Positions 1-64,000 of a DNA stretch of 64,000 bases are shown piece after piece. A program made the position numbers and the translations under genes. Under the pieces are notes generated by a model. The model made no database searches. It saw nothing but the letters and a program-made list of their open reading frames with translations, and was not told the origin of the DNA. The stretch is taken from NCBI RefSeq assembly GCF_000385135.1, contig NZ_ARQM01000010.1:1860001-1924000 (forward strand), in the 5' to 3' direction. Each line of letters begins with the position of its first letter. Position 1 is the stretch's first letter. Origin of the DNA: Promicromonospora sukumoe 327MFSha3.1. GTDB taxonomy: Bacteria; Actinomycetota; Actinomycetes; Actinomycetales; Cellulomonadaceae.

Positions 1-187
1 CCCGCAGGAGGTGCCCGGCGTCGTCGAGCGCCCCCTTGCCGTCGAGCCCCGGGATCCACAGCGTGCGCAGCCCGAGCTCGTCCAGCTCGGCTGCGGCCTC
101 CTGCGCCTCGGGCCGGTCCGCGGACCGCAGCCTCATGCTCCACACCCCGAGCGGGCCCAGCCGTCCTGCCAGCTCACGTCCTGCCAT
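1..187 (-). CDS. F420-dependent LLM-class oxidoreductase, N-terminal part (cut by window edge)
   Basis: The reverse strand from an ATG at 187 reads open to the window edge for 62 codons. The sequence starts MAGRELAGRLGPLGVWSM and continues with a helix rich in Ala/Glu (AAAELDELG) and the strand LRTLWIPG. This is how the (beta/alpha)8 luciferase-like F420-dependent oxidoreductases of actinobacteria begin (the TIGR03620-type group, from memory). A GGAG ribosome site lies just upstream of the ATG. The gene is divergent from the TetR gene at 335 and shares its promoter region, so it is the probable target of that regulator. The substrate cannot be told from this fragment; the catalytic barrel lies outside the window. 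Confidence 0.72.
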   Translation of the reverse strand, partial: MAGRELAGRLGPLGVWSMRLRSADRPEAQEAAAELDELGLRTLWIPGLDGKGALDDAGHLLR

Positions 188-207
188 GTCGATCGTCTCC
201 TAGTTTC

Positions 208-221
208 TAACCGTGCGGTTA
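208..221. promoter_or_regulatory. Probable TetR operator (perfect 14-bp palindrome)
   Basis: TAACCG-TG-CGGTTA is a perfect inverted repeat with a 2-bp centre, about 20 bp upstream of the oxidoreductase start (187) and about 115 bp upstream of the TetR start (335). AACCG/CGGTT half-sites are common for TetR-type repressors. A looser related sequence (AACGATCGGTT) lies near 267-277. The position between divergent genes suggests repression of both. Seen in sequence; the regulator assignment is inferred from proximity. Confidence 0.6.
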
Positions 222-334
222 AGAACTGGAACGTAGCACCAGGCATTCCCGGGAAGCAATTTCTGAACGATCGGTTTCAAACTGGTAGGCTACGCGCGGG
301 GACAGAGCCCTCAGGCGCAGGGGAAGGAGCGGTC

Positions 335-940
335 ATGGCAGGCGGGAGACCACGGACGTTCGACGCCGAGGCGGCGCTGGACCGGGCGGTCGAGGTGTTC
401 TGGCGACAGGGCTACGAGGGCACGGCCGTCGCGGAGCTGACCGAGCGGATGGGCGTGAACAAGCCGAGCCTGTACGCGGTGTTCGGCACCAAGGAGGAGC
501 TGTTCCAGCAGGTCGTGCGGCGCTACGCCGAGGTGGAGCTCGCCTACTTCCGCGACGCCCTCACCCGCCCGACGGCGCTCGAGGTGGTGCGCGACTACCT
601 GGACCGCAACGCCGCCGCGCTCACACAGCCCGACCGGCCGCGCGGATGCCTGTCGATCCAGGGTGGCCTGTCGGCCAACCCGGCGCACAGCACCGTGACC
701 CAGTTCCTGGCGAGCAGCCGCCGGGCGGGCGAGGACGCGCTGGCCGAACGGCTCACGCGCGCCCGGGACGAGGGTGATCTGCCCGCCGACGCCGACCCGG
801 TGGCGCTCGCGCGCTACGTGATGGTCGTGTCCGAGGGGCAGGCGGTCCACGCGTCCGCGGGCGCCACGCGCGAGGAGCTCGTGCAGTCGGCCGCGATCGC
901 CGTCAGCGCGTTCGAGCGGGCACTCTCGCCCGCGACCTGA
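335..940 (+). CDS. TetR/AcrR-family transcriptional regulator
   Basis: A 201-residue TetR-type repressor. The N-terminal DNA-binding domain (about residues 9-57) contains the helix-turn-helix GTAVAELTERMGVNKPSLYAVF followed by GTKEELF, typical of the AcrR subgroup; the rest is an all-helical ligand-binding domain with CLSIQGGL in the middle. The start was taken at the ATG at 335 because of the GGAAGGAGC ribosome site just before it; the frame stays open upstream but without a better start. It is divergent from the LLM oxidoreductase and probably binds the palindrome at 208-221. Its last 38 bp overlap the 3' end of the racemase gene on the other strand. The inducer is unknown. Confidence 0.85.
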   Translation: MAGGRPRTFDAEAALDRAVEVFWRQGYEGTAVAELTERMGVNKPSLYAVFGTKEELFQQVVRRYAEVELAYFRDALTRPTALEVVRDYLDRNAAALTQPDRPRGCLSIQGGLSANPAHSTVTQFLASSRRAGEDALAERLTRARDEGDLPADADPVALARYVMVVSEGQAVHASAGATREELVQSAAIAVSAFERALSPAT

Positions 941-1772
941 GCAGGCCCGGGCGCGGTCGGGGAAGCTCGGGCCGCTCCGGCGTCCGCAGCCGCGCGCCCG
1001 CGCGCAGCACGGTCGCCCGGGCCAGCGCGTCGAGGCTGTCCACCAGCGGGACCCCGGGCAGGCGGCCCACGGGCGTCGCCCGAGCCGCCACGGACAGCTC
1101 GGTGCAGCCCAGGACGACCGCGCCGGCGCCCCGCGACCGCAGGTCCTCGATCACACCTGCCAGGGCGGTCAGGTCGCCGCCACGGCCCGCCTTCACGCCG
1201 TCGTAGATCAGGGCGGTCACCGCGGCCTGGCCGGCGGCGTCGGGCACCAGGGTCTTGATGCCTCGCGCGCCGAACGCCTTCGCGTAGACGCCCGACGCGA
1301 TCGTCCCCTCCGTCGCGAGGAGGCCCACCGCCCGCAGCGGCCCGCCGGGACCGAGGGGGCGGCCGGAGAACGTGTCGCACACCGCGGACACCGTCGCGTC
1401 CACCGCGGTCAGGAGGGGGACCGGGGTCGCCGCGGCGACCGGGCCGGCGAACGCCTGCGCCGTGTTGCACGGCAGCACCAGCAGGCCGGCGCCCGCCCGG
1501 GCCAGGCGCCGCGCGTCGTCGGCGAGCACCGGCCCGGGATCGTCCGCGGAGCGGCCCAGCACGAACGCCGTCCGGTCCGGGACGCTCGCGTGCTGGAGAA
1601 CCACCATGTCGACGTGGTCCTGGTCCCGTGCCGCCTCCGTCAGCCGCACGACCCGGTCCATGAACAGGACCGTCGCCAGCGGCCCGACGCCGCCCAGCAC
1701 GCCGACCAGCGTCCGGCCGGCCCGGGTCCCGTCGGCCGGTGCGCCGTCGGACCGGCCCCCGCCGTCAGACAA
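903..1772 (-). CDS. Aspartate/glutamate-type amino-acid racemase
   Basis: A 289-residue member of the PLP-independent Asp/Glu racemase family. The GGVGPLAT glycine motif sits near residues 27-34. The two catalytic cysteines of the family are visible in LPCNTAQ (Cys102) and LGCTEL (Cys223). The only sensible start is a TTG at 1772 that lies inside the last codons of the upstream ATP-grasp gene, giving an 8-bp overlap and likely translational coupling. Together the two genes resemble the enterococcal pair in which a racemase supplies D-Asp to an ATP-grasp ligase for the peptidoglycan cross-bridge. Whether this enzyme makes D-Asp or D-Glu cannot be read from the sequence. The final 30 residues are Arg/Pro-rich and probably disordered. 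Confidence 0.8.
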   Translation of the reverse strand: MSDGGGRSDGAPADGTRAGRTLVGVLGGVGPLATVLFMDRVVRLTEAARDQDHVDMVVLQHASVPDRTAFVLGRSADDPGPVLADDARRLARAGAGLLVLPCNTAQAFAGPVAAATPVPLLTAVDATVSAVCDTFSGRPLGPGGPLRAVGLLATEGTIASGVYAKAFGARGIKTLVPDAAGQAAVTALIYDGVKAGRGGDLTALAGVIEDLRSRGAGAVVLGCTELSVAARATPVGRLPGVPLVDSLDALARATVLRAGARLRTPERPELPRPRPGLLRSRARVPARTR

Positions 1773-3027
1773 GCTTGTGTCCCGCCGACGGGAGATCCGG
1801 GCGCGGCTCGGGCAGCCCCGGCTGCCCGCCCACCTCCTGCGCCGGGTGGTGCTGCGCGAACTTGCGCACCTGGTTCAGCTCGGCGAGGCGCACCCAGGCG
1901 TCGCGCCGCGGCGACCGGTCCCCGCCGTACTTCAGCGGGTGCACGGCCCGGACTCGGCGCGCTGCGGCGCGCACCGACGCGTCGTGCACGTACCGGTCCA
2001 GGAGGAAGCCGGGGACGATGCGGTACAGCACCTCCAGCGGCTCCGCGGCCTCCGGCCAGCTCCCCGTGAGATGGTCGGCCGTCCAGAGCTCGGCCGGGTT
2101 GAGCCCGCTCGCCGTCAGGTAGTAGTTGGACCGACCGGTGCGCGGGTTCAGTTCGAAGAAGTGGCCCAGCCCGGTACGCGGGTCGATCTTCACGTCGAAG
2201 TTCGCGAAGCCCGTCCAGCCCAGGTGCTCCACGAGCCGGCGGGCGTCCGCCTCCACCTGCGGGAGCGGGCCGGTGAGGATCGCCGCCGGGTTCCCCAGCG
2301 TCCCGGGCGTGTGCTCCTCGAGCAGCACCCGGCCGCCCCACGCCATGCGCACAGCACCCGCGCGGTCGGAGTAGGTGGTCATGATCCGCATCTGCGCGTC
2401 GTCGCCGGGCACGTACTCCTGCAGGATCATCGGCCGCCGGTAACCCGCCTCCCCGGCCGCCGCCAGCAGTGCGGCCAGCTCCTCGCGGTCCCGCACCAGG
2501 TGCACCTTCGCCTTGCCCGCGAACGACACCTTGTGCCACGCCGAGTTGTCGCCCGGCTTGGCGATCACCGGGAACCGCAGGTCCAGCTCGCCCACCGCCG
2601 CGCCGCCGTCGCGCACCTCCGTGCGCGGGTGCGGCACCCCGAGCCGCAGGCAGAGCTCCGAGAACCGCTGCTTGTCCATCACCTGGTCGAGCAGCGCGGC
2701 CGACGGGTAGGGGACGACCGCCGCGTCCTCGAGGCGCTCGCGGTGCTCGGCGAGCGCCCGCACGTACCAGTCCACGCAGGTGACGGCGATGACCGGGCCC
2801 GGCGCGGCCGCGGCGACCCGCCGGATCAGCTCGACCATGACGTCCGGGTCGTCCAGCCGCGGCTCGACGACGTTCCGGATGATGGTGGAACGCGCGACGT
2901 TGGGCGTCGGCCGGATGGACACGACGGTCGACGTGACGCCGTAACCCTCGTGGAACGCGCGCGCGAGGCTGTACGCGCCGGCGTCGCCGCCGAGGATGAC
3001 CGGATGGAAGGCTGCGTGATGACCCAT
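1765..3027 (-). CDS. ATP-grasp ligase resembling D-aspartate ligase (cell-wall cross-bridge candidate)
   Basis: A 420-residue ATP-grasp protein. The N-terminus (FHPVILGGDAGAYSLARAFH, then EGYG) closely resembles the opening of D-aspartate ligases and related carboxylate-amine ligases. The ATP-binding parts follow: FPVIAKPGD, a Lys-rich stretch, QEYVPGDD, and near the metal site FANFDVKID...FFELNPRTGRSN with the Glu-x-Asn magnesium ligands. It would ligate a D-amino acid, made by the overlapping racemase, onto a peptidoglycan stem peptide in the cytoplasm. The ATG at 3027 has no clear ribosome site; a GTG 12 nt upstream is an alternative. It follows the DUF2071 gene by 92 bp on the same strand. 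Substrate is inferred from context. Confidence 0.75.
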   Translation of the reverse strand: MGHHAAFHPVILGGDAGAYSLARAFHEGYGVTSTVVSIRPTPNVARSTIIRNVVEPRLDDPDVMVELIRRVAAAAPGPVIAVTCVDWYVRALAEHRERLEDAAVVPYPSAALLDQVMDKQRFSELCLRLGVPHPRTEVRDGGAAVGELDLRFPVIAKPGDNSAWHKVSFAGKAKVHLVRDREELAALLAAAGEAGYRRPMILQEYVPGDDAQMRIMTTYSDRAGAVRMAWGGRVLLEEHTPGTLGNPAAILTGPLPQVEADARRLVEHLGWTGFANFDVKIDPRTGLGHFFELNPRTGRSNYYLTASGLNPAELWTADHLTGSWPEAAEPLEVLYRIVPGFLLDRYVHDASVRAAARRVRAVHPLKYGGDRSPRRDAWVRLAELNQVRKFAQHHPAQEVGGQPGLPEPRPDLPSAGHKLV

Positions 3028-3119
3028 GACACTTGACACGTCCGGCGGGCCGGAAAGGTTGTGCGGTGCCAGGGGTGAAGTACGTTTTGTCCGTTCGGAG
3101 GGTGCGCGCGGAGCGTGCC

Positions 3120-3869
3120 TCAGAGGCGTGCGCCGCGCCGGACGACGACGGGCGAGCCGTCGGCGACGAAGACCGAGAACGGCTCGGCGCCCAGGGCCTC
3201 GGCGAACTGCCGCCCGTAGACCGCCGCGACGTCGCACTCCAGGACGGGGTCGCCCGCCTGGCGCACCTGCCAGCTCGGGTGCTCGACCTGGTACTCGACG
3301 GTGCCGCCGCCGCGCTGTGCGGCGTAGCCCCAGTAGTGCTCGGTGACGAACTCCTCCTGGGAACCCGCCACGAGCGGCTCCGCGCCGCCGCGGACGGTGG
3401 CGCCGACACGGTGCCAGGCGCCGGCGTCGCGCCACGCGTACTCGACCAGCCCGCCCGGCGTGACCTCGCCGTCGTGCAGGTCGATCCGGTGCCGCATGGG
3501 CCGCGCGACGTAGTTCTCGCCGTAGGCGACCCGGGCCACGGTGGCCAGGGCCCACCGGGGCACGATCTCCTTGACGAACACCACGCCGCGCCGCCAGCCG
3601 TCGTCGGCACGGCGGCGGACGTAGAACCGCAGGTTGATCTCGTCGAAGTCGCGATGGAAGGGCACGGGGACGCCCAGCAGTCGGGTGTCGAGGAACCGGA
3701 AGCCGATCACGCTGACGAGGTGCCGGCCGTCCCAGGTGTCCAGCTCGACGCCGCTCGGGACGAGCGGGCGCAGCACGTCGGGGTCGATCTCGTAGCTGAG
3801 CATCACCAGGTGGCGCCACTCGGCGGCGAGGAACAGGCCGGTCCCCGGGCGTGCGTTCTCGGCGGTCAT
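3120..3869 (-). CDS. YqjF/DUF2071 family protein
   Basis: A 249-residue protein of the DUF2071 (YqjF) family. Family hallmarks include FLAAEWRHLVMLSYEIDPDVL near residue 10, LVPSGVELDTWDG, VSVIGFRF and a C-terminal half with FVTEHYWGYAAQRGG. No enzymatic role is established for the family as far as I know. The ATG at 3869 is placed 6 nt after a TACGTT -10 element on the reverse strand (3876-3881), so the mRNA is probably leaderless. It is divergent from the sigma-factor gene and may form a transcription unit with the ATP-grasp ligase and racemase downstream. Confidence 0.75.
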   Translation of the reverse strand: MTAENARPGTGLFLAAEWRHLVMLSYEIDPDVLRPLVPSGVELDTWDGRHLVSVIGFRFLDTRLLGVPVPFHRDFDEINLRFYVRRRADDGWRRGVVFVKEIVPRWALATVARVAYGENYVARPMRHRIDLHDGEVTPGGLVEYAWRDAGAWHRVGATVRGGAEPLVAGSQEEFVTEHYWGYAAQRGGGTVEYQVEHPSWQVRQAGDPVLECDVAAVYGRQFAEALGAEPFSVFVADGSPVVVRRGARL

Positions 3870-3875
3870 GCGAGG

Positions 3876-3881
3876 AACGTA
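3876..3881 (-). promoter_or_regulatory. -10 element for a leaderless DUF2071 transcript
   Basis: TACGTT on the reverse strand, 6 nt from the ATG at 3869. No ribosome site is present in the gap. One member of the leaderless series described in the findings. Confidence 0.45.
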
Positions 3882-3913
3882 GCAAGCGCCGGGCCGCCTC
3901 TTCCGGTGGCCGG

Positions 3914-3941
3914 GGCAACCTTTGGCGGACACTCTCCGTAG
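3914..3941 (+). promoter_or_regulatory. Possible ECF-type (autoregulatory) promoter of the sigma-factor fusion
   Basis: GGCAACC (3914-3920), then 15 nt, then CCGTAG (3936-3941). An AAC-containing -35 and a CGT-containing -10 spaced by about 16 nt is the usual form of promoters read by ECF sigma factors, which commonly activate their own gene. The proposed translation start is at 3974. Inferred from pattern only. Confidence 0.4.
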
Positions 3942-3973
3942 TGGAGGGCATGAGGCAGGAGAGCGGGGCGGTC

Positions 3974-5995
3974 ATGGACGACTTCGAGGCGGGCGGGCCG
4001 TCGGACGGCGGCGCGCCGCTCGACGTGCGGGTCGAGGTGTCGCGGCCCCGGGACGCGGAGTTCACCGCGTTCGTCCGGGAGTCCAGTGCGTACCTGCACC
4101 GCACCGCGTTCCTGCTGTGCGGGGACCGGCACCGCGCGGAGGAGCTGGTCCAGTCGACGTTCGAGCGGGTCTACCGCACGTGGGCGAAGGTCCGGCCGGG
4201 CACGGAGACCGCCTATGCCCGCCGGATCTTGGTGAACCTGCGGATTGACGGCTGGCGGCACGCGCGCCGGGAGTCGTTCCCCGGCGACGACAAGATCCCG
4301 GTCGCCCCGTCGTCGGACCATGCCGGGCACGTGGCGCTGCGCGACGAGCTGGTGCGGGGACTGGCGCGGCTGCCCGTCAACCAGAGGCGGGTGGTGGTGC
4401 TGCGGCACCTGCTGGACCTGCCGGAGTCGGAGGTCGCCCGCGAGCTCGGGATCGCGGTCGGCACGGTGAAGGCGGCGAACTCGCGCGGGCTGGCGCGGCT
4501 GCGGGACCTGCTGGTGGCGCAGGCCGAGGTGATCGAGCCGGTGGAGGTCGACGAGCGGGCCGTGCTGGACCGGAGCCGGGCCGCGCTGCGCCGACGTCGG
4601 ACGGGTCAGGCGGTCGGGGCGGCGTGCGTGGCGCTGCTGGTGGTGCTCGGAGTGCTGACGCGAGGGCCGGTGTTGTTGCCCGGGATCGGGCCGGTGGTGC
4701 TGCCGGGCGGGGAGCTGATCGCGCGGCTGTTCGACGGCGGCCCGATCGACGGGTTCGGACCGGACCTGGATCCCGCGGGCTACACGCCGGTCCAGTGCCC
4801 CGAGGCACTCCCGGGACCGGCACCGACCAGCGCTCCGGGACCTGGCGAGGACACCGGTCCGCTCACCGACCCCGTCGTGGTCGATGCCTCGGACGCCCGC
4901 CCCCTGAACTGCTACGACGTCGACATCGAGGTCGTCAATCCCGGCTATCGCGACGGCTCGGGACTTCTGGTCGCCCCCTACGGGCAGCCGCTTCCTGAGC
5001 CTCGCGGGCTCTCCGCCTTTGGCCAGGTCTGGACCTTCGACACTGCGGAGCTCCTCGACGACGACGATGCGACCGACGAGGCAACCATCCTGACCGACGG
5101 CTGGACGGGCGACGGGTCAGGGGGCGCCGCGACCACCCTGACGTGGTACCAGGACAGCAGGGCGTTTCCGACCGGCCTCGCGGTCACCGGAGAGCGTGCG
5201 GTCTGGAGCGACTACGCGGCGGCGGGCACGTCACCCCGTGCGAGCTTCGTCAGTACGCTCAGCCTGTCCGACGGAACCCTCAACAGTTGGACGGAACCCC
5301 TGGTCACCAGCCAGGAGAACGTGTGGCTCATCGCGACCACCCAGGATCATGCCTTGTGGACGGCCGGGGACACGGCGGACGACACCCGCCTGTTCGCCGA
5401 GACGCTCGACCACGAGGGCACGCCGATGGAGCTCGCGTCCGGCGTCACGGCGCTCGCGGCGGACGAGGACGAGGCGGTCGCCGCCGTACTGGCCCCCGGT
5501 TCCGGGGAGACCAGCACGACGTCGATCCAGCTGTTCGACGACCTGGCCGGCGGAGACACGACTGGTGTCGAGCTCATGGAGTTCGAGCACGACTCCTCGT
5601 CCGAGGTCACCCAGGTCGCGATCTCGGACGACGTCATCGCGTGGACGGTCAGCCTCGGCGCCGACGGGCCCGGTGCCCTGTACGTCGTCGACCGCGCCGG
5701 TGACGGCGACAGCATCGTGCGGCTGCCCGACGCCGTCGTCGCGGACCTCCGCGCGGCCGGTGGCCTGCTCTCGTGGAGCAGCACCGACCCCGGGGCGCAG
5801 GACTCGGCGGCGGCGTCCTACCTGTACCGTGCGACGGCGTCGGCCTCGGGTTACGACGGCCCGGACCTGGCCCGCTTCCCGGGCGGGTCGGTGACCGCGA
5901 GCGTGGCCGGTGCCCGCACCGCCTGGCTCGAGGAAACGGGCTCGCGGGTCTGGCTCGTCAAGGCGGCGCTGGCCCCCACCCTGGAGCGCGGCTGA
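3974..5995 (+). CDS. ECF sigma factor (SigE family) fused to a transmembrane helix and large extracytoplasmic domain
   Basis: A 673-residue fusion. Residues about 30-95 are sigma region 2 (FLLCGDRHRAEELVQSTFER, YARRILVNLRIDGWR) and 120-180 are region 4 (LPVNQRRVVVLRHLLDLPES, GIAVGTVKAANSRGLARL), typical of SigE-family ECF factors. Residues about 211-229 form a single hydrophobic helix after a basic cluster (RRRR). The remaining 440 residues are rich in Asp, Gly and Thr with repeated WT/WS and VAG(A)RTAW-like segments that suggest a beta-propeller outside the membrane. Usually the sigma factor and such a membrane protein are separate neighbouring genes. Start 3974 was preferred to 3950 because AGGAGAG lies at a proper distance only from the former. 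No signal sequence. Possible self-contained envelope-stress sensor. Confidence 0.8.
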   Translation: MDDFEAGGPSDGGAPLDVRVEVSRPRDAEFTAFVRESSAYLHRTAFLLCGDRHRAEELVQSTFERVYRTWAKVRPGTETAYARRILVNLRIDGWRHARRESFPGDDKIPVAPSSDHAGHVALRDELVRGLARLPVNQRRVVVLRHLLDLPESEVARELGIAVGTVKAANSRGLARLRDLLVAQAEVIEPVEVDERAVLDRSRAALRRRRTGQAVGAACVALLVVLGVLTRGPVLLPGIGPVVLPGGELIARLFDGGPIDGFGPDLDPAGYTPVQCPEALPGPAPTSAPGPGEDTGPLTDPVVVDASDARPLNCYDVDIEVVNPGYRDGSGLLVAPYGQPLPEPRGLSAFGQVWTFDTAELLDDDDATDEATILTDGWTGDGSGGAATTLTWYQDSRAFPTGLAVTGERAVWSDYAAAGTSPRASFVSTLSLSDGTLNSWTEPLVTSQENVWLIATTQDHALWTAGDTADDTRLFAETLDHEGTPMELASGVTALAADEDEAVAAVLAPGSGETSTTSIQLFDDLAGGDTTGVELMEFEHDSSSEVTQVAISDDVIAWTVSLGADGPGALYVVDRAGDGDSIVRLPDAVVADLRAAGGLLSWSSTDPGAQDSAAASYLYRATASASGYDGPDLARFPGGSVTASVAGARTAWLEETGSRVWLVKAALAPTLERG

Positions 5996-5997
5996 GC

Positions 5998-6672
5998 TCA
6001 GGGCGCCGCCGAGCTGCCCGAGCCGGAGGGGCGCTCGAGGCGGAGCCGCGCGGCGAGAGCCGTGAACAACAGGAGCGCGACGCCGGCGCCGAGCAGGGCG
6101 CCGGCCACCGTGTCCGAGACCCAGTGCGCCCCCAGGAAGATGCGGCTGAACATCATCACCGCGACGTAGACACCGCCGGCGGTCCACACCCAGCCGCGTC
6201 CGAGCACGATCCCCAGCGCCACGACGGCGACCGCTGCGTTCGCGCTGTGTCCCGAGGGGAACGAGCCGAAGTCGGCCGCCACGAGGATGTCCTCCGGCCG
6301 CGCCCGGGCGACGACATGCTTGATCACCTGGACGAGTCCCGCGCAGAACGCCACCGACGACGCGAGGTAGAGTGCCGACCAGGGCCGCCGCCCCACGACC
6401 AGCGCTCCGACGGCTCCGGCAGTGAGGACGAGTGCGGCCCACCCGCCCCCGACGCGGTCCAGGACGAGCATGACGAGCGTCCAGGACGACGAGCGGTGTT
6501 CCACCAGCCAGCTCGTCCAGGCGCCCTCGAACCCGAGGGGCCCGCCACGCGCCCGGTCCACGACGACGACCGCCAGGGCGGCGACGAGGAACAATGCGGC
6601 CGCGGCCAGGACGGCGGCGCGCCGCACCCCTGGGCGAGCGGCGCGCTCGGACGTGCTCGGACGGACGGCCAT
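5998..6672 (-). CDS. PAP2-family membrane phosphatase
   Basis: A 224-residue integral membrane phosphatase of the PAP2 superfamily. The three family motifs are intact: K-x6-RP (Lys118 to Arg125-Pro126), PSGHS (139-143) and SR-x5-H-x3-D (SRIFLGAHWVSD, 176-187). Hydrophobic helices are seen at about 19-39, 65-90, 100-117, 145-175 and 188-206. It would remove phosphate from a lipid-linked or diphosphate substrate (phosphatidate, undecaprenyl diphosphate or similar) at the outer membrane face. The ATG at 6672 is the most N-terminal start that avoids a long Gly/Arg/Pro-rich extension. It converges with the sigma gene, with 2 bp between the stop codons. Confidence 0.85.
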   Translation of the reverse strand: MAVRPSTSERAARPGVRRAAVLAAAALFLVAALAVVVVDRARGGPLGFEGAWTSWLVEHRSSSWTLVMLVLDRVGGGWAALVLTAGAVGALVVGRRPWSALYLASSVAFCAGLVQVIKHVVARARPEDILVAADFGSFPSGHSANAAVAVVALGIVLGRGWVWTAGGVYVAVMMFSRIFLGAHWVSDTVAGALLGAGVALLLFTALAARLRLERPSGSGSSAAP

Positions 6673-6763
6673 CTGCTGAGTCTCACAACCGGACCCGAAA
6701 AAACCCGCACATCTCCCGCGCCGCGCGCGTCGGGCGAGCGGGCGACCCGGGGGCGGCGGGCCC

Positions 6764-6851
6764 GCGAGGGGCCACCGCCCCTCGCCGGCCAGGGACTGGT
6801 CCTGACCTGCGAGAAGGCGCACGAGACACGGGAACCACCCGGCCGGCCGGG
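6764..6851. other. Structured intergenic DNA (hairpin plus 14-bp palindrome) between divergent genes
   Basis: The 218 bp between the PAP2 gene and the gene at 6891 hold no gene. They contain an 8-bp perfect stem (GCGAGGGG at 6764-6771, CCCCTCGC at 6778-6785, 6-nt loop) and a perfect palindrome CCCGGCCGGCCGGG at 6838-6851. An A6 run lies at 6708-6713. Whether these act as regulatory structure or simply reflect very high GC is unknown. Confidence 0.35.
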
Positions 6852-6890
6852 GCGTTCGGTCAGCACACGACCCCGACAGAGAGTGTGCGC

Positions 6891-7472
6891 ATGACGAACC
6901 TGTCCGACTTCAGTGCCGACGAGCTCGACCAGATCCTGCAGGCCCCGGGCGCGGTCCTCAGGGGTGCGGCGGTGGTCGACGGCGAGCACGGCGGGATCAG
7001 GTTCCTGCGGGAGGCCACGGCCGGCGGCCTGGCGATCCGCAAGGCCCGGGAGCACGAGAACGACTTCGTCCGCTCCGTGGCGCTCGCGCTGCGCGACAAG
7101 GGCGAGGCGGACGCCGCGGCCGAGGCCGAGGCGGCGGCGAACCCCGCCGCACGCGTCGGTGTCGCCGCGGCCGCCGCCGCGACGCAGGAGGCGGCCGAGC
7201 TGGGCAGGCCGCGCGACCCGGAGGCCGAGGCGGCGCACGCCGTCGAGCTGAGCGGGGCCGTGCTCACGCTGCTGCGGGCGCGGGCGGACGAGGAGGACGT
7301 CGCCGCCTACCGTGAGTGGCTCCTGCGGATCGCCGCTCGCGTCGCCGGGGCCGTCCGGACCAGGGAGGGCGGCTTCTTCAGCCGGCGGGTCAAGGTCTCC
7401 GCGCCCGAGCAGGCCTTCCTCGACCGGCTCGCGGCCGCCGTCGGGTCTGACCCGGTGCACCCGCAGGGCTGA
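6891..7472 (+). CDS. Hypothetical Ala/Glu-rich helical protein
   Basis: A 193-residue soluble protein that I do not recognise. It begins MTNLSDFSADELDQILQAPG, has an Ala/Glu-rich central helix (EADAAAEAEAAANPAARVGV, about residues 75-95) and ends with a helical region containing GGFFSRRVKVSAPEQAFLDRL. There are no membrane segments or signal peptide. It has a mild resemblance to bacterial helical bundles of the TerB kind, but no signature I would rely on. A weak purine-rich stretch (ACAGAGAG) precedes the ATG. The phosphotransferase gene begins 3 nt after its stop, so the two are probably co-transcribed. Confidence 0.6.
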   Translation: MTNLSDFSADELDQILQAPGAVLRGAAVVDGEHGGIRFLREATAGGLAIRKAREHENDFVRSVALALRDKGEADAAAEAEAAANPAARVGVAAAAAATQEAAELGRPRDPEAEAAHAVELSGAVLTLLRARADEEDVAAYREWLLRIAARVAGAVRTREGGFFSRRVKVSAPEQAFLDRLAAAVGSDPVHPQG

Positions 7473-7475
7473 GAA

Positions 7476-8426
7476 ATGAGCCCACCCGGGATCGAGGTCC
7501 CGCCGGCGCTCGCGGCGTCGTACGCCCGGAGCCTCGGCGACGAGGGGCGGTCATGGACCGCCGCGCTGCCCGGCCTGGTCGCCGACCTGCTGGACCGCTG
7601 GGACCTGCGGCCCGACGGCGCGACGTCGGCGGGGGCGGCGTCGCTCGTCGTGCCCGTGGCGGGCCGGGACGGCGTCCGCGCGGTGCTCAGGCTGCAGCCG
7701 CCCCGCCCCGAGACCGCCGCTGCCCTGACCGGTCTGCGCGCGTGGGACGGGCACGGGACGGTGCGGCTGCTCGACCACGACCCCGGCAGCGGCACGATGC
7801 TCCTGGAGCGGCTGGACGGCGCCCGCACCCTCGCCTCGGTCCCGGACGACGGCGCGGCGACGCGGGTCCTCGCCGAGCTGCACGCCCGGCTGCTCGCCGT
7901 CCCGCCGCCGCCGGGGCTGCCGCACCTGCGCGACGTCGCCGCCGCGATGCTCGACCAGGTCCCGCGCGCCGTCACGGCCCTGGCCGACCCGGCCGAGCGG
8001 CGCGTCCTGCGGGACTGGGCTGCCGTCGTGGCGGAGCTGGCCGCCGACCCCGGCGACCGGATGCTGCACTGGGACCTGCACCACGACAACGTGCTGGCGG
8101 CGGAGCGCGAGCCGTGGCTCGCGATCGACCCCGAGCCCCTGGTGGGCGACCCGGGCTTCGACCTGTGGCCGGCCCTGGACAGCCGGTGGGACGACGTCGT
8201 GGCGGGCGGCGACGCCCGGCGCGTGGTGCGCCGGAGGTTCGACGTGCTCACCGACGTGCTCGACCTCGACCGGGAGCGCGCGGCCGGCTGGACGCTGGGG
8301 CGCCTGCTGCAGAACGCCCTGTGGGACATCGAGGACGGCGAGCCCGCGCTCGCCCCCGCCGCGCTCGTCACGGCCGAGGCGCTACGGGGCGGTCAGCGGG
8401 GCTCTCGGCCGAGCTTGCGCTCGTAG
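7476..8426 (+). CDS. Aminoglycoside-phosphotransferase-like kinase (APH(6)/streptomycin-kinase type)
   Basis: A 316-residue small-molecule kinase with the APH fold. The catalytic loop HWDLHHDN lies at about 198-205 and the metal-binding IDPEPLVGDPGFD at about 217-229. The N-lobe pattern (LVVPVAGRDGVRAVLRLQPP, then LLDHDPGSGTMLLERLDG) is that of the streptomycin 6-phosphotransferase/hydroxyurea phosphotransferase family. The real substrate may be an antibiotic or an unknown metabolite; chromosomal members often have no proven resistance role. It starts 3 nt after the upstream hypothetical gene and its last 34 bp overlap the 3' end of the GNAT gene on the other strand. Confidence 0.8.
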   Translation: MSPPGIEVPPALAASYARSLGDEGRSWTAALPGLVADLLDRWDLRPDGATSAGAASLVVPVAGRDGVRAVLRLQPPRPETAAALTGLRAWDGHGTVRLLDHDPGSGTMLLERLDGARTLASVPDDGAATRVLAELHARLLAVPPPPGLPHLRDVAAAMLDQVPRAVTALADPAERRVLRDWAAVVAELAADPGDRMLHWDLHHDNVLAAEREPWLAIDPEPLVGDPGFDLWPALDSRWDDVVAGGDARRVVRRRFDVLTDVLDLDRERAAGWTLGRLLQNALWDIEDGEPALAPAALVTAEALRGGQRGSRPSLRS

Positions 8427-8914
8427 AACCGCCACAGGTGCTGCAGCTCGGCGGGGATCTCGGACCCGGGATAGGGGTCGCGCTCCACGAAGCCCCTGGA
8501 CTCGTACAGGCGGTGGGCGGCCGTCATGAACCTGTTGCTGTCCAGCCGCACCACACGTGCCCCGAGGTCCTCGCGGGCCTGCTCCAGGAGGAGGTCCAGC
8601 ATCGCCGAGCCGACGTGCCGGCCCTGCAGCTCCGGGCGCACGAACATCCGCTTGATCTCGACGACGCCGTCGTCCTGCGCGCGCAGCGCGGCGACACCGG
8701 CGGGCGCTCCGTCGGCCTCGGCCAGGACCAGCAGGCCGGACGGCCTGCGGAACGCTGCCAGCGCCGCGCCGGTGTGCCGGGCCTCCGTGGACGTCATGGC
8801 GAACCCGTAGGTGCGCTCGAACGTGGCCAGGGCCCAGGTCATGTACTGCGTCATGAGGTCGAGCACCGCGGCGTCGTCCGCGGCGTCCGCCTCGCGGAGC
8901 TGAAGCTGGTCCAC
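8393..8914 (-). CDS. GNAT-family N-acetyltransferase
   Basis: A 173-residue single-domain acetyltransferase. The acetyl-CoA-binding segment is VEIKRMFVRPELQGRHVGSAML (R-x2-G-x-G/A form, here QGRHVG) around residues 86-107, followed by the conserved ARVVRLDSNRFMTAAHRLYESRGF. This MFVRPELQG pattern occurs in PhnO/ElaA-like small-molecule acetyltransferases. The start is a GTG at 8914 preceded by a purine-rich AGAGAGGGA. The substrate is unknown. Confidence 0.8.
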   Translation of the reverse strand: MDQLQLREADAADDAAVLDLMTQYMTWALATFERTYGFAMTSTEARHTGAALAAFRRPSGLLVLAEADGAPAGVAALRAQDDGVVEIKRMFVRPELQGRHVGSAMLDLLLEQAREDLGARVVRLDSNRFMTAAHRLYESRGFVERDPYPGSEIPAELQHLWRFYERKLGREPR

Positions 8915-8991
8915 CTACCGGGTCCCTCTCTGGTCTTCGGTCTGGCCGGTCCTCGGTCGAGCTCGTCGTCGATCGGGAGCGCCGGTGAACC

Positions 8992-8997
8992 TAGCAT
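8992..8997 (+). promoter_or_regulatory. -10 element for a leaderless transcript
   Basis: TAGCAT ends 6 nt before the ATG at 9004. No ribosome site precedes the ATG. A leaderless mRNA is inferred. Confidence 0.45.
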
Positions 8998-9003
8998 GGC
9001 GGC

Positions 9004-9750
9004 ATGAGCCAGGAACTGACCCTCGTCACGGGTGGCACGCGCGGGATCGGGGCCGCCGTCGCGCTACGGCTCGCCGACGCCGGGCACGACCTCGTGCTCG
9101 GCTACGCCCGGGACGACGAGGCCGCCGCCGCGACCCGGGCGGCCGTGCGGGAACGCGGCGCGCGGTGCGTCGTCGTGCCCGCGGACCTCACGACCGACGA
9201 GGGGATCGACAAGACCTTCGCCGCCGCCGCCGAGCTCGGCACGCTCACGGCCGTGGTGAACAACGCCGGCGCGACCCTGCACATCGGGGCGCTCGCGGAC
9301 ACGCCGCCGGACGTGGTGCGCCGGGTGATCGACCTCAACCTCACGTCCGCCGTCCTGGTGGCCCGCGCGGCGGTCCGCGCGATGAGCCCCGCCCGGGGCG
9401 GTAGGGGTGGCGTGCTGGTCAACGTGTCCTCGGCCGCCGCCACCCTCGGCTCGCCGGGGGAGTACGTGCACTACGCGGCCGCCAAGGCGGGCGTCGACGC
9501 CCTGACCAAGGGGCTCGCCCTCGAGGCCGCCCCGGACGGCATCCGCGTGGTCGGCGTCGCGCCCGGGACCGTCGCCACGCGGATCCACGCCGACGCCGGC
9601 GACCCCGGGCGCGCCGACCGGGTGGGCGCCACCAACCCGACCGGCCGCGTGGGCACCCCGGGCGACGTCGCGGCCGCGGTCGCGTTCCTGCTGTCCGACG
9701 ACGCCTCGTACGTCACCGGCGAGACCCTGCGCGTGGCGGGCGGGCGCTGA
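9004..9750 (+). CDS. Short-chain dehydrogenase/reductase, classical FabG-like
   Basis: A 248-residue classical SDR. The cofactor motif TGGTRGIG (about 10-17) starts a Rossmann fold; NNAG lies near residue 90, the catalytic Ser in VNVSSAAATLG, and the YxxxK motif is YAAAK in VHYAAAKAGVDAL. The C-terminal SYVTGETLRVAGGR is the usual FabG-like ending. The basic residue after the second strand (GYARDDE) suggests NADP(H), though this is a weak cue. It would oxidise or reduce a hydroxy/keto substrate in the cytoplasm. It converges with the TetR gene at 9792. Confidence 0.88.
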   Translation: MSQELTLVTGGTRGIGAAVALRLADAGHDLVLGYARDDEAAAATRAAVRERGARCVVVPADLTTDEGIDKTFAAAAELGTLTAVVNNAGATLHIGALADTPPDVVRRVIDLNLTSAVLVARAAVRAMSPARGGRGGVLVNVSSAAATLGSPGEYVHYAAAKAGVDALTKGLALEAAPDGIRVVGVAPGTVATRIHADAGDPGRADRVGATNPTGRVGTPGDVAAAVAFLLSDDASYVTGETLRVAGGR

Positions 9751-9791
9751 CCCGGCCGTCGGGGTCCGCCGTCCTGCGCCGGGCAGTCGGT

Positions 9792-10400
9792 CTATCCGGC
9801 CGTCGGGTCCGCCGTCCGGTCCGCCGTCCGGTACGGCCGCAGCACGTCCTCGATCTGCCGGCGCATCCAGTCCGCGAGCGACCCCTCGCGGTGGATCGCC
9901 CAGCTGATCATCGCCCCGTGATAGGCGGTCTCGACGGTGACCGCCAGGGTCGCCGCGTCGACGTCGGACCGCAGCTCACCGGCGACGACGGCGGCGCGCA
10001 GGTCCCGTTCGATGCCCGCGCGCACGCCCTGGGCGCCGCGGAGGGTCTGGGCGTGGAAGTCGGGGTCGCTGAGGTCGAGCTGCAGCATCGTGACCGAGTT
10101 GGCCATCTGCTCCGGCGTCCGGATGGTCTCGACTGCGAGCACGAGGCCCGCCACGAGCCGGTCCAGGGGCGTGCCCGAACCGGCTCGGTCCGCGGCGCCG
10201 ACCCAGAGGTCGACGCCGCGCGTGGCGACCGCGAGGAGCAGGTCGCGCTTGGTGCCGAACCGCTGGACCAGGGTCGCGGCCGAGAGCCCCACCTCGGCGG
10301 CGACCGCGGCGAAGGTCAGGCGCGCCGGGCCGATCCGCAGCGCGAGGTCGTGCGTCGCGTCGAGGATCGCCTCGTCGCTGACGGTGCGCGGGCGGGGCAT
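9792..10400 (-). CDS. TetR-family regulator, translationally coupled to an SDR
   Basis: A 202-residue TetR repressor. The DNA-binding part is MPRPRTVSDEAILDATHDLA followed by the helix-turn-helix RLTFAAVAAEVGLSAATLVQRFGTKRDLL. Its ATG shares one base with the stop codon of the SDR gene upstream (TGATG at 10398-10402), so the two are translated from one message. The C-terminal tail RTADRTADPTAG is a short repeat; at DNA level the same GTCCGCCGTCC-type segment also occurs just downstream of the gene (9764-9774), suggesting local duplication. It probably represses its own operon through the operator near 11330. Confidence 0.85.
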   Translation of the reverse strand: MPRPRTVSDEAILDATHDLALRIGPARLTFAAVAAEVGLSAATLVQRFGTKRDLLLAVATRGVDLWVGAADRAGSGTPLDRLVAGLVLAVETIRTPEQMANSVTMLQLDLSDPDFHAQTLRGAQGVRAGIERDLRAAVVAGELRSDVDAATLAVTVETAYHGAMISWAIHREGSLADWMRRQIEDVLRPYRTADRTADPTAG

Positions 10401-11314
10401 CAGGTCGGCCCGGGCATGCCGTCGACGAGGGTCAGGTCGCGCGCCGCGCGGTCGACCGCGCCCCAGTCGGGCCGGCTCCCGTCGAGGTCCTGCAGGTCGT
10501 ACTCGCGCATCAGGTCCCAGGAACCCAGGCACTGGCCCGCGAACCGGCCACGGTCGGGGTCGGCGGCCAGCGCGGCGATCCCGCGGGCGAGCAGGTGGGG
10601 CGTCTCGGAGTGCTCGAAGTAGGGCACGTTCCTGGTGTTCTCGCGCCAGTTCTCCTCGGTGACGCCGAAGTGGTCGAGCATCGACTCGGAGCGCAGGTAC
10701 CCGGGCGTGACCGTCAGCGCCGTCACCCCGCGGGGCGTGAGCTCGTGGGCCAGGCCGGCCCCCATCCGGACGACCGCGGTCTTGACCAGGTCGTAGGCCA
10801 TGTTCCCGCGGTAGGGGACCGCCTCCTTGCCATCCCCCACCTCGACGACCAGGCCGTCCGTGCCCTCCAGCAGGAGCGGGAGCGCGTGGTGGCTGGTGAT
10901 CAGGTGCGTCTCGATGCCGTTGCGCAGCACGCCGAGCGTCGCGTCCAGCGGGTGCTCCCAGACGGGCTGGTCCCAGCTCAGGAACGGGTCGCCACCCCAG
11001 ACGTCGTTGACCAGGACGTCGAGCCGGCCGTGGTCCGCCCGGATGCGCCCCACGAGCCGGGCGACGTCGTCGGCGTCGGTGTGGTCGCAGCGGACGGCCA
11101 CGCCCCGGCCACCGGCGGCGGTCACGAGCTCGGCGGTGTCCTCGATGGTCTCGGGCCGGTCCATGGGCGACCGCCCGGACCGGGTGGACCGGCCCGTCCC
11201 GTAGACGGTGGCGCCGAGCGCGCCCAGCTCGATCGCGGTGGCGCGACCGGCGCCGCGGGTGGCGCCGGCGACGAGGGCGACCTTGCCGGCCAGGGGGAGG
11301 GGTTTGGTAGTCAT
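10400..11314 (-). CDS. Short-chain dehydrogenase/reductase
   Basis: A 304-residue SDR. Cofactor motif GATRGAGRA (about residues 17-25), then GTGRSTRSG, a longer loop than classical SDRs with WGGDPF in place of the usual NNAG region, and the YxxxK motif in MAYDLVKTAVVRM. The C-terminal half has TVTPGYLRSESML and WDLMREYDLQDLDG, features of a group of larger actinobacterial SDRs of unknown substrate. The ATG at 11314 lies 6 nt from a TATGGT -10, so the message is probably leaderless. It heads an operon with the TetR gene. Confidence 0.85.
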   Translation of the reverse strand: MTTKPLPLAGKVALVAGATRGAGRATAIELGALGATVYGTGRSTRSGRSPMDRPETIEDTAELVTAAGGRGVAVRCDHTDADDVARLVGRIRADHGRLDVLVNDVWGGDPFLSWDQPVWEHPLDATLGVLRNGIETHLITSHHALPLLLEGTDGLVVEVGDGKEAVPYRGNMAYDLVKTAVVRMGAGLAHELTPRGVTALTVTPGYLRSESMLDHFGVTEENWRENTRNVPYFEHSETPHLLARGIAALAADPDRGRFAGQCLGSWDLMREYDLQDLDGSRPDWGAVDRAARDLTLVDGMPGPT

Positions 11315-11320
11315 GCGTCG

Positions 11321-11349
11321 ACCATAAGTGAACGGTCGTTTATAAACAA
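11321..11349 (-). promoter_or_regulatory. Promoter with TetR-type operator in the spacer
   Basis: On the reverse strand TTGTTT (11349-11344), a 17-bp spacer and TATGGT (11326-11321) form a good -35/-10 pair 6 nt from the SDR ATG. The spacer contains AACGxxCGTT (11332-11341), an inverted repeat typical of TetR sites. This places the downstream TetR protein as a likely autorepressor. Confidence 0.6.
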
Positions 11350-11445
11350 GAGCGGCCCGCTCCGCCGGTGGAGGCGGCGGGAGAGTGACCCGCGCCACGT
11401 ATCCGGTATGCCGCATGGCTTGACGCGGTTCGCCCAAGGATTAAG

Positions 11446-11464
11446 TTAGGTCAGGCAAACCTAA
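11446..11464. promoter_or_regulatory. DtxR/IdeR-type iron box upstream of desA
   Basis: TTAGGTCAGGCAAACCTAA matches the 19-bp iron box of DtxR/IdeR/DmdR regulators (TTAGGTTAGGCTAACCTAA) at 17 of 19 positions. It lies 60 bp before the desA ATG and covers the promoter region. By analogy with known des operons, iron-loaded repressor would shut the operon off when iron is sufficient. Confidence 0.9.
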
Positions 11465-11524
11465 GTTGCTCTACGCCGTCCGGTCCGGGCGGCGTTCCTT
11501 TCGCCTTCACGAGGAGCCTTCCGC

Positions 11525-13207
11525 ATGCCCTCACGCCTGCCCGCAGTGACGCAGCCAGTGCCCACCGCACCCTCGCCGGGTACGAGACACGACACGACCG
11601 CGCTGCTGCGCGGGGCCACCGCGAGCACCTATGCGGACACGGTCCACGCGGTCGCCGACGACATCGCCGCCCGCCTGACCTCGGTCACGCAGCCGTTCTC
11701 GGGCGCCAGCCGCCCTGAGCTGCAGGGCCTGGTGGACGCCGTCGACCTGGACGGCCCGCCGTCGGGCACGGCCGGGGCGCTGCGCGAGGCCGCCGAGCTG
11801 TACGCGAGGCACGCGATCTGGTTCCACGAGCCCACCTACGCCGCGCACCTGAACTGCCCGGTCGCGCTGCCGGCCGTGGGAGCCGAGACGATGCTCGCCG
11901 CGATCAACACCTCGGTCGACACCTACGACCAGTCCACCGTGGCCACCCTCATGGAGCGGCGCCTGGTCGAGTGGACGGCGGGCCGCATCGGATTCCCGGT
12001 GGACGGCGAACCCGGTGGCGCCGCGGACGGCGGGGCCGACGGCATCTTCACCTCGGGCGGCACCCAGTCCAACTTCCAGGCCCTGTTCCTGGCGCGCGAG
12101 CGGGCGCGCCGCGCCGGCACGCGCCTGGAGTCGATGCGCATCCTCGCCACCACGGCCAGCCACTTCAGCGTCGCCAAGTCGGCCCTGCTGCTCGGCCTGC
12201 CCGACGACGCCGTGGTCGCCGTCGGCACCGACACCGAGGGGCGGATGAGCGCCGACGCCCTCGGCGAGACCCTCGTCGACATCGAGCGCACCGGCGACAC
12301 CGTGATCGCCGTCGTCGCCACCGCCGGCACCACCGACCGCGGCCGCATCGACCCGCTCGGCCCGATCGCCGACCTGTGCGACGCCGTCGGCACCTGGCTG
12401 CACGTCGACGCCGCCTACGGCTGCGGCCTGCTGGTCAGCCCCACGCGCCGGAACCTGCTGGACGGCATCGAGCGGGCCCGCAGCGTCACCGTCGACTTCC
12501 ACAAGTCGTTCTTCCAGCCCGTCTCGTCCAGCGCGCTGATCGTGCGCGAGCGGGCCGACCTGGCGCCCGTCGCCTGGCACGCCGACTACCTCAACCCCGA
12601 GGAGAACGCCGAACCCAACCAGGTCGACAAGTCGCTGCAGACCACGCGCCGCTTCGACGCCCTCAAGCTCTGGGTCACCCTCCGCGCGCTCGGCGCGGAC
12701 GGCATCGGCGCCCTGGTGGACGCCGTCTGCGACCTCACCGTCGCCGTGCGCCAGGACCTCGCCGGAGACCGCGACTTCAAGCTGGTGGGCACCACCGACC
12801 TGTCCACCGTCCTGTTCCGCTACGAGCCCGAGGGCCTGGACCCGGCGCACGCCGACGCGCTGGTGCCCCAGGTGCGGCGCGTGCTGTTCGACTCGGGCCG
12901 CGCCCTGGTGGCCAAGACCGTCATCGACGGCCGCCCCTGCCTCAAGCTCACCCTGCTCAACCCCGACGCCACGCTCGGCGACATCCGCGGCGTGCTCGAG
13001 CTCGTCCGCTCCGCCGCCCACGGGCTGCTCGCGGGGGAGGCGCTGGCGGACACCGACGAGCCGCCGTGCCGGGACGTGCACCCGCGGCTCGCGCGGTCGG
13101 AGGAGGCCGGCGCGGGGGAGGCCGGCGCCGGTCTGGCCGACGCGGAGGGCGGTCGTGCGGTCGCCGACGCCGAAGAGGGCGCCCCGACCGCGGAGGAGAG
13201 CCGATGA
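11525..13207 (+). CDS. desA: Lysine (diamine-forming) decarboxylase of desferrioxamine biosynthesis
   Basis: A 560-residue PLP-dependent group II decarboxylase. It would convert L-lysine to cadaverine, the first step to desferrioxamine. The phosphate-binding TSGGTQSNF is at about 176-184, the cofactor Asp in HVDAAYG (Asp295) and the Schiff-base Lys in DFHKSFFQP (Lys327). The final 50 residues are an unusual Ala/Gly/Glu-rich repeat tail (EEAGAGEAGAG and similar). A GAGGAG ribosome site sits 8 nt before the ATG. The gene follows the iron box and its stop overlaps the desB ATG (ATGA at 13204-13207). Ornithine or diaminobutyrate use is possible, but the following genes favour lysine. Confidence 0.9.
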   Translation: MPSRLPAVTQPVPTAPSPGTRHDTTALLRGATASTYADTVHAVADDIAARLTSVTQPFSGASRPELQGLVDAVDLDGPPSGTAGALREAAELYARHAIWFHEPTYAAHLNCPVALPAVGAETMLAAINTSVDTYDQSTVATLMERRLVEWTAGRIGFPVDGEPGGAADGGADGIFTSGGTQSNFQALFLARERARRAGTRLESMRILATTASHFSVAKSALLLGLPDDAVVAVGTDTEGRMSADALGETLVDIERTGDTVIAVVATAGTTDRGRIDPLGPIADLCDAVGTWLHVDAAYGCGLLVSPTRRNLLDGIERARSVTVDFHKSFFQPVSSSALIVRERADLAPVAWHADYLNPEENAEPNQVDKSLQTTRRFDALKLWVTLRALGADGIGALVDAVCDLTVAVRQDLAGDRDFKLVGTTDLSTVLFRYEPEGLDPAHADALVPQVRRVLFDSGRALVAKTVIDGRPCLKLTLLNPDATLGDIRGVLELVRSAAHGLLAGEALADTDEPPCRDVHPRLARSEEAGAGEAGAGLADAEGGRAVADAEEGAPTAEESR

Positions 13208-14655
13208 CCCGCACCTACGACCTGCTCGGTATCGGCATCGGCCCGTTCGACCTGGGCCTCGCGGCCCTCGCCCAGCCCCTGGACGACGTCGACGCCGTGT
13301 TCCTGGACCAGCGCGACGGCTTCTCCTGGCACGCGGGGATGCTCATCGAGGGCACCACGCTGCAGGTGCCGTTCCTGGCCGACCTGGTGACCATGGCCGA
13401 CCCGACGTCGCCGTACTCGTTCCTGGCCTGGCTCAAGGAGACGGGGCGGCTGTACCAGTTCTACATCCGCGAGTCGTTCTACCCGCTGCGCGCCGAGTAC
13501 GACCAGTACTGCCGCTGGGTCGCGGAGCAGCTCCCGACGCTGCGCTGGGGGCGGCAGGTGACGAGCGTGGTCCGGGTTCCGGACCCGGCGGCGGCTTCGG
13601 GCTCGTCCGGTGCGTCGGGCTCGTCGTCCGGCGAGGGCGGCGGCTACCTGTTCGAGGTGACGGCACGGACGGCCGACGGCGTCGAGAAATACTGTGCCAA
13701 GCACCTCGTGCTCGGCACCGGCACCCAGCCGCGGCTGCCCGCCTTCCTGGCCGGCCTGGACGGCCGGGACGGTCTGGGTGAACAGGCGGCCGGCGGCGCC
13801 GCCGGCCCCGTGGTGCACACCAGCGACTACCTGCCGAACCGCGACGCGCTGCGGGCGGCGGGCTCGGTCACCGTGGTGGGCAGCGGGCAGTCCGCGGCGG
13901 AGGTCTACCGCGACCTGCTGGAGGACTGCGGCACCGGGCCGGGGGAGCACCGCGTGGACTGGGTGACCCGCTCGCCGCGGTTCTTCCCCATGGAGTACAC
14001 GAAGCTGACGCTGGAGATGACGTCGCCCGAGTACACCGACCACTACGTGTCGCTCCCGATCGAGCAGCGCGACGTGCTGGGGCGCGAGCAGCGCAACCTG
14101 TACAAGGGGATCAGCGGCGACCTGATCGACGACATCTACGACACCCTGTACCGCAGGTCGGCGCTGGGGGCCGAGGTGCCGACCACGCTGCTGTCGGACA
14201 CGGAGGTGGTCGCCGCCCGGTTCGACGCCGGGGGTGCGGGCGGCGCGGGCGAGTACGTGCTGACCCTGCGCCACGCCCAGCTCGGCACGACGGTGGAGCA
14301 CCGCACCGGCGCGATCGTCGCCGCCACGGGCTACGCCGCCACGGTGCCCGCGTTCCTGGCCCCGGGCCTGGTCAACCTCGACGCGCGCGGCCGCTACGCC
14401 GTGGCCCGCGACTACACCGTCGACGACGACCGGCGGATCCACGTCGTGGGCGGCGAGGAGCACACCCACGGCGTCACGGCGCCCGACCTCGGGTTCGGCC
14501 CCTGGCGCAACTCGGTGATCCTCGCGAACGTCACGGGCCGCGAGCCGTACCCGGTCGAGCGCCGGATCGCCTTCCAGCAGTTCGGCCTGCCCGGCGGGGT
14601 GCCCGAGCACCAGCCCGACCGCCAGACCCACGACGAGATGGAGGCCGCCCGGTGA
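13204..14655 (+). CDS. desB: Cadaverine/diamine N-monooxygenase
   Basis: A 483-residue flavin-dependent N-hydroxylating monooxygenase of the lysine/ornithine hydroxylase family. FAD site GIGIGPFDLGLA (about 9-20), substrate region LQVPFLADLVTMADPTSPYSFLAWL, NADPH site VVGSGQSAAEVYRDLL, and the C-terminal ATGYAATVPAFL motif are all in place. It would hydroxylate cadaverine to N-hydroxycadaverine using FAD, NADPH and oxygen. A Ser/Gly-rich insertion is seen at about residues 128-145. It overlaps desA by 4 nt and the desC-desD fusion by 4 nt (GTGA at 14652-14655). Confidence 0.92.
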   Translation: MTRTYDLLGIGIGPFDLGLAALAQPLDDVDAVFLDQRDGFSWHAGMLIEGTTLQVPFLADLVTMADPTSPYSFLAWLKETGRLYQFYIRESFYPLRAEYDQYCRWVAEQLPTLRWGRQVTSVVRVPDPAAASGSSGASGSSSGEGGGYLFEVTARTADGVEKYCAKHLVLGTGTQPRLPAFLAGLDGRDGLGEQAAGGAAGPVVHTSDYLPNRDALRAAGSVTVVGSGQSAAEVYRDLLEDCGTGPGEHRVDWVTRSPRFFPMEYTKLTLEMTSPEYTDHYVSLPIEQRDVLGREQRNLYKGISGDLIDDIYDTLYRRSALGAEVPTTLLSDTEVVAARFDAGGAGGAGEYVLTLRHAQLGTTVEHRTGAIVAATGYAATVPAFLAPGLVNLDARGRYAVARDYTVDDDRRIHVVGGEEHTHGVTAPDLGFGPWRNSVILANVTGREPYPVERRIAFQQFGLPGGVPEHQPDRQTHDEMEAAR

Positions 14656-17231
14656 GCGCCCCGACGACCACGCACGTCTACTCGACCTCGACCCGCCTCG
14701 GAGAGGTCACGATCGAACCCGTCGACCCGGACCGGGACGCCGAGCTGGTGCAGGGCTGGCTGGCGCACCCGGCGTCGTCCTACTGGCAGATGGGTGACCT
14801 GCACGTCGACGACGTGCGCGAGTACCTCGCGGGCATCGCCGCCCGCCCGGCCGAGGACGCCTGGCTCGGGCGGCTGGACGGCGAGGCCGTGTTCCTCACC
14901 GAGACCTACGACCCCCGGGTGCTGCTCGACGGCGTGCACGACACGCTGCCCGGGGACCTCGGCATGCACCTGCTCGTCGCCCCGCCCGCGACGCCCCGGC
15001 ACGGCCTGACCGACGCCGTGATGACCGCCGTCATGCGGTTCTGCCTGTCGGACGGCGGCGCATCCGACGGTGGCGCATCCGACGGCCCCGGACCGGGCGG
15101 CCTCCCGTCGGGCGGCGGCGCGCCCGCCGGCTCCGGCCGGGGCGCCCTCCGCGTCGTCGTCGAGCCCGACGTCGGCAACCGGAAGATCGCCGCCAAGAAC
15201 GCCGCCGCGGGCTTCCGCGTGCTGCGCGAGGTGGACCTCGGCCGGGGCGCGCACGCCAAGCGTGCGGCGCTGAGCATCGCGACCCGCGCCGACTTCGCGG
15301 CGTCCGCCCTGGGTGACGGCTTCGCGGCCCGGCCCGAGCCCGCGACCCACCGGCCCGACCCCATGGTCGCCACGCACCTGACGGCCGGGCACATGGAGCA
15401 CGCCCACCGGCACCTGGCCGCCAAGGCCCTGGCGGAGCTCGCGCACGAGCGCCTCTTCCAGCCGGAGCCCGACGGGACTGCCGGGACCGCCGGGAACGGA
15501 GCCGCCGACGCCTACCGCCTCGACCTGGACGGCGTCACCTACCGGTTCACCGCCCGCCGCTACGCCCTGGAGCACTGGGTGATCGACGCGGCGTCCATCC
15601 GCCGCACGGCCGACGCCGGCGTCCGCGGCGTCGTCGACCTGCCCGTGGACGCGCTCGAGCTGATCGCCGAGCTGCAGCCCCTGCTCCAGGTGCCCGACGC
15701 CCTGCTGGCGACGTACCTCGAGGAGCTGTCGGCCACCCTGGCCGGCGCCGCCGCGAAGCGCGAGCGCGAGCTCGACGGCACCACCGCCTCGGTACCGGAC
15801 CTGCTGGAGGCGGCACGGACGGCGTCCGGCACGCACGCGACCGCCGAGGCGTTCCAGCAGGTCGAGGCCGCCATGTCCGAGGGGCACCCGAGCTTCGTCG
15901 CGAACAACGGCCGCATCGGCTTCTCCCTGCGCGACTACCGCGCGTACGCACCCGAGCGCGGCGAGCGCCTGCGCATGCTGTGGCTCGCGGCCCGCCGGGA
16001 GCACACCCACCTGGCGCTCGCGGCCGACCAGACCGAGGCGGGCCACTACGGCGTCCCCGGCACCCCGGGCGAGCTGTCCGACGCTGAGCGCGCCGCGTTC
16101 GCCGACCGCCTGGACGCGCGCGGCCACGACCCGGCCGACTACCTCTACCTGCCCGTCCACCCCTGGCAGTGGGAGCACCGCGTCGCGGTGACGTTCGCGG
16201 CCGACGTCGCGCGCGGCGACCTCGTGCCGCTCGGCCCCGGGTCGGACGAGTACCAGCCCCAGCAGTCGATCCGCACCATGTTCAACCGCACGCGCCCCGA
16301 GCGGCACTACGTCAAGGTGGCGCTCGCGATCCAGAACATGGGGTTCCTGCGCGGGCTGTCCCCGGCGTACATGCGCGCCACCCCGGAGATCAACGACTGG
16401 GTCGCGAACCTGGTGACCGGCGACGAGACCCTGCGCCGTGCCGGGTTCGGCGTGCTGCGCGAGCTGGCCTCGGTCGGGTACACCGGCGACGTCTACCACC
16501 GCACGCCCCAGCCCAACCCGCACCGCAAGATGCTCGCCGCCCTGTGGCGCGAGTCGCCCGTGCCCAGGCTCGAGTCCGGCGAGCGGCTGGTGACCATGGC
16601 GAGCCTCCTGCACCGCGACGCGAGCGGCGCCTCGTTCGCGTCCGCCCTGGTCCGCGAGTCCGGCGTGCCGCCCGAGCAGTGGCTGCGCGCCTACCTCGAC
16701 GCCTACCTGTACCCGCTGGTGCACTGCCTGCTCACCTACGAGCTCGCGTTCATGCCGCACGGCGAGAACCTCATCCTGGTGCTGCGCGACGGCGTCGTGC
16801 GGAGGGCGATCATGAAGGACATCGGCGAGGAGGTCGCCATGCTCGGGCACGGCGCCCTGCCGCCCGGCGTCGAGCGCATCCGCGCCGTCGTGGACGACGA
16901 CGAGAAGGCGCTCGCGATCTTCACCGACGTGTTCGACGGCGTGCTGCGGCACCTGTCCGGGATCCTCGCCGAGGACGGCGTGCTGGGCGAGGAGCGGTTC
17001 TGGGCGCTGGTGGCCGAGACGATCGACCGGCACGCGGCCGAGCACCCGGACCTGGCCGGCTCCCGGCCCGGGCTCGGCGTCGACCTGCGGGCCGCGCGGT
17101 TCGCGCACTCCTGCCTGAACCGCCTGCAGCTGCGGAACACGCTCCAGATGGTGGACCTGACCAACCAGTCCGAGTCGCTGATCTACGCGGGTACGCTCGC
17201 GAACCCGGTGCGGCGGACCCCAGAGAGATGA
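14652..17231 (+). CDS. desCD: DesC-DesD fusion: hydroxamate acyltransferase plus NIS siderophore synthetase
   Basis: An 859-residue fusion. Residues about 18-210 are a GNAT acyltransferase like DesC/IucB (EPVDPDRDAELVQGWLAHP, YWQMGD, GDLGMHLLV, VEPDVGNRKIAAKNAAAGF); it contains a Gly/Ser/Asp repeat insertion at about 134-162. From about residue 240 the protein is an IucA/IucC-type NIS synthetase like DesD (GHPSFVANNGRIGFS, LPVHPWQWEH, QQSIRTMFN, KVALAIQNMGFLRG, EINDWVANL, HGENLILVLRDG). The first part would acylate N-hydroxycadaverine with acetyl- or succinyl-CoA; the second would join and cyclise the units with ATP. In Streptomyces these are separate genes. Starts with GTG overlapping the desB stop. 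Confidence 0.9.
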   Translation: MSAPTTTHVYSTSTRLGEVTIEPVDPDRDAELVQGWLAHPASSYWQMGDLHVDDVREYLAGIAARPAEDAWLGRLDGEAVFLTETYDPRVLLDGVHDTLPGDLGMHLLVAPPATPRHGLTDAVMTAVMRFCLSDGGASDGGASDGPGPGGLPSGGGAPAGSGRGALRVVVEPDVGNRKIAAKNAAAGFRVLREVDLGRGAHAKRAALSIATRADFAASALGDGFAARPEPATHRPDPMVATHLTAGHMEHAHRHLAAKALAELAHERLFQPEPDGTAGTAGNGAADAYRLDLDGVTYRFTARRYALEHWVIDAASIRRTADAGVRGVVDLPVDALELIAELQPLLQVPDALLATYLEELSATLAGAAAKRERELDGTTASVPDLLEAARTASGTHATAEAFQQVEAAMSEGHPSFVANNGRIGFSLRDYRAYAPERGERLRMLWLAARREHTHLALAADQTEAGHYGVPGTPGELSDAERAAFADRLDARGHDPADYLYLPVHPWQWEHRVAVTFAADVARGDLVPLGPGSDEYQPQQSIRTMFNRTRPERHYVKVALAIQNMGFLRGLSPAYMRATPEINDWVANLVTGDETLRRAGFGVLRELASVGYTGDVYHRTPQPNPHRKMLAALWRESPVPRLESGERLVTMASLLHRDASGASFASALVRESGVPPEQWLRAYLDAYLYPLVHCLLTYELAFMPHGENLILVLRDGVVRRAIMKDIGEEVAMLGHGALPPGVERIRAVVDDDEKALAIFTDVFDGVLRHLSGILAEDGVLGEERFWALVAETIDRHAAEHPDLAGSRPGLGVDLRAARFAHSCLNRLQLRNTLQMVDLTNQSESLIYAGTLANPVRRTPER

Positions 17232-17260
17232 ACCCCAGAAGAATGAACGCGGAGAGATGA
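17228..17260 (+). CDS. Ten-codon relay ORF linking desCD to the next gene
   Basis: ATG at 17228 overlaps the desCD stop (ATGA) and reads MNPRRMNAER, ending in a TGA at 17258-17260 that overlaps the ATG at 17257 of the next gene (ATGA again). Purine-rich AGAGAG and GGAGAG precede both starts. It bridges a 25-nt gap so that ribosomes could pass from desCD to the acylase gene without release. No protein function is suggested. It may be chance, but two 4-nt overlaps in phase are notable. Confidence 0.4.
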   Translation: MNPRRMNAER

Positions 17261-19953
17261 TAGGGAACGTGGACTTCGACCTGTTTCGTGACGACCTCGG
17301 CATCCCGCACGTGCGGGCCGCCACGGAGACGGCGCTGGCCTACGGCCAGGGCTGGGTGACGGCCCAGGACCGCGGGCTGCAGGTCGAGGCGGACCGGATG
17401 CGGGCCGAGGAGCGGTACGGCGAGATCGCCGGCGCGGCGGGCGCGGCCTGGGACCGGTTCGCCGCCCGGGAGCGGCTGGCCGCCACGGCCCGCGAGATCC
17501 ACGACGCCCTGGGGCAGCCCGAGCGCGCGTGGCTGGCGGCCTACGCCGACGGCGTCAGCGCCGGGCTGCTGGCCGGCGGCCGCGACGTGCCGGAGCTGTC
17601 CGGGGTGCCGTTCCGGCCGTGGCGGCCGTGGACGCCGATCGGGGTGTTCCTCGCGAGCCACGTGCTGTTCAACGGGTTCCCGAGCATCCTGTGGCGCGCC
17701 CACGTGGCCCGGCACCTGCACGTCCCGGGCGTGCCGCTGGACCGGGTGCTGGGCCTGTTCGCGGCCGACGGCGGCTCCGGGTCGAACGCGTGGGCCGTCA
17801 ACGGGCGGTTCACCGAGTCGGGCAGCCCGCTCGTGGCGGGCGACCCCCACCGGACCCTGGAGCTGCCCGGTCCCTACCAGCAGGTCCGGCTCGCGTGCAC
17901 CGACCCGGCGGCGCCGTACGACGTGCTCGGGTTCGCCTTCCCGGGGGTGCCGGGCGTGCCGCACTTCGGGCACGCGGTGCAGCCGTCGGTCGCGCACCCG
18001 GCGGGTGGGGGGTCCTCCGTCGCCTGGGGCATCACCAACGCCGCGGCGCACCACGTGGAGGTCGTGGCCGACGGCGCGGACAGCGCCGGACCCGACGGCT
18101 GGCGCCTGCACTGGCCGGCCCGCGAGCTGTCCGACGTCGGCGTCACGGCCTGGCGCGCGCTGCTGCACGCCCGCACGGCGCGCGACGTCGCCGACGCGTT
18201 CGCCGGGTGGGTGGACCCGGTCAACCGGGTGCTCACCGCCGACAGCACGGGCGACGTGCTGAGCCTGACCGCGGGCAAGGTCCCCGCCGTCCCGGCCGGC
18301 GCGCCCGAGCTGGCGCTGCCCACCGCGAAGCCGGCGGACGGCTACGTCGACCTCCCGGCGCCCGCCGCGGTGACCGAGGTCGCCGTCGACGCCAACGAGC
18401 GGCCGATGACCCAGCGGCCCGCCGGGGCCGACGGCCGGCCGGGCGCCGGCCCGCGGGACCTGCGGCCGGGCCGGGAGGCGCACGCCCTGGGCTGGTCCTA
18501 CGCCCCGCACCGCGCCGAGCGGATCCGGCAGCTCCTCGCCGCGGCCACCGCCCCCGAGTCGCCCGCCACGCAGGCCCGGATCCACGGCGACACCCGCGAC
18601 CTCGGCGCGCCCGGTCTGGTGGAGCACCTGGCCCACGACGCGTCCGCGGCCGCCGTCCGGCTGCGGTCCTGGGTCGACGACGGCGCCCACCTGGACGCCG
18701 GCTCGGCCGACGCCGCCCTCTACATGCGCTGGCGCGACGCGCTGGCCCGTCGCCTGGCCGGGCACCCCGTGTTCGCCGCGCTGCACGAGCCGCACGGGCA
18801 GGACCCGGAGCTGGGGCCGGTGCTCGGCGGGGTGTTCGACGTCGCCGCCGCCGTCGGGGCGGGGCTCGCCCGCGTCCTGGCCGCCGACTGGCTCGTCGTC
18901 GACGGGCCGGGCGGGCGGCTGCGGATCGACGTGGCGGAGGAGGTCAGCGCGGCGCTGGCGGAGGTGGCCACCGCGCCGTCGGAAGCCGCGCCGTCGGAAC
19001 CCGCGCCGTCCGAACCCACCTGGGGCGACCTGCACGTCCCGGCCCCGCTCCTGCCGGTGCCCGACCTGGTGGCGCCCGACGTGCCGGGCCGCCCGGTCGG
19101 TGTGCGGCCCGCCGCGGTCTCGGGGAACAACGAGTCGGTGCGCTGCACGGGCGGCTCGCCAGGCGTGGCGCTCACGGCCTACCGCGCCTCGGTGGCGCGG
19201 TACGTCTGGGACCTGTCGGACCGCACGCAGAGCCGGTGGGGCGTGCCGTTCGGCGCTGGCGGCCGGCCGGGCGGCGCGCACTTCGACGACCAGCACGCCA
19301 CGTGGGCCGACGCCCGCACCACCGCCGTCGTCACCGACTGGGACCGCCTGCGCCCGGCCGACACCAGCCTGCGCCTGCTGAACGGCGCCCGCGGCGCCGA
19401 GGTGTGGCGCCGCGACTTCGGGCCCCACGGCGTCGTCACGGCGCACGTGCTGGACCCGGACGCCGACGCCGACCTGCTGCACGGGTGGTTCACGCAGCCG
19501 CGCGCCGCGTTCTGGGGGATGGGGGAGCACACCCGCGACGAGGTGCGCGACACCTACGCCTTCGTGGACTCCCTGGAGACCCACCACGCCTACCTCGTGC
19601 GGTGGGACGACGAGCCCGTGGTGCTCGTGCAGGCCTACCACCCGGAGCACGACCCGATCGGCACCGCCTACGAGGTGCTGCCCGGCGACCTCGGGCTGCA
19701 CTTCTTCCTCGGCAGCCGTGGCCCGGTCGCGCGGCACGGCGCGCCCGCGGACCCGTGGACCGTGCTCGGGCCGGCCATGCGCGAGTTCCTCTTCGCGGGG
19801 CCGGGCACCCGCCGCCTGGTGGGGGAGCCCGACGCGCACAACGAGAAGGCGCTGCGCCGCATGCAGGTCATGGGGTTCACCGCGGGTGAGGTGGTCTCGT
19901 TCGAGTCGCCGCAGGGGCCCAAGGTCGCGCGGATGGCGTACCTGGAGCGATAA
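17257..19953 (+). CDS. Penicillin-acylase-family Ntn hydrolase fused to a DesC-like GNAT acyltransferase
   Basis: An 898-residue two-domain protein. Residues 1 to about 700 have the penicillin amidase fold: an alpha-part from DLFRDDLGIPHVRA (8-21), the processing site with the likely N-terminal nucleophile Ser176 in DGGSGSNAWAV, GDPHRTLELPG, and the late beta-part AVSGNNESVR with GAHFDDQHATWADAR. There is no signal peptide, so it should act in the cytoplasm, unlike classic exported penicillin acylases. Residues about 718-898 are a GNAT domain clearly related to the DesC part of desCD (HVLDPDADADLLHGWF, FWGMGEHT, LPGDLGLHFF). It may remove or exchange acyl groups on the siderophore. Start is ATG 17257; a GTG at 17269 is possible. 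Substrate inferred. Confidence 0.82.
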   Translation: MIGNVDFDLFRDDLGIPHVRAATETALAYGQGWVTAQDRGLQVEADRMRAEERYGEIAGAAGAAWDRFAARERLAATAREIHDALGQPERAWLAAYADGVSAGLLAGGRDVPELSGVPFRPWRPWTPIGVFLASHVLFNGFPSILWRAHVARHLHVPGVPLDRVLGLFAADGGSGSNAWAVNGRFTESGSPLVAGDPHRTLELPGPYQQVRLACTDPAAPYDVLGFAFPGVPGVPHFGHAVQPSVAHPAGGGSSVAWGITNAAAHHVEVVADGADSAGPDGWRLHWPARELSDVGVTAWRALLHARTARDVADAFAGWVDPVNRVLTADSTGDVLSLTAGKVPAVPAGAPELALPTAKPADGYVDLPAPAAVTEVAVDANERPMTQRPAGADGRPGAGPRDLRPGREAHALGWSYAPHRAERIRQLLAAATAPESPATQARIHGDTRDLGAPGLVEHLAHDASAAAVRLRSWVDDGAHLDAGSADAALYMRWRDALARRLAGHPVFAALHEPHGQDPELGPVLGGVFDVAAAVGAGLARVLAADWLVVDGPGGRLRIDVAEEVSAALAEVATAPSEAAPSEPAPSEPTWGDLHVPAPLLPVPDLVAPDVPGRPVGVRPAAVSGNNESVRCTGGSPGVALTAYRASVARYVWDLSDRTQSRWGVPFGAGGRPGGAHFDDQHATWADARTTAVVTDWDRLRPADTSLRLLNGARGAEVWRRDFGPHGVVTAHVLDPDADADLLHGWFTQPRAAFWGMGEHTRDEVRDTYAFVDSLETHHAYLVRWDDEPVVLVQAYHPEHDPIGTAYEVLPGDLGLHFFLGSRGPVARHGAPADPWTVLGPAMREFLFAGPGTRRLVGEPDAHNEKALRRMQVMGFTAGEVVSFESPQGPKVARMAYLER

Positions 19954-19956
19954 CGT
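19951..19956 (+). promoter_or_regulatory. -10 element formed partly by a stop codon
   Basis: TAACGT, whose first three bases are the stop codon of the acylase gene, ends 6 nt before the ATG at 19963. It would give a leaderless transcript of the dimethylargininase gene independent of the iron-controlled operon. Confidence 0.45.
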
Positions 19957-19962
19957 CGCGGG

Positions 19963-20742
19963 ATGGTCACCACAGAGCCCGCGCACCGCACCCTGCTCGT
20001 CCGCCCGCCGTCGCCCGCCCTGGCCGGCGGCGAGCTGACGCACCTCGAGCGCGTCCCCGTCGACGCGGCCCTGGCCGCGGCGCAGTGGGCGCGGTACGTG
20101 GACGTGTTCCGCGACCAGGGCTGGGCGGTGCGCGAGCTGCCCGCCGCCGACCAGCACCCCGACGGGGTGTTCGTCGAGGACACCGTGGTGGTCTTCGACG
20201 ACCTCATGGTCCTGACCCGGCCCGGGGCCCTGTCCCGGCGCGGCGAGGTCGAGTCCATGCGTCCCATGGCCGGGGCGACCGGGCGGGAGGTCGCCGAGAT
20301 CACCGAGCCGGGCACCTTGGAGGGCGGCGACATCCTCAAGGTCGGCCGCACCGTCTACGTGGGCCGGACGCTGCGCACCAACGAAGACGGCGCGGCCCAG
20401 CTGCGGGCGCTGCTCGAACCGCGCGCCTGGACCGTCGTCGAGGTGCCGGTCACCAAGGCGCTGCACCTGAAGTCGGCCGTCACCGCGCTGCCGGACGGCA
20501 CCGTGATCGGGTACCCGCCGCTGGTCGACGACCCGGCCGTGTTCGAGTCGTTCCTGCCGGTGCCCGAGGCCGAGGGCACCGCCGTCGTCGTGCTGGACCA
20601 GGACACCGTCCTGCTGTCCGAGGGGGCGCCGGGGACCGCAGAGCTGCTGCGCGGACGGGGGCTCACGGTGCGCACCACGCCCGTGAGCGAGTTCGAGAAG
20701 CTCGAGGGCTGCGTGACCTGCCTGTCGGTGCGCGTGCGCTGA
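19963..20742 (+). CDS. ddaH: N(omega),N(omega)-dimethylarginine dimethylaminohydrolase (DDAH family)
   Basis: A 259-residue member of the amidinotransferase superfamily. Features of DDAH/arginine-deiminase-like enzymes are seen: HPDGVFVEDTVVVFDDL with acidic active-site residues, GTLEGGDIL, the His in ALHLKSAVTALPDG and the C-terminal catalytic Cys in EGCVTCLSVRVR (probably Cys253 by analogy). It would hydrolyse methylated arginines to citrulline and methylamines; the related ornithine-forming or deiminase activity is an alternative. It lies 9 bp after the siderophore operon but has its own -10 element, so functional linkage is doubtful. Confidence 0.82.
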   Translation: MVTTEPAHRTLLVRPPSPALAGGELTHLERVPVDAALAAAQWARYVDVFRDQGWAVRELPAADQHPDGVFVEDTVVVFDDLMVLTRPGALSRRGEVESMRPMAGATGREVAEITEPGTLEGGDILKVGRTVYVGRTLRTNEDGAAQLRALLEPRAWTVVEVPVTKALHLKSAVTALPDGTVIGYPPLVDDPAVFESFLPVPEAEGTAVVVLDQDTVLLSEGAPGTAELLRGRGLTVRTTPVSEFEKLEGCVTCLSVRVR

Positions 20743-20840
20743 ACCGGGGCCGGGTGGCGCCCCGTCGTCGGCCCGGAAAGCTGTGGTGCAGGTCACAAGA
20801 GGAAAGGTGCTTACCGAAACTAACAACTTGCGCCCGGCGG

Positions 20841-20846
20841 GATAAT
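20841..20846 (+). promoter_or_regulatory. -10 element for a leaderless ABC-exporter transcript
   Basis: GATAAT ends 7 nt before the ATG at 20854, with no ribosome site between. An upstream in-frame ATG at 20845 overlaps this element and would lie before the expected transcription start, which is why 20854 is chosen. Confidence 0.45.
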
Positions 20847-20853
20847 GGTTGTG

Positions 20854-22806
20854 ATGCCTCCCACAGACGAACGCTCGAATCGATCCGATCCTTCTTCTGA
20901 CCCCAGTAGTCCCCCCGGCGCGGAGCGCAGCACCTTCGCGTCGATCCGTCGCCTCTACCCCTACGTGCGGCCCGCACTGCCGCGCCTGGTCGGGGGACTG
21001 GTGGCCTCCCTCGGCGCCAGCCTCATGGCGCTCGCCATCCCGCGCGTGCTGCAGTGGGTCACCGACGGTCCGTTGACCGCCGGTGCCCGCGAGCACGACT
21101 GGTCGGGCCTGATCTGGTCCGTCGTCCTCGTCGCCGCGCTCGGCGTGGGCGAGGCCGGCCTGATCCTGCTGCGCCGCACGCTCGTCATGTTCCCCGGCAC
21201 CCGGGTCGAGGCCGTGATGCGCATGGCGCTGTTCAAGCACCTGCAGGACCTCCCGGTCGCGTTCCACGACCGCTGGCCCGGCGGGCAGCTGCTCAGCCGC
21301 ATCATGGGCGACCTCGGCCTGCTGCGCCGCTGGCTCGTGTTCGGCATCCTGCAGCTCGTGGTCAGCTTCGTGACCATCGTCGTGGGTGTCGCGCTCCTCG
21401 TGGTCACCGGCGGCTGGCTCGGCGTCATCTTCCTGTGCGGCGCGATCCCGGTGACGATCCTGGCGTTCCGGTTCTCCCGCAAGTACCGCAAGATCTCGCG
21501 GCTCTCGCAGGACCAGTCGGGCGACCTGGCCACCACCGTCGAGGAGTCGGTGCACGGCATCCGCGTGCTCAAGGCCTTCGGCCGCGGCACGGACGCCCTG
21601 GACTCGTTCACCGACCAGGCGTCCGAGCTGCGCGAGACCGAGATCCGCAAGGCCACCACCGACGCCGGCCTGACCACCGCGCTGCGCGTGATCCCCGAGG
21701 CCACGCAGGCCGTCGCCCTCGTCGTCGGCGTCTACCTGGTGGCGCAGGGCGACATGACGCTCGGTGCGCTGGTCGCGTTCTTCACCACCACCGCGGTGAT
21801 CAACGGGCCCGTCGTCGACCTCGGCATGACCCTGTCGATGACGCTCAACGCGCGCACCGCCGTCGACCGCTTCTTCGAGGTCATCGAGACGGTCAACCCG
21901 CTGACCGACCCGGCCCGGCCCGCGGACCTGCCGCCCGCGGGCTCGAACGATGGGGCCGAGACGGGCGGGCACGTCGCCTTCCGCAACGTCACCTTCCGGT
22001 ACGACGACGCCGCCCGCCCCGTGCTCGACCAGGTCGACCTGGAGCTGCCGCCCGGCACCACCACCGCCCTGGTCGGCCTGACCGGCTCCGGCAAGTCGAC
22101 CCTCGCGATGCTCGCGCCCCGGCTCTTCGACGTCACGGCGGGCGTGGTCGAGGTCGACGGCGTCGACGTACGCGACATGACCCGCGCCCAGGTGCGCGAG
22201 CGCGTCGCCGTCGCGTTCGAGGACCCCACGCTGTTCTCCGCGTCCGTGCGGGACAACGTGCTGCTCGGCGTGCGCGACGACCTGCCGGAGGCCGAGCGCG
22301 AGGCGCTCATGACGCAGGCGCTGGAGGTCGCCCAGGCCCAGTTCGTGCTCGACCTGCCGGACGGCGTCGGCACGCGGATCGGCGAGGAGGGCATGTCGCT
22401 CTCCGGCGGTCAGCGGCAGCGGCTCGCGCTGGCCCGGGCCATCGCCGCCCGGCCGCGGGTGCTCGTGCTCGACGACCCGTTGTCCGCCCTCGACGTCACC
22501 ACCGAGGAGGCCGTCACCGCCCGGCTGCGCGACGTGCTGCAGGCCACGACCAGCCTGATCATCGCGCACCGGCCCTCCACCGTGGCCCTGGCCGACCGGG
22601 TGGCCGTGCTGCAGGGCGGGCGCATCACCGCCGTCGGCACGCACCACGACCTGCTCGCCACGGACCCGCACTACCGGTACATCATCTCCAGCCTCGAGCA
22701 GGACTACGAGGCGCACGACGGGGAGAACCCGCCGCCGGACCCCGGCGATCCCAGGAGTGACGGTCCCCGGAACGCCGAGCCCGAGAGCCAGGAGGCGCTG
22801 TCATGA
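20854..22806 (+). CDS. ABC exporter half-transporter with degenerate ATPase site
   Basis: A 650-residue fused membrane-ATPase subunit. Six transmembrane helices lie in about residues 35-335. The ATPase has Walker [10 protein letters not shown] (from about 408), signature LSGGQ (from about 516) and Walker [13 protein letters not shown], where the catalytic Glu after Walker B is replaced by Asp541. The next gene, overlapping by 4 nt, encodes the partner with the opposite pattern, so the pair forms one consensus and one degenerate site, as in heterodimeric exporters. Substrate could be a drug, lipid or peptide. The nearby siderophore operon makes siderophore export conceivable but the separate promoter argues against tight linkage. 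Confidence 0.88.
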
Positions 22807-24662
22807 CCGCGACCACGGATCCCACCACTGCGGCGCCCGGCCGTCGCCGACCCACCGACGCCGCCGCGGACGACGAGACGCGCCTCGGCAAGGAGGCATC
22901 GCGCGCCGTCCGCTCCCGGTCCATGCGCCTGCTCGGCGACCTGCTGCGCTCGCACAAGCGGGCCCTGGCCTGGGCCGCCGTGCTCGTGGTCGCGTCCACG
23001 CTCGGGCAGGTGGCCGGGCCGTGGCTCGTCGCCGTCGCGATCGACAAGGCGGTACCGGCCCTGCAGGACGGCTCCGTCACGCCGCTGGTCCTCACCGGCG
23101 CCGGGTACCTCGTCGCGGCCGTGCTCGGCGGCGTCGCCGCCGGCGCCTACGTGCGGGCCGCGGCACGCATCGCCCAGGCGGTGCTGCTCGACCTGCGCCG
23201 CCGCGTCTTCCGCCAGACGCAGCGGCTCTCGCTCGAGTTCCACGAGTCATACACCTCGGGCCGCATCATCTCCCGGCAGACCTCCGACCTGGAGGCCCTG
23301 CGGGAGCTGCTCGACGGCGGCCTGACCGGCGTCGTCTCCTCGCTGCTGCTCATGGTGTTCACCTTCGTGAGCCTGCTGCTCATCGACTGGCGCTCCGGCC
23401 TCGTGCTCGCCGTGGCGTTCATCCCGGCCTGGCTGCTCACCCGCTGGTTCCAGCGCATGTCCCAGCGGTACTACCGGGAGCAGCGGACGGCGTCGGCCCG
23501 GCTCATCGTCAAGTTCGTCGAGACCATGACCGGGATGCGCGCCGTCCAGGCGTTCCGCCGCGAGCCCACCACCGAGGCGGACTACGGCAAGCTCGGCGAG
23601 GACTACCGCGACGCCAACCTGCAGATCTTCGGCGTCAACGGGCGGTTCCAGCCCGGCCTGATCCTCATCGGCAACCTGACGGTCGTCGCGGCGCTCGCCG
23701 TCGGCGGCTGGCGGGTGCTGGACGGGGCGCTCGAGGTGGGCGTGCTCGCGGCCGTGCTGCTGTACTGCAAGCGGTTCTTCCAGCCGGTGCAGCAGCTCGG
23801 CATGTTCTACAACGCGTTCCAGTCCGCGACGGCGGCGCTGGAGAAGGTCTCCGGCCTGCTCGCCGAGGAGCCCACCGTCGTCGAGCCCACCAACCCGACG
23901 CCGCTGGCCGCGGCGGGCCACCGGGCCCGCGGTGAGCTGCGGCTGGACCACGTGCGGTTCCAGTACGGCGAGGGCCCCGTGGTGCTGCCGGACCTGGACC
24001 TCACGATCCCGGCCGGGCAGACCGTCGCCGTGGTGGGCACCACGGGTGCCGGCAAGTCCACGGTGGCGAAGCTCGTCACGCGCTTCTACGACGCGTCGGC
24101 GGGCGCCGTGCGGCTGGACGGGATCGACGTGCGCGACCTGTCCTCGACCGACCTGCGGCGTGCCGTCGTCATGGTCACGCAGGAGGCGTACCTGTTCAGC
24201 GGGTCCGTGCGCGAGAACATCGCGCTCGGCCGGCCGGGCGCGTCCCAGGAGGAGATCGAGGCGGCGGCCCGCGCCGTGGGCGCGCACGAGTTCGTCATGG
24301 AGATGCCCGACGGCTACGACACCGACGTGAACAAGCGCGGCGGGCGGGTGTCGGCCGGGCAGCGGCAGCTGCTGTCGTTCGCGCGGGCGTTCCTCGCCGA
24401 CCCGGCGGTGCTGGTGCTGGACGAGGCGACGTCGTCCCTCGACATGCCCGGCGAGCGGCTGGTCCAGCGGGGCCTGCAGACCCTGCTGGCCGACCGGACA
24501 GCGATCATCATCGCCCACCGGCTCTCCACGGTCGCTATCGCCGACCGGGTGCTCGTGATGGAGCACGGCGCGGTGGTCGAGGACGGCACGCCCGCCGAGC
24601 TGATCGCGGGGGACGGGCGGTACGCCCGGCTGCACGAGGCGTGGCAGGACTCGCTGGTCTGA
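22803..24662 (+). CDS. ABC exporter half-transporter with consensus Walker B
   Basis: A 619-residue partner of the previous protein. Six transmembrane helices in about residues 55-330. Walker A is GTTGAGKST (from about 412), the signature is VSAGQ (from about 516, degenerate from LSGGQ) and Walker B is [12 protein letters not shown] with the catalytic Glu541. Its consensus Walker B would pair with the intact LSGGQ of the partner, and its poor signature with the partner's Asp541. This is the classic layout of asymmetric heterodimeric exporters such as BmrCD or TM287/288. ATGA overlap with the upstream gene. Confidence 0.88.
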
Positions 24663-24690
24663 GGTGCTCCTCGGGCGCCGGGGGTGATCG

Positions 24691-26019
24691 TCAGCTGCCG
24701 CGCAGGCCGCTGACGATCGCCTCCAGCGCCCGGTCGAGCTCGGCGTCGGTCACGCCGCCGAAGCCGAGCACGAGGCCCGTCAGGCTCGCGCTGCGGCAGT
24801 AGTCCGCCAGGAGCCGGACGTCGAACCCGGCGGCGCGGGCGGAGGTCCGCGCCGCCTGGGCCGCCGCGGCGCTCGTGTGCCACGTCGAGTACATGCCGGC
24901 CAGCGGCCCGGCGAGCTCGGCGTGCGGCTCCAGCGCCGCCGCGACCCGGGGCGCGCGGTCGGCGTAGACGCGGCGGGCGGTGCGCACCACCTTGTCGACC
25001 CAGCCGTCGCGGAGCAGGGTCAGCAGGGCGCGCTGGCTGGTCCAGGGCGGGGTGTCGTGGGTGATCGTCCGGCGCCGCACCAGGCGCTCGTGGACCTCTG
25101 GCGGGGCGACGAGCCAGCCGAGCCGCAGGCTCGGACTGACCGACTTCGACGCGGTACCGACGTAGGCGACCTGTGACCGGTCGAGGGCCGCGAGGGCGGG
25201 CACGGGGGCGACGTCGTACCGGAACTCGGAGTCGTAGTCGTCCTCGACCACCACGGCGCCCGCAGCCCGGGCGGCCGCCAGGAGCGCGAGCCGGTCCGCG
25301 GCGGGCATGACCCGGCCGAGCGGATGCTGGTGCGCCGGCGTCACGTATGCGGCCGCGCACCCGGTCAGGTCCGTGACGGGGGCCAGGGCCGGGTGGTCGA
25401 CGACGGTGCGGCCCGACATGCGGATCGTCTCGACGGCGGCCCGGTAGCCGGGGTCCTCGACCAGGACGTTCCCGGGACCGAGCGCGCCCAGCAGCTGGCG
25501 CAGGGCATCGGTGGACCCGGCGGTCAGGAGGATCTCGTCCGGGGCGACGGTCAGGCCGCGGGTGCGGGCCAGCCGTTCCGCCAGGGCCTCGCGCAGCTCG
25601 GGCAGGCCGCTCGGGTCGGGGTAGCCGCGGGGCGGCCTGGCCGTGGAGACCTCCCGCCACGCGCGGCGCCAGCCCGCGAGGTGCCGCGGGTCGATCCAGG
25701 GCGTGCCCGCATCCAGGTGGGTGTACTGCGGCTCCCGGGAGGCGGTCCGGTGAGCGCTGCGCTGCGTCGGAAGGGTCTCCCCGGAGGCCACGAAGGTGCC
25801 GGCCCCGCGCCGGGTCGAGACCCAGGCTTCGGCCAGGAGCTGGTCGTACGCCTGCTCGACGACGGCGCGGGCGACCCCGAGGTCTGTCGCCAGGGCGCGG
25901 CTGGAGGGCAGACGGTCGCCGGTGCTGAGGGTCCCGTCGGTGACCAGCGTGCGGACGGCGGCCGCGAGCTGGGCGGGGAGGGGTTCGGCGCGGGCGCGGT
26001 CGAGCCGGACGGGGAGCAT
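24691..26019 (-). CDS. MocR/PdxR-type GntR regulator with aminotransferase-like domain
   Basis: A 442-residue MocR-family regulator. The N-terminal winged helix (about 10-75) has GTLSTGDRLPSSRALATDLGVARAVVEQAYDQL. The rest is a fold-type I aminotransferase-like domain that binds PLP; the Lys is in YVGTASKSVSPSLRLGWL. Such proteins sense PLP or an amino-acid adduct. It is divergent from the pyridoxamine-phosphate-oxidase-like gene at 26161, with direct repeats in the space between, as in other MocR/target pairs. The likely target is that gene. Confidence 0.87.
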   Translation of the reverse strand: MLPVRLDRARAEPLPAQLAAAVRTLVTDGTLSTGDRLPSSRALATDLGVARAVVEQAYDQLLAEAWVSTRRGAGTFVASGETLPTQRSAHRTASREPQYTHLDAGTPWIDPRHLAGWRRAWREVSTARPPRGYPDPSGLPELREALAERLARTRGLTVAPDEILLTAGSTDALRQLLGALGPGNVLVEDPGYRAAVETIRMSGRTVVDHPALAPVTDLTGCAAAYVTPAHQHPLGRVMPAADRLALLAAARAAGAVVVEDDYDSEFRYDVAPVPALAALDRSQVAYVGTASKSVSPSLRLGWLVAPPEVHERLVRRRTITHDTPPWTSQRALLTLLRDGWVDKVVRTARRVYADRAPRVAAALEPHAELAGPLAGMYSTWHTSAAAAQAARTSARAAGFDVRLLADYCRSASLTGLVLGFGGVTDAELDRALEAIVSGLRGS

Positions 26020-26076
26020 GGGGTGGCCTTCGTCGTGGGCGGTTCGTTGGTGGTGGCGCGTCAGAAGCCCCTGGGG

Positions 26077-26102
26077 CAGTGGTCTGCTGGCGCAGTGGCC
26101 TG
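26077..26102. promoter_or_regulatory. Direct repeats, possible MocR binding sites
   Basis: GCAGTGGTCTG (26077-26087) and GCAGTGGCCTG (26092-26102) are direct repeats with a 15-bp period. A weaker AACTGGCCCG follows at 26117-26126. MocR-family regulators often bind direct repeats in the divergent region to their target. Seen in sequence; binding inferred. Confidence 0.45.
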
Positions 26103-26160
26103 TTCAAGTCGTGGCGAACTGGCCCGTGTGCATGAGCCACTTCGGGGCCAGGCTAGCGGT

Positions 26161-26922
26161 ATGACGACGCCCCAGACTTCCTCCGTCTCCGCACCGCCCG
26201 CTCCCGCGGCTGTCGCTTCTGCCGCGGTCGCCCCTGCCGCAGCAGCTTCCGACATGCTCTCGCCGACGGCCCGGACGACGCCGACCCGCGGCCGGAACCG
26301 GCAGGTCGACGACCGACGCCGGCTCATGGCGTTGCTCGACGACGCGCTCATCGCACACCTGGGCGTCACGGCTGGCGCGCACCCGGTGGTCCTGCCCACG
26401 GCCTTCGGTGTCGACCCCGCCGGGCCTGACGACGGCGGCACCCTGTACCTGCACGGATCGGTCGCGGCGGGCTGGCTGGCGCCTGCGCTCGAGCACGACG
26501 TGTGTGTCACGATCACCGAGCTGGACGGTCTGGTCCTGGCGCGGACCGGCTTCCACCACTCGATGAACTACCGGTCGGCAGTCGTCATCGGCCGGCCGCG
26601 CCGGGTGACGGACCAGGGGGAGCGGCGTCAGGCGCTCGACCTGATCGTGGACCACATGGTCCCCGGCCGGTCCGCGACCCTGCGGCCGCCGACCCGCAAG
26701 GAGCTCGCGGCAACCGTCGTGATCGCGCTGCCGCTGGCCGAGGCCTCCATGAAGCAGCGCGAGGGCGGGGCCACCCTCGAGCCGGGCGACCTGGAGCTCG
26801 ACGGGTGGGCCGGGCTGGTGCCGGTGCGCCGGGTCGCCTCGGCGCCGGTCACCGAGGACTACGTCTCCGACGAGGTGCCCGAGCTCGTGCTGCGCCGCGC
26901 CGCGGAGCTCGGGCGGGTCTAG
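26161..26922 (+). CDS. Pyridoxamine 5'-phosphate oxidase-related flavin protein
   Basis: A 253-residue split-barrel flavin-binding protein. After an Ala/Pro-rich disordered N-terminus (to about residue 38) come GRNRQVDDRRRLMALLDDAL, HLGVTAGAHPVVLPTAFGVD, YLHGSVAAGWL and LVLARTGFHHSMNYRSAVVIG, typical of the FMN-binding PNPOx-like (PF12900-type) family. It is unlikely to be the classical PdxH. Divergence from a MocR regulator suggests a role in vitamin B6 or amino-acid metabolism. The ATG at 26161 has no obvious ribosome site; an internal ATG at 26254 is a possible later start. Confidence 0.78.
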   Translation: MTTPQTSSVSAPPAPAAVASAAVAPAAAASDMLSPTARTTPTRGRNRQVDDRRRLMALLDDALIAHLGVTAGAHPVVLPTAFGVDPAGPDDGGTLYLHGSVAAGWLAPALEHDVCVTITELDGLVLARTGFHHSMNYRSAVVIGRPRRVTDQGERRQALDLIVDHMVPGRSATLRPPTRKELAATVVIALPLAEASMKQREGGATLEPGDLELDGWAGLVPVRRVASAPVTEDYVSDEVPELVLRRAAELGRV

Positions 26923-27002
26923 CCGTGCGAGGAAGAACTTGTACCGGCTGCGTGCCCGTGTCCATCTGGAGCGTGGGCCAAGGCCTCATGTGGGTGGCCT
27001 GT

Positions 27003-28874
27003 TCAGAACGGCGGCTCGTCCGACACGTTGGGCGGGTTGGGGCCGGCAGCTCGATCGGCTGGGGAGTGAGCTGAGTGGCCTTGGGCGGGCTGCTCCCGGG
27101 TCCCGAGCAAGTGTCGGACGTCGTCGGTGAGGCTGGTGACGTCGGCCTCGGTCGGACCCGGTGCGTCCGGAGCGGCAGCTTCCGCGTCAGCCATGGCGCG
27201 CCCGGCCTGGGCGGGTGGTCTGTTGTAGATGTGACCGGTCGGGGCAGTCCAGGTCGTGGTGCCGGTCTTGGGATCGCGGGTGACGTCCCAGCCGTCGTGC
27301 GTCTTCGCCAGGTGGTGTGCGCGGCACAGCGGCTGCAGGTTCCCGGCGCGCGTCTGTCCTGGCGCGCCGGACTGTTGTGAGGCGCGGTCCGGTGTGTGGT
27401 CGTAGGGCTGGATGTGGTCGAGATCGGCGCGGTGTGCGGGTCGGTCGCACTGCGGGAAGCAGCAGGTCTGATCCCGCGCGGTGACTGCCTGGCGCAGGAC
27501 CTTGCCGGGCTGGTAGCTCGTGGTGGAGTAGTCGGTCAGGATCCCGGTGATGGGGTCGGTCAGCAGCCGCTGCCAGGTAGCGTCGGTGGCGATCCGTGCG
27601 GCCTGGTCGGCCGGTATCGGGCCGTACCCGTCGAGGTGACCGGGAGAGTCGTCCAGGCCGAGCAGCATGGTGGCCGGCACGGTGACCCGGACCTGAGGTT
27701 TGACCGCGACGACCCGGATCGAGATGCCGTCGCAGGTGCAGCCCCCGCAGGTGCAGCCGGTGGCAGGCATCGTGGTACGCGGCAGGACCGGCTCGGCCGG
27801 ACCTGCGCCCGGGTCCGGCGCTGCGGCTTCGGGCGCGCACTCGGCCCGTGGCGGCACGATGACCCGCCCGGTCGCGATCGCCACGAATGCGTCGGCGCGG
27901 GCCTGGGCCAGGGTGCGGGTGGTTCCGGGCGTCCGGCGGATGACGTGCGCGGCGGTGTCGATCGCGTCCCAGACGGCGGCCGCGTCGGTGGCGGGCAGGT
28001 TGGCGCTGATCCAGGCCATGGCGTTGTCCGCGGGGTCGAGGTAGACCGCGCGGCGGGTCATCGCCTGCTTGGCCACTTCCGTGGAGCCGTGCAGGCGGGT
28101 GGCGTACTGGTTCATCTTGTCGCGCAGCCAGCGGCGGGTGCGGTCGGGTGCGTGGGGTAGGTAGAGGGTGATCGCCTGGTCGCGTTCCTCGACTGTCAGG
28201 GGGTTGCCGGAGCGCAGCAGGATGTCGGCCTTGGCGACGTCGATCTGGGCCTGGTGCAGGGCGTCCATGACCTGGGGGTGCTCGGCCAGCCCGGTGCCGC
28301 GGGCCATGAGCTTGTTCGCGTCGCCCTGTGGCACACGTAGCCGCGCGCTGACTTCCGCGGCCGCCGCGGTGTGTTCCTCTGACCAGCCCCGGCGTCGCGC
28401 GATCTCACCGGTGGCGCGTGACTGCATCGCGGTGGCCCAGGAGATGACGTCCTGCCAGCGGGCCGCGACGTCGACCAGCTCGGCGTCGTCGGTGTCCGCC
28501 ATCTCGACATCGGTCAGTGCGGCGACCAGTGCGGCACCGATCGGCAATGCGGAGATGTCTAACTCGGTCGAGAGAACGGCCGGCGCCGCAGCGCCCGAGA
28601 CGGTGCTGCTTGAACCAACAGAAGCGGAGGCGACCACACAGTGACCGACCCAGGTCACGCTCGCCGCGGGCAACACGCCCTCGCCGTCCGCCGGTAGCAC
28701 ACCCCAGTGCAATCCGCGGGTCAACGAGATCGTCGATTCGCCGCCACCCGCAAAGGCGTCCGTCGCGGTGAGCAGCGCGACATCCCCGACAAGGGCTTGT
28801 CGCAAGGAGCGCTCCACGACGCCGACCCCGCCGTGGTCGCTCGCGCTGCCGTGTTCCGTCATGTCCTGTTCCAT
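27003..28874 (-). CDS. DUF222/HNH endonuclease protein (13E12 repeat family)
   Basis: A 623-residue protein of the actinobacterial 13E12/DUF222 family. The middle carries the DUF222 helical region (SEEHTAAAAEVSARLRVPQG, VMDALHQAQIDVAKADILL) and the C-terminus an HNH nuclease: CCFPQCDRPAHRADLDHIQPYDH, GNLQPLCRAHHLAKTH. A Cys-rich insert (CTCGGCTC) precedes the nuclease and may bind metal. These genes occur in many copies in actinobacteria and are sometimes associated with mobile DNA; their function is unproven. ATG 28874 is chosen because AAGGGGG precedes it; a GTG at 28880 is possible. It uses more A/T-containing codons near its start than its neighbours. Confidence 0.85.
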   Translation of the reverse strand: MEQDMTEHGSASDHGGVGVVERSLRQALVGDVALLTATDAFAGGGESTISLTRGLHWGVLPADGEGVLPAASVTWVGHCVVASASVGSSSTVSGAAAPAVLSTELDISALPIGAALVAALTDVEMADTDDAELVDVAARWQDVISWATAMQSRATGEIARRRGWSEEHTAAAAEVSARLRVPQGDANKLMARGTGLAEHPQVMDALHQAQIDVAKADILLRSGNPLTVEERDQAITLYLPHAPDRTRRWLRDKMNQYATRLHGSTEVAKQAMTRRAVYLDPADNAMAWISANLPATDAAAVWDAIDTAAHVIRRTPGTTRTLAQARADAFVAIATGRVIVPPRAECAPEAAAPDPGAGPAEPVLPRTTMPATGCTCGGCTCDGISIRVVAVKPQVRVTVPATMLLGLDDSPGHLDGYGPIPADQAARIATDATWQRLLTDPITGILTDYSTTSYQPGKVLRQAVTARDQTCCFPQCDRPAHRADLDHIQPYDHTPDRASQQSGAPGQTRAGNLQPLCRAHHLAKTHDGWDVTRDPKTGTTTWTAPTGHIYNRPPAQAGRAMADAEAAAPDAPGPTEADVTSLTDDVRHLLGTREQPAQGHSAHSPADRAAGPNPPNVSDEPPF

Positions 28875-29029
28875 GTGCACCCCCTTCGTCCGGCAAAGCT
28901 ATCAATCACCATTCCAGGCATCGAATCTATGTTCGATCCACCCTGGTCCGCATCTCCAGTTCCAAAGCTGTGGACAACCACCCGAGACACCCGCCCCCAC
29001 CCGGCAACACCGCTGCTAGCATCCCGTCC

Positions 29030-29071
29030 GTGACTCCGAACTTCTCCGTCCTCCCGCCCCCGGTCGCCTGA
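29030..29071 (+). CDS. Possible leader peptide (13 residues) upstream of the EamA exporter
   Basis: GTG at 29030 lies 7 nt after the extended -10 TAGCAT, where transcription should start, and reads MTPNFSVLPPPVA before TGA at 29069-29071. Its end overlaps the first hairpin arm (29060-29067). A run of three prolines could slow ribosomes. This looks like an attenuation leader, but conservation in relatives would be needed to support it. Confidence 0.35.
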   Translation: MTPNFSVLPPPVA

Positions 29072-29092
29072 CCGGAGCGGCACCGCGACCGG
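29060..29092 (+). promoter_or_regulatory. Mutually exclusive hairpins in the EamA leader
   Basis: CCGGTC (29060-29065) can pair with GACCGG (29070-29075), or as CCGGTCGC (29060-29067) with GCGACCGG (29085-29092). Only one can form at a time. The arms overlap the end of the leader ORF, which is what ribosome-dependent attenuation would need. No U-tract follows, so the read-out could be translational. Confidence 0.35.
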
Positions 29093-29191
29093 CCTCCACG
29101 GGCCGGCGCCGAGGCGTGCTCCGTGACGATCCCCGTCCTCGGAAGTCCCTCGGAACGGGCCGGCGCCAGGCGCGACCGGCCAGGAGTACAC

Positions 29192-30106
29192 ATGTCGTCA
29201 ACTCGAACCGGGCTGCTGCTCGTCTGCCTCGCCGGAGTCCTGTGGGGCACCGGCGGCCTCGCCCTCGAAATCCTCCGCGACCACTCGTCGATGTCCGTCC
29301 TGACGGTCAGCGCCTACCGCATGTTGATCGCGGCCCTCGCGCTGATCGCCGCCTCGTTCGTCCTGCGCCGGGGACCGCGGCTCGTCGCCCTGGTGCGGGC
29401 CCACCCGGTGCGCGCTGCCGCCGTGGGGCTGGGGACAGGCGCCTACCAGGCGCTCTACTTCGGCTCCGTGGCGACGGCGGGTGTCACCGTCGCGACGGTC
29501 GTCAGCCTGGGCCTCGCCCCGGTGATCCTCGCCGGGGTGGACCTCGTCCGGGCCCGACGCCGGACCGCCCCGCCGCGCGGCACCCTGCGCCTCGGGCTGG
29601 TCGTCTCCGCGGCGCTGTCCGGGCTGGTCCTGGTCAGCACCGCCTCGGGGACCGGCGCCGTCGGGAGCCAGCCGGTGCTCGGCCTGCTGCTGGCCGTCGC
29701 CTCCGGCTCGGTCTATGCCGGTACGACGGCGCTGGGCGGCACGCTGCTGGCGTCGCCCGTCGTCGACCCGCTCGCCCTGACCACCGTGGCGACGACGGCG
29801 GGCGCCGTCGGACTGGTCCCGGTGGCGCTGGCCGGCGGCGGACCGTTCGTCACGAGCGATCCGGCCGCGCTCGGCACCCTCGCCTACCTCGGCGTGTTCA
29901 CGATGGCCCTCGCGTACGGGCTCTTCTACGCGGGGCTGCGCAGCACCAGGAGCGGTGCGGCCGTGGTCGCGACCCTGGTGGAGCCAGTGACGGCGGCTGT
30001 CGCCGCGGCGGTCGTGCTGGGGGAGCGGCTCGGACCGGCAGGAATCGCCGGGTCGGTCCTGATCTTGGCCGCGGTGGCCGGCCTGGACCTAGAACCTCAG
30101 GCGTAG
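29192..30106 (+). CDS. EamA/DMT-superfamily exporter
   Basis: A 304-residue membrane protein with ten predicted helices in two EamA repeats (about 5-140 and 155-290). The start LLLVCLAGVLWGTGGLALEIL and the second-repeat AYLGVFTMALAYGLFYAGLRS with EPVTAAVAAAVVLGERL are typical of RhaT/YdcZ-like metabolite exporters. It probably exports an amino acid or similar small metabolite. The ATG at 29192 follows AGGAG at a good distance; the frame remains open upstream but lacks a better start. Its 3' end overlaps the DUF1851 gene on the other strand by 10 bp. Confidence 0.87.
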   Translation: MSSTRTGLLLVCLAGVLWGTGGLALEILRDHSSMSVLTVSAYRMLIAALALIAASFVLRRGPRLVALVRAHPVRAAAVGLGTGAYQALYFGSVATAGVTVATVVSLGLAPVILAGVDLVRARRRTAPPRGTLRLGLVVSAALSGLVLVSTASGTGAVGSQPVLGLLLAVASGSVYAGTTALGGTLLASPVVDPLALTTVATTAGAVGLVPVALAGGGPFVTSDPAALGTLAYLGVFTMALAYGLFYAGLRSTRSGAAVVATLVEPVTAAVAAAVVLGERLGPAGIAGSVLILAAVAGLDLEPQA

Positions 30107-31212
30107 GACCAACGCCCGTCCTGCCGCAGCCTGGGCTGGGGCGGGACGGGCGTCTCGTGGTCGACGGCGCTCATCTGGCCGGTGTTGTACTGGTCCGCGA
30201 TGTACTGGCTGAACTGGCCCGAGTCGAGCGTGTGGGCGTTGTCCTCGTAGTCGTACGAGCGATACCCGTCGGGACCCGCCGGCACGTACCCACGGGGCGC
30301 CGCGGCAGTGCCTGACGAGTCCGGCGCGCCGGCCGCGTGCGTCCCCGCGGCGCCGGCCGCGTGCGAACCGGCCGCGTGCGAACCGGCCGCCTGCGAACCG
30401 GCCGCGGCCCCGTACGTCCCCTGACCCGCCCCGGCGCCGTGAGCGCCCGGTGCGTACCCCTGCTGCCCGCCCCGGTAGTCCAGCTCGGCGCCCGCTGCGT
30501 ACTGGGCCTCGTATCCGGCCGGGTACGCCGCCGCCTGCCGCGAGTCGTGGCCCGGCTGGTAGGCGGGATAGGCGCCCGTGTTCACCTGCTGCGCGGCCGG
30601 CTGCCACAGGTCGGCCGGCGGGTTCGGCGAGTCGAACGACGGCGTCGCCCCGGTCAGCCCCTGCGCCGCCTGGTTCTGCGCCGCGAACAGCGCCGACGCC
30701 CCGGCGTCGGGCTGCACGCCGTTGAGCTCCCCGTGGATCCGCCCGGCGAGGTTGGCCGCGATCGCGAACCGCAGCGGCGCCAGGGAGTCCACCGACATGG
30801 TGCCCGTCACCGCGGGCGGGGGGAGGAACGCGAAGACCTCGTCGTCGCCGAGCTGCATGCCCTGGCCGAGGGCGGCGTTGAGCGTCTCCTCCAGGAGGTA
30901 CTCGGCGCGGCCGTCCTCGGTCTCGAGGTCGGCGAACATCTCGTCCATCGTGCCCCACCGGCGCTCCAGCGTGCCCTCGACGGTGTCGAGGAACCACCAG
31001 CCGTCGCGCGACTCCAGGAAGAGGTCGCCGAAACAGGAGGCGAAGCGCGGGGTCTTGTCACCCGTCCCTATCCACGACCAGGACGACAGCGCGAACTCGT
31101 AGGCGTCAGGTGCGAATTCTCGGATCAGGTGCACCTGGCGAATGTTGCCATGCTCACACTCCGAGCAAAAGGGGCGTACTGGATATGTAACGATTCGGCT
31201 CGTCCGTTTCAC
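30097..31212 (-). CDS. DUF1851 (Tdi1-type immunity fold) protein with long disordered repeat tail
   Basis: A 371-residue protein. Residues about 20-170 carry the DUF1851 domain found in T6SS immunity protein Tdi1 and in GAD-like proteins (CFGDLFLESRDGWWFLDTVEG, FADLETEDGRAEYLLEE, DEVFAFLPPPAV). The remaining 190 residues are low-complexity: Gln/Pro/Tyr-rich, then repeats of AAGSHAAG. Start is the GTG at 31212 with GGGAGG 11 nt before it. No T6SS exists in this kind of organism as far as is known, so an immunity or regulatory role against another toxin is only possible. CSEC near the start might bind metal with a second pair absent. Confidence 0.65.
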   Translation of the reverse strand: MKRTSRIVTYPVRPFCSECEHGNIRQVHLIREFAPDAYEFALSSWSWIGTGDKTPRFASCFGDLFLESRDGWWFLDTVEGTLERRWGTMDEMFADLETEDGRAEYLLEETLNAALGQGMQLGDDEVFAFLPPPAVTGTMSVDSLAPLRFAIAANLAGRIHGELNGVQPDAGASALFAAQNQAAQGLTGATPSFDSPNPPADLWQPAAQQVNTGAYPAYQPGHDSRQAAAYPAGYEAQYAAGAELDYRGGQQGYAPGAHGAGAGQGTYGAAAGSQAAGSHAAGSHAAGAAGTHAAGAPDSSGTAAAPRGYVPAGPDGYRSYDYEDNAHTLDSGQFSQYIADQYNTGQMSAVDHETPVPPQPRLRQDGRWSYA

Positions 31213-31262
31213 CCGAATGTTTTCCTCCCGGAAACACCTGGCACCCCCGCGAGGCCGGTCGC

Positions 31263-31268
31263 TACCGT
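31263..31268 (+). promoter_or_regulatory. -10 element for a leaderless transcript
   Basis: TACCGT ends 6 nt before the ATG at 31275, with no ribosome site between. Confidence 0.45.
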
Positions 31269-31274
31269 CGCGAC

Positions 31275-32165
31275 ATGGCGAGCGACGACGACGGGCAGCA
31301 TCACGCACAGCACGACGCACGGCACGACCCACGGCACGGCGGCCGGCACACGAGCGGCCAGCTCGCGCTCGACGCGCGGGTCCAGGAGTACTACGCGGGC
31401 CTGACCGGCTGGGACGAGCACGCGCGGCTCACGTCCCGCTCGGCGCAGGGCCCGCTGGAGCACGCCCGCACCCAGGAGCTGGTCCGACGGCGTCTCGCGC
31501 CCGGCGCGCGGGTGCTCGACGTCGGCGGCGCCACCGGCGTGCACGCCGCCCCGCTGGCCGCGGACGGCTTCGACGTGCTCCTGGTCGACCCCGTCGCCGA
31601 GCAGGTCGCGCGCGCGGCCGAGCACGGCACCTTCGCGGCGCGGGTCGGGGACGCGCGGGACCTCGCCGCGCCAGGCCTGGACCTGGCCGACGACACCTTC
31701 GACGCCGTGCTGCTCCTCGGCCCGCTCTACCACCTCGCGACGCGTGCCGACCGGCTGCGGGCGCTGCGCGAGGCCGCGCGTGTGACCCGGTCGGGCGGCA
31801 CCGTCGTCGCCGCGGGCATCACGCGCCTCGCGGGCCTGGTCGGCGGCGGGTACGAGCTGTTCGCGCCGTCGGCCTGGCAGCCGATGCTCCAGGAGGGCAC
31901 GCCCCCGGACATGCAGTTCCCGGCCGCCCACTTCCACGACGCCGCCGAGCTCGCCCAGGAGGTGGCCGAGGCCGGGCTGTCCGACGTCGTCGTGCACGGG
32001 GTGGAGGGGCCCGCCGGCGGGGCGCTGGAGCGGGTCCCGCTCGACGCCCCGGAGGCCCCGGCGCTGATCGACGCCGCGCTCACCCTCGCCCGCGCGCTGT
32101 CGACGACGCCCGGCGTCACGGACATGAGCCAGCACGTCCTGGCGATCGGTACGGTCGCCCCATGA
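31275..32165 (+). CDS. SAM-dependent methyltransferase with His-rich N-terminus
   Basis: A 296-residue class I methyltransferase. The SAM motif is VLDVGGATGVHAAPLA (about residues 77-92), followed by DVLLVDPV and FDAVLLLGPLYHL (motif IV). The C-terminal part resembles small-molecule methyltransferases that act on unknown metabolites. Residues 8-26 hold six His (HHAQHDARHDPRHGGRH), unusual for the family and possibly metal-binding. It is co-translated with the DinB gene (ATGA overlap at 32162-32165). Confidence 0.85.
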   Translation: MASDDDGQHHAQHDARHDPRHGGRHTSGQLALDARVQEYYAGLTGWDEHARLTSRSAQGPLEHARTQELVRRRLAPGARVLDVGGATGVHAAPLAADGFDVLLVDPVAEQVARAAEHGTFAARVGDARDLAAPGLDLADDTFDAVLLLGPLYHLATRADRLRALREAARVTRSGGTVVAAGITRLAGLVGGGYELFAPSAWQPMLQEGTPPDMQFPAAHFHDAAELAQEVAEAGLSDVVVHGVEGPAGGALERVPLDAPEAPALIDAALTLARALSTTPGVTDMSQHVLAIGTVAP

Positions 32166-32734
32166 GCACCGAGATCAGCCCCGAGTCCCGCGCCGAGATC
32201 GACCGGATCGCGCGCACCGACCCGCCGGCCGCCGCCGACGAGGTGACGATGCTGCGGTCCTTCGTCGACTTCTACCGGGCCACGATCCGGCGCCAGTGCG
32301 CGGGCCTGACGGCGGAGCAGCTGCGCACGCCGCACCCGCCGTCGACCATGACGCTGGCCGGGATGCTCAAGCACCTCGCCTACGTCGAGGACGAGTGGTT
32401 CTCCGTGCGCCTGCGGGGCAGCAGGCCCGCGCCGCCCTGGGACACGGTCGACTGGTCCGCGGACCGCGACTGGGACTGGAACAGCGCCCTGACGGACACC
32501 CCGGAGCAGCTGGTCGCCCTGTTCGACGACGCCGTGGCCGCCTCCGAGCGGATCCTCGACGAGGTCGTCGGCGCGGGCCTGGACCAGGAGGTCGCGCGGC
32601 CGTCGGGGCACGCGGGCCACGCCGGGCGCATCACGCTGCGCTGGATCCTGGTGCACATGGTCGAGGAGTACAGCCGGCACGCGGGCCACGCCGACCTGCT
32701 GCGCGAGGCCCTGGACGGCGCGACCGACCTGTAG
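32162..32734 (+). CDS. DinB-family (DUF664) protein, probable metal/thiol-dependent transferase
   Basis: A 190-residue four-helix bundle of the DinB/DUF664 type. The three metal-ligand His positions are seen in GMLKHLAYVEDEWF near residue 62 and in LVHMVEEYSRHAGHADLLRE near the end. Family members include mycothiol- or bacillithiol-dependent transferases. The coupling to a methyltransferase suggests a shared small-molecule substrate, unknown here. Confidence 0.82.
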   Translation: MSTEISPESRAEIDRIARTDPPAAADEVTMLRSFVDFYRATIRRQCAGLTAEQLRTPHPPSTMTLAGMLKHLAYVEDEWFSVRLRGSRPAPPWDTVDWSADRDWDWNSALTDTPEQLVALFDDAVAASERILDEVVGAGLDQEVARPSGHAGHAGRITLRWILVHMVEEYSRHAGHADLLREALDGATDL

Positions 32735-32765
32735 CGCCGGGCGGGCCCCGGAACGCGCAAGCGGC

Positions 32766-33224
32766 TCAGAACAGCAGCCACGCGAGGTCCGCGGCCTCCA
32801 GCACGATCCAGAACCGCAGGAACCGGCCGACCAGGCCGGTGCCGACGAACAGCCACATCCGCACCCGCAGCACGCCCGCGACCACGGACATCACCATGAA
32901 CGGCGGCAGCCCCGCGAACGCCGAGGCCAGCAGCACCAGCCCGGTGTAGACGGGGCGGCCCTCGGTGCGGCCGCGCCAGCGGGTCATCGCGGCCTCGATC
33001 CTGGGCGACTCCAGCTTGCTGCGCAGCCAGGGCAGCCGGGTGGTCCCGGCGCCGGCCCAGTACCAGAGGAGCTTGCCGGTGACCTGCCCGACGGCGGCGA
33101 CCGCGGCCAGCACGACGCTCGGGTAGGTCTGGTCGGCGGCGGCCACCGCGAGGTAGGCCTCCAGGGCCATGAACGCCGCGACGGCGGCGCCGGCCGAGTA
33201 GAGGAAGGTGGAGACGAGCAGCAT
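32766..33224 (-). CDS. Small VTT/YqaA-like membrane protein
   Basis: A 152-residue membrane protein with about four hydrophobic helices (residues 4-25, 38-58, 93-118, 125-145). The segment VGQVTGKLLWYWAGAG and the second half SAFAGLPPFMVMSVVAGVLRVRMWLFVGTGLVGRFLRF resemble the YqaA/DedA (VTT-domain) family, possible lipid scramblases or small-molecule transporters, though short. It sits between a DinB gene (convergent) and the LysR gene (same strand, 48 bp upstream). Confidence 0.65.
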   Translation of the reverse strand: MLLVSTFLYSAGAAVAAFMALEAYLAVAAADQTYPSVVLAAVAAVGQVTGKLLWYWAGAGTTRLPWLRSKLESPRIEAAMTRWRGRTEGRPVYTGLVLLASAFAGLPPFMVMSVVAGVLRVRMWLFVGTGLVGRFLRFWIVLEAADLAWLLF

Positions 33225-33272
33225 CGGACCGGGTCCGCCCTCAGGTCTCGGGGTGCGGGGAGGTGGCCGGGG

Positions 33273-34193
33273 TCACACCGGGACGTTAGCGCCTGCTGCG
33301 ACGAGCTGCCGAATCAGGGCCTCGGCGGGCGGCGCGGGCGGGCCGACGGTAAGGGCCATGACCCGCCGCTTCGCACCCGGCAGGGGAGCGGTGGCGATGC
33401 CCGGGTGCCGGTGCGCGAGCAGCGTGAGCCCGGGCAGCAGGCTCACGCCCGCGCCCGCGGCGACCAGCGCCTGCACGGCCACGTAGTCGTCGGTCTCGAA
33501 CGCGATCCGCGGCGCGAAGCCGACGGCGGCGCAGCGCGCCACCATGTCGGCGCGGCAGCGCTCGCACCCCGCGATCCAGTCGGCGTCGTCCAGGGCCTTC
33601 AGGTCGGGGACGACGCCGGGGCCGGGCGCGGCGTCGAGGTCCGCGGCCGTGACGAGGTTGACCTGCTCGTCGAGGATCGTCGTCGACTCGAACCGCGACA
33701 GGTCGTCCATGGAGCGGGCGTGGCGCACGTCCATGTGCTCGAACACCAGCGCGACGTCGACCGCGCCGGACTGCAGGGCGGCGACGGCGTCCGGCGGCTC
33801 GTGCTCGACGAGCCCCACGGACAGGCCGGGGTGCTCCTGCACGAGGCGGGCGACGGCGTCGGGCACGAGGGTGGCGAGCGCGGAGGGGAAGGCGGCCAGG
33901 CGGGCGCGTCCGGCGCGCAGGCCGGCCAGGGCGTCGAGCTCGCGGCGCGCGCCCTCGACGCGGCCGAGGATCTCCTCGGCGCGGTTCGCGAGCAGGCGAC
34001 CGGCCTCGGTGAGGCGGACGCCGCGGCCGTGCCGCTGCAGCAGCGGGATGCCGGCGTCGGCCTCCAGACGGGACAGGTGGTGGCTCACCGAGGGCTGCGC
34101 GTAGTGCAGCTCCTTGGCCGCGGCCGTGACGGAGCCCGTACGGGCGACCGCCGCGAGGACGCGCAGCCGGGTGAGGTCGAGCTCTGCGGTCAT
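33273..34193 (-). CDS. LysR-family transcriptional regulator
   Basis: A 306-residue LysR regulator. The winged helix at about 5-64 reads LTRLRVLAAVARTGSVTAAA and ends with HYAQPSVSHHLSRLEADAG. The ligand-binding domain has two lobes with VDVALVFEHMD and VAAGAGVSLLPGL. It is divergent from the threonine-dehydratase-like gene with a 95-bp gap, the usual arrangement of a LysR protein with its target. Ribosome site GGAGG precedes the ATG. Confidence 0.88.
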   Translation of the reverse strand: MTAELDLTRLRVLAAVARTGSVTAAAKELHYAQPSVSHHLSRLEADAGIPLLQRHGRGVRLTEAGRLLANRAEEILGRVEGARRELDALAGLRAGRARLAAFPSALATLVPDAVARLVQEHPGLSVGLVEHEPPDAVAALQSGAVDVALVFEHMDVRHARSMDDLSRFESTTILDEQVNLVTAADLDAAPGPGVVPDLKALDDADWIAGCERCRADMVARCAAVGFAPRIAFETDDYVAVQALVAAGAGVSLLPGLTLLAHRHPGIATAPLPGAKRRVMALTVGPPAPPAEALIRQLVAAGANVPV

Positions 34194-34212
34194 GCCTCCA
34201 GGTTAGCGCAGA

Positions 34213-34241
34213 AAGATAGGCTGCATCGATCGAAAGTCGAA
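34213..34241 (-). promoter_or_regulatory. Probable lysR promoter
   Basis: On the reverse strand TTCGAC (34241-34236), a 17-bp spacer and TATCTT (34218-34213) precede the lysR start. The overlapping ATCGATCGAAAGTCGAAGT stretch (34227-34245) contains repeated TCGA words and may be the LysR site. Confidence 0.45.
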
Positions 34242-34288
34242 GTAACACGTATTGGACCTATGGGTCATGGGCGGGTCACGCTGGGTTC

Positions 34289-35284
34289 ATGAACCTCGTC
34301 GAGACCCGTCCCGACGTCACGATCGCCGACGTGCTCGCCGCGCAGTCGCGCCTGGACGGCATGGTGGTGCGCACCCCCGTGGGGGAGTACCCGGACCTGA
34401 CCCGGGCCGCGGGCGCCGACGTCGTCGTCAAGCACGAGAACCAGCAGCGCACCGGCGCCTTCAAGGCCCGCGGCGCCAGCAACCTCCTGCTCGGGATGAC
34501 GGAGGCCGAGCGCGCCCGCGGCGTCGTCGCCTACTCCACGGGCAACCACGCGCAGGGCGTCGCCTACGCCGCCCGGCTGACCGGCACCGCGTGCACCATC
34601 GTCATGCCCGACGACCCCAACCCCGTCAAGCTGCGCGCCGTCCTCGACCAGGGCGCCGACGTGCTGCTCCAGGGTGCCACGTTCGACGACGCCCGCGAGC
34701 GGGCCACCGCGCTCGCCGAGGCCTCCGGGGCGCGGCTCGTCGGTGCCGCGAACGAGCCCGCCATCATCGCCGGCGTCGGCACGCTGTACCTCGAGATGTT
34801 CCAGCAGGCCCCGGGCCTCGACGTGCTCGTCGTCCCCGTCGGCGGCGGCTCCGGAGCCTCCGCCGCCGGCCTCGTCGCGGCCGCCGTCGCGCCCGGCACC
34901 GAGGTGATCGCCGTCCAGTCCGCCGCCTCGCCGGCCGCCCACGACTCCTGGCACTCGGGCGCGCTCGTCGAGCGGGCGAACGCCACCCGCGCGGAAGGGC
35001 TCGCCGTCGGCTGCGGGTTCGAGGTCACGCAGGCCCTCATGCGCCGGCACCTGACCGACTTCGTGCTCGTCACCGACGAGCAGATCACGCTCGCCCAGGA
35101 GCTGTACCTCACCGGCGCGCACACGGTCGCCGAGGGCGCCGGGGCCGCCGCGCTCGCCGCCGTCCTGGCCGACCCCGAGCGCTTCGCCGGACGCCGCGTC
35201 GGCGTCGTCTGCACCGGTGGGAACGCCAGCGCCGACGAGCTGCGCCGCGCCCTGGCGCGCGCCACGGGACCCGTGCCCGACTAG
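34289..35284 (+). CDS. Threonine/serine dehydratase-like PLP enzyme
   Basis: A 331-residue fold-type II PLP enzyme. The cofactor Lys lies in TGAFKARGASN (about residues 52-62), the Gly-rich phosphate loop is VPVGGGSGAS, and STGNHAQGVAYAA is the substrate loop, all typical of catabolic threonine dehydratases. There is no C-terminal ACT regulatory domain. It would deaminate threonine or serine to a 2-oxo acid; the related hydroxyectoine-degradation enzyme EutB has the same fold, so this cannot be excluded. LysR regulator divergent. Confidence 0.83.
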   Translation: MNLVETRPDVTIADVLAAQSRLDGMVVRTPVGEYPDLTRAAGADVVVKHENQQRTGAFKARGASNLLLGMTEAERARGVVAYSTGNHAQGVAYAARLTGTACTIVMPDDPNPVKLRAVLDQGADVLLQGATFDDARERATALAEASGARLVGAANEPAIIAGVGTLYLEMFQQAPGLDVLVVPVGGGSGASAAGLVAAAVAPGTEVIAVQSAASPAAHDSWHSGALVERANATRAEGLAVGCGFEVTQALMRRHLTDFVLVTDEQITLAQELYLTGAHTVAEGAGAAALAAVLADPERFAGRRVGVVCTGGNASADELRRALARATGPVPD

Positions 35285-35287
35285 GCT
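35282..35287 (+). promoter_or_regulatory. -10 element sharing the upstream stop codon
   Basis: TAGGCT: its TAG is the stop of the dehydratase gene, and it ends 7 nt before the ATG at 35295. Leaderless transcript inferred. Confidence 0.5.
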
Positions 35288-35294
35288 CGCCCGC

Positions 35295-35915
35295 ATGGCC
35301 CGCTACTTCGACGTCCACCCCGTCGACCCTCAGCCGCGCGCGGTCGGGCAGGTGGTCGCGATGCTGCGCGACGACGCGCTCATCGCGTACCCCACCGACT
35401 CCTCCTACGCGCTCGGCTGTCGCATGGACTACCACGACGGCGCGGACCGCATCCGCGGCATCCGTCGGCTCGACGACAAGCACCACTTCACCCTGGTGTG
35501 CGCCGACTTCGCCCAGCTCGGCCAGCTCGTCAAGCTCGACAACTCCGCGTTCCGCGCCATCAAGGCCGCCACGCCCGGGCCCTACACGTTCATCCTGCCC
35601 GCCACCGCCGAGGTGCCGCGCCGGCTCGCGCACCCCAAGAAGAAGACCGTGGGCGTGCGCATCCCCGACTCCGCCGTCACCCAGGCGCTGCTGCGCGAGC
35701 TCGGCGAGCCCCTGCTGTCCTCCACCCTGATCCTGCCCGACCACGCCGAGCCCCTGACCGACGGCTGGACCATCAAGGAGGAGCTCGACCACGTGCTCGA
35801 CGCCGTGGTGGACGGCGGCGACGCCGGCACCGAGCCGACGACGGTCGTCGACTGGTCCGACGGTTATCCACAGGTCGTCCGAGAAGGGGCCGGCGACCCC
35901 GCCCGTTTCGAATAG
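35295..35915 (+). CDS. Sua5/YciO/YrdC-family protein (threonylcarbamoyl-AMP synthase type)
   Basis: A 206-residue YrdC-domain protein. DDALIAYPTDSSYALGCRMD (about 27-46), the KHHFTLVCADF motif and PGPYTFILPATAEVPRRL match the YciO branch of the family, which resembles the tRNA t6A enzyme TsaC/Sua5 (ATP plus threonine plus bicarbonate). The YciO branch may have another role, and the genome should hold a second, canonical Sua5. Leaderless start; its own stop codon is the start of the next promoter. Confidence 0.82.
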   Translation: MARYFDVHPVDPQPRAVGQVVAMLRDDALIAYPTDSSYALGCRMDYHDGADRIRGIRRLDDKHHFTLVCADFAQLGQLVKLDNSAFRAIKAATPGPYTFILPATAEVPRRLAHPKKKTVGVRIPDSAVTQALLRELGEPLLSSTLILPDHAEPLTDGWTIKEELDHVLDAVVDGGDAGTEPTTVVDWSDGYPQVVREGAGDPARFE

Positions 35916-35918
35916 CCT
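35913..35918 (+). promoter_or_regulatory. -10 element sharing the upstream stop codon
   Basis: TAGCCT: its TAG ends the YciO-type gene, and it lies 7 nt before the ATG at 35926. Confidence 0.5.
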
Positions 35919-35925
35919 GGGGGTC

Positions 35926-37329
35926 ATGACCGACCCCACCGGGCTCGAGCAGGCCCGCACCAAGATGACCCAGGCAGGCGTCGCACCCGCCGCGATCGAC
36001 ACGTTCACGCGGTTCTACCACCTCCTGGAGTCCGGCGAGACCGGCCTGATCCGCGAGACCGACATCGACCCCCTCGTCGACATCCCCAACCGCGCCGAGC
36101 TGACCATCAGCGACGACGACGCGGCCGCGGCGCTGGCCAAGACCGCGATGCTCAAGCTCAACGGCGGGCTCGGCACGTCCATGGGCATGGACAAGGCCAA
36201 GTCGCTCCTGCCCGTCCGCGAGGCGCCTGACGGCGGCGAGATCCTCACCTTCCTCGACATCATCGTCGGCCAGGTCCGCGCCGCCCGGCAGGCCACCGGC
36301 GCCCGCCTCCCGCTGCTGTTCATGAACTCCTTCCGCACCCGCGAGGACTCGCTGGCCGCCCTGGAGCGCTACACCGACATCGCCGTCGACGGCCTGCCCG
36401 TCGACTTCCTGCAGAACCGCGAGCCCAAGCTCCTCGCCTCGGACCTCACCCCCGTCACCTGGGAGAAGGACCCCGACCTCGAGTGGTGCCCGCCCGGGCA
36501 CGGCGACCTCTACCCGGCGCTGCACGCCTCCGGCGTCGTCGTCGCCCTCCTCGAGGCCGGCTTCCGCTACATGTGCGTCTCCAACTCCGACAACCTCGGC
36601 GCCACGCCCGACGCGACCATCGCCGGCTGGTTCGCCGCCTCCGGCGCTCCCTACGCCGCCGAGCTCTGCCGCAAGACCGCGGCCGACGTCAAGGGCGGCC
36701 AGATCGTCGTCCGCAAGTCCGACGGCCGCTACGTGCAGCGCGAGACCGCCCAGACCCACCCCGACGACGTCGCCGCGTCGCTCGACGCCACCCGGCACCC
36801 CTTCTTCCACACCAACAACCTCTGGTTCGACCTCCAGGCGCTCGCCGACGAGCTGGAGCGGACCGGCGGAGTGCTGGAGCTGCCCCTGATCCGCAACGAC
36901 AAGACGGTCGACCCGTCCGACTCGTCGTCGCCCGCCGTGGTGCAGATCGAGTCCGCCATGGGCGCGGCCGTGGCCGTCTTCGAGGGCGCCACCGCCATCG
37001 AGGTCGAGCGGTCCCGGTTCCTGCCGGTCAAGACCACGAACGACCTGCTGGTGCTGCGCTCCGACGTGTACACCCTCACGCCGGACTACCTGCTCGAGGC
37101 CCAGGCGCCCGCGCCGCTGGTCGACCTCGACAAGGCGCACTACAAGCTCATCGACGGCTTCACGCAGCGCTTCGCCGCGGGCGCGCCGTCCCTGCGCGAC
37201 GCCGACTCGCTCACCGTGCGCGGCGACTGGACCTTCGGGTCAGGCGTGCGGGCCGAGGGCAAGGCGGCGCTCGCGGGCGACGGCGGCACGGTGCCGGACG
37301 GCGCGACGGTCGGCGCGGACGGGTTCTGA
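35926..37329 (+). CDS. UTP-glucose-1-phosphate uridylyltransferase (UDPGP, eukaryote-like family)
   Basis: A 467-residue UDPGP-family nucleotidyltransferase, the longer eukaryote-like type rather than bacterial GalU. The nucleotide-binding LNGGLGTSMGMDKAKSLL lies at about 83-100; NSFRTREDS, WCPPGHGDLYPAL and the catalytic-region VSNSDNLGA are conserved; FLPVKTTNDLLVL is near the end. It makes UDP-glucose from UTP and glucose 1-phosphate for glycans and trehalose. Leaderless start. The gene ends 212 bp before the converging GH89 gene, with a hairpin between. Confidence 0.92.
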   Translation: MTDPTGLEQARTKMTQAGVAPAAIDTFTRFYHLLESGETGLIRETDIDPLVDIPNRAELTISDDDAAAALAKTAMLKLNGGLGTSMGMDKAKSLLPVREAPDGGEILTFLDIIVGQVRAARQATGARLPLLFMNSFRTREDSLAALERYTDIAVDGLPVDFLQNREPKLLASDLTPVTWEKDPDLEWCPPGHGDLYPALHASGVVVALLEAGFRYMCVSNSDNLGATPDATIAGWFAASGAPYAAELCRKTAADVKGGQIVVRKSDGRYVQRETAQTHPDDVAASLDATRHPFFHTNNLWFDLQALADELERTGGVLELPLIRNDKTVDPSDSSSPAVVQIESAMGAAVAVFEGATAIEVERSRFLPVKTTNDLLVLRSDVYTLTPDYLLEAQAPAPLVDLDKAHYKLIDGFTQRFAAGAPSLRDADSLTVRGDWTFGSGVRAEGKAALAGDGGTVPDGATVGADGF

Positions 37330-37342
37330 CCCGCACCGGTGC

Positions 37343-37409
37343 GTGGTCGGCAGTTCGTCAGGTGATCGGTAGATCGTCGGGCGGTCGGTAGAAGGTCAGG
37401 TGGTCGGTA
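37343..37409 (+). repeat. 3.5 tandem copies of a degenerate 19-bp unit
   Basis: Units at 37343-37361, 37362-37380, 37381-37399 and a half unit at 37400-37409. Each follows GYGRTCGGYAG then 5 variable bases and GTCRG. The last unit and a half are then repeated in inverted orientation at 37418-37444, making the hairpin listed next. Non-coding. Resembles intergenic REP-like material. Confidence 0.7.
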
Positions 37410-37444
37410 CCTCGAGCTGCCGACCACCTGACCTTCTGCCGACC
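37383..37444. terminator. Bidirectional hairpin between convergent genes
   Basis: 37383-37409 pairs with 37418-37444 over 27 bp, including two G-U pairs in RNA, around an 8-nt loop. No U-tract follows. The position between the converging UDPGP and GH89 genes fits a bidirectional transcription stop. Confidence 0.65.
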
Positions 37445-37460
37445 ACGCTGTTCGGCGGTG

Positions 37461-37538
37461 TCCCACGCTGTTCGACCGGGCTCCCGCACCGTTCGGTCGT
37501 CCCACGCTGCTCGACCGGGCTCCCGCACCGCGCGGCGG
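37461..37538 (+). repeat. Two tandem copies of a 39-bp unit
   Basis: 37461-37499 and 37500-37538 match at 34 of 39 positions; both begin TCCCACGCTG and contain TCGACCGGGCTCCCGCACCG. A partial copy (CCACGCTGTTCGG) precedes them at 37443-37455. The array lies directly after the GH89 stop (reverse strand) and is non-coding. Confidence 0.7.
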
Positions 37539-37541
37539 GCG

Positions 37542-40184
37542 TCAGCCCGACGTGGTGGAGCGCCAGGTCTCCTCGATCGCGACGATGCGTGCGCGCAGCG
37601 GGGTCGGGTCGGCGTCCGGGGGCACCGGCCCCGCCGCGGCGGCGTCGGCCAGCCAGTCGGCCCAGGCCTGCCACCGCGGCAGGTAGAGGTCGCGCACCAG
37701 GGGGTGCCAGTGCCGGCCGGAGTAGTCGTGCAGGCCGTTGTGCTGTCCGCCCCAGACGCTGACCAGGCTGCGCGCCTCGCGCTCCATCGCGTCCCGCTCG
37801 GCGGGGGTGTCGCCCCAGGCCCGGGCGGCGTCGATCCAGGTGCGCACCCGGCTCTCCGGGCGGACGGTGGCCAGCTCGTCGAGCTCCAGCAGGTCGGCCC
37901 GCAGGCGGTTCATGTGCTCGCGGACGCCGTCGGGGTCGCCGTTCCGCGCCGCCGCGAGGATCCCGCGCACGTGCGCGCGGGTGCCCTGGGCGAGGACGTG
38001 CCCGGCCAGGTCGGCGATGTCGGCGTCGAGGACATCGAGGGCGCTGGTGCCGCTGGGCCCGGCGGTGTCTACGGCGTCTGGCCCGCCTGTGGTGTTCTTG
38101 CTGTTTTCGCCTTCGGCGTCCTCGGTGTCTGCCCCGCCCGTGGCGGCCTCGCTGTCCGGCCCGCCCGTGGCGGCCTCGCTGTCCGCCCCGCTCGCGGTGC
38201 CCTCGGCGTCTGTCCCGCGCGCTGCGGTGCCGACCACTGCCTTGTGCTCCCCGCCGCCAGCCGACCGGTTCTGCCGGGACTCCGCGGCAGTTAGCAGCTC
38301 CCTAACCGCCGTCAGGTCCCGCACCGCGTCGGCGAGGCGGGGGAGGGCGGCCTCGATCGCGGGGTCGTTCTCGGCGTCCACGTTGGACGACGGCGTGGGC
38401 GGCTGCGGACCTGAGATCGCCTCGCCGGCGCTGCGCTGAGCCGGGAACGGCAGGCCTGCGCTCCAGGGCCGGGCGATGACCGGCGTCGGGATCGAGCGGG
38501 TGCGACCCGATCCGTAGAGCGTGGATAAAATAGTGTGCCAAGCGCGTAGCGCCACCCGAGCGGCTTCCTGCACCGGGTCACCGCCAGCTCCAGAGCCGAT
38601 GAGCCCGTACCGGGTGAGCACGAAGCTCTCCAGCCAGGCGTCGAGGTCGGCGGGGGAGTGCGGGCCGTCGTCCCAGGCGAGGTCGGTGCCGAGCTCGTAG
38701 AAGACCTCGTTGTTCTCGATCGCCTCGGGGGCCAGGCCGACGCCGCGCAGGTGCGGCACGCCGTCGGGCAGCGCGGCCACGTCCCGGACGAGTCCCGCCA
38801 GGTCGCCGAACAGCGCGGGCCGCCCGCCGAAGTTGTGCAGCGCGCACCAGACCCAGGGGCGCCCGGCGAGCGGGGCGCCGTCGGCGAGCAGCGCGGTGTG
38901 CAGGGGCACGTGCTCGCCCCAGAGGTCCAGCACCAGCGTCCGGTCGACGGGCACGTCGCACAGGTACGCGCCCACCCGGTCCGGCGTCCAGAACGCGCCC
39001 TTGTAGTGGAAGGGCCAGCCCTGCAGCACCCAGACCGGCTCGGGTTCCCCGCCGTCTCGAGCCGCCGCGGCCAGCGCGCGGTACATCCCGCGTCCGGCGG
39101 AGCGCAGGTGGTCGGCGTCGTCCGACGGCGGCACGGACTCGATGTACGGGTCCACCGCGTAGAAGCCCGTGCCGGGGCCGAGGAGCTCGCGCTGCACCCG
39201 GCCGAACGTCGCGTGCAGGCCCCGGAAGCGTGCCGACTCGGGGTGCAGCAGCGGGATGTGCCAGCCCTGCCACTCGATCTCGTCGTAGCCGGCTGTGTCG
39301 TCGCCGCCCGTGTCGTGGCTGCCCGCGTCGTCGCCACCCGTTCCACCCGCGCGGCACCCGTCGGAAGCGGGGCCCGCGCCCGCGAGCGACGGTGGCACGT
39401 GCCCGCCGAACCCGGGCAGCACCGGCGTCATGCCGAGCTCGCGCATCCGCGCGAGGATCCGCCGGGCCAGGTCGACGCGGCGCTCGGCCCAGCGGGCGGG
39501 GAGCGGACCGCCGAATGAGTGCATGCCGCCCATGAACGTCCACGGGAAGTGCGCGGCGCCGCCGATCCACTCGGCCACCTCGGTGTCGGGCAGCCCGGAC
39601 CGGCGGAAGGTCTCGGCCAGCACGGCCTCGTGCGCCACGAGCATCAGCGGGTGCGTGACGCCGTGCAGCGCCATCCAGTCGATCTCGCGCTCCCAGCGGT
39701 CCCAGCCCCAGAACGGCGTCGAGTACCCGAACGTCACCACGTTCAGGTAGTACCGCACGGCGTGCGGCGTCGAGACGGCGGTCCGGGGCGCGTCTGGCAG
39801 GGGTCCCGCGCCCACCTGCGGTCCCGGGTGCCCATTCGGTCCGACGTCGGCCTCCGGCCCTGCGCCCGCCTCCGGCCCTGCGCCCGCCTCCGGTCCTGTG
39901 CCAACGCACGGTCGCTGCCAGGTGAGGCGCGTGCCCAGGTGGGCGCGCACGTAGCGGGCGAGGGCGACCGAGGCCGCGACGGGGTCCGACGCGCGGATCG
40001 TCAACCGGCCGCCGGTCGCGACGTAGTCGGCTGCGGCGGCGGGGCCGGCGGCATGCCCCCCGGCCGTCTCAAGTGATTCGTTCGTCCACCCGGCCGGCAA
40101 CGGCTCCAGCGAGACCAGCCCGGGATCGACCCCGGCACGTTCGGCGACGCCGCGGACGGCGTCCGCCCACGACACGCCCGTCAC
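37542..40184 (-). CDS. Alpha-N-acetylglucosaminidase, GH89 (NAGLU-like), cytoplasmic
   Basis: An 880-residue GH89 glycosidase. Family landmarks: YYLNVVTFGYSTPFWGWDRW, HGVTHPLMLVAHEAVL, HFPWTFMGGMHSFGG, GWPFHYKGAFW, CALHNFGGRPALFGDL and GLAPEAIENNEVFYEL, the last with a probable catalytic Glu. It would release terminal alpha-linked GlcNAc. There is no signal peptide, so substrate must be imported, consistent with the ABC genes upstream. Two low-complexity inserts (Gly/Pro/Glu near 120-150 and Thr/Gly/Asp/Glu near 665-725) are unusual. The GTG at 40184 overlaps the stop of the oxidoreductase (GTGA); an ATG at 40211 is possible. A patch at 38290-38545 has rare codons including TTA. Confidence 0.85.
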   Translation of the reverse strand: MTGVSWADAVRGVAERAGVDPGLVSLEPLPAGWTNESLETAGGHAAGPAAAADYVATGGRLTIRASDPVAASVALARYVRAHLGTRLTWQRPCVGTGPEAGAGPEAGAGPEADVGPNGHPGPQVGAGPLPDAPRTAVSTPHAVRYYLNVVTFGYSTPFWGWDRWEREIDWMALHGVTHPLMLVAHEAVLAETFRRSGLPDTEVAEWIGGAAHFPWTFMGGMHSFGGPLPARWAERRVDLARRILARMRELGMTPVLPGFGGHVPPSLAGAGPASDGCRAGGTGGDDAGSHDTGGDDTAGYDEIEWQGWHIPLLHPESARFRGLHATFGRVQRELLGPGTGFYAVDPYIESVPPSDDADHLRSAGRGMYRALAAAARDGGEPEPVWVLQGWPFHYKGAFWTPDRVGAYLCDVPVDRTLVLDLWGEHVPLHTALLADGAPLAGRPWVWCALHNFGGRPALFGDLAGLVRDVAALPDGVPHLRGVGLAPEAIENNEVFYELGTDLAWDDGPHSPADLDAWLESFVLTRYGLIGSGAGGDPVQEAARVALRAWHTILSTLYGSGRTRSIPTPVIARPWSAGLPFPAQRSAGEAISGPQPPTPSSNVDAENDPAIEAALPRLADAVRDLTAVRELLTAAESRQNRSAGGGEHKAVVGTAARGTDAEGTASGADSEAATGGPDSEAATGGADTEDAEGENSKNTTGGPDAVDTAGPSGTSALDVLDADIADLAGHVLAQGTRAHVRGILAAARNGDPDGVREHMNRLRADLLELDELATVRPESRVRTWIDAARAWGDTPAERDAMEREARSLVSVWGGQHNGLHDYSGRHWHPLVRDLYLPRWQAWADWLADAAAAGPVPPDADPTPLRARIVAIEETWRSTTSG
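38529..38544 (+). repeat. 16-bp word shared with the integrase-like promoter (copy 1)
   Basis: AATAGTGTGCCAAGCG, identical to 45669-45684; the match extends to 18 of 20 through CGTA/TATA. It lies inside the GH89 gene beside the TTA codon (38526-38528, reverse strand). Confidence 0.5.
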
Positions 40185-41539
40185 GCCGACCCCACCGTCG
40201 TCTCCGTCCATGCCGAAAAGTCCACCACGCCCGCCCCGGTGCGCGACTCCTCGGCGGCGAACGCCATGAGGTGGCTGTCCAGCGCCGTCGCGAACGACAG
40301 CTCGCCCGTCCCCACCGTGCCGTCCACCACGGCGCGGCAGAACGCGTCCATCAGGGCGTCGTCCCCACCCGCGTGCCCCCGGTGGTCGGCCGCGACCGAG
40401 TCGGCGCGGGCGACGAGCATGCAGGTCGCGTGCCCCAGGGGGCCGGCGACGCCGGAGGCCACCACCTCGACACCAGCCGGCAGCGACTCCGGCAACCGCC
40501 CCGCCGGCGAGAACAGGTCCACCCGGATCTCGCCCGAGTCCATGTGCCCGTGCAGCTGCCCCCGCGTCCCCGTGATCGTCAGATGCCTGGTGTTCTCCGC
40601 GGTGAACGCGCTCGCCGTGAGCGTCGCGGTCAGCCCCGTGCCGAACTCCAGAAGCGTCTGCTGGTGGTCCGCCACGTCGTTGTCGCACCGGTACACGCAC
40701 CGCCCGTACGGCCCGCGCCGCAGCGCCGCGAGCCGTCCGGCGGGGGAGAGGTCGGAGCCGAGCATCGTCACGGGGTGGCCCGTGACGTCGCGCAGGGCGT
40801 CCACGTAGTACCGCGGCGCGTAGAACGGGCAGGACGTCGCCGCGGGGCAGCCGTCGGTGCAGCGTCCCGGGGCGCCGGCCGGCGCGTTCTCGGCGCGGAA
40901 GTGCAGCAGCGACCCCGTGCTGGACACCGTCCGGGGCGCCGCCCCGGCGAGCCAGCGGATCAGGTCCAGGTCGTGGCACGTCTTGGCGAGCACCATGGGG
41001 CTGGACTCGGCGGCGTTGCGCCAGTTGCCCCGCACGAACGAGTGCGCGAAGTGCCAGAACCCGATGTTCTCCCGCACCTCGATCGTCGCGAGGTCGCCCA
41101 GCGAGCCCGCCGCGACGACGGCCCGCACGGCCCGCCAGAACGGCGCGAACCGCAGCACGTGCCCGACGGCGACCCGGGCGCCCGTCCGGCGCACCACGCC
41201 GGCCAGGTCGGTCAGCCCCGTGAGCGTCGGCGCGGCGGGCTTCTCCAGCAGCATCGGCAGCCCGGCGTCGGCCACCGCGGCGGCGGCCGGGACGTGGAGC
41301 GCGTCCGGCAGGGCGATCAGCACGGCGTCCGGCCGCAGGTGGGCGAGGTCGGCCACCAGGTCGCGCCAGTCCGGGTACCGGGCCGCCGTCGTCCCGGCGA
41401 GGGCGTCCAGCCGCGCCGGCACCGGGTCGGCCACGCCGACGACGCGGGCACGGTCCGGGTGCGCCCGCACCCAGCGTCCGTAGGCGTCGGCGCCTCGCCC
41501 GCCCGCGCCGAGCACGGCGAGACGCAGGGAACGGTTCAT
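40181..41539 (-). CDS. Gfo/Idh/MocA-family oxidoreductase
   Basis: A 452-residue sugar oxidoreductase. The Rossmann motif is VLGAGGRGADAYGRW (about 9-23), followed by ALPDALHVPAAAAV and the EKP motif LLEKPAAPTL. The C-terminal domain contains a Cys cluster (GRCTDGCPAATSCPFY) that is uncommon in the family but known in some members, and HDLDLIRWLAG. It would oxidise or isomerise a sugar, probably GlcNAc-related, using NAD(P). Ribosome site GAGGAGG; overlaps the GH89 gene by 4 nt. Confidence 0.87.
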   Translation of the reverse strand: MNRSLRLAVLGAGGRGADAYGRWVRAHPDRARVVGVADPVPARLDALAGTTAARYPDWRDLVADLAHLRPDAVLIALPDALHVPAAAAVADAGLPMLLEKPAAPTLTGLTDLAGVVRRTGARVAVGHVLRFAPFWRAVRAVVAAGSLGDLATIEVRENIGFWHFAHSFVRGNWRNAAESSPMVLAKTCHDLDLIRWLAGAAPRTVSSTGSLLHFRAENAPAGAPGRCTDGCPAATSCPFYAPRYYVDALRDVTGHPVTMLGSDLSPAGRLAALRRGPYGRCVYRCDNDVADHQQTLLEFGTGLTATLTASAFTAENTRHLTITGTRGQLHGHMDSGEIRVDLFSPAGRLPESLPAGVEVVASGVAGPLGHATCMLVARADSVAADHRGHAGGDDALMDAFCRAVVDGTVGTGELSFATALDSHLMAFAAEESRTGAGVVDFSAWTETTVGSA

Positions 41540-41595
41540 CGCACGGTCCTCCTCAGGACGGTCCCCCCGAGCGCATCGAGCGCATCAGGCACACC

Positions 41596-42444
41596 TCATC
41601 GTTCGGCACCCTGGACCAGCCCGGAGACGATGTACCGCTGGGCCAGGAAGAAGATGATCACCACCGGCACGGTCACCGCGATGGACCCGGCCAGCAGCAC
41701 CGTGACCGGCACCTGGAAGTCGCCGAGCTGCGCGATGCCCAGCGGCGCCGTCCAGAGGTCGCGGTGCTGCACCAGGAACAGCAGGGCGTAGAAGTACTCG
41801 TTCCAGGCGATCATGAACACGTAGATCGCGGTGGCCACGACGCCCGGCACCGCGATCGGCAGCACCACGCGGGTCAGGAGCTGGCCCAGCGTGCAGCCGT
41901 CCATGATCGCGGCCTCCTCGACGCTGGCCGGCAGTGCCAGGAAGAAGTTCCGCATCATGTACAGCGCCACCGGCACGGTGGCCGCCACGTAGACGATCAG
42001 CAGCCCCACCAGCGAGCTGGTCAGGCCCAGCCTGGACAGGATCACGAACTTGGGCACCGCCAGCACGATCCCCGGGAACAGGTAGACCGCCAGGATGATG
42101 CCGTTCGTGACGGCCCGCCCCCGGTACCGCAGCCGGGCGGCCGCGTAGGCGCCCAGCACGCAGACCACGATGCTCACCACCACCGTCCCGACGGCGACGC
42201 CGAGCGAGTTGAGCACGAACCGCGCGAGCCCGAACCCGCCGTCGGCCTCGTCCCGCATGGCCGTGGCGAACGCGGACAGGTCCAGGCTCGTCGGCAGCCC
42301 CAGCGGGTCGCGCGTCACCTCCGTGTAGGGGCGCATCGACAGGACGACGCCGTACGCGACCGGCCCCAGCGACCACAGCAGCGCGAGCGCGACGACGACG
42401 GCGCGGCCGGCGCGGGCCGCGCGGGTGGGTCGGACGCCCGTCAT
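41596..42444 (-). CDS. Carbohydrate ABC transporter permease, MalG type
   Basis: A 282-residue inner-membrane permease with six helices. The EAA loop is VEEAAIMDGCTLGQLLTRVVLPIAVPG (around 185-211), the site that meets the ATPase. MalG/UgpE-like length and C-terminus (VSGLVQGAER) fit the CUT1 sugar family. It overlaps the other permease gene by 4 nt (ATGA). No ATPase gene is in the operon, so a shared MsmK-type ATPase elsewhere is expected. Confidence 0.9.
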   Translation of the reverse strand: MTGVRPTRAARAGRAVVVALALLWSLGPVAYGVVLSMRPYTEVTRDPLGLPTSLDLSAFATAMRDEADGGFGLARFVLNSLGVAVGTVVVSIVVCVLGAYAAARLRYRGRAVTNGIILAVYLFPGIVLAVPKFVILSRLGLTSSLVGLLIVYVAATVPVALYMMRNFFLALPASVEEAAIMDGCTLGQLLTRVVLPIAVPGVVATAIYVFMIAWNEYFYALLFLVQHRDLWTAPLGIAQLGDFQVPVTVLLAGSIAVTVPVVIIFFLAQRYIVSGLVQGAER

Positions 42445-43445
42445 GAGTCCTCCGTCCGCCGGGACAGCAGCACGTACCCCACCAGGAGCACCCCCAGGAT
42501 GAGGCTCATCAGCAGCCCGAACGCCGCCGCGCTGCCGATGTCGGCCTTGGTCACGAGCTCGGTGTAGACCTTGATCGCCATGACCTGGGTGCTCCCGGCG
42601 CCCTCGGTCAGCAGGTAGACGTCGTCGAAGCTCTGGAACGACCAGATGAACCGCAGCAGCAGGAGCAGCAACGCCACGGCCCGCAGCTGCGGCAGCAGGA
42701 TGTACCGCAGCGTCTGCCGGCGGCCCGCGCCGTCGAGCGCGGCGGCCTCCTCGATCTCGCCCGGCACCGCCTGCAGCCGCGCGGTCAGGAACAGGAACGC
42801 CAGCGGCGCCGACTTCCAGATGTCGAACAGCACCACCACCAGCAGCGCGACCGGCACGGGGATGCCCCAGACCTCGGCGGAGGTGGTGCTGAGGAACCCG
42901 ACGGGCGTGTCCCACCCGAGGTAGGCGCGGCCGAACGCGTTCACGACGCCGTACTGCGGGTTGAGCATCGTCTTCCAGAGGGTCGCCGCGGCCACCACCG
43001 GCAGCACGTACGGCACCAGGAGCAGCGCCCGCACCAGACCGCGCCCGCGGAACGGGCGGCGCAGCGCGAGCGCGAGCACCAGCCCGACGGCGAGTGAGCC
43101 GGCCGCCGTCAGGCCCGCGTACAGGACCGTGGTCCACAGGGCGCCCCAGAACGCCTGCGACGCCATGGCGCGCTCGAAGTTGTCCAGCGACCACTCGATC
43201 GGCTCGGTGCCCAGGAACGGGATGTCGACCAGCCGGATCTCCGAGAAGCCGAACACGACCACCAGCGCGAACGGCAGCAGCACCACGAGGGCCACGACCG
43301 CCAGGGACGGCGAGACGAGCAGCCAGCCGGAGCGGTTCTCCCGCCGGGCCCGCCCCGCCTGCGCCCCAATCTGGGTAGCCGGCCTGCGGGACGCCGGTCT
43401 GCCGGACGCCGGCCCGCGGGCGGCCGGCACGCGCGCGGTCCTCAC
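42441..43445 (-). CDS. Carbohydrate ABC transporter permease, MalF type
   Basis: A 334-residue permease with six helices starting near residue 42 (LVSPSLAVVALVVLLPFALVVV). The EAA loop is IEEAAALDGAGRRQTLRYILLPQLR. It is the MalF/UgpA-like partner of the next permease. Start is the GTG at 43445 which overlaps the stop of the binding-protein gene (GTGA). The first 40 residues are Ala/Arg/Pro-rich. Confidence 0.9.
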   Translation of the reverse strand: MRTARVPAARGPASGRPASRRPATQIGAQAGRARRENRSGWLLVSPSLAVVALVVLLPFALVVVFGFSEIRLVDIPFLGTEPIEWSLDNFERAMASQAFWGALWTTVLYAGLTAAGSLAVGLVLALALRRPFRGRGLVRALLLVPYVLPVVAAATLWKTMLNPQYGVVNAFGRAYLGWDTPVGFLSTTSAEVWGIPVPVALLVVVLFDIWKSAPLAFLFLTARLQAVPGEIEEAAALDGAGRRQTLRYILLPQLRAVALLLLLLRFIWSFQSFDDVYLLTEGAGSTQVMAIKVYTELVTKADIGSAAAFGLLMSLILGVLLVGYVLLSRRTEDS

Positions 43446-44854
43446 TGGTCCTGCTGCAGCGCCGTCACCTCCGCGGCCATCTGCCGCGTCACCTCCGCGG
43501 GGTCGGTGCCGCGGTACAGCGGGTCGAGCTGCTGCGCCAGCGTGCCCTGCGTGGCGACCAGGCCCGCGAGCGTCGCGTCGGGCGTGCCCTGGCCCCAGCG
43601 GTCGACGGCGTCCATGCCCTCGCCCATGGCCGTCACCAGGTCGTCGCCGTACACCTCGGCCACCGACGACTCGACCTTGGGCCCGAAGCCCAGGCCGCCC
43701 CACGCGTCCAGGTACTCGGTGGGGTTCTCCGGGGTGCCGGTGCGCAGCGGCAGGCGGCCCTCGGTGGCCACGGCCAGCGTGTCGGCGTAGCCCGTGCTCA
43801 GCATGTACTCGATGTACTGGCGCGCCTCGTCGGCGTGCGCGTGGGCCGGCACCGCGTAGGCGAGCGTGGCGCCGAACTGGGCCGGGGCGGCGTCAGTCTC
43901 GTCGGCCGAGCCGCCCGGCGGCTCCAGCACCGTGATGAACCCCGAGCTCTTCGCCAGGAACTCCGGGTCGTCGCCGCACTCCTCGCACGACGGCGGCACC
44001 GCCTCGTCGAGGTCCGCCAGCTCGTCCAGGATGTGCGTCGAGAACAGCAGCATCGCGGCGTCGCCCGCCAGGTAGGCGGCCCGCGCCGACTCGACGTCGT
44101 AGTCGCCCGCGACGGACGAGTCGCGCAGCTCCTTGAAGTACCCGGCGGCCTCGGCGCACACTGGCGAGTCGATGGCGACCTCGCCGTCGGTCACGAGGCT
44201 GCAGCCCGCGGACTGGAAGATCGACTCGATCCCCTCGGTGCCCGACGCCGTTCCGGACTGGGTGCCCAGGGCGATGCCGGTGAGGCCCAGCTCCTCCTTG
44301 ACGGCCGTGGCCGCCTGCGCGAGCTCCTCGACCGTCGTGGGCACCTCGACGCCCGCCTCCTCCAGGAGGTCGGTGCGGTAGGCGATCAGGTGCACCCAGC
44401 CGTCGCTCGGCACGGCGGCCACGGTGCTCTCGCCCGAGTCCGTGTCCTGCACCGTGACCGCGCCGAGCGCGTTCTGGTTGAACGTCGCGGGGTCCAGCGT
44501 GTCCAGGGCGGCCTGGACGGCGTCGGTGTCGAGCAGCCCCTGGGACTGCCAGGAGGTGACCTGCGAGGCACCGGCGAGGATCAGGTCGGGCACCTCGCCC
44601 GAGGCGGCGCCGGTCACCAGGGCCTGGTCCTGGTCGGCGGCGGCGAGCGGGACGACGTCGACCTCGATGCCGGTCTCCTCCGTGAACCCCTCCGCGACGG
44701 CCTCCTGGGCGGCGACCCGCTCGGGCGTGGACTGCGGCGTCCAGAAGGTGATCGAGTCGGTGGGCTCCTCCGCGGGTGCCCCGCACGCGGCGAGGAGCGC
44801 GGTGGTGGCGGTCAGTGCGACGACGGCGACGGACGGGCGGATGCGACGGTGCAT
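43442..44854 (-). CDS. Extracellular sugar-binding lipoprotein of the ABC transporter
   Basis: A 470-residue solute-binding lipoprotein (SBP family 1). The signal peptide ends in the lipobox LLAAC with Cys24 as lipid anchor. The mature part has ITFWTPQSTPERVAAQEAV, GEVPDLILAGASQVTSWQSQ and a C-terminal helical lobe typical of sugar-binding proteins. Four Cys (CSL...VC and CEEC) may form disulphides. It is first in the operon; ATG 44854 follows GGAGGG. Substrate probably an alpha-GlcNAc-bearing oligosaccharide, inferred from GH89. Confidence 0.9.
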   Translation of the reverse strand: MHRRIRPSVAVVALTATTALLAACGAPAEEPTDSITFWTPQSTPERVAAQEAVAEGFTEETGIEVDVVPLAAADQDQALVTGAASGEVPDLILAGASQVTSWQSQGLLDTDAVQAALDTLDPATFNQNALGAVTVQDTDSGESTVAAVPSDGWVHLIAYRTDLLEEAGVEVPTTVEELAQAATAVKEELGLTGIALGTQSGTASGTEGIESIFQSAGCSLVTDGEVAIDSPVCAEAAGYFKELRDSSVAGDYDVESARAAYLAGDAAMLLFSTHILDELADLDEAVPPSCEECGDDPEFLAKSSGFITVLEPPGGSADETDAAPAQFGATLAYAVPAHAHADEARQYIEYMLSTGYADTLAVATEGRLPLRTGTPENPTEYLDAWGGLGFGPKVESSVAEVYGDDLVTAMGEGMDAVDRWGQGTPDATLAGLVATQGTLAQQLDPLYRGTDPAEVTRQMAAEVTALQQDQ

Positions 44855-44902
44855 GATCGGTCCCTCCACGGTGCGGGCCTGGCTGTGTGCTGCGGGCACG
44901 TA

Positions 44903-44944
44903 CTGGGTGCCCCAGACAATTCACCCAGGTCCGGGGCCAGTCAA
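44903..44944 (-). promoter_or_regulatory. Promoter and inverted-repeat operator of the glycan operon
   Basis: Reverse strand: TTGACT (44944-44939), 17-bp spacer, AATTGT (44921-44916). CTGGGTG (44903-44909) and CACCCAG (44922-44928) form an inverted repeat spanning the -10. The -35 overlaps the stop of the IMPACT gene. No regulator gene is adjacent. Confidence 0.5.
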
Positions 44945-45618
44945 GGACGACGCGCCGGGGACGCCGGTACGGGCACGTCGACGACACGGGCGTCACCGAC
45001 CTCGGGGGTCAGCGCGCCCGCCGAGGCGGCCGCGACGTCCGCGGCCAGGGCCTCCAGCTCGTCCGGCGGCACCAGCAGCCGCAGGTGCGCGACGGCGCCG
45101 TAGCTGGGCGGCTCCATCACCGACCCGTGGCCGGAGGCCCAGTCGCGCAGCATGTTGTCGATGCGGCCGGCGTCGGCGTGGGGGACCGGCACCTCGACCT
45201 CGCGCAGCAGCTCGCGGCGCAGCAGGACGCCGGAGGAGGCGGCGTCGTCCAGGGCTGCCGCGACCGCGCCGGAGTAGGCGCGCACCAGGCCGCCGGCCCC
45301 GAGCTTCACGCCCCCGAAGTACCGGGTGACGACGGCGACCAGGTCGGTGACGCCGCGGTGGCGCAGCACCTCCAGCATGGGCACACCGGCGGTGCCGCTC
45401 GGCTCGCCGTCGTCGGAGGAGCGGGCCTGGTCGGCGCGGGTGCCCAGCACCATGGCGACGCAGTGGTGCCGCGCGTCCCAGAGCTCCTTGCGCAGGCGCG
45501 CGATGACGGCGTCGGCCTCCGCGACGCTGCCGGCCGGGGCGAGGTGGGCCAGGAACCGCGACTTCTTGATGAGGAGCTCGTGGTCGACGGGGCGTGCGAT
45601 GGTGCTGGGGAGGTCCAC
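44941..45618 (-). CDS. YigZ/IMPACT-family protein (UPF0029)
   Basis: A 225-residue IMPACT-type protein. The N-terminal domain has ELLIKKSRFLAHLAP, LWDARHHCVAMVLG, SDDGEPSGTAGVPMLEVL and VVTRYFGGVKLGAGGLVRAY, which are the family signatures; the C-terminal DUF1949-like domain follows from about residue 140. Function in bacteria is not settled; the eukaryotic relative IMPACT regulates translation. The GTG at 45618 lies 6 nt from TACCCT (45630-45625), so probably leaderless. Confidence 0.88.
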   Translation of the reverse strand: MDLPSTIARPVDHELLIKKSRFLAHLAPAGSVAEADAVIARLRKELWDARHHCVAMVLGTRADQARSSDDGEPSGTAGVPMLEVLRHRGVTDLVAVVTRYFGGVKLGAGGLVRAYSGAVAAALDDAASSGVLLRRELLREVEVPVPHADAGRIDNMLRDWASGHGSVMEPPSYGAVAHLRLLVPPDELEALAADVAAASAGALTPEVGDARVVDVPVPASPARRP

Positions 45619-45663
45619 CGTCAGAGGGTACGCACCACGTCGTCGCGAACCGGCGTCTCCTCT

Positions 45664-45690
45664 TGATTAATAGTGTGCCAAGCGTATATT
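45664..45690 (+). promoter_or_regulatory. Promoter of the integrase-like gene, leaderless
   Basis: TTGATT (about 45663-45668), about 16 bp, TATATT (45685-45690), then 7 nt to the ATG at 45698. The spacer is the 16-bp word AATAGTGTGCCAAGCG shared with the GH89 gene. This is an AT-rich island in otherwise GC-rich DNA. Confidence 0.6.
45669..45684 (+). repeat. 16-bp word shared with the GH89 gene (copy 2)
   Basis: Identical to 38529-38544 and placed exactly in the -35/-10 spacer of the integrase-like gene. Confidence 0.5.
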
Positions 45691-45697
45691 CAGTCCC

Positions 45698-46306
45698 ATG
45701 ACCAGTACCGACGCAACGTCACCAACAGCCAGGGCCGGGGAGCCCGGCCGGTACCCGCGGCCCCCGGTGAGCCTCGAGGAGGCCGAGTGGGTGTGGCGCG
45801 AGCTGTCCACGGAGGCGATGCGTCCTGGTGCCAAGCCGGAGGCGGCGCGCCTGGCGGTGATCACGGGACTCGTGCGCGCGACCGGCTCCCGGTACGGGGA
45901 CCTGCTGCGCGTGCGGGTCGAGGACATCGACCTCGGGCCGGCGCGGGCCAAGGCGTCCGAGGGCAGCGTGCTGGTGCGGCACGGCAAGCACCGCACGCCG
46001 CACCGGCACCTGCTGCCGGCGGACCTGGTGGTGCTGCTCAGGCACTGGATGGTGGTGCGCGAGGAGCTGGCGTCCGAGCTGGAGGGCTCGGTCCCGCGGG
46101 CGCTGCTGCTGACGGTGCACCACACGCACGACAACGGGACCACGGTCTCGTCGGGCCTGCCGATCACGCGGCAGGGGCTGGTGCTGTCGTGGCGCCGGTT
46201 CGTGCACCGCACCAACGCGCGCTACGGCGCGCTGCGCCCGCCCCTGCCGACCCGCTTCGAGCAGGTCCGCCGCGCCTGGGTCGACGCGGCACGGGAAGAC
46301 CGCTGA
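45698..46306 (+). CDS. Truncated tyrosine-recombinase-like protein
   Basis: A 202-residue protein resembling the central part of tyrosine recombinases. GLVRATGSRYGDLLRVRVEDIDLG matches the first catalytic-Arg box and VLVRHGKHRTPHRHLLPADLVVLL the Lys beta-hairpin. The HxxR box and the catalytic Tyr are not visible: the C-terminus ends in RRAWVDAAREDR. It may be a domesticated DNA-binding remnant or a degraded integrase. No N-terminal core-binding domain of normal size. Leaderless promoter with its own AT-rich site. Tail-to-tail with the next GNAT gene. Confidence 0.55.
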   Translation: MTSTDATSPTARAGEPGRYPRPPVSLEEAEWVWRELSTEAMRPGAKPEAARLAVITGLVRATGSRYGDLLRVRVEDIDLGPARAKASEGSVLVRHGKHRTPHRHLLPADLVVLLRHWMVVREELASELEGSVPRALLLTVHHTHDNGTTVSSGLPITRQGLVLSWRRFVHRTNARYGALRPPLPTRFEQVRRAWVDAAREDR

Positions 46307-46355
46307 CCTTCCCGAAGAGAGCAGGAAGCGGGTCGGCGGAGGCGTCAGGAAAGGC

Positions 46356-46988
46356 TCAGGAGCTGGCGATGCCCAGGAGCGGCGACGTCGGCGTCGACGA
46401 CGGCAGCTCGGTGAAGCCGTAGCGGTCGTAGAACTTACGGGCGGCGATGTTCTCGGCGGCGTAGCCCAGGTGCACGCCCGGCACGTCCCGCTCGGCCAGC
46501 GCGGCGCGCAGCGTGTCGATGAGGCGCGAGCCCAGGCCGCGACGCTGCAGCACGGGCAGCAGGTCGATGTGCAGGTGTGCGGGGTGCGTCGTGAGCTCGC
46601 CGTGGCGCAGGCCGCGGACCATGCGCTCCGGGTCGGCGCCGTCGCGCAGGAGCTGGGCCTCGGTGTAGCCGGGGTCGGCGCCCGTGGGCGGCCCGGGCTC
46701 GGGGTGGCGGGCGACGAAGCCGGGCGTCCACTCGCGCGCCCACCACTCGGCGAAGGCCGCGGTGTCGGCGGCGGCCACGATGTACCCGGCGGCGCGGCCC
46801 TCGTGCTCGACCACCCAGGCGAGGTCGGGGGAGTGGTCCACGTAGGGCAGGGCGTAGACCTCGGGCATGAGGTCGTCGGTCGAGTAGATCCCGCGTGCGT
46901 CGCCACCGGCCGCGGCGGTGCGGACGCAGATGTCGGCGACGTCGGCCCGGTCGGCGACGCGGTACTGACGGATGAATGGCTCGGTCAC
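46356..46988 (-). CDS. GNAT-family N-acetyltransferase
   Basis: A 210-residue acetyltransferase. The acetyl-CoA motif is LHIDLLPVLQRRGLGSRLIDTL (Q-R-R-G-L-G) at about 135-156, followed by GVHLGYAAENIAARKFYDRYGF. The longer central region (WARE..TPGFVARHPEPGPPTGADPGYTEAQLL) resembles OGA-type C-terminal acetyltransferase domains, so a GlcNAc-related substrate is conceivable. Start is a GTG at 46988, 7 nt from TACTGT (47001-46996), thus probably leaderless. Confidence 0.8.
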   Translation of the reverse strand: MTEPFIRQYRVADRADVADICVRTAAAGGDARGIYSTDDLMPEVYALPYVDHSPDLAWVVEHEGRAAGYIVAAADTAAFAEWWAREWTPGFVARHPEPGPPTGADPGYTEAQLLRDGADPERMVRGLRHGELTTHPAHLHIDLLPVLQRRGLGSRLIDTLRAALAERDVPGVHLGYAAENIAARKFYDRYGFTELPSSTPTSPLLGIASS

Positions 46989-47091
46989 CCGCGACACAGT
47001 ACCCGTGCCCCCACGGCCCTCCGGCAGCGCCGGCGGGACCCGGGCGGCGTTACCCCGAGTTTGCCGCAGGAACACGCCGGTCATGCGTTCG

Positions 47092-47135
47092 TCACGTGAT
47101 CGCAATGTGCAATTGTCGACCAAGTTCGTTACGGT
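47092..47135 (+). promoter_or_regulatory. ectA promoter region with palindrome
   Basis: Contains the palindrome TCACGTGA (47092-47099), GCAATGTGCAAT (47102-47113) and a TACGGT -10 (47130-47135) 9 nt before the ectA ATG. The region is less GC-rich than the coding DNA. The ectABCD operon is expected to respond to osmotic stress; the regulator is not identified. Confidence 0.4.
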
Positions 47136-47144
47136 CGAATTGTC

Positions 47145-47663
47145 ATGCAGAACCTCGAAGAGGAACTCAAGCACATCCATCCGACCGAGACCACGGTGGC
47201 GCTGAGGGAGCCCACCGTCGATGACGGAGCAGCGATGTGGCGCCTGGCGCGCGACAGCAAGACGCTGGACCTCAACTCGTCCTACGCGTATCTCCTCTGG
47301 GCTCGAGACTTCGCCCGGACCTCGGTGATCGTCACCGTCGACGACGAGCCCGCCGGGTTCGTCACGGGGTACGTCCGGCCCGACGAGCCGACCACGCTGA
47401 TGGTCTGGCAGGTGGCCGTCGACCACGCCTACCGCGGCCAGCGGCTGGCGTCCCGGATGCTCGCCCACCTCGCGGCGCAGCATCCGGAGTGCACCCACGT
47501 CGAGACCACCATCACCTCGGACAACACGGCGTCGATCGCCCTGTTCATGTCCTTCGCGTCGGCCCAGGGTGCGCCCGTCGACGTGCGGACCGTCTTCCCC
47601 ACGGAGGCGTTCCCGGACGGCCACGACGCGGAGCTCGTGTTCCGCATCGGGCCACTTTCCTGA
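47145..47663 (+). CDS. ectA: L-2,4-diaminobutyrate acetyltransferase
   Basis: A 172-residue GNAT enzyme that acetylates diaminobutyrate in ectoine synthesis. LREPTVDDGAAMWRLARDS, LDLNSSYAYLLWARDFA, YVRPDEPTTLMVWQVAVD, the CoA loop RGQRLASRM and TTITSDNTASIALFMSFA are all EctA signatures; length is normal. It is followed by ectB after 109 bp that include a hairpin. The start is fixed by homology at ATG 47145. Confidence 0.95.
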   Translation: MQNLEEELKHIHPTETTVALREPTVDDGAAMWRLARDSKTLDLNSSYAYLLWARDFARTSVIVTVDDEPAGFVTGYVRPDEPTTLMVWQVAVDHAYRGQRLASRMLAHLAAQHPECTHVETTITSDNTASIALFMSFASAQGAPVDVRTVFPTEAFPDGHDAELVFRIGPLS

Positions 47664-47737
47664 CCTCGTCCCGGTCACCATCCCCACACCCAGTACGTAT
47701 CAGCACGCATCCGCACGTCCCGCACTACCCCAGCCGA

Positions 47738-47758
47738 GTCCGGCCACCAGGGCCGGAC
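47738..47758 (+). other. Stem-loop between ectA and ectB
   Basis: GTCCGGCC (47738-47745) and GGCCGGAC (47751-47758) form a perfect 8-bp stem with a 5-nt loop, 6 nt before the ectB ribosome site AAAGGAG. It may set the ratio of EctA to EctB by RNA processing or partial termination. Confidence 0.5.
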
Positions 47759-47772
47759 CGTGGAAAGGAGCC

Positions 47773-49146
47773 ATGCGCCCGAACACCGCCATGCCCACCG
47801 ACCACCCCACGAGCAGCTCCCCGGAGGCCTCCTCGACGACCGTCTTCGACGAGATCGAGTCCGAGGTCCGCAGCTACTGCCGCAACTGGCCCGCGACGTT
47901 CACGACGGCGTCCGGCAGCACGATCCAGGCCGAGGACGGCCGCAGCTATCTCGACTTCTTCGCCGGGGCCGGTGCCCTGAACTACGGGCACAACCACCCC
48001 GTCCTGCTGGACGCGCTGGTCGACTACCTGCGCAGCGGCGGCATAGTCCACGCGCTCGACATGCACACGGCGCCCAAACGCGAGTTCCTGACGACGTTCC
48101 GGGACCGGATCCTGCGTCCGCGCGACCTGGACTACAAGGTGATGTTCCCCGGGCCCACGGGCACCAACTCGGTGGAGAGCGCGCTCAAGCTCGCCCGCAA
48201 GGTGACCGGCCGCCAGCACATCCTGTCGTTCACCAACGCGTTCCACGGCATGACGCTGGGCGCGCTGTCGGTGACCGGCAACTCGATGAAGCGCAACGGC
48301 GCGGGCCTGCCGCTGACCAACAGCTCGAAGATCCCGTACGACGACTACTTCTCGGGCGCCACGGAGGACTTCCTGTGGCTCGAGCGGGTGCTGGGCGACA
48401 GCGGCTCCGGCGTCGACAAGCCGGCCGCGATCATCGTGGAGTCGGTGCAGGGCGAGGGCGGTCTCAGCGCCGCGCGCCCGGAGTGGCTGCGCGCCCTGTC
48501 CGAGCTGTGCCGTGCGCACGGGATCCTGCTGATCCTGGACGACGTGCAGGCCGGCTGCGGCCGCACGGGCGAGTTCTTCAGCTTCGAGGAGTCGGGCATC
48601 GTGCCCGACATCGTGTGCCTGTCCAAGTCGATCTCCGGTTTCGGGCTGTCGATGGCGCTCACGCTGATCCGCCCCGAGCTGGACCAGTGGGAGCCCGGCG
48701 AGCACAACGGCACGTTCCGCGGCCAGAACACCTCGTTCGTCACGGCCACCGCGGCACTGAACCAGTTCTGGGCCGACGACGAGTTCGCCGCGGGTGTCCG
48801 CAGCCGCGCCGCCGAGCTGCACACCGGGCTGGCGCAGATCGCGAGCGGTTACGACGGCGCCGTCGTCAAGGGCCGCGGGTTCCTGACCGGCATCAAGTTC
48901 GCCGACCCGTCCGCGGCGTCGAAGATCGCGGCCGCGGCGTACGAGCGCGGCCTGCTGGTCGAGACGTCCGGGCCGGAGGACGAGGTGCTCAAGACCATGC
49001 CGGCCCTGACCATCAGCTCCGACGAGCTGATATCCGGCATCGACATCATCGCGGCAGCGAGCGCCGAGGTGCTGGGTGCGCCGGTGTACCGGGGTGAGGG
49101 CAGCGGCGTCGTAGGGAATGACCCCCGAGGAGAGGAGAGCAAGTGA
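47773..49146 (+). CDS. ectB: Diaminobutyrate-2-oxoglutarate transaminase
   Basis: A 457-residue class III aminotransferase. It makes L-2,4-diaminobutyrate from aspartate semialdehyde and glutamate. [67 protein letters not shown] and the PLP-Lys in [12 protein letters not shown] are diagnostic of EctB. The N-terminus carries an extra 20-residue Ser/Pro-rich leader. Overlaps ectC by 4 nt (GTGA). Confidence 0.95.
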
Positions 49147-49544
49147 TTGTCACTCGACTGGCTGATCTGGAGGGTACCGACCGGGATGTGCGGTCGGAGA
49201 CGTGGCGGAGCCGGCGCTTCGTGCTGGCGTCGGAGGGTGTGGGTTTCTCGTTCCACGAGACGGTGATGTACGCGGGTACGGAGACGGAGATGTGGTACGC
49301 GAACCACATCGAGGCGGTGTACTGCGTGGGTGGTACGGGTGAGCTGGAGAACCGGGAGACGGGGGAGGTGCACGAGATCTCGGACGGGACGATGTATCTG
49401 CTGGACGGGAACGAGAAGCACACGATGCGTCCGACGACGGATCTGCGGTTGATCTGTACGTTCAATCCTCCGGTGACGGGGCGGGAGGTGCATGACGCCG
49501 ACGGGGTGTACCCGTTGGTCGTCGAGGAGGAGGCTGCCGTATGA
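49143..49544 (+). CDS. ectC: L-ectoine synthase
   Basis: A 133-residue cupin that cyclises N-acetyl-diaminobutyrate to ectoine. [49 protein letters not shown] and [16 protein letters not shown] show the metal-binding and substrate residues. Starts with GTG overlapping ectB. Glycine codons are GGT or GGG in all 12 cases, never GGC, in contrast to ectB. Confidence 0.96.
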
Positions 49545-50437
49545 CGGCCGGGACCAGGGGCGAGGACCTTTATCCGACGCGGGTGGAGGGTGATGCCGCC
49601 GTCCTGCCGCGGCAGGACCGTGTGGTCTGGGGCGGTGCGGCTGACGGCCCGCTGGACCAGGGGACGCTGGACGGTTTCGACCGGGACGGGTACCTGGTGC
49701 TGGAGGACCTGATCACGGCGGAGGAGGTTGCCGGGTTCCGGGCGGAGCTGGAGCGGTTGTCGGCGGATCCGGTGGTGCGGGCGGACGAGCGCACGATCGT
49801 GGAGGGCAGCTCGCAGCAGGTGCGGACGATCTTCGACGTGCACAACAGCAGCGAGGTGTTCGGGCGGATCGCGCGGGATCCTCGGGTGGTGGGTCGGGCG
49901 CGGCAGATCCTGGGGTCTGACGTGTACATCCATCAGAGCCGGGTGAACCTGAAGCCGGGTTTCGGTGGTGGTGACTTCGCGTGGCACTCGGACTTCGAGA
50001 CGTGGCACGCGGAGGACGGGCTGCCGCGGATGCGGACGGTGAGCATCTCGATCTCGTTGACGGACAACTTCTCGTTCAACGGTCCGTTGATGATCATGCC
50101 GGGGACGCACAAGACGTACGTGTCCTGTACGGGGCGGACGCCGAACGACAACTACAAGTCGTCGCTGGTGATGCAGAACGCGGGGACGCCGGACGAGGAC
50201 ATCCTGACGCGGATGGCGGACGAGCACGGGATCGACGTGCTGGCCGGTGGTGCGGGGAGCGCGATCATGTTCGACTGCAACTGCATGCACGGGTCGAACG
50301 GCAACATCTCGCCGTATGCCCGGTCGAACATCTTCCTGGTCTACAACAGCGTGGAGAACACGGCGGTGGAGCCGTTCGCGGCGGAGCGTGCGCGGCCGGA
50401 CTTCCTGGGGAGCCGGGACTTCACTCCGGTGGGCTGA
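49541..50437 (+). CDS. ectD: Ectoine 5-hydroxylase
   Basis: A 298-residue Fe(II)/2-oxoglutarate dioxygenase that converts ectoine to 5-hydroxyectoine. The iron triad is in [10 protein letters not shown] (His-x-Asp) and NCMHGSNGN (His); [19 protein letters not shown] is an EctD signature, as is [18 protein letters not shown] overlap with ectC. Shares the G/T-ending codon habit of ectC. Its presence indicates hydroxyectoine as end product. Confidence 0.95.
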
Positions 50438-50489
50438 GCGGGGGCGGGCCGACAGGCCCCGGGCGGTACCCCGGTTGCCGGTGCTCGCG

Positions 50490-50531
50490 CACGGAAGCGC
50501 AGGTCACCTTTCGGTGGCCTGCGCTTCCGTG
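50490..50531. terminator. Strong bidirectional terminator between ectD and dps
   Basis: 50490-50508 pairs with 50513-50531: an outer 14-bp perfect stem (CACGGAAGCGCAGG with CCTGCGCTTCCGTG) and an inner CACC/GGTG stem, loop TTTC. It is followed by TGTTTCCC. It sits between the converging ectD and dps genes. Confidence 0.8.
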
Positions 50532-50545
50532 TGTTTCCCGCCGGG

Positions 50546-51055
50546 TCACTCGGTGATGGATCCGGAGGCCGACTCGAGGTGGGCGCGCACGAACCAGTGG
50601 AACTGCTCGAGGTCGTGCAGGTGTCCGATGAGCAGGTCGTTGGTGACGTCGTCGAGCTTGGCGGTGGCGTCGGCGGCGTTGCGGTGGGAGGTGATGACTC
50701 CGGCGTAGACGTCGTCGAGGGCGGCGAGGTGCTGGATGGCGGGGGCGCGGCCGAGGGCGTAGTCGTCCCAGGTGCGGGCGGCGACCAGGGCGCCGGGGGT
50801 GCCGATGGGGACGACGCCGAGGGTGGCGATGCGTTCGGCGATCTCGTCGACCATGGCGCGTACGGCGTCGACCTGTGGGTCGAGCATCTCGTGGACGCCG
50901 ATGAAGTGGGGGCCCACCACGTTCCAGTGCACGTGCTTGAGGGTCAGGTGCAGGTCGTTCAGCGCGTGCAGCCGCTGCTGCAGGATCTCGGCGACCTCGG
51001 CCCCTTGCTCGGGGGTGAGGGACGGGACGGTGTAGCGGGGCAGCTTCGGGGACAT
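50546..51055 (-). CDS. dps: Dps-family DNA-protection/ferritin-like protein
   Basis: A 169-residue Dps. The ferroxidase signature is HVHWNVVGPHFIGVHEMLDPQVD (about 41-63) with His, His, Asp and Glu ligands. It forms a dodecamer that stores iron and protects DNA from peroxide. Ribosome site AGGAGGA before the ATG. Iron and stress role complements the nearby siderophore and ectoine genes, but no iron box is seen upstream. Confidence 0.93.
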   Translation of the reverse strand: MSPKLPRYTVPSLTPEQGAEVAEILQQRLHALNDLHLTLKHVHWNVVGPHFIGVHEMLDPQVDAVRAMVDEIAERIATLGVVPIGTPGALVAARTWDDYALGRAPAIQHLAALDDVYAGVITSHRNAADATAKLDDVTNDLLIGHLHDLEQFHWFVRAHLESASGSITE

Positions 51056-51081
51056 GTGGGGTCCTCCTGTTCGGCCGGCGG

Positions 51082-51675
51082 TCAGTGCTCTCCATCGTCA
51101 CGCGGGTCGCGGCCGGTCGCCAGCGCGGCGAACGCGAGGCCGAGCACGGCGAGCGCCGCGAGCAGGACGGCGCCGGGCAGGGTGGTCCCGGAGGCGAGGA
51201 GGGCGAGGGCGCCGAGGAGCCCGGTGGCGGCCAGGACGACGACGTCGCGCCGCCACCCGGCGAGCAGGGCCGCGGCCTCGGCGTGGCCGCGGGCGGGCAG
51301 GTGCGCCGCCCACCACGTACACCGGACGACGACGTAGGCCAGCAGGGCGACCGCGAGCCCGGCGGGGTCGAAGCCGTCGTCGGGCCGGTTGCCGAAGCCC
51401 CACAGGAACACGCCGGCGAGCACGACGGTGACCCCGGCGGTGGCCGGGGTGGGGCGCAGCACGAGCAGGGCGGTGCAGGCGACGACCACGGTGGTGACCA
51501 GGGTGGGCGCGAGATCGCTGCGGGACGCGGCGACCAGGAGCAGGGCCGGGGTGAGCGCGAGCAGGGCGAGGCGCAGCACCCAGCCGGGCACGGTCGGGCC
51601 GGTCTCGACGGTGATCTGCGGCAGGGGCCGGGCGGCGGCGTCGGACAGGCGGGCGGGGAGCCGGGGGAACCTCAT
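51082..51675 (-). CDS. Membrane protein at the end of the MoxR operon
   Basis: A 197-residue protein with about five hydrophobic helices (40-58, 63-80, 85-97, 112-128, 147-185) and no recognised domain. ATG 51675 overlaps the DUF58 stop by 4 nt (ATGA). Last gene of a six-gene overlapping operon that starts at the DUF3866 gene. Probably works with the DUF58/MoxR proteins at the membrane; its role is unknown. Confidence 0.72.
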   Translation of the reverse strand: MRFPRLPARLSDAAARPLPQITVETGPTVPGWVLRLALLALTPALLLVAASRSDLAPTLVTTVVVACTALLVLRPTPATAGVTVVLAGVFLWGFGNRPDDGFDPAGLAVALLAYVVVRCTWWAAHLPARGHAEAAALLAGWRRDVVVLAATGLLGALALLASGTTLPGAVLLAALAVLGLAFAALATGRDPRDDGEH

Positions 51676-53063
51676 GGCAGGACCGTCCGGCCGGGGACGT
51701 GCCGCTGCGCGGCGCGGGCGAGGGCCTCGAACCGGACGGCGGCCTGGTCGCGCCGGGAACCGGCCCACCCGACGACCGGCACGCCCTCCCCGGCGAGCGC
51801 GGCGAGCCGGTCCTCGCGCTCCAGGCGGGCGATGCGCCACGCGATCCGCAGGTGGTGCTCGGGCACGGGCTGCACGTCGGGCAGGGTATCGACCACGACG
51901 ACGGGGTGGCCCTTGGCCCGCCAGGTGCGTACCAGGTGCAGCGGCTCGTCGTCGAGCACGGTGGAGAACAGGTAGACGATCGCGTCGGCCGGGACCTGCG
52001 GCGGGCGCACGCGGTGCACGGCGGCGCGGTCCTTCGGGTGCGCCAGGGCCAGGCCGTGGATCACGCGCCGCAGGTGCCGCCGCCCGGACGCGGGCGGCAG
52101 GGGGCGTCGCCGTCGGGCCAGGTCCTCCAGGCCCACCCGGTCGCCGGCCTCGACCAGGGCCCGCGCCACCGACGCCGCGGCGTGCCGGGCCAGGTCGAGC
52201 GACGTCGGCTCGTCCACGCGGAGCGTGCCGTAGCCGCGCCAGGTGCGCAGGTCGGGGCCCACGTCGTCGCGCGAGTCGACGACGAGCACGGCCGTGGCCT
52301 CCGCGGTGGCGTAGGTGCGGCGCACGTACAGGGTGTCCAGGTCGGGCGAGCGGCGCGCGGTGGTGCGCCAGTCGATGCGGCGCAGCCGGTCGCCGGGCGA
52401 GAACGGGTGGATGTCGCGCAGCTCCGCGCCGTCACCCAGGCGGCGCGAGGAGTGCGGGCCGGTCAGGCCCCGGAGCTTCTGCGGCAGGGGCAGCCGGCCC
52501 AGGGGCGCGGCCGCGGGCAGCACCAGGCGCCGCGTACCGCCCACCTGCGTGGCCTCCTGCTCCCACACGTGGTGCAGCGAACCGCGCAGGTCGATCGCGA
52601 ACGTCTCCTGCGGCCCCGTGCGCACCGAGGACAGCCGCAGCGGCACCTCGCGCGGCCGCGCCGCGAGCGCCAGCTCGGTGGTGCGGTGCCCGGCGGCGGC
52701 GATGCGGAGGTGGACTATGTCGGCGGTGGTGGGGCGGGTGGTCAGGGCCAGGGTGGCGGTGAGCTGGCCGGGGGCGGCGGTGCCCTCGGGTTCGTGCAGG
52801 GTGCCGCGGGGTTCGGGGTGTGCGCTCTCGGCGTCCTGACCGGCCGTGGGCTGGCTGCTGCGGCCCCAGACGGCGGCCAGGAGGCCGGGCACGCCGACGA
52901 GGGCGACGTCGGCCCGGCCGGTCAGCACACCGAGGGCGAGGAGGACGACGCCGGCGGCCACGGCCGCGGTGTACGCGGAGGTGAGCTGCCAGCCGCGGCG
53001 GCCGTCGGCGCGCTCGCCGCGGGAGGTGCGGCCGTCCGAGACGATGACGCCGCCGACGGTCAT
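51672..53063 (-). CDS. DUF58-domain protein (MoxR-associated)
   Basis: A 463-residue protein. Two hydrophobic helices near residues 30-70 anchor it, then a beta-rich stretch, then the DUF58 core GDGAELRDIHPFSPGDRLRRIDW with RTYATAEATAVLVVDSRDDV, a MIDAS-like von Willebrand fold start. Such proteins work with MoxR ATPases in metal insertion or complex assembly. It overlaps the MoxR gene by 4 nt. Confidence 0.85.
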   Translation of the reverse strand: MTVGGVIVSDGRTSRGERADGRRGWQLTSAYTAAVAAGVVLLALGVLTGRADVALVGVPGLLAAVWGRSSQPTAGQDAESAHPEPRGTLHEPEGTAAPGQLTATLALTTRPTTADIVHLRIAAAGHRTTELALAARPREVPLRLSSVRTGPQETFAIDLRGSLHHVWEQEATQVGGTRRLVLPAAAPLGRLPLPQKLRGLTGPHSSRRLGDGAELRDIHPFSPGDRLRRIDWRTTARRSPDLDTLYVRRTYATAEATAVLVVDSRDDVGPDLRTWRGYGTLRVDEPTSLDLARHAAASVARALVEAGDRVGLEDLARRRRPLPPASGRRHLRRVIHGLALAHPKDRAAVHRVRPPQVPADAIVYLFSTVLDDEPLHLVRTWRAKGHPVVVVDTLPDVQPVPEHHLRIAWRIARLEREDRLAALAGEGVPVVGWAGSRRDQAAVRFEALARAAQRHVPGRTVLP

Positions 53064-54085
53064 GCGTTCCGGACCGTGCTGGGGGTGGGCACGCTGTGCA
53101 GCAGGTCGGTGACGACGTCCTGGGGCCGGGTGGCCGACGCCCACGCGGTCGGGGTCAGGGTGATGCGGTGGGCGAGGACGGGGACGGCGACACGCTTGAC
53201 GTCCTCGGGCAGCACGTAGTCGCGGCCGTCCAGGACGGCGACGGCGCGGGCCAGGAGCACGAGGTTCTGCGAGCCGCGGGGTGAGGCGCCGACCTCCAGG
53301 GCGGTGTGGCCGCGGGTGGCGGCGGCCAGGTCGACGCAGTAGCGCACGACGTCGGGGTCGACGGGCACGGCCTCGGTGCCGGCCTGCATGGCGAGCACGG
53401 TGGCGGGGTCGACGACCTGGCCCACGGGGGCGGCCTCCTGCCGGCGGGCCAGGCGGCGGTTCAGGACCTCTGCCTCCTGGGCGGCGTCGGGGTAGCCGAC
53501 GGCGAGGCGGACCATGAACCGGTCCAGCTGCGCCTCGGGCAGCGGGTAGGTGCCCTCGTACTCGACGGGGTTGGACGTGGCCAGCACGTGGAAGGGCCTG
53601 GGCAGGGGGCGGCTGGTGCCCTCGATGGAGACCTGCCGCTCGGCCATCGCCTCCAGGAGCGCGGACTGCGTCTTGGGCGCGGTGCGGTTGATCTCGTCGG
53701 CGAGGAACAGTCCCGTGAACACCGGACCGGGCCGGAACTCGAACGTGCGCGTGGCGGGGTCGAACACGGACGAGCCCGTGATGTCGGCCGGCAGCAGGTC
53801 GGGCGTGCACTGCAGGCGTGCGAAGTCGAGGCCGAGCGCCGCGGCCAGGGACCGGGCCGCCAGGGTCTTGCCGAGCCCCGGGACGTCCTCGAACAGGACG
53901 TGCCCGCCCGCCAGGATGGTCGCGAGCGCCACCTGGAGCGCGTCGCGCATCCCGACGACGGCGGTGCCGACCTCGGCCAGGACCCGTTCGCCGAGCGCGG
54001 CGACGTCGGCGACGGGCAGGGGTCCTGCGGCGTGCGGGCCGGCGGGGGCTGCGTCGTTCAGGCCGGCGTCGTTCAGGTCAGGCAC
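53060..54085 (-). CDS. MoxR-family AAA+ ATPase
   Basis: A 341-residue AAA+ ATPase of the MoxR type. Walker A VPGLGKT in LFEDVPGLGKTLAARSLAA (about 64-82), Walker B FLADEINRTAPKTQSALLEAM, sensor 1 FHVLATSNPVEYEGTYPLPEAQLDRF with the Arg finger, and ASPRGSQNLVLLARA. It acts as a chaperone with the DUF58 partner. Starts with GTG at 54085 that overlaps the upstream gene by 8 nt. Confidence 0.92.
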   Translation of the reverse strand: MPDLNDAGLNDAAPAGPHAAGPLPVADVAALGERVLAEVGTAVVGMRDALQVALATILAGGHVLFEDVPGLGKTLAARSLAAALGLDFARLQCTPDLLPADITGSSVFDPATRTFEFRPGPVFTGLFLADEINRTAPKTQSALLEAMAERQVSIEGTSRPLPRPFHVLATSNPVEYEGTYPLPEAQLDRFMVRLAVGYPDAAQEAEVLNRRLARRQEAAPVGQVVDPATVLAMQAGTEAVPVDPDVVRYCVDLAAATRGHTALEVGASPRGSQNLVLLARAVAVLDGRDYVLPEDVKRVAVPVLAHRITLTPTAWASATRPQDVVTDLLHSVPTPSTVRNA

Positions 54086-54677
54086 GGTTCTCCTCGGGGG
54101 TGGTCGTGGCCGGGTCGGTGTCTGGGCCTTCGGTCAGGGCGAGGCCCGGTTTTCGGTCCGGGTGGGCCGCCGGGCGGGCCGCGCGGGTGGCGGGGGCGGG
54201 CCCGAGGCGTTCGACGGCGTCGAGCCAGGTCTGCAGGGTGCGGGCCGTGGGCGACTCGCGGGACGCGAGCTGCGCCACGACGCGGGCGCCGAGCAGGCGT
54301 TCGACCTCGGCCTTGGCGGCCGGGTCGGAGGGGTCGACGCCGTGGGCGCGCAGCCGGTCGGCGGCCAGGGCCCGCACGCGGCGCACGACGCGGTCGGTGA
54401 CGCGCCCGTCGCGGCCGAACGTGGACCAGCTCAGGTCGGACACGTCGTGCCGCCCGCCGGCTCGGGCCGTGGTGGGCACGCGCGGCCACCCCGGGTCCTC
54501 GACGACCGGCCCGGTCCGGGACCACAGGGCGGTCGCCGCGACGACGACCGCGGCCAGGGCGGCGGCGTGCCAGAGGTCGACGATCTGCCAGAACGCCAGC
54601 CCGGCCGCGACCAGGCCCGCGGCGACCGTCACCGCGACCAGCCGCGTCCAGTTCCAGCGCGCCGGGTCCTGGCTCAT
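54078..54677 (-). CDS. Small two-helix membrane protein of the MoxR operon
   Basis: A 199-residue protein with two helices (about 11-29 and 34-49) and a cytoplasmic part rich in Arg and Ala (VVRRVRALAADRLRAHGVDPSDPAAKAEVERLLGARVV). No known domain recognised; similar small proteins sit beside MoxR/DUF58/DUF4129 in other actinobacteria. ATGA overlap with the DUF4129 gene upstream. Confidence 0.72.
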   Translation of the reverse strand: MSQDPARWNWTRLVAVTVAAGLVAAGLAFWQIVDLWHAAALAAVVVAATALWSRTGPVVEDPGWPRVPTTARAGGRHDVSDLSWSTFGRDGRVTDRVVRRVRALAADRLRAHGVDPSDPAAKAEVERLLGARVVAQLASRESPTARTLQTWLDAVERLGPAPATRAARPAAHPDRKPGLALTEGPDTDPATTTPEENRA

Positions 54678-55474
54678 CGCGCACCCTGCCCGGCGGGACC
54701 GGCGGGACCGGCGGGACCGGTGCCCGCCGGGCCGCCGGGGGAGGGCTGGTCGACGTCCAGGCTGCGGGCGATCTCCGCGAGCGCCGTGCGGGCCTGGTCG
54801 ACGGCGGTGGTGTCCACGGGCCGGTCGGTGAAGCGGGCGCGCTGGTAGAGGGTGCGCAGCCGGGTGACGGCGCCCGCGGGGGCGGGGGTGGCGGCCAGGA
54901 CGGTGCCGGTGAACTCGGTGGGGGTCTGGGCGGGGTCGCGGCGGGTGCCGGCGCGGGCGGCGGCTTCTTCGAGGGCGACCCAGGCGGCGACGACGGCGTC
55001 GCGGGGGCGGGGGTGTCCGTCGAGGTGGGCGAGGGCGCGGGTGACGGCGTCCTGCAGCTCGGGGAGGTCGATGTCGTCGCCGAGGGTGTCGGTGGTGGTG
55101 CCGGCGGCGAGGTGGTCGGGGTCGGTGTCGACGGGTTCGCGGTGGATGGCGAGGAGCTTGCGGGCGGCGAGGGTGATGAGGGCGGCGACCAGCAGGGCCA
55201 GGAGGGTGACGAGGACCAGGACGATCCAGCGGTTGTCGGTGGGTTCGGGCTGTTCGCCGGGGGGTGCTTCGGGGACGCCGGTGGTGGCGGGCTGGGACAC
55301 CGGGGCCTGGGAGATCTCTGCGGTGGGCAGTCGCGGTGCGTCGAGGGTCCAGGGGGTTGCGGTGGCCGCGCCGAGCACGGCGACGGCGACGAGCAGGCAG
55401 ATCAGGGCGAGGCGTGCGGGGGGTGCGGTGCGTGGTGTCGGCCGTGGCATCCGGTGCTGCTTCCCGTGGGTCAT
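54674..55474 (-). CDS. DUF4129-domain membrane protein
   Basis: A 266-residue protein. Helix near 20-40, a Pro/Glu-rich extracytoplasmic loop, a second helix (WIVLVLVTLLALLVAALITLA, about 83-103) and a cytoplasmic DUF4129 domain (DAVVAAWVALEEAAARAGTRRDPAQTPTEF, LYQRARFTDRPV). DUF4129 proteins often accompany transglutaminase or DUF58/MoxR genes. The C-terminus is a Gly/Pro/Ala repeat (GPAGTGPAGPAGPAG). Start ATG 55474 overlaps the DUF3866 stop (ATGA). Confidence 0.8.
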   Translation of the reverse strand: MTHGKQHRMPRPTPRTAPPARLALICLLVAVAVLGAATATPWTLDAPRLPTAEISQAPVSQPATTGVPEAPPGEQPEPTDNRWIVLVLVTLLALLVAALITLAARKLLAIHREPVDTDPDHLAAGTTTDTLGDDIDLPELQDAVTRALAHLDGHPRPRDAVVAAWVALEEAAARAGTRRDPAQTPTEFTGTVLAATPAPAGAVTRLRTLYQRARFTDRPVDTTAVDQARTALAEIARSLDVDQPSPGGPAGTGPAGPAGPAGQGAR

Positions 55475-56667
55475 CCGGTGGCGAGCTGGTGGGCGTGGAT
55501 CCCGGCGACGGCGGCCGCGACGAAGGAGGCGGGGTCGGCGTCCAGGCCGCGGCCCATGGTGCGCAGCCCGGCGGGGGAGGTGCGCAGGGTCTCCAGCAGG
55601 GTGGTGTCGGCGGGGACGTCCACGAGGGTGTGCCGGGCGGCGGGGGCGGCCAGGGTGGTGGCCTGCTCGTGGATGCGGCGGGTCAGGTCCGGGCCCCAGG
55701 CGGGCAGGTTCTCCACGTCGGTGGCGGGTACCGGGACGGGGACGTCGGCGGGGGTCAGGGCGACGCGGCCGTAGGCGGTCAGGGAGTGGTGGGAGATGCC
55801 GAGGTGCCGGTCGCGCGGGTCGGCGCCGGAGACGCGCAGGGACGCGACGGGGCGGCCGGTCAGGGTCGCGGCGGCGTTGACGGCCTCGCCGGCGGCGACG
55901 CCGGAGTAGCCCCAGCGGGTGCCGGTGCCGAGGTTGCCGGGCCCCTGGGCGACGACGGCGACGTCGCACCCGGCGACGTGCCGGGCGGCGAGCAGGCCGG
56001 TGTGCACGGTGACGGCCTCCAGGTCGCCGCCGTAGGCCTGGCCGACGGTGACGCAGGTGGTGAGCCACTCCGCGTCCCGCAGCGCGGCGATCGTGCGGGA
56101 GAACGCGGCGGGCAGCGCGCCGCCGTCGGTCATGACGTACGCGATCTTCAGGTCGCCGGGGTCGCGCCCGGCCGCCGCGGCCGCGTGGCGCAGCCCGGCG
56201 ACGACGGCGGGCAGCGCGGAGTGCAGGTCGGCCACCACGACCGGCATGCCGTCCAGGCTGTCGGCGTCCGCCAGGACGGCGTGGTGGGGCGACTCCTGCT
56301 CGTCGACGCCCAGGACCATGGACTGCAGGGGCGTGTACCGGGCCTTGACCAGGTGTCCCGGCCCGACGGGCGGGTCGGCCGGCAGGTCGGTGCCCGCGGC
56401 TGCGGGGCCCACGACGAGGGCGTACCCGCCGGTGCCGAGGCCGCGCGCCAGCGCGGACACGTTCAGCAGCAGCGCGTCACCAGTCGCGGGCTGCCCCACG
56501 AGGTCGGTGTAGGCCAGGGCCCGGACCGTCAGCGGCCCCGCGGCGCCGTCCGCCGTCCCCTCGGCCGCCCGGCCCGGCAGGGGCCGGTCGAGGGTCACCT
56601 CGAGCTCGAGGGCTCCTGCCCACGACCTGCCTGTGGAAATCACGGTCCCGATCCGCCACGTCATCAC
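55471..56667 (-). CDS. DUF3866 family protein
   Basis: A 398-residue protein of DUF3866, a family found near actinobacterial pafA/pafB genes. WRIGTVISTGRSWAGALELEV, MVLGVDEQESPHH, GMPVVVADLHSALPAVVAGLRHAAA and VVAQGPGNLGTGTRWGYSGVAAGEAVNAAA are conserved-looking. GPGNLGTGT may be a nucleotide- or ligand-binding loop. The GTG at 56667 is 7 nt from TAACCT (56680-56675), so leaderless; the ATG at 56664 is the alternative. First gene of the MoxR operon. Confidence 0.78.
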   Translation of the reverse strand: MMTWRIGTVISTGRSWAGALELEVTLDRPLPGRAAEGTADGAAGPLTVRALAYTDLVGQPATGDALLLNVSALARGLGTGGYALVVGPAAAGTDLPADPPVGPGHLVKARYTPLQSMVLGVDEQESPHHAVLADADSLDGMPVVVADLHSALPAVVAGLRHAAAAAGRDPGDLKIAYVMTDGGALPAAFSRTIAALRDAEWLTTCVTVGQAYGGDLEAVTVHTGLLAARHVAGCDVAVVAQGPGNLGTGTRWGYSGVAAGEAVNAAATLTGRPVASLRVSGADPRDRHLGISHHSLTAYGRVALTPADVPVPVPATDVENLPAWGPDLTRRIHEQATTLAAPAARHTLVDVPADTTLLETLRTSPAGLRTMGRGLDADPASFVAAAVAGIHAHQLATG

Positions 56668-56674
56668 ACCGTGG

Positions 56675-56694
56675 AGGTTACCGCCCGATACCGT
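56675..56694. promoter_or_regulatory. Compact divergent leaderless promoters for DUF3866 and pafB
   Basis: TAACCT (reverse, 56680-56675) and TACCGT (forward, 56689-56694) lie 8 bp apart. Each ends 7 nt from a start codon (56667 and 56702). The intergenic space is only 34 bp, so each -35 lies in or next to the opposite gene, and the two transcription starts probably compete. Confidence 0.55.
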
Positions 56695-56701
56695 TGTCCT
56701 G

Positions 56702-57838
56702 ATGTCCAGCGACCTGCCCCCCACCTCGTCATCCGCCCCGGCCACGGGTCTCAACCCGGCCGAGCGCCTCCTGAACCTCGTCATCGCGCTCGTGAACACG
56801 AACGCCGCCATGACCAAGCAACAGGTGCGCACCGCCGTGGCCGGCTACTCCGACGCGCCCAGCGACGAGGCGTTCGAGCGGATGTTCGAGCGGGACAAGG
56901 ACATGCTGCGCGCCCTGGGCATCCCCGTGGTGACCGTCGGCACCGGCGGGCACACCGACGAGCTCGGGTACCGCATCGACCAGGACGCGTACGCGCTGCC
57001 GCCGATCGACCTCACGCCCGCCGAGCTCGGCGTGCTTTCCCTGGCCGCCCAGTTCTGGCAGGACAAGACGCTGCAGACCGACATCACGCGCGCCATGGTC
57101 AAGCTCCGGGCCGCCGGCGCGGGCGACCCGTCGGCCGACGCCCTGGCCGGGCTCGCGCCGTCCGTGCGCGCCGTCGGCGACGCCTACGGGCCCCTCATGG
57201 AGGCCATCGAGGCCCGCCGCGTCGTCACGTTCAGCTACCGCGCCGCGTACAACGGGGCCGTGACCGTGCGGCACGTCGAACCGTGGCGCATCGCCGCCCG
57301 CGACGGCGGCTGGTACCTCATGTGCTTCGACCGCGACCGGCAGGCACCCCGCGTGTTCCGCATGACCCGCATCGAGTCCCGCGTCCGCGTCACCGGACCC
57401 GCCGGCGCGTTCGAGGTTCCCGACTTCGAGACCGACGCCATGCTCGGCAAGACCCACGGCGAGATGCGGCATGCCGTCGTCGCCGTCCGCCCCGAACGCG
57501 CCAGCGCGCTGCGTGCCCGCGCGAAGGCCGTGCCCGACGGCGAACGCACCAGCTACGACGCCCAGCTCACCGCGACCGCCGGCGCCCTCGCCGGGGACCC
57601 CGCCGGGTGGGACATCCTCCAGGTGCCCTACCGGTCCCTGACCGGCATGGCGTCCGAGGCCGCCGGGTACGGCGCCGCGCTCGTCGTCCTGGAACCCGAG
57701 GCCGTCCGCGAGGAGACCATCCGCCGGCTGCGAGCCGCCGCCGCGCTCGGCGACCCACCCGGCACCCCCGGCCCCGCCGGGCCCGCGAGCGCCGGCTCCA
57801 CCACCCGCACCGCACCCACGGAGGCCTCCCATGGCTGA
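56702..57838 (+). CDS. pafB: PafB, WYL-domain regulator of the DNA-damage response
   Basis: A 378-residue PafB. N-terminal winged helix (PAERLLNLVIALVNTNAAMTK, VRTAVAGYSDAPSDEAFERMFERDKDMLRALGIPV), middle WYL domain (VTFSYRAAYNGAVTVRHVEPWRIAARDGGWYLMCFDRDRQ) and C-terminal extension. With PafC it forms the heterodimeric activator of RecA-independent DNA-damage genes in mycobacteria. Its stop overlaps the pafC start by 8 nt. In many actinobacteria pafA precedes it; here it does not. Confidence 0.92.
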   Translation: MSSDLPPTSSSAPATGLNPAERLLNLVIALVNTNAAMTKQQVRTAVAGYSDAPSDEAFERMFERDKDMLRALGIPVVTVGTGGHTDELGYRIDQDAYALPPIDLTPAELGVLSLAAQFWQDKTLQTDITRAMVKLRAAGAGDPSADALAGLAPSVRAVGDAYGPLMEAIEARRVVTFSYRAAYNGAVTVRHVEPWRIAARDGGWYLMCFDRDRQAPRVFRMTRIESRVRVTGPAGAFEVPDFETDAMLGKTHGEMRHAVVAVRPERASALRARAKAVPDGERTSYDAQLTATAGALAGDPAGWDILQVPYRSLTGMASEAAGYGAALVVLEPEAVREETIRRLRAAAALGDPPGTPGPAGPASAGSTTRTAPTEASHG

Positions 57839-58850
57839 GCGCGCCGACGACCGCCTGCTGCGCCTGCTCGGCATCGTGGCCTACCTCGACGGCGCCGGGC
57901 CGGTGTCCGTGGCCGACCTCGCGGGCCGGTTCGGCACCACGCCCGCGCAGATCCAGAAGGACGTCGACGCCCTGTGGGTGTCGGGCACCCCGGGGTACTG
58001 GCCGGACGACCTGATCGACTTCGACGCCGCGTCGATCGACCGTGGCGTGGTGCACCTGACCGAGGCGCGCGGCATGACCCGGCCCCTGCGGCTCGGCACC
58101 CGGGAGGCGGTCGCGCTGGTCGCGGCGCTGCGGGCCATGAAGGCCACCGACGCCGTCCAGGCCGACCCGGCCCGGTCCGCCGTCGTCGAGTCGGCCCTGG
58201 GCAAGCTCACCGACGCCACGGGGGAGGCCGCGAGCGCCGTGGACGTGCGGCTCGCGCCGGGCGGGGACCGGCAGGTGGTGGCGGCGATCTCGTCGGCGCT
58301 GACGAACCGGCACCGGCTGCGGATCCGGTACGTGACGTCGTCGGACGTGGTCAGCGAGCGGGAGGTGGACCCGGTGCGGCTGCACACGCAGGACGAGTTC
58401 GCCTACCTCGCGGCGTGGTGCTACCGCGCGGAGGCGCCGCGCACGTTCCGGGTGGACCGCATCCTGGAGGCGGTCGAGACGGACGTGCCGGTGCAGGCGC
58501 ACCCTGGGGAGGCCGGCGCGGAGATCGACTTCGCGGCGCTGTTCGCGGGTGGTTCCTCGCCGCTGGCGACGATCCGGTTCGCCCCGCGGGCGCGGTGGTT
58601 CGCGGAGGAGGTGCCGGTCGAGTCCGTGCGCAACCTGCCCGACGGGGACTTCGAGGTGACGCTGCGCGTGACGAACCCGGGGTGGTTGCGCAGCTCCCTG
58701 GTGCGGCTGGCGCCGCTGGTGCGCTCGGTCTCACCGGGTGCCCTCGCGGACGACGTCGCGGGCAGCGCGAGCGAGGCGCTGGCGCTGTACGGGGCGGGCG
58801 AGGTGGGCGAAGGTGGGCGCGACGCAGCCACATCGCCCGATCACCACTAG
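57831..58850 (+). CDS. pafC: PafC, WYL-domain partner of PafB
   Basis: A 339-residue PafC. Winged helix (RLLRLLGIVAYLDGAGPVSV, GTTPAQIQKDVDAL), WYL domain (RLRIRYVTSSDVVSEREVDPVRLHTQDEFAYLAAWCYRAEAPRTFRVDRI) and C-terminal domain. ATG 57831 overlaps the pafB end. Codons in the first third favour C at the third position and later ones favour G. Its TAG stop is also the first half of the -10 of the next gene. Confidence 0.92.
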   Translation: MAERADDRLLRLLGIVAYLDGAGPVSVADLAGRFGTTPAQIQKDVDALWVSGTPGYWPDDLIDFDAASIDRGVVHLTEARGMTRPLRLGTREAVALVAALRAMKATDAVQADPARSAVVESALGKLTDATGEAASAVDVRLAPGGDRQVVAAISSALTNRHRLRIRYVTSSDVVSEREVDPVRLHTQDEFAYLAAWCYRAEAPRTFRVDRILEAVETDVPVQAHPGEAGAEIDFAALFAGGSSPLATIRFAPRARWFAEEVPVESVRNLPDGDFEVTLRVTNPGWLRSSLVRLAPLVRSVSPGALADDVAGSASEALALYGAGEVGEGGRDAATSPDHH

Positions 58851-58853
58851 GCT
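58848..58853 (+). promoter_or_regulatory. -10 element sharing the pafC stop codon
   Basis: TAGGCT includes the pafC stop TAG and ends 8 nt before the ATG at 58862. Confidence 0.45.
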
Positions 58854-58861
58854 GGGCGACC

Positions 58862-59194
58862 ATGTGGTTCTGGGTATGGACCCTCTTGATCGTGGGGTCC
58901 CTCGTCGGAGCGTTCTTTCTGGCCCGTTCTCTGTGGCGGTCCGCCAAGGGGCTCCTGGAGGAGCTCGGCCGGGCCTCGCAACGGTTCGGGGAGTCGGCCG
59001 ACCGGTTGCAGGAGCTGTCCGACCAGGCGCGGGAGGCGGCGAGCACACAGCACGCCGGGCCGAGCCTGTTCGACGACGTCACCATCCACTACCAGCGCGT
59101 CCACGCGCAGCGGGTGGCGCGCGCGGGCCGGCGGGACGCACGGCGGGCACGCAACGTGGCGACGTGGCAGAAGTGGAAGCAGTTCAACGAGTAG
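58862..59194 (+). CDS. Small membrane protein between pafC and tatA
   Basis: A 110-residue protein: N-terminal helix (VWTLLIVGSLVGAFFLARSLW, about 5-25), then an amphipathic, probably coiled-coil region (GLLEELGRASQRFGESADRLQELSDQAREAAS) and a basic C-terminus. It is common between pafC and tatA in related genomes, as I recall, but has no assigned function. Leaderless start. Confidence 0.75.
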   Translation: MWFWVWTLLIVGSLVGAFFLARSLWRSAKGLLEELGRASQRFGESADRLQELSDQAREAASTQHAGPSLFDDVTIHYQRVHAQRVARAGRRDARRARNVATWQKWKQFNE

Positions 59195-59232
59195 TTCGGC
59201 CCGTCGTGGCGGGCGTCGCCACCTGCCGTCTA

Positions 59233-59259
59233 CCGGGGGGCTACCAATTCGCCCCCCGG
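59233..59259 (+). terminator. GC-rich hairpin before tatA
   Basis: CCGGGGGGC (59233-59241) and GCCCCCCGG (59251-59259) make a perfect 9-bp stem with loop TACCAATTC. No U-tract. It separates the small membrane gene from the tatA promoter. Confidence 0.65.
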
Positions 59260-59266
59260 GTCCGCG

Positions 59267-59313
59267 TAGGATCGGGCATATCCGCACCACAATCAGCACC
59301 GCACCGTAAGGAG
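59267..59313 (+). promoter_or_regulatory. tatA promoter and ribosome site
   Basis: TAGGAT (59267-59272) is a plausible -10 and TAAGGAG (59307-59313) a strong ribosome site 5 nt before the ATG. Unlike most neighbours, tatA therefore has a leader of about 40 nt. Confidence 0.5.
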
Positions 59314-59318
59314 TCACC

Positions 59319-59606
59319 ATGGGCGCCATGCAGCCGTGGCACTGGATCGTCCTGCTCGTCGTCGTCCTGCTGCTCTTCGGGTCCAGCCGCCTGCCGGGCC
59401 TGGCCAAGAGTGTCGGACAGTCGATGAAGATCTTCAAGAAGGAGGTCAAGGACCTGCGCGACGACCGGAACGAGGACGGCAACGCTGCCGACAACGCGCC
59501 GGGCGCCGCGACCAACTCGAGCACCACCGGGACGGGTACCGGTTCAGGAACGGGGTCGACCCCCGGCCTGATCGACCACAAGGACCGCGACATCCCCAAG
59601 GCCTGA
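59319..59606 (+). CDS. tatA: TatA, twin-arginine translocase pore subunit
   Basis: A 95-residue TatA: membrane helix WHWIVLLVVVLLLFGSSRLPGLAKSVGQS (with the FG-x-x-x-LP hinge), amphipathic helix to about residue 48 and a polar tail with a Thr/Gly repeat (TTGTGTGSGTGST). Forms the oligomeric pore for folded proteins. Strong ribosome site. tatC follows after 3 nt; tatB is absent, as in many actinobacteria where it is elsewhere. Confidence 0.95.
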   Translation: MGAMQPWHWIVLLVVVLLLFGSSRLPGLAKSVGQSMKIFKKEVKDLRDDRNEDGNAADNAPGAATNSSTTGTGTGSGTGSTPGLIDHKDRDIPKA

Positions 59607-59609
59607 TCG

Positions 59610-60389
59610 GTGGCACGAACGAGACGGGCGTCCGACGGTCGGATGCCACTGCTCGAGCACCTGCTCGAGCTGCGCAAGAGGTTCGTCCTGATCGCGCTCG
59701 GCCTGGTGGTGGGCGCGATCCTGGGGTGGTTGCTGTACGACCCGTTGCTCGTCCTGCTGCAGCGACCGCTGGTCGTGGCAGAGGAGATGCGCGGCAACGA
59801 GATGACCCTGAACTTCGCCGGGCCGATGGCGGCACTGGACCTGAAGATCAAGTCGTCGCTGTTCCTTGCCGTGTTCCTCACCTGCCCGTGGTGGCTGTAC
59901 CAGGTGTGGGCGTTCATCACGCCCGGCCTGAACAAGAACGAGAAGAAGTACGCGTACGGGTTCGTCGGTGCGGCGTTCCCGCTGTTCCTGGGCGGCGCGT
60001 ACATGGCCTGGCTCGTGTTCCCGCACGCGATCCAGATCCTGTCGGGCTTCCTGCCGGACGACGCGACCGCGTTCACCAACGCGCAGGAGTACCTGTCGCT
60101 GGTGATGCGGCTCCTGATCGCGTTCGGGCTCGCGTTCCTGTCCCCGGTGTTGCTGGTGGGCCTGAACTTCGCGGGCCTGATGTCGGGCAAGGGGCTGCTG
60201 GGCGGCTGGCGGTGGGCGATCCTGGTCGCCTTCACGTTCGCCGCGATCATCACCCCCACGCCGGACGCGCTCACCATGGTCCTGGTGGCGCTGCCGATCT
60301 GCGTGCTGTACTTCGCCGCCGTCGGGGTGGCGCTGCTGCACGACAGGCGCGTGGAGAAGCGGCTGGCCGAGGTCGACGTCGAGGTCTGA
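59610..60389 (+). CDS. tatC: TatC, twin-arginine translocase receptor
   Basis: A 259-residue TatC with six helices. The N-terminal MPLLEHLLELRKRFVLIALGL, the loop MAALDLKIKSSLFLAVFLTCPWWLYQVWAFITPGLNKNEKKYAYGF and AIITPTPDALTMVLVALP are family signatures; the conserved Glu in LEHLLELR and the Phe/Pro loop are in place. It binds twin-Arg signal peptides. GTG start 3 nt after tatA. Confidence 0.96.
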   Translation: MARTRRASDGRMPLLEHLLELRKRFVLIALGLVVGAILGWLLYDPLLVLLQRPLVVAEEMRGNEMTLNFAGPMAALDLKIKSSLFLAVFLTCPWWLYQVWAFITPGLNKNEKKYAYGFVGAAFPLFLGGAYMAWLVFPHAIQILSGFLPDDATAFTNAQEYLSLVMRLLIAFGLAFLSPVLLVGLNFAGLMSGKGLLGGWRWAILVAFTFAAIITPTPDALTMVLVALPICVLYFAAVGVALLHDRRVEKRLAEVDVEV

Positions 60390-60410
60390 CGGCCTGCGGT
60401 CCCCGTGTCG

Positions 60411-60433
60411 CACGGCGGTGTCATACCGCCGTG
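60411..60433 (+). terminator. Hairpin after tatC
   Basis: CACGGCGGT (60411-60419) pairs with ACCGCCGTG (60425-60433) over 9 bp with a 5-nt loop. No U-tract. It probably ends the tat transcript before the separate helY promoter. Confidence 0.6.
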
Positions 60434-60447
60434 TCACACAGGGACCG

Positions 60448-60453
60448 TAGGCT
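60448..60453 (+). promoter_or_regulatory. -10 element for a leaderless helY transcript
   Basis: TAGGCT ends 7 nt before the ATG at 60461. Same arrangement and hexamer as upstream of 35295 and 58862. Confidence 0.5.
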
Positions 60454-60460
60454 GTGCACC

Positions 60461-63403
60461 ATGAACGACCTGAGCCCCGCCGAGCGGTACTCGGCCTTCC
60501 GGTCCCAGAGCCGTTCGGCGGCCGATCACCCTGAGCTGACGAAGTTCCGGGAGGTCATCGGGTTCGAGCTCGACGACTTCCAGGTCGCCGCCTGCGAGGC
60601 CCTGGAGCAGGGTCGCGGCGTGCTGGTCGCGGCCCCCACGGGGGCCGGGAAGACCGTCGTGGGCGAGTTCGCGGTCCACCTCGCGCTGGCCTCCGGACGC
60701 AAGGCGTTCTACACGACGCCGATCAAGGCCCTGTCCAACCAGAAGTACGCCGACCTGGTGCGCCGGCACGGCCCCGAGAACGTCGGCCTGCTCACCGGTG
60801 ACTCCACCATCAACGGCGAGGCACCCGTGGTCGTCATGACCACCGAGGTGCTGCGCAACATGCTCTACGCCGGGTCCCCGACCCTGGACGGGCTCGCGTA
60901 CGTCGTCATGGACGAGGTGCACTACCTGGCCGACCGCTTCCGCGGCCCCGTCTGGGAAGAGGTCATCATCCACCTCTCCGACGACGTGCAGCTCGTCTCC
61001 CTGAGCGCGACGGTGTCCAACGCCGAGGAGTTCGGCGACTGGCTGGAGATGGTCCGCGGCGACACCGCCGTGGTCGTCTCCGAGCGGCGGCCCGTGCCCC
61101 TGTGGCAGCACGTGCTCATGTCGTCGCCCGAGCCGCGCGGCAAGCCGCGCCTTCTGGACCTGTACGCCGGGCACGTCGACCCGACCGACCCCGGCACCAG
61201 CCCGCCCATCAACCCCGACCTGTCCGCGGCGTTCCGGTCCGGGCGCGGCGGCAGCCGCCCCGGCGACCACGGCGGACGAGGCCGCGGGCGCGGCCGGGGC
61301 GACCGCGGGTACCGCGGCGGCAACGGCCGGCGCGCCGACGGCCCGTCGGGCGCGATCGGCACCGGTCGGCGCACCCCGCCCCGGTTCATCGTGATCGACG
61401 CCCTCAACGCCGACGCGCTGCTGCCCGCCATCTACTTCGTGTTCTCCCGCGCGGGCTGCGAGGCCGCCGTCGACCAGTGCCTCAAGGCCGGGCTGCGGCT
61501 GACCTCCCCGCAGGAGGAGGCCACGATCCGCTCCGTCGTCGAGGAGCGGACCGCCGCGATCCCGCCCGAGGACCTCGACGTGCTCGGCTACTGGTCCTGG
61601 TCGCAGGCCCTGGCCCGCGGCGTCGCCGCCCACCACGCCGGCATGCTGCCCGTGTTCAAGGAGACCGTGGAGGACCTGTTCTCCCGCGGCCTGGTCAAGG
61701 TCGTCTTCGCGACCGAGACCCTCGCCCTCGGCATCAACATGCCCGCCCGGTCCGTGGTCCTGGACAAGCTCGTCAAGTGGGACGGCTCCAGCCACGTCCC
61801 CGTCACCCCCGGCGAGTTCACGCAGCTCACCGGCCGTGCCGGGCGCCGCGGCATCGACGTCGAGGGCCACGCCGTCGTCGTCGACCACCCGGCCCTGGAC
61901 CCCGTGGCCCTGGCCGGCCTCGCGTCCAAGCGCCTGTACCCGCTCAAGTCCAGCTTCCGGCCCACGTACAACATGGCCGTCAACCTCGTCGCCCAGGTCG
62001 GTCGCGACCGCGCCCGCGAGGTCCTGGAGACGTCGTTCGCGCAGTTCCAGGCCGACCGGGGCGTCGTCGGCCTGGCCAAGCAGGCCCAGGCCCACGCCGA
62101 GGCCCTCGACGGGTACGCCAAGGCCATGTCCTGCGACGTCGGGGACTTCGGCGAGTACATGGACCTGCGGCGCGCCATCAAGGACCGCGAGCGCGAGCTG
62201 TCCCGCGCCGCGACCGGGGCGCGCCGCGCCGAGGTCGTCGCGTCCCTGGAGAAGCTGCGGCGCGGCGACGTCGTCGAGGTCCCCTCCGGGCGGCGGCGCG
62301 GGTACGTGCTCGTGCTCGACCCGGGGGAGCCCGGCGGGTTCGACGGGCCGCGCCCCACGGTGCTGACCCAGGAGCGGCAGGTCAAGAAGCTGACCCTGGC
62401 CGACGCGCCCGACGGCCTGGAGACCGTGACCACGGTCAAGATCCCCAAGGCGTTCAACCCGCGCAAGCCCGACGCGCGCCGCGACCTGGTCTCGTCCATG
62501 CGCAACGCCCTGGGCGTCCTGGCTGACGACGTGCCCTCGGCGCACTCCACGACGTCCCCGTCGCGCGGTGCGGCCAACCGCGGCGGCAGGTCCCCCGTCG
62601 GACGCCGCTCGGACGCGTCGACTGACGCCGAGCTCGCCCGCCTGCGCAAGGCGCTCAAGGCCCACCCGTGCCACGCCTGCCCTGAGCGGGACGACCACGC
62701 CCGGTGGGCCGAGCGGTGGAACAAGCTCAAGCGGGAGCACGACCAGCTCGTGCGCCGCGTCGAGGGCCGCACCGGGTCCATCGCCCGCACCTTCGACCGC
62801 ACCCTGGACGTGCTGCTCACCCTCGGGTACCTGCAGCGCACCGGCGGCGGGACCGAGTCCGGCGGCACCGGGAGCGGCACCGGCCGGATCCGGGTGACCG
62901 ACGACGGCCGGTGGCTGCGCCGCCTGTACGCGGAGAACGACCTGCTGCTGGCCGAGTGCCTGCGCCGCGGCGTGTGGGACGGCCTCGACCCGGCCGGGCT
63001 CGCCGCTGTCGTGTCGACGGTCGTCTACCAGGGGCGGCGCGACGACGCCCCCGACCCGTACATCCCCGGCGGGCCCACCGGGCGCCTCGCGGGTGTGCTG
63101 GACGACACGCAGCGCGTCTGGTCCGAGGTCGACGACCTGGAGGAGGCGCACGGCATCGACGCGACCGGGGCCCTCGACCTGGGCCTGGTCGGCGCGATGT
63201 ACCGGTGGGCGTCGGGCAAGGGCCTGGACTCCGTGCTGCGCGGCTCCGACCTGGCCGCGGGCGACTTCGTGCGGTGGTGCAAGCAGGTCGTCGACGTGCT
63301 GGACCAGCTCGGCGGCGCCGCACCGTCGGAGAAGCTGCGCTCCACGGCCCGCAAGGCCCAGGACGCCGTCCTGCGCGGGGTCGTGGCCTACTCCAGCCTC
63401 TGA
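60461..63403 (+). CDS. helY: HelY-type superfamily 2 (Ski2/Mtr4-like) RNA helicase
   Basis: A 980-residue DExH helicase. Walker A APTGAGKT (58-65), TPIKALSNQKY, TGD, DEVH box (151-154), SATVSN, then motif V/VI VVFATETLALGINMPARSV and QLTGRAGRRGID; the C-terminal half carries the DSHCT domain (DLGLVGAMYRWASGKGLDSVL). It unwinds RNA in turnover or processing. Residues about 259-292 are an Arg/Gly-rich insertion ([20 protein letters not shown] and on), resembling an RGG-type RNA-binding tract. Leaderless. Followed by a strong hairpin. Confidence 0.92.
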   Translation: MNDLSPAERYSAFRSQSRSAADHPELTKFREVIGFELDDFQVAACEALEQGRGVLVAAPTGAGKTVVGEFAVHLALASGRKAFYTTPIKALSNQKYADLVRRHGPENVGLLTGDSTINGEAPVVVMTTEVLRNMLYAGSPTLDGLAYVVMDEVHYLADRFRGPVWEEVIIHLSDDVQLVSLSATVSNAEEFGDWLEMVRGDTAVVVSERRPVPLWQHVLMSSPEPRGKPRLLDLYAGHVDPTDPGTSPPINPDLSAAFRSGRGGSRPGDHGGRGRGRGRGDRGYRGGNGRRADGPSGAIGTGRRTPPRFIVIDALNADALLPAIYFVFSRAGCEAAVDQCLKAGLRLTSPQEEATIRSVVEERTAAIPPEDLDVLGYWSWSQALARGVAAHHAGMLPVFKETVEDLFSRGLVKVVFATETLALGINMPARSVVLDKLVKWDGSSHVPVTPGEFTQLTGRAGRRGIDVEGHAVVVDHPALDPVALAGLASKRLYPLKSSFRPTYNMAVNLVAQVGRDRAREVLETSFAQFQADRGVVGLAKQAQAHAEALDGYAKAMSCDVGDFGEYMDLRRAIKDRERELSRAATGARRAEVVASLEKLRRGDVVEVPSGRRRGYVLVLDPGEPGGFDGPRPTVLTQERQVKKLTLADAPDGLETVTTVKIPKAFNPRKPDARRDLVSSMRNALGVLADDVPSAHSTTSPSRGAANRGGRSPVGRRSDASTDAELARLRKALKAHPCHACPERDDHARWAERWNKLKREHDQLVRRVEGRTGSIARTFDRTLDVLLTLGYLQRTGGGTESGGTGSGTGRIRVTDDGRWLRRLYAENDLLLAECLRRGVWDGLDPAGLAAVVSTVVYQGRRDDAPDPYIPGGPTGRLAGVLDDTQRVWSEVDDLEEAHGIDATGALDLGLVGAMYRWASGKGLDSVLRGSDLAAGDFVRWCKQVVDVLDQLGGAAPSEKLRSTARKAQDAVLRGVVAYSSL

Positions 63404-63408
63404 GGCCA

Positions 63409-63441
63409 CCGGGTCCGGCACCTGCGCGGTGCCGGACCCGG
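63409..63441 (+). terminator. helY terminator hairpin
   Basis: CCGGGTCCGGCACC (63409-63422) pairs perfectly with GGTGCCGGACCCGG (63428-63441), 14 bp and a 5-nt loop, 5 nt after the helY stop. No U-tract, as is usual for actinobacterial terminators. Confidence 0.8.
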
Positions 63442-63506
63442 GTGAGCAGCGGGTGACTGTGCTCTTGGTCGCCTCCCTGACCAGGGCACCGACCGGCCGC
63501 ATCGTT

Positions 63507-63512
63507 TACAGT
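63507..63512 (+). promoter_or_regulatory. -10 element for a leaderless amidohydrolase transcript
   Basis: TACAGT ends 7 nt before the GTG at 63520. Confidence 0.45.
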
Positions 63513-63519
63513 TCCCACC

Positions 63520-64000
63520 GTGAGCCACCCCGCCCGATCCATCCTTTATCGCAACGGAGTCGTGCACTCCGCTGCCGACCCGTTCGCCGAGGCGATCCTC
63601 GTCGACGACGGCGTCGTGGCCTGGATCGGGGCCGACGACACCGCGGCCGGGCTCGCCGCCCGCGCCGACCGCGTCATCGACCTGGACGGAGCGCTGGTCA
63701 CCCCCGGGTTCGTCGACGCGCACGCCCATGTCCTGGAGACCGGCCTTGCCACCGACTCCGTGGACCTCACGCCCGCCGGCGGCGTGCACTCCTTGGCCGA
63801 CGCGCTGGCCGCCCTGCACTCCGGCGCCCGCAAGCTCGCGGCGGCCGACCCGTCCGGCGAACAGGTGCTGCTCGCGTTCGGCTGGGACGAGCAGGCCTGG
63901 CCCGAGCGGCGCGCGTTCACGCGCGCCGAGCTGGACGCCGCCTGCGACGGCCGCCCCGTGTACGCCGCACGCGTCGACGTGCACTCCGCCGTCATCTCCA
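63520..64000 (+). CDS. Amidohydrolase (YtcJ-like), N-terminal part, cut by window end
   Basis: A GTG at 63520 opens a frame that continues to the window edge for 160 codons. VSHPARSILYRNGVVHSAAD, VDDGVVAWIG, RVIDLDGALVTPGFVDAHAHVLETG (with the metal-binding HxH) and YAARVDVHSAVIS are typical of the YtcJ-like metal-dependent amidohydrolases. It would hydrolyse an amide or similar bond; the substrate is unknown. Leaderless promoter after the helY terminator. Confidence 0.85.
   Translation, partial: MSHPARSILYRNGVVHSAADPFAEAILVDDGVVAWIGADDTAAGLAARADRVIDLDGALVTPGFVDAHAHVLETGLATDSVDLTPAGGVHSLADALAALHSGARKLAAADPSGEQVLLAFGWDEQAWPERRAFTRAELDAACDGRPVYAARVDVHSAVIS

Follow-up and report, generated by a model that had tools for sequence, protein, structure and literature searches.

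A SigE-family ECF sigma factor that shares one chain with a membrane helix and an outer repeat domain, and its split relatives

A membrane sensor of its own is rare among ECF sigma factors. The open reading frame P0001 (positions 3974-5995, plus strand; 673 amino acids plus stop, all in one frame) in the 64,000-nucleotide stretch of DNA analysed here, which we call the window, appears to encode such a protein, and raises the question of whether a sigma factor is held at the membrane by its own chain and, if so, how it would be switched on. Fused and split versions of this module occur in one genome with the same promoter type, so that two questions become open to direct experiment. One is whether being tethered is enough to silence a sigma factor, or in other words whether activity requires release from the membrane; the other is whether the short membrane partner found in the SigE family inhibits its sigma factor in the first place.

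The first part of P0001 is a complete ECF sigma factor of the SigE family, as the initial annotation had claimed. Sigma region 2 (residues 35-99) and region 4 (r4_2, residues 124-176) pass the Pfam cut-offs, with no Pfam match between them, i.e. no region 3, which is the arrangement of ECF factors; with the SigE-family model TIGR02983, residues 27-181 reach 155.1 bits (cut-off 141.55). Accordingly delimited, the sigma domain comprises residues 1-181 (3974..4516, plus strand). It continues in frame into a predicted cytoplasmic linker (residues 182-210; 4517..4603, plus strand) and a single predicted membrane helix (residues 211-229; 4604..4660, plus strand), the only strongly hydrophobic stretch of the protein: the top 19-residue windows start at residues 210-217 and reach 2.13-2.23, compared to at most 1.28 elsewhere. 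Lysine and arginine number seven in the 20 residues preceding residue 211 and one in the 20 residues following residue 229, and the predicted topology is N-in, C-out. The part predicted to lie outside, of 444 amino acids, is acidic (68 D/E vs 18 K/R), in agreement with the single helix and the outer domain of about 440 residues that had been described before. The GC content of 70-76%, together with the SigE family, suggests that the host is a high-GC actinobacterium.

Beyond the sigma domain, P0001 has no Pfam match, and in the outer part none was found up to E 1. We compared 21 extensions (16 fused, 5 split), in which Pfam searches up to E 10 returned six families, the best at E 0.018 (DUF3040 in four members, WD40_2 in two and four families in one member each). 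Directly after the helix lies a conserved juxtamembrane motif, GPVLLPGIGPVVLPGGE (residues 231-247; 4664..4714, plus strand), in which G231, P232, V233, P236, G239, P244 and G245 are invariant in all 21 extensions. It is followed by two conserved cysteines (4796..4912, plus strand), C275 (4796-4798; 19 of 21 extensions) and C313 (4910-4912; 17 of 21), which presumably form a disulfide.

The remainder of the outer part appears to be built of repeats. When the profile of the outer part was compared with itself, an off-diagonal match was detected over 253 columns at a shift of about 56, with a score of 51 (E 8e-6). The highest score among 20 column shuffles was 18.2, and because of this difference we consider the internal repeats real; they amount to the repeated blades expected of a beta-propeller. 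Tryptophans are conserved at W411, W601 and W651 (21/21 extensions), W462 (19) and W353 and W557 (12 each). We read this domain (5003..5968, plus strand, limits approximate) as roughly seven repeats, each about 50 residues long. When the outer profile was compared with solved structures, BamB accounted for 15 of the 17 matches up to E 10, all weak (best E 0.0077). BamB is a propeller. The single-sequence structure model of residues 243-673 is poor (pLDDT 35.5). Of the propeller-like character proposed in the initial annotation, the internal repeats hold, and the fold itself, which would be a closed ring of four-stranded blades, is a likely but unproven reading of the sequence, the model being too poor to show it.

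The same fusion was found in relatives. A profile of sigma domain, linker and helix (A3; 16 fused sequences, 228 positions) was searched in 221 genomes of the family, and 35 sequences matched over its full span, starting at position 1-2 and ending at 226-228 with no stop between, at E 2.9e-97 or better; in them, as in P0001, the sigma domain runs on through a membrane helix into an outer domain. Thirty-four of them come from G000-G011, which are 12 of the own genus's 13 genomes (in the thirteenth, G012, the A3 search returned no fused sequence), and one belongs to a genome of another genus (G176). Below this set, the next match has E 2.0e-75, and the others, among the matches listed down to about E 1.6e-57, either reach no further than position 176 or run across a stop. 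A stop at the junction, named beforehand as a sign of a recent fusion or assembly error, is absent from the 35 fused relatives and occurs in split relatives only, most of which branch outside the fused clade. Because 35 places read through sigma domain, linker and helix without a stop, the fusion is neither an assembly error nor a recent accident. Beyond the family, a sample of 396 genomes of the order contained fused sequences at E 1e-45 nowhere but in the own genome. A 396-genome sample of the phylum gave, at 1e-45, no SigE-type match whatsoever beyond the own genome and is therefore a weak test for fusions elsewhere. Since the profile searches score no more than 7 to 13 candidates in each genome, they may overlook fused forms elsewhere; a scan of genome contigs returned one distant sigma factor only (L037).

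The phylogeny of the sigma domains suggests how the fusion arose. We compared 96 sequences (35 fused and 61 split) from 184 loci, which are the best search matches rather than a random sample, with identical sigma sequences counted once and four low-scoring sequences (L100, L176 and two of L180) dropped. The fused groups A (12 sequences), B (6), C1 (6) and C2 (11) form one clade together with a split group, D (6), with support 83/88. This clade sits among split sequences, those of G372 and G007 adjoining it (99/93), and because of this nested position the fusion is derived from a split pair. In a smaller tree, a single origin of the fusion is compatible with the data (p-AU 0.56), which is not to say demonstrated; in the tree of 96 sequences, the base of the clade with group D is poorly ordered. 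The sole fused copy found outside the genus (G176:C61; L119 / L181) falls within the C2 group of the own genus, and this placement suggests transfer.

In the split pairs, the next gene encodes what seems to be the same membrane extension. In all 61 split cases, an open frame takes over where the sigma gene stops (offset -8 to +2) and contains a membrane helix within its first 110 residues, the first helix window lying at a median residue of 45. The two genes overlap by 4 bp in 53 of the 61, a count to be read with the preference of our start choice for starts near that offset. A profile of 55 partner N-termini, from which group D was excluded, matches all 35 fused linkers and all six group D partners; the E-values on the fused linkers range from 6.9e-11 to 0.042 (among 41 sequences), with group C2 the weakest. 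In the linker of P0001 we thus see a homologue of the split partners' cytoplasmic end (D...VL..SR.ALRRRR). In single-sequence searches, the whole extension of P0001 matches the group D partners over nearly its full length (E 3.3e-19 in G007, 2.5e-10 in G000). With the other split partners, whose outer domains appear different, it has linker and helix in common. The fused extension is therefore best described, on homology, as the one-helix membrane partner usual in the family, which is normally encoded by the next, overlapping gene.

This bears on the statement of the initial annotation that the protein works without a separate anti-sigma factor. There is indeed no separate gene, the two parts being fused, but the extension is the family's usual partner, which is separately encoded in 61 of 61 split cases and is itself a putative anti-sigma factor; we recognised no known anti-sigma domain in this short SigE-family partner. 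For 29 of the 35 fused sequences, the partner match starts at profile position 7-10, on the last sigma helix (LARLR), a place at which the partners carry a comparable first helix. In the fused chain, this partner helix seems either to have fused into the sigma domain's C-terminal end or to have given way to it. Because the fused linker thus seems to be devoid of the helix, the fusion may have cost the chain an inhibitory contact. Group D offers the closest comparison, with a copy in the own genome (G000:C14:3827-5796). Its sigma domain, linker, helix, juxtamembrane motif, outer domain and promoter type are homologous to those of P0001; it differs in consisting of two genes with a 4 bp overlap, in a partner that has its own first helix (LRxxA-like), and in the promoter spacing (N17 vs N16).

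The sigma part is under strong purifying selection, and the sensor is fast-changing. In six pairs of group A, dN/dS is 0.06-0.17 for the sigma domain, 0.17-0.41 for linker and helix, 0.29-0.68 for residues 251-330 and 0.40-0.74 for the repeat domain, hence below 1 for every one of the four segments in all six pairs. Two copies in one genome of the genus, G010 (L009 and L021), have nearly the same sigma domain (dN 0.012, dS 0.21) and diverged repeat domains (dN 0.29, dS 0.58), a pattern that reflects either one sigma specificity served by several sensors or gene conversion in the 5' portion. Several relatives are broken. Remains of a group A fusion were found in G006 (L208:6880-7555) and G002 (L209:7353-7550). 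A group B copy in G007 (L203:2523) has kept its promoter, followed by a 137-residue frame in which the sigma domain is partly missing. In a C2 paralogue of the own genome (G000:C1, L003:1474-3585), the fused frame ends after 460 residues and homology resumes in another frame (3052-3585); this break is a frameshift, real or from sequencing.

An ECF-type promoter element, CAACCTTT-N12-CCGTAGTGG (3916..3944, plus strand; AACC at 3917-3920, CGT at 3937-3939), precedes P0001. Allowing up to three mismatches, the window contains one match to it, compared to 0.02 expected. Within 260 nt upstream of the sigma domain, AACC-N16/17-CGT occurs in 12/12 sequences of group A, 6/6 of B, 5/6 of C1, 11/11 of C2, 6/6 of D and 41/53 of the other split sequences, two further split sequences having too little upstream sequence to be counted; the numbers expected from first-order Markov shuffles are 0.1-0.3 for each fused group and for D, and 1.3 for the 53 other split sequences. 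The longer pattern AACC-N16/17-CGT-N10-ATG (expected 0.00-0.03) is found in 12 sequences of A, 6 of B, 5 of C1, 11 of C2, 6 of D and 5 of the 53 other split ones. Because this element thus stands in front of 34 of the 35 fused genes and all six split group D genes, self-activation is well supported, and the family genes analysed here are likely to activate themselves. The self-directed promoter that had earlier been called plausible therefore deserves a stronger word.

At the scale of the 6.25-Mb genome, the pattern AACCT-N14-16-CGTRGTGG has three matches, located before the window gene, the split group D gene and a group B fusion. The reversed control also has three, so the evidence lies in the position of the matches rather than in their count; an earlier pattern with the wrong spacing had no matches in this search. 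With up to three mismatches to the window element, four sites were found in the genome against one for the control. Besides the window element itself, these are one before another SigE-family gene (C6:61228), one inside long open frames (C10:1343350) and one at G000:C10:951433 (L196). At the last of these, AACC-N16-CGT-N10-ATG stands right at the start of a gene for a 217-residue protein with a signal-peptide-like N-terminus, which makes this gene a candidate target of a SigE-family factor.

The distance of 10 nt from CGT to ATG has a consequence for the start of P0001. An ATG at 3950, exactly 10 nt after the CGT and in frame with that at 3974, is a possible leaderless start and would add eight codons (3950..3973, plus strand), so the true start may be either 3950, with a product eight residues longer, or 3974. 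Such an ATG is in frame in 9/12 sequences of group A, 6/6 of B, 5/5 of those of C1 with the motif and 11/11 of C2, as opposed to 0/6 of D. In all six group D copies (L004, L029, L030, L058, L059 and L062), the ATG 10 nt past the -10 element is out of frame with the sigma gene, and a short leaderless upstream frame may therefore exist in this group.

The surroundings of P0001 vary. Its downstream gene, on the opposite strand, encodes a PAP2 phosphatase and the divergent upstream gene a DUF2071 protein, neither being a one-helix gene of the partner type. Also in the window, at 3025-3060 on the minus strand, AACC-N16-CGT-N10-ATG lies exactly at the start of an ATP-grasp gene, which is followed by an Asp/Glu racemase gene; we do not claim the ATP-grasp gene as a target of the sigma factor, the nearest relative having AACG at -35. 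Among ten regions with a full-length group A copy (L198-L207), one (L198) has the ATP-grasp and DUF2071 genes, and neither of two regions with group A relics has this neighbourhood. With neighbour genes common to one region in ten, no conserved operon partner of group A was inferred. Further along, the window contains genes for a kinase of the APH(6)/hydroxyurea type (7476-8423, plus strand) and for a pyridoxal-dependent decarboxylase (11525-13204, plus strand), the latter followed by a frame that we take to resemble siderophore-type hydroxylases.

Taken together, the 35 fused sequences, the promoter element and the predicted N-in topology make a membrane-tethered sigma factor, as first suggested from the sequence, that probably drives its own gene the best reading of P0001. 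Because the sigma domain is intact, conserved and preceded by the family's promoter, it should at some point reach RNA polymerase. We favour, with moderate confidence, a model in which the sigma domain of P0001, a SigE-family factor fused to its usual partner, is released by signal-triggered proteolysis. Under this model, the cytoplasmic sigma domain would be held at the membrane, and silent, through its linker of about 30 residues, while the outer repeat domain would sense an envelope signal. Upon this signal, a protease would trim the outer part and a site-2 protease would cleave within the membrane helix or close to it; once free, the sigma domain would join RNA polymerase and direct transcription from AACC-N16-CGT promoters, that of its own gene first. 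Sensing, silence in the tethered state and proteolytic release are suggested by analogy with known systems. The site-2 protease family PF02163 is present in the own genome (G000:C12:306092 and G000:C10:1248840-1249238) and, because it was also matched in 14 of 14 control genomes, says little. Against the model speak the apparent absence of the partner's first helix from the fused linker, the different ECF group of IutY, its main precedent, and the partial loss of activity that the sigma-only form of IutY suffers without the protease RseP.

The sigma domain might instead work in the membrane, the outer domain changing its shape or oligomer state and recruiting RNA polymerase there without cleavage, much as the regulators ToxR and CadC work while membrane-bound. 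The fused linker retains only part of the cytoplasmic end of the partner, so a complete inhibitor may be absent, and the junction has been maintained across four fused groups. If so, paralogues with near-identical sigma domains and diverged outer parts (L009, L021) would feed different signals into the same promoters. Nevertheless, according to the portion of the IutY report used here, anchored forms of that factor are inactive without the protease RseP (PMC5411451), and we regard activity without cleavage as unlikely; we are equally doubtful of the version in which the last sigma helix replaces the partner's first helix, no complete inhibitor is left and the outer domain switches the tethered sigma factor.

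A covalent sigma/anti-sigma pair, in which linker and helix inhibit reversibly and a signal relieves the inhibition without cutting, would agree with the homology of the linker to the cytoplasmic end of the split partners (35/35) and with the anti-sigma-like placement of these partners. However, their inhibition is itself putative, P0001 lacks the zinc motif Hx3Cx2C, and only about 29 residues separate sigma domain and helix. The class I anti-sigma domain, as described in part of one source (PMC7406223), has four helices, of which three lie on sigma4 and the fourth on sigma2; the stretch of about 29 residues looks too short for this, although the model of this part of P0001 (window 3950-4759, pLDDT 42.7) is too poor for a helix count. 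The reversible pair seems to us quite improbable. That the fusion is decaying or artefactual and has no function of its own is hardly credible: the broken relatives (group A fragments in two genomes, the deleted B copy and the frame-broken C2 copy) speak for it, whereas the 35 uninterrupted junctions, the dN/dS below 1 in four segments of six pairs, lowest in the sigma domain, and the conserved promoter speak against it.

The release model that we favour draws on fused membrane-bound ECF factors that are already known, namely ECF48, ECF52, ECF53 and IutY. The best-tested precedent, IutY of Pseudomonas putida (ECF243), in the partial account available to us, resembles P0001 in that a single chain carries a sigma domain, a membrane helix and an outer regulatory domain. 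It belongs to another ECF group, has 374 aa and works with an outer-membrane siderophore receptor, compared to the SigE family, repeat domain and presumed Gram-positive host of P0001; moreover, cleavage has been tested in IutY, whereas P0001 is known from its sequence alone. In the same account, truncated IutY variants that keep the helix depend completely on the site-2 protease RseP, and the sigma-only form is not processed by RseP, yet its activity is lower in the mutant, for which the authors invoke stability (PMC5411451). ECF48, ECF52 and ECF53 are grouped with IutY as proteolysis-activated in section 3.5.3 of a review (PMC8999054).

ECF52 (SCO4117 of Streptomyces coelicolor), ECF48 and ECF53 are, like P0001, actinobacterial factors with a fused C-terminal membrane extension, and positive autoregulation has been proposed in the sections consulted; a form of SCO4117 deprived of zinc finger, helix and carbohydrate module increased the expression of its own gene, according to part of the report (PMC5826349). 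From the same sections, ECF52 differs from P0001 in its zinc finger, proline-rich stretch and carbohydrate-binding module. Membership of P0001 in ECF52 fails on zinc finger and carbohydrate module, neither of which has a Pfam match up to E 1 in P0001; nor does any of the 21 extensions match a carbohydrate module up to E 10, and Hx3Cx2C occurs nowhere in the whole protein. ECF57 of Planctomycetes, set against P0001 by its partial description only, shares C-terminal repeats, WD40-like in that case, and differs in its lineage and in the role proposed for the repeats, protein interaction. Titles and abstract openings, a scope beyond which lie the main ECF classification paper and most subscription literature, yielded no description of a SigE-family fusion, which does not prove that none exists. 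Compared to these systems, what sets P0001 apart is the combination of a SigE-family sigma factor with a repeat sensor and no zinc-finger motif, and the coexistence of fused and split versions in a single genome.
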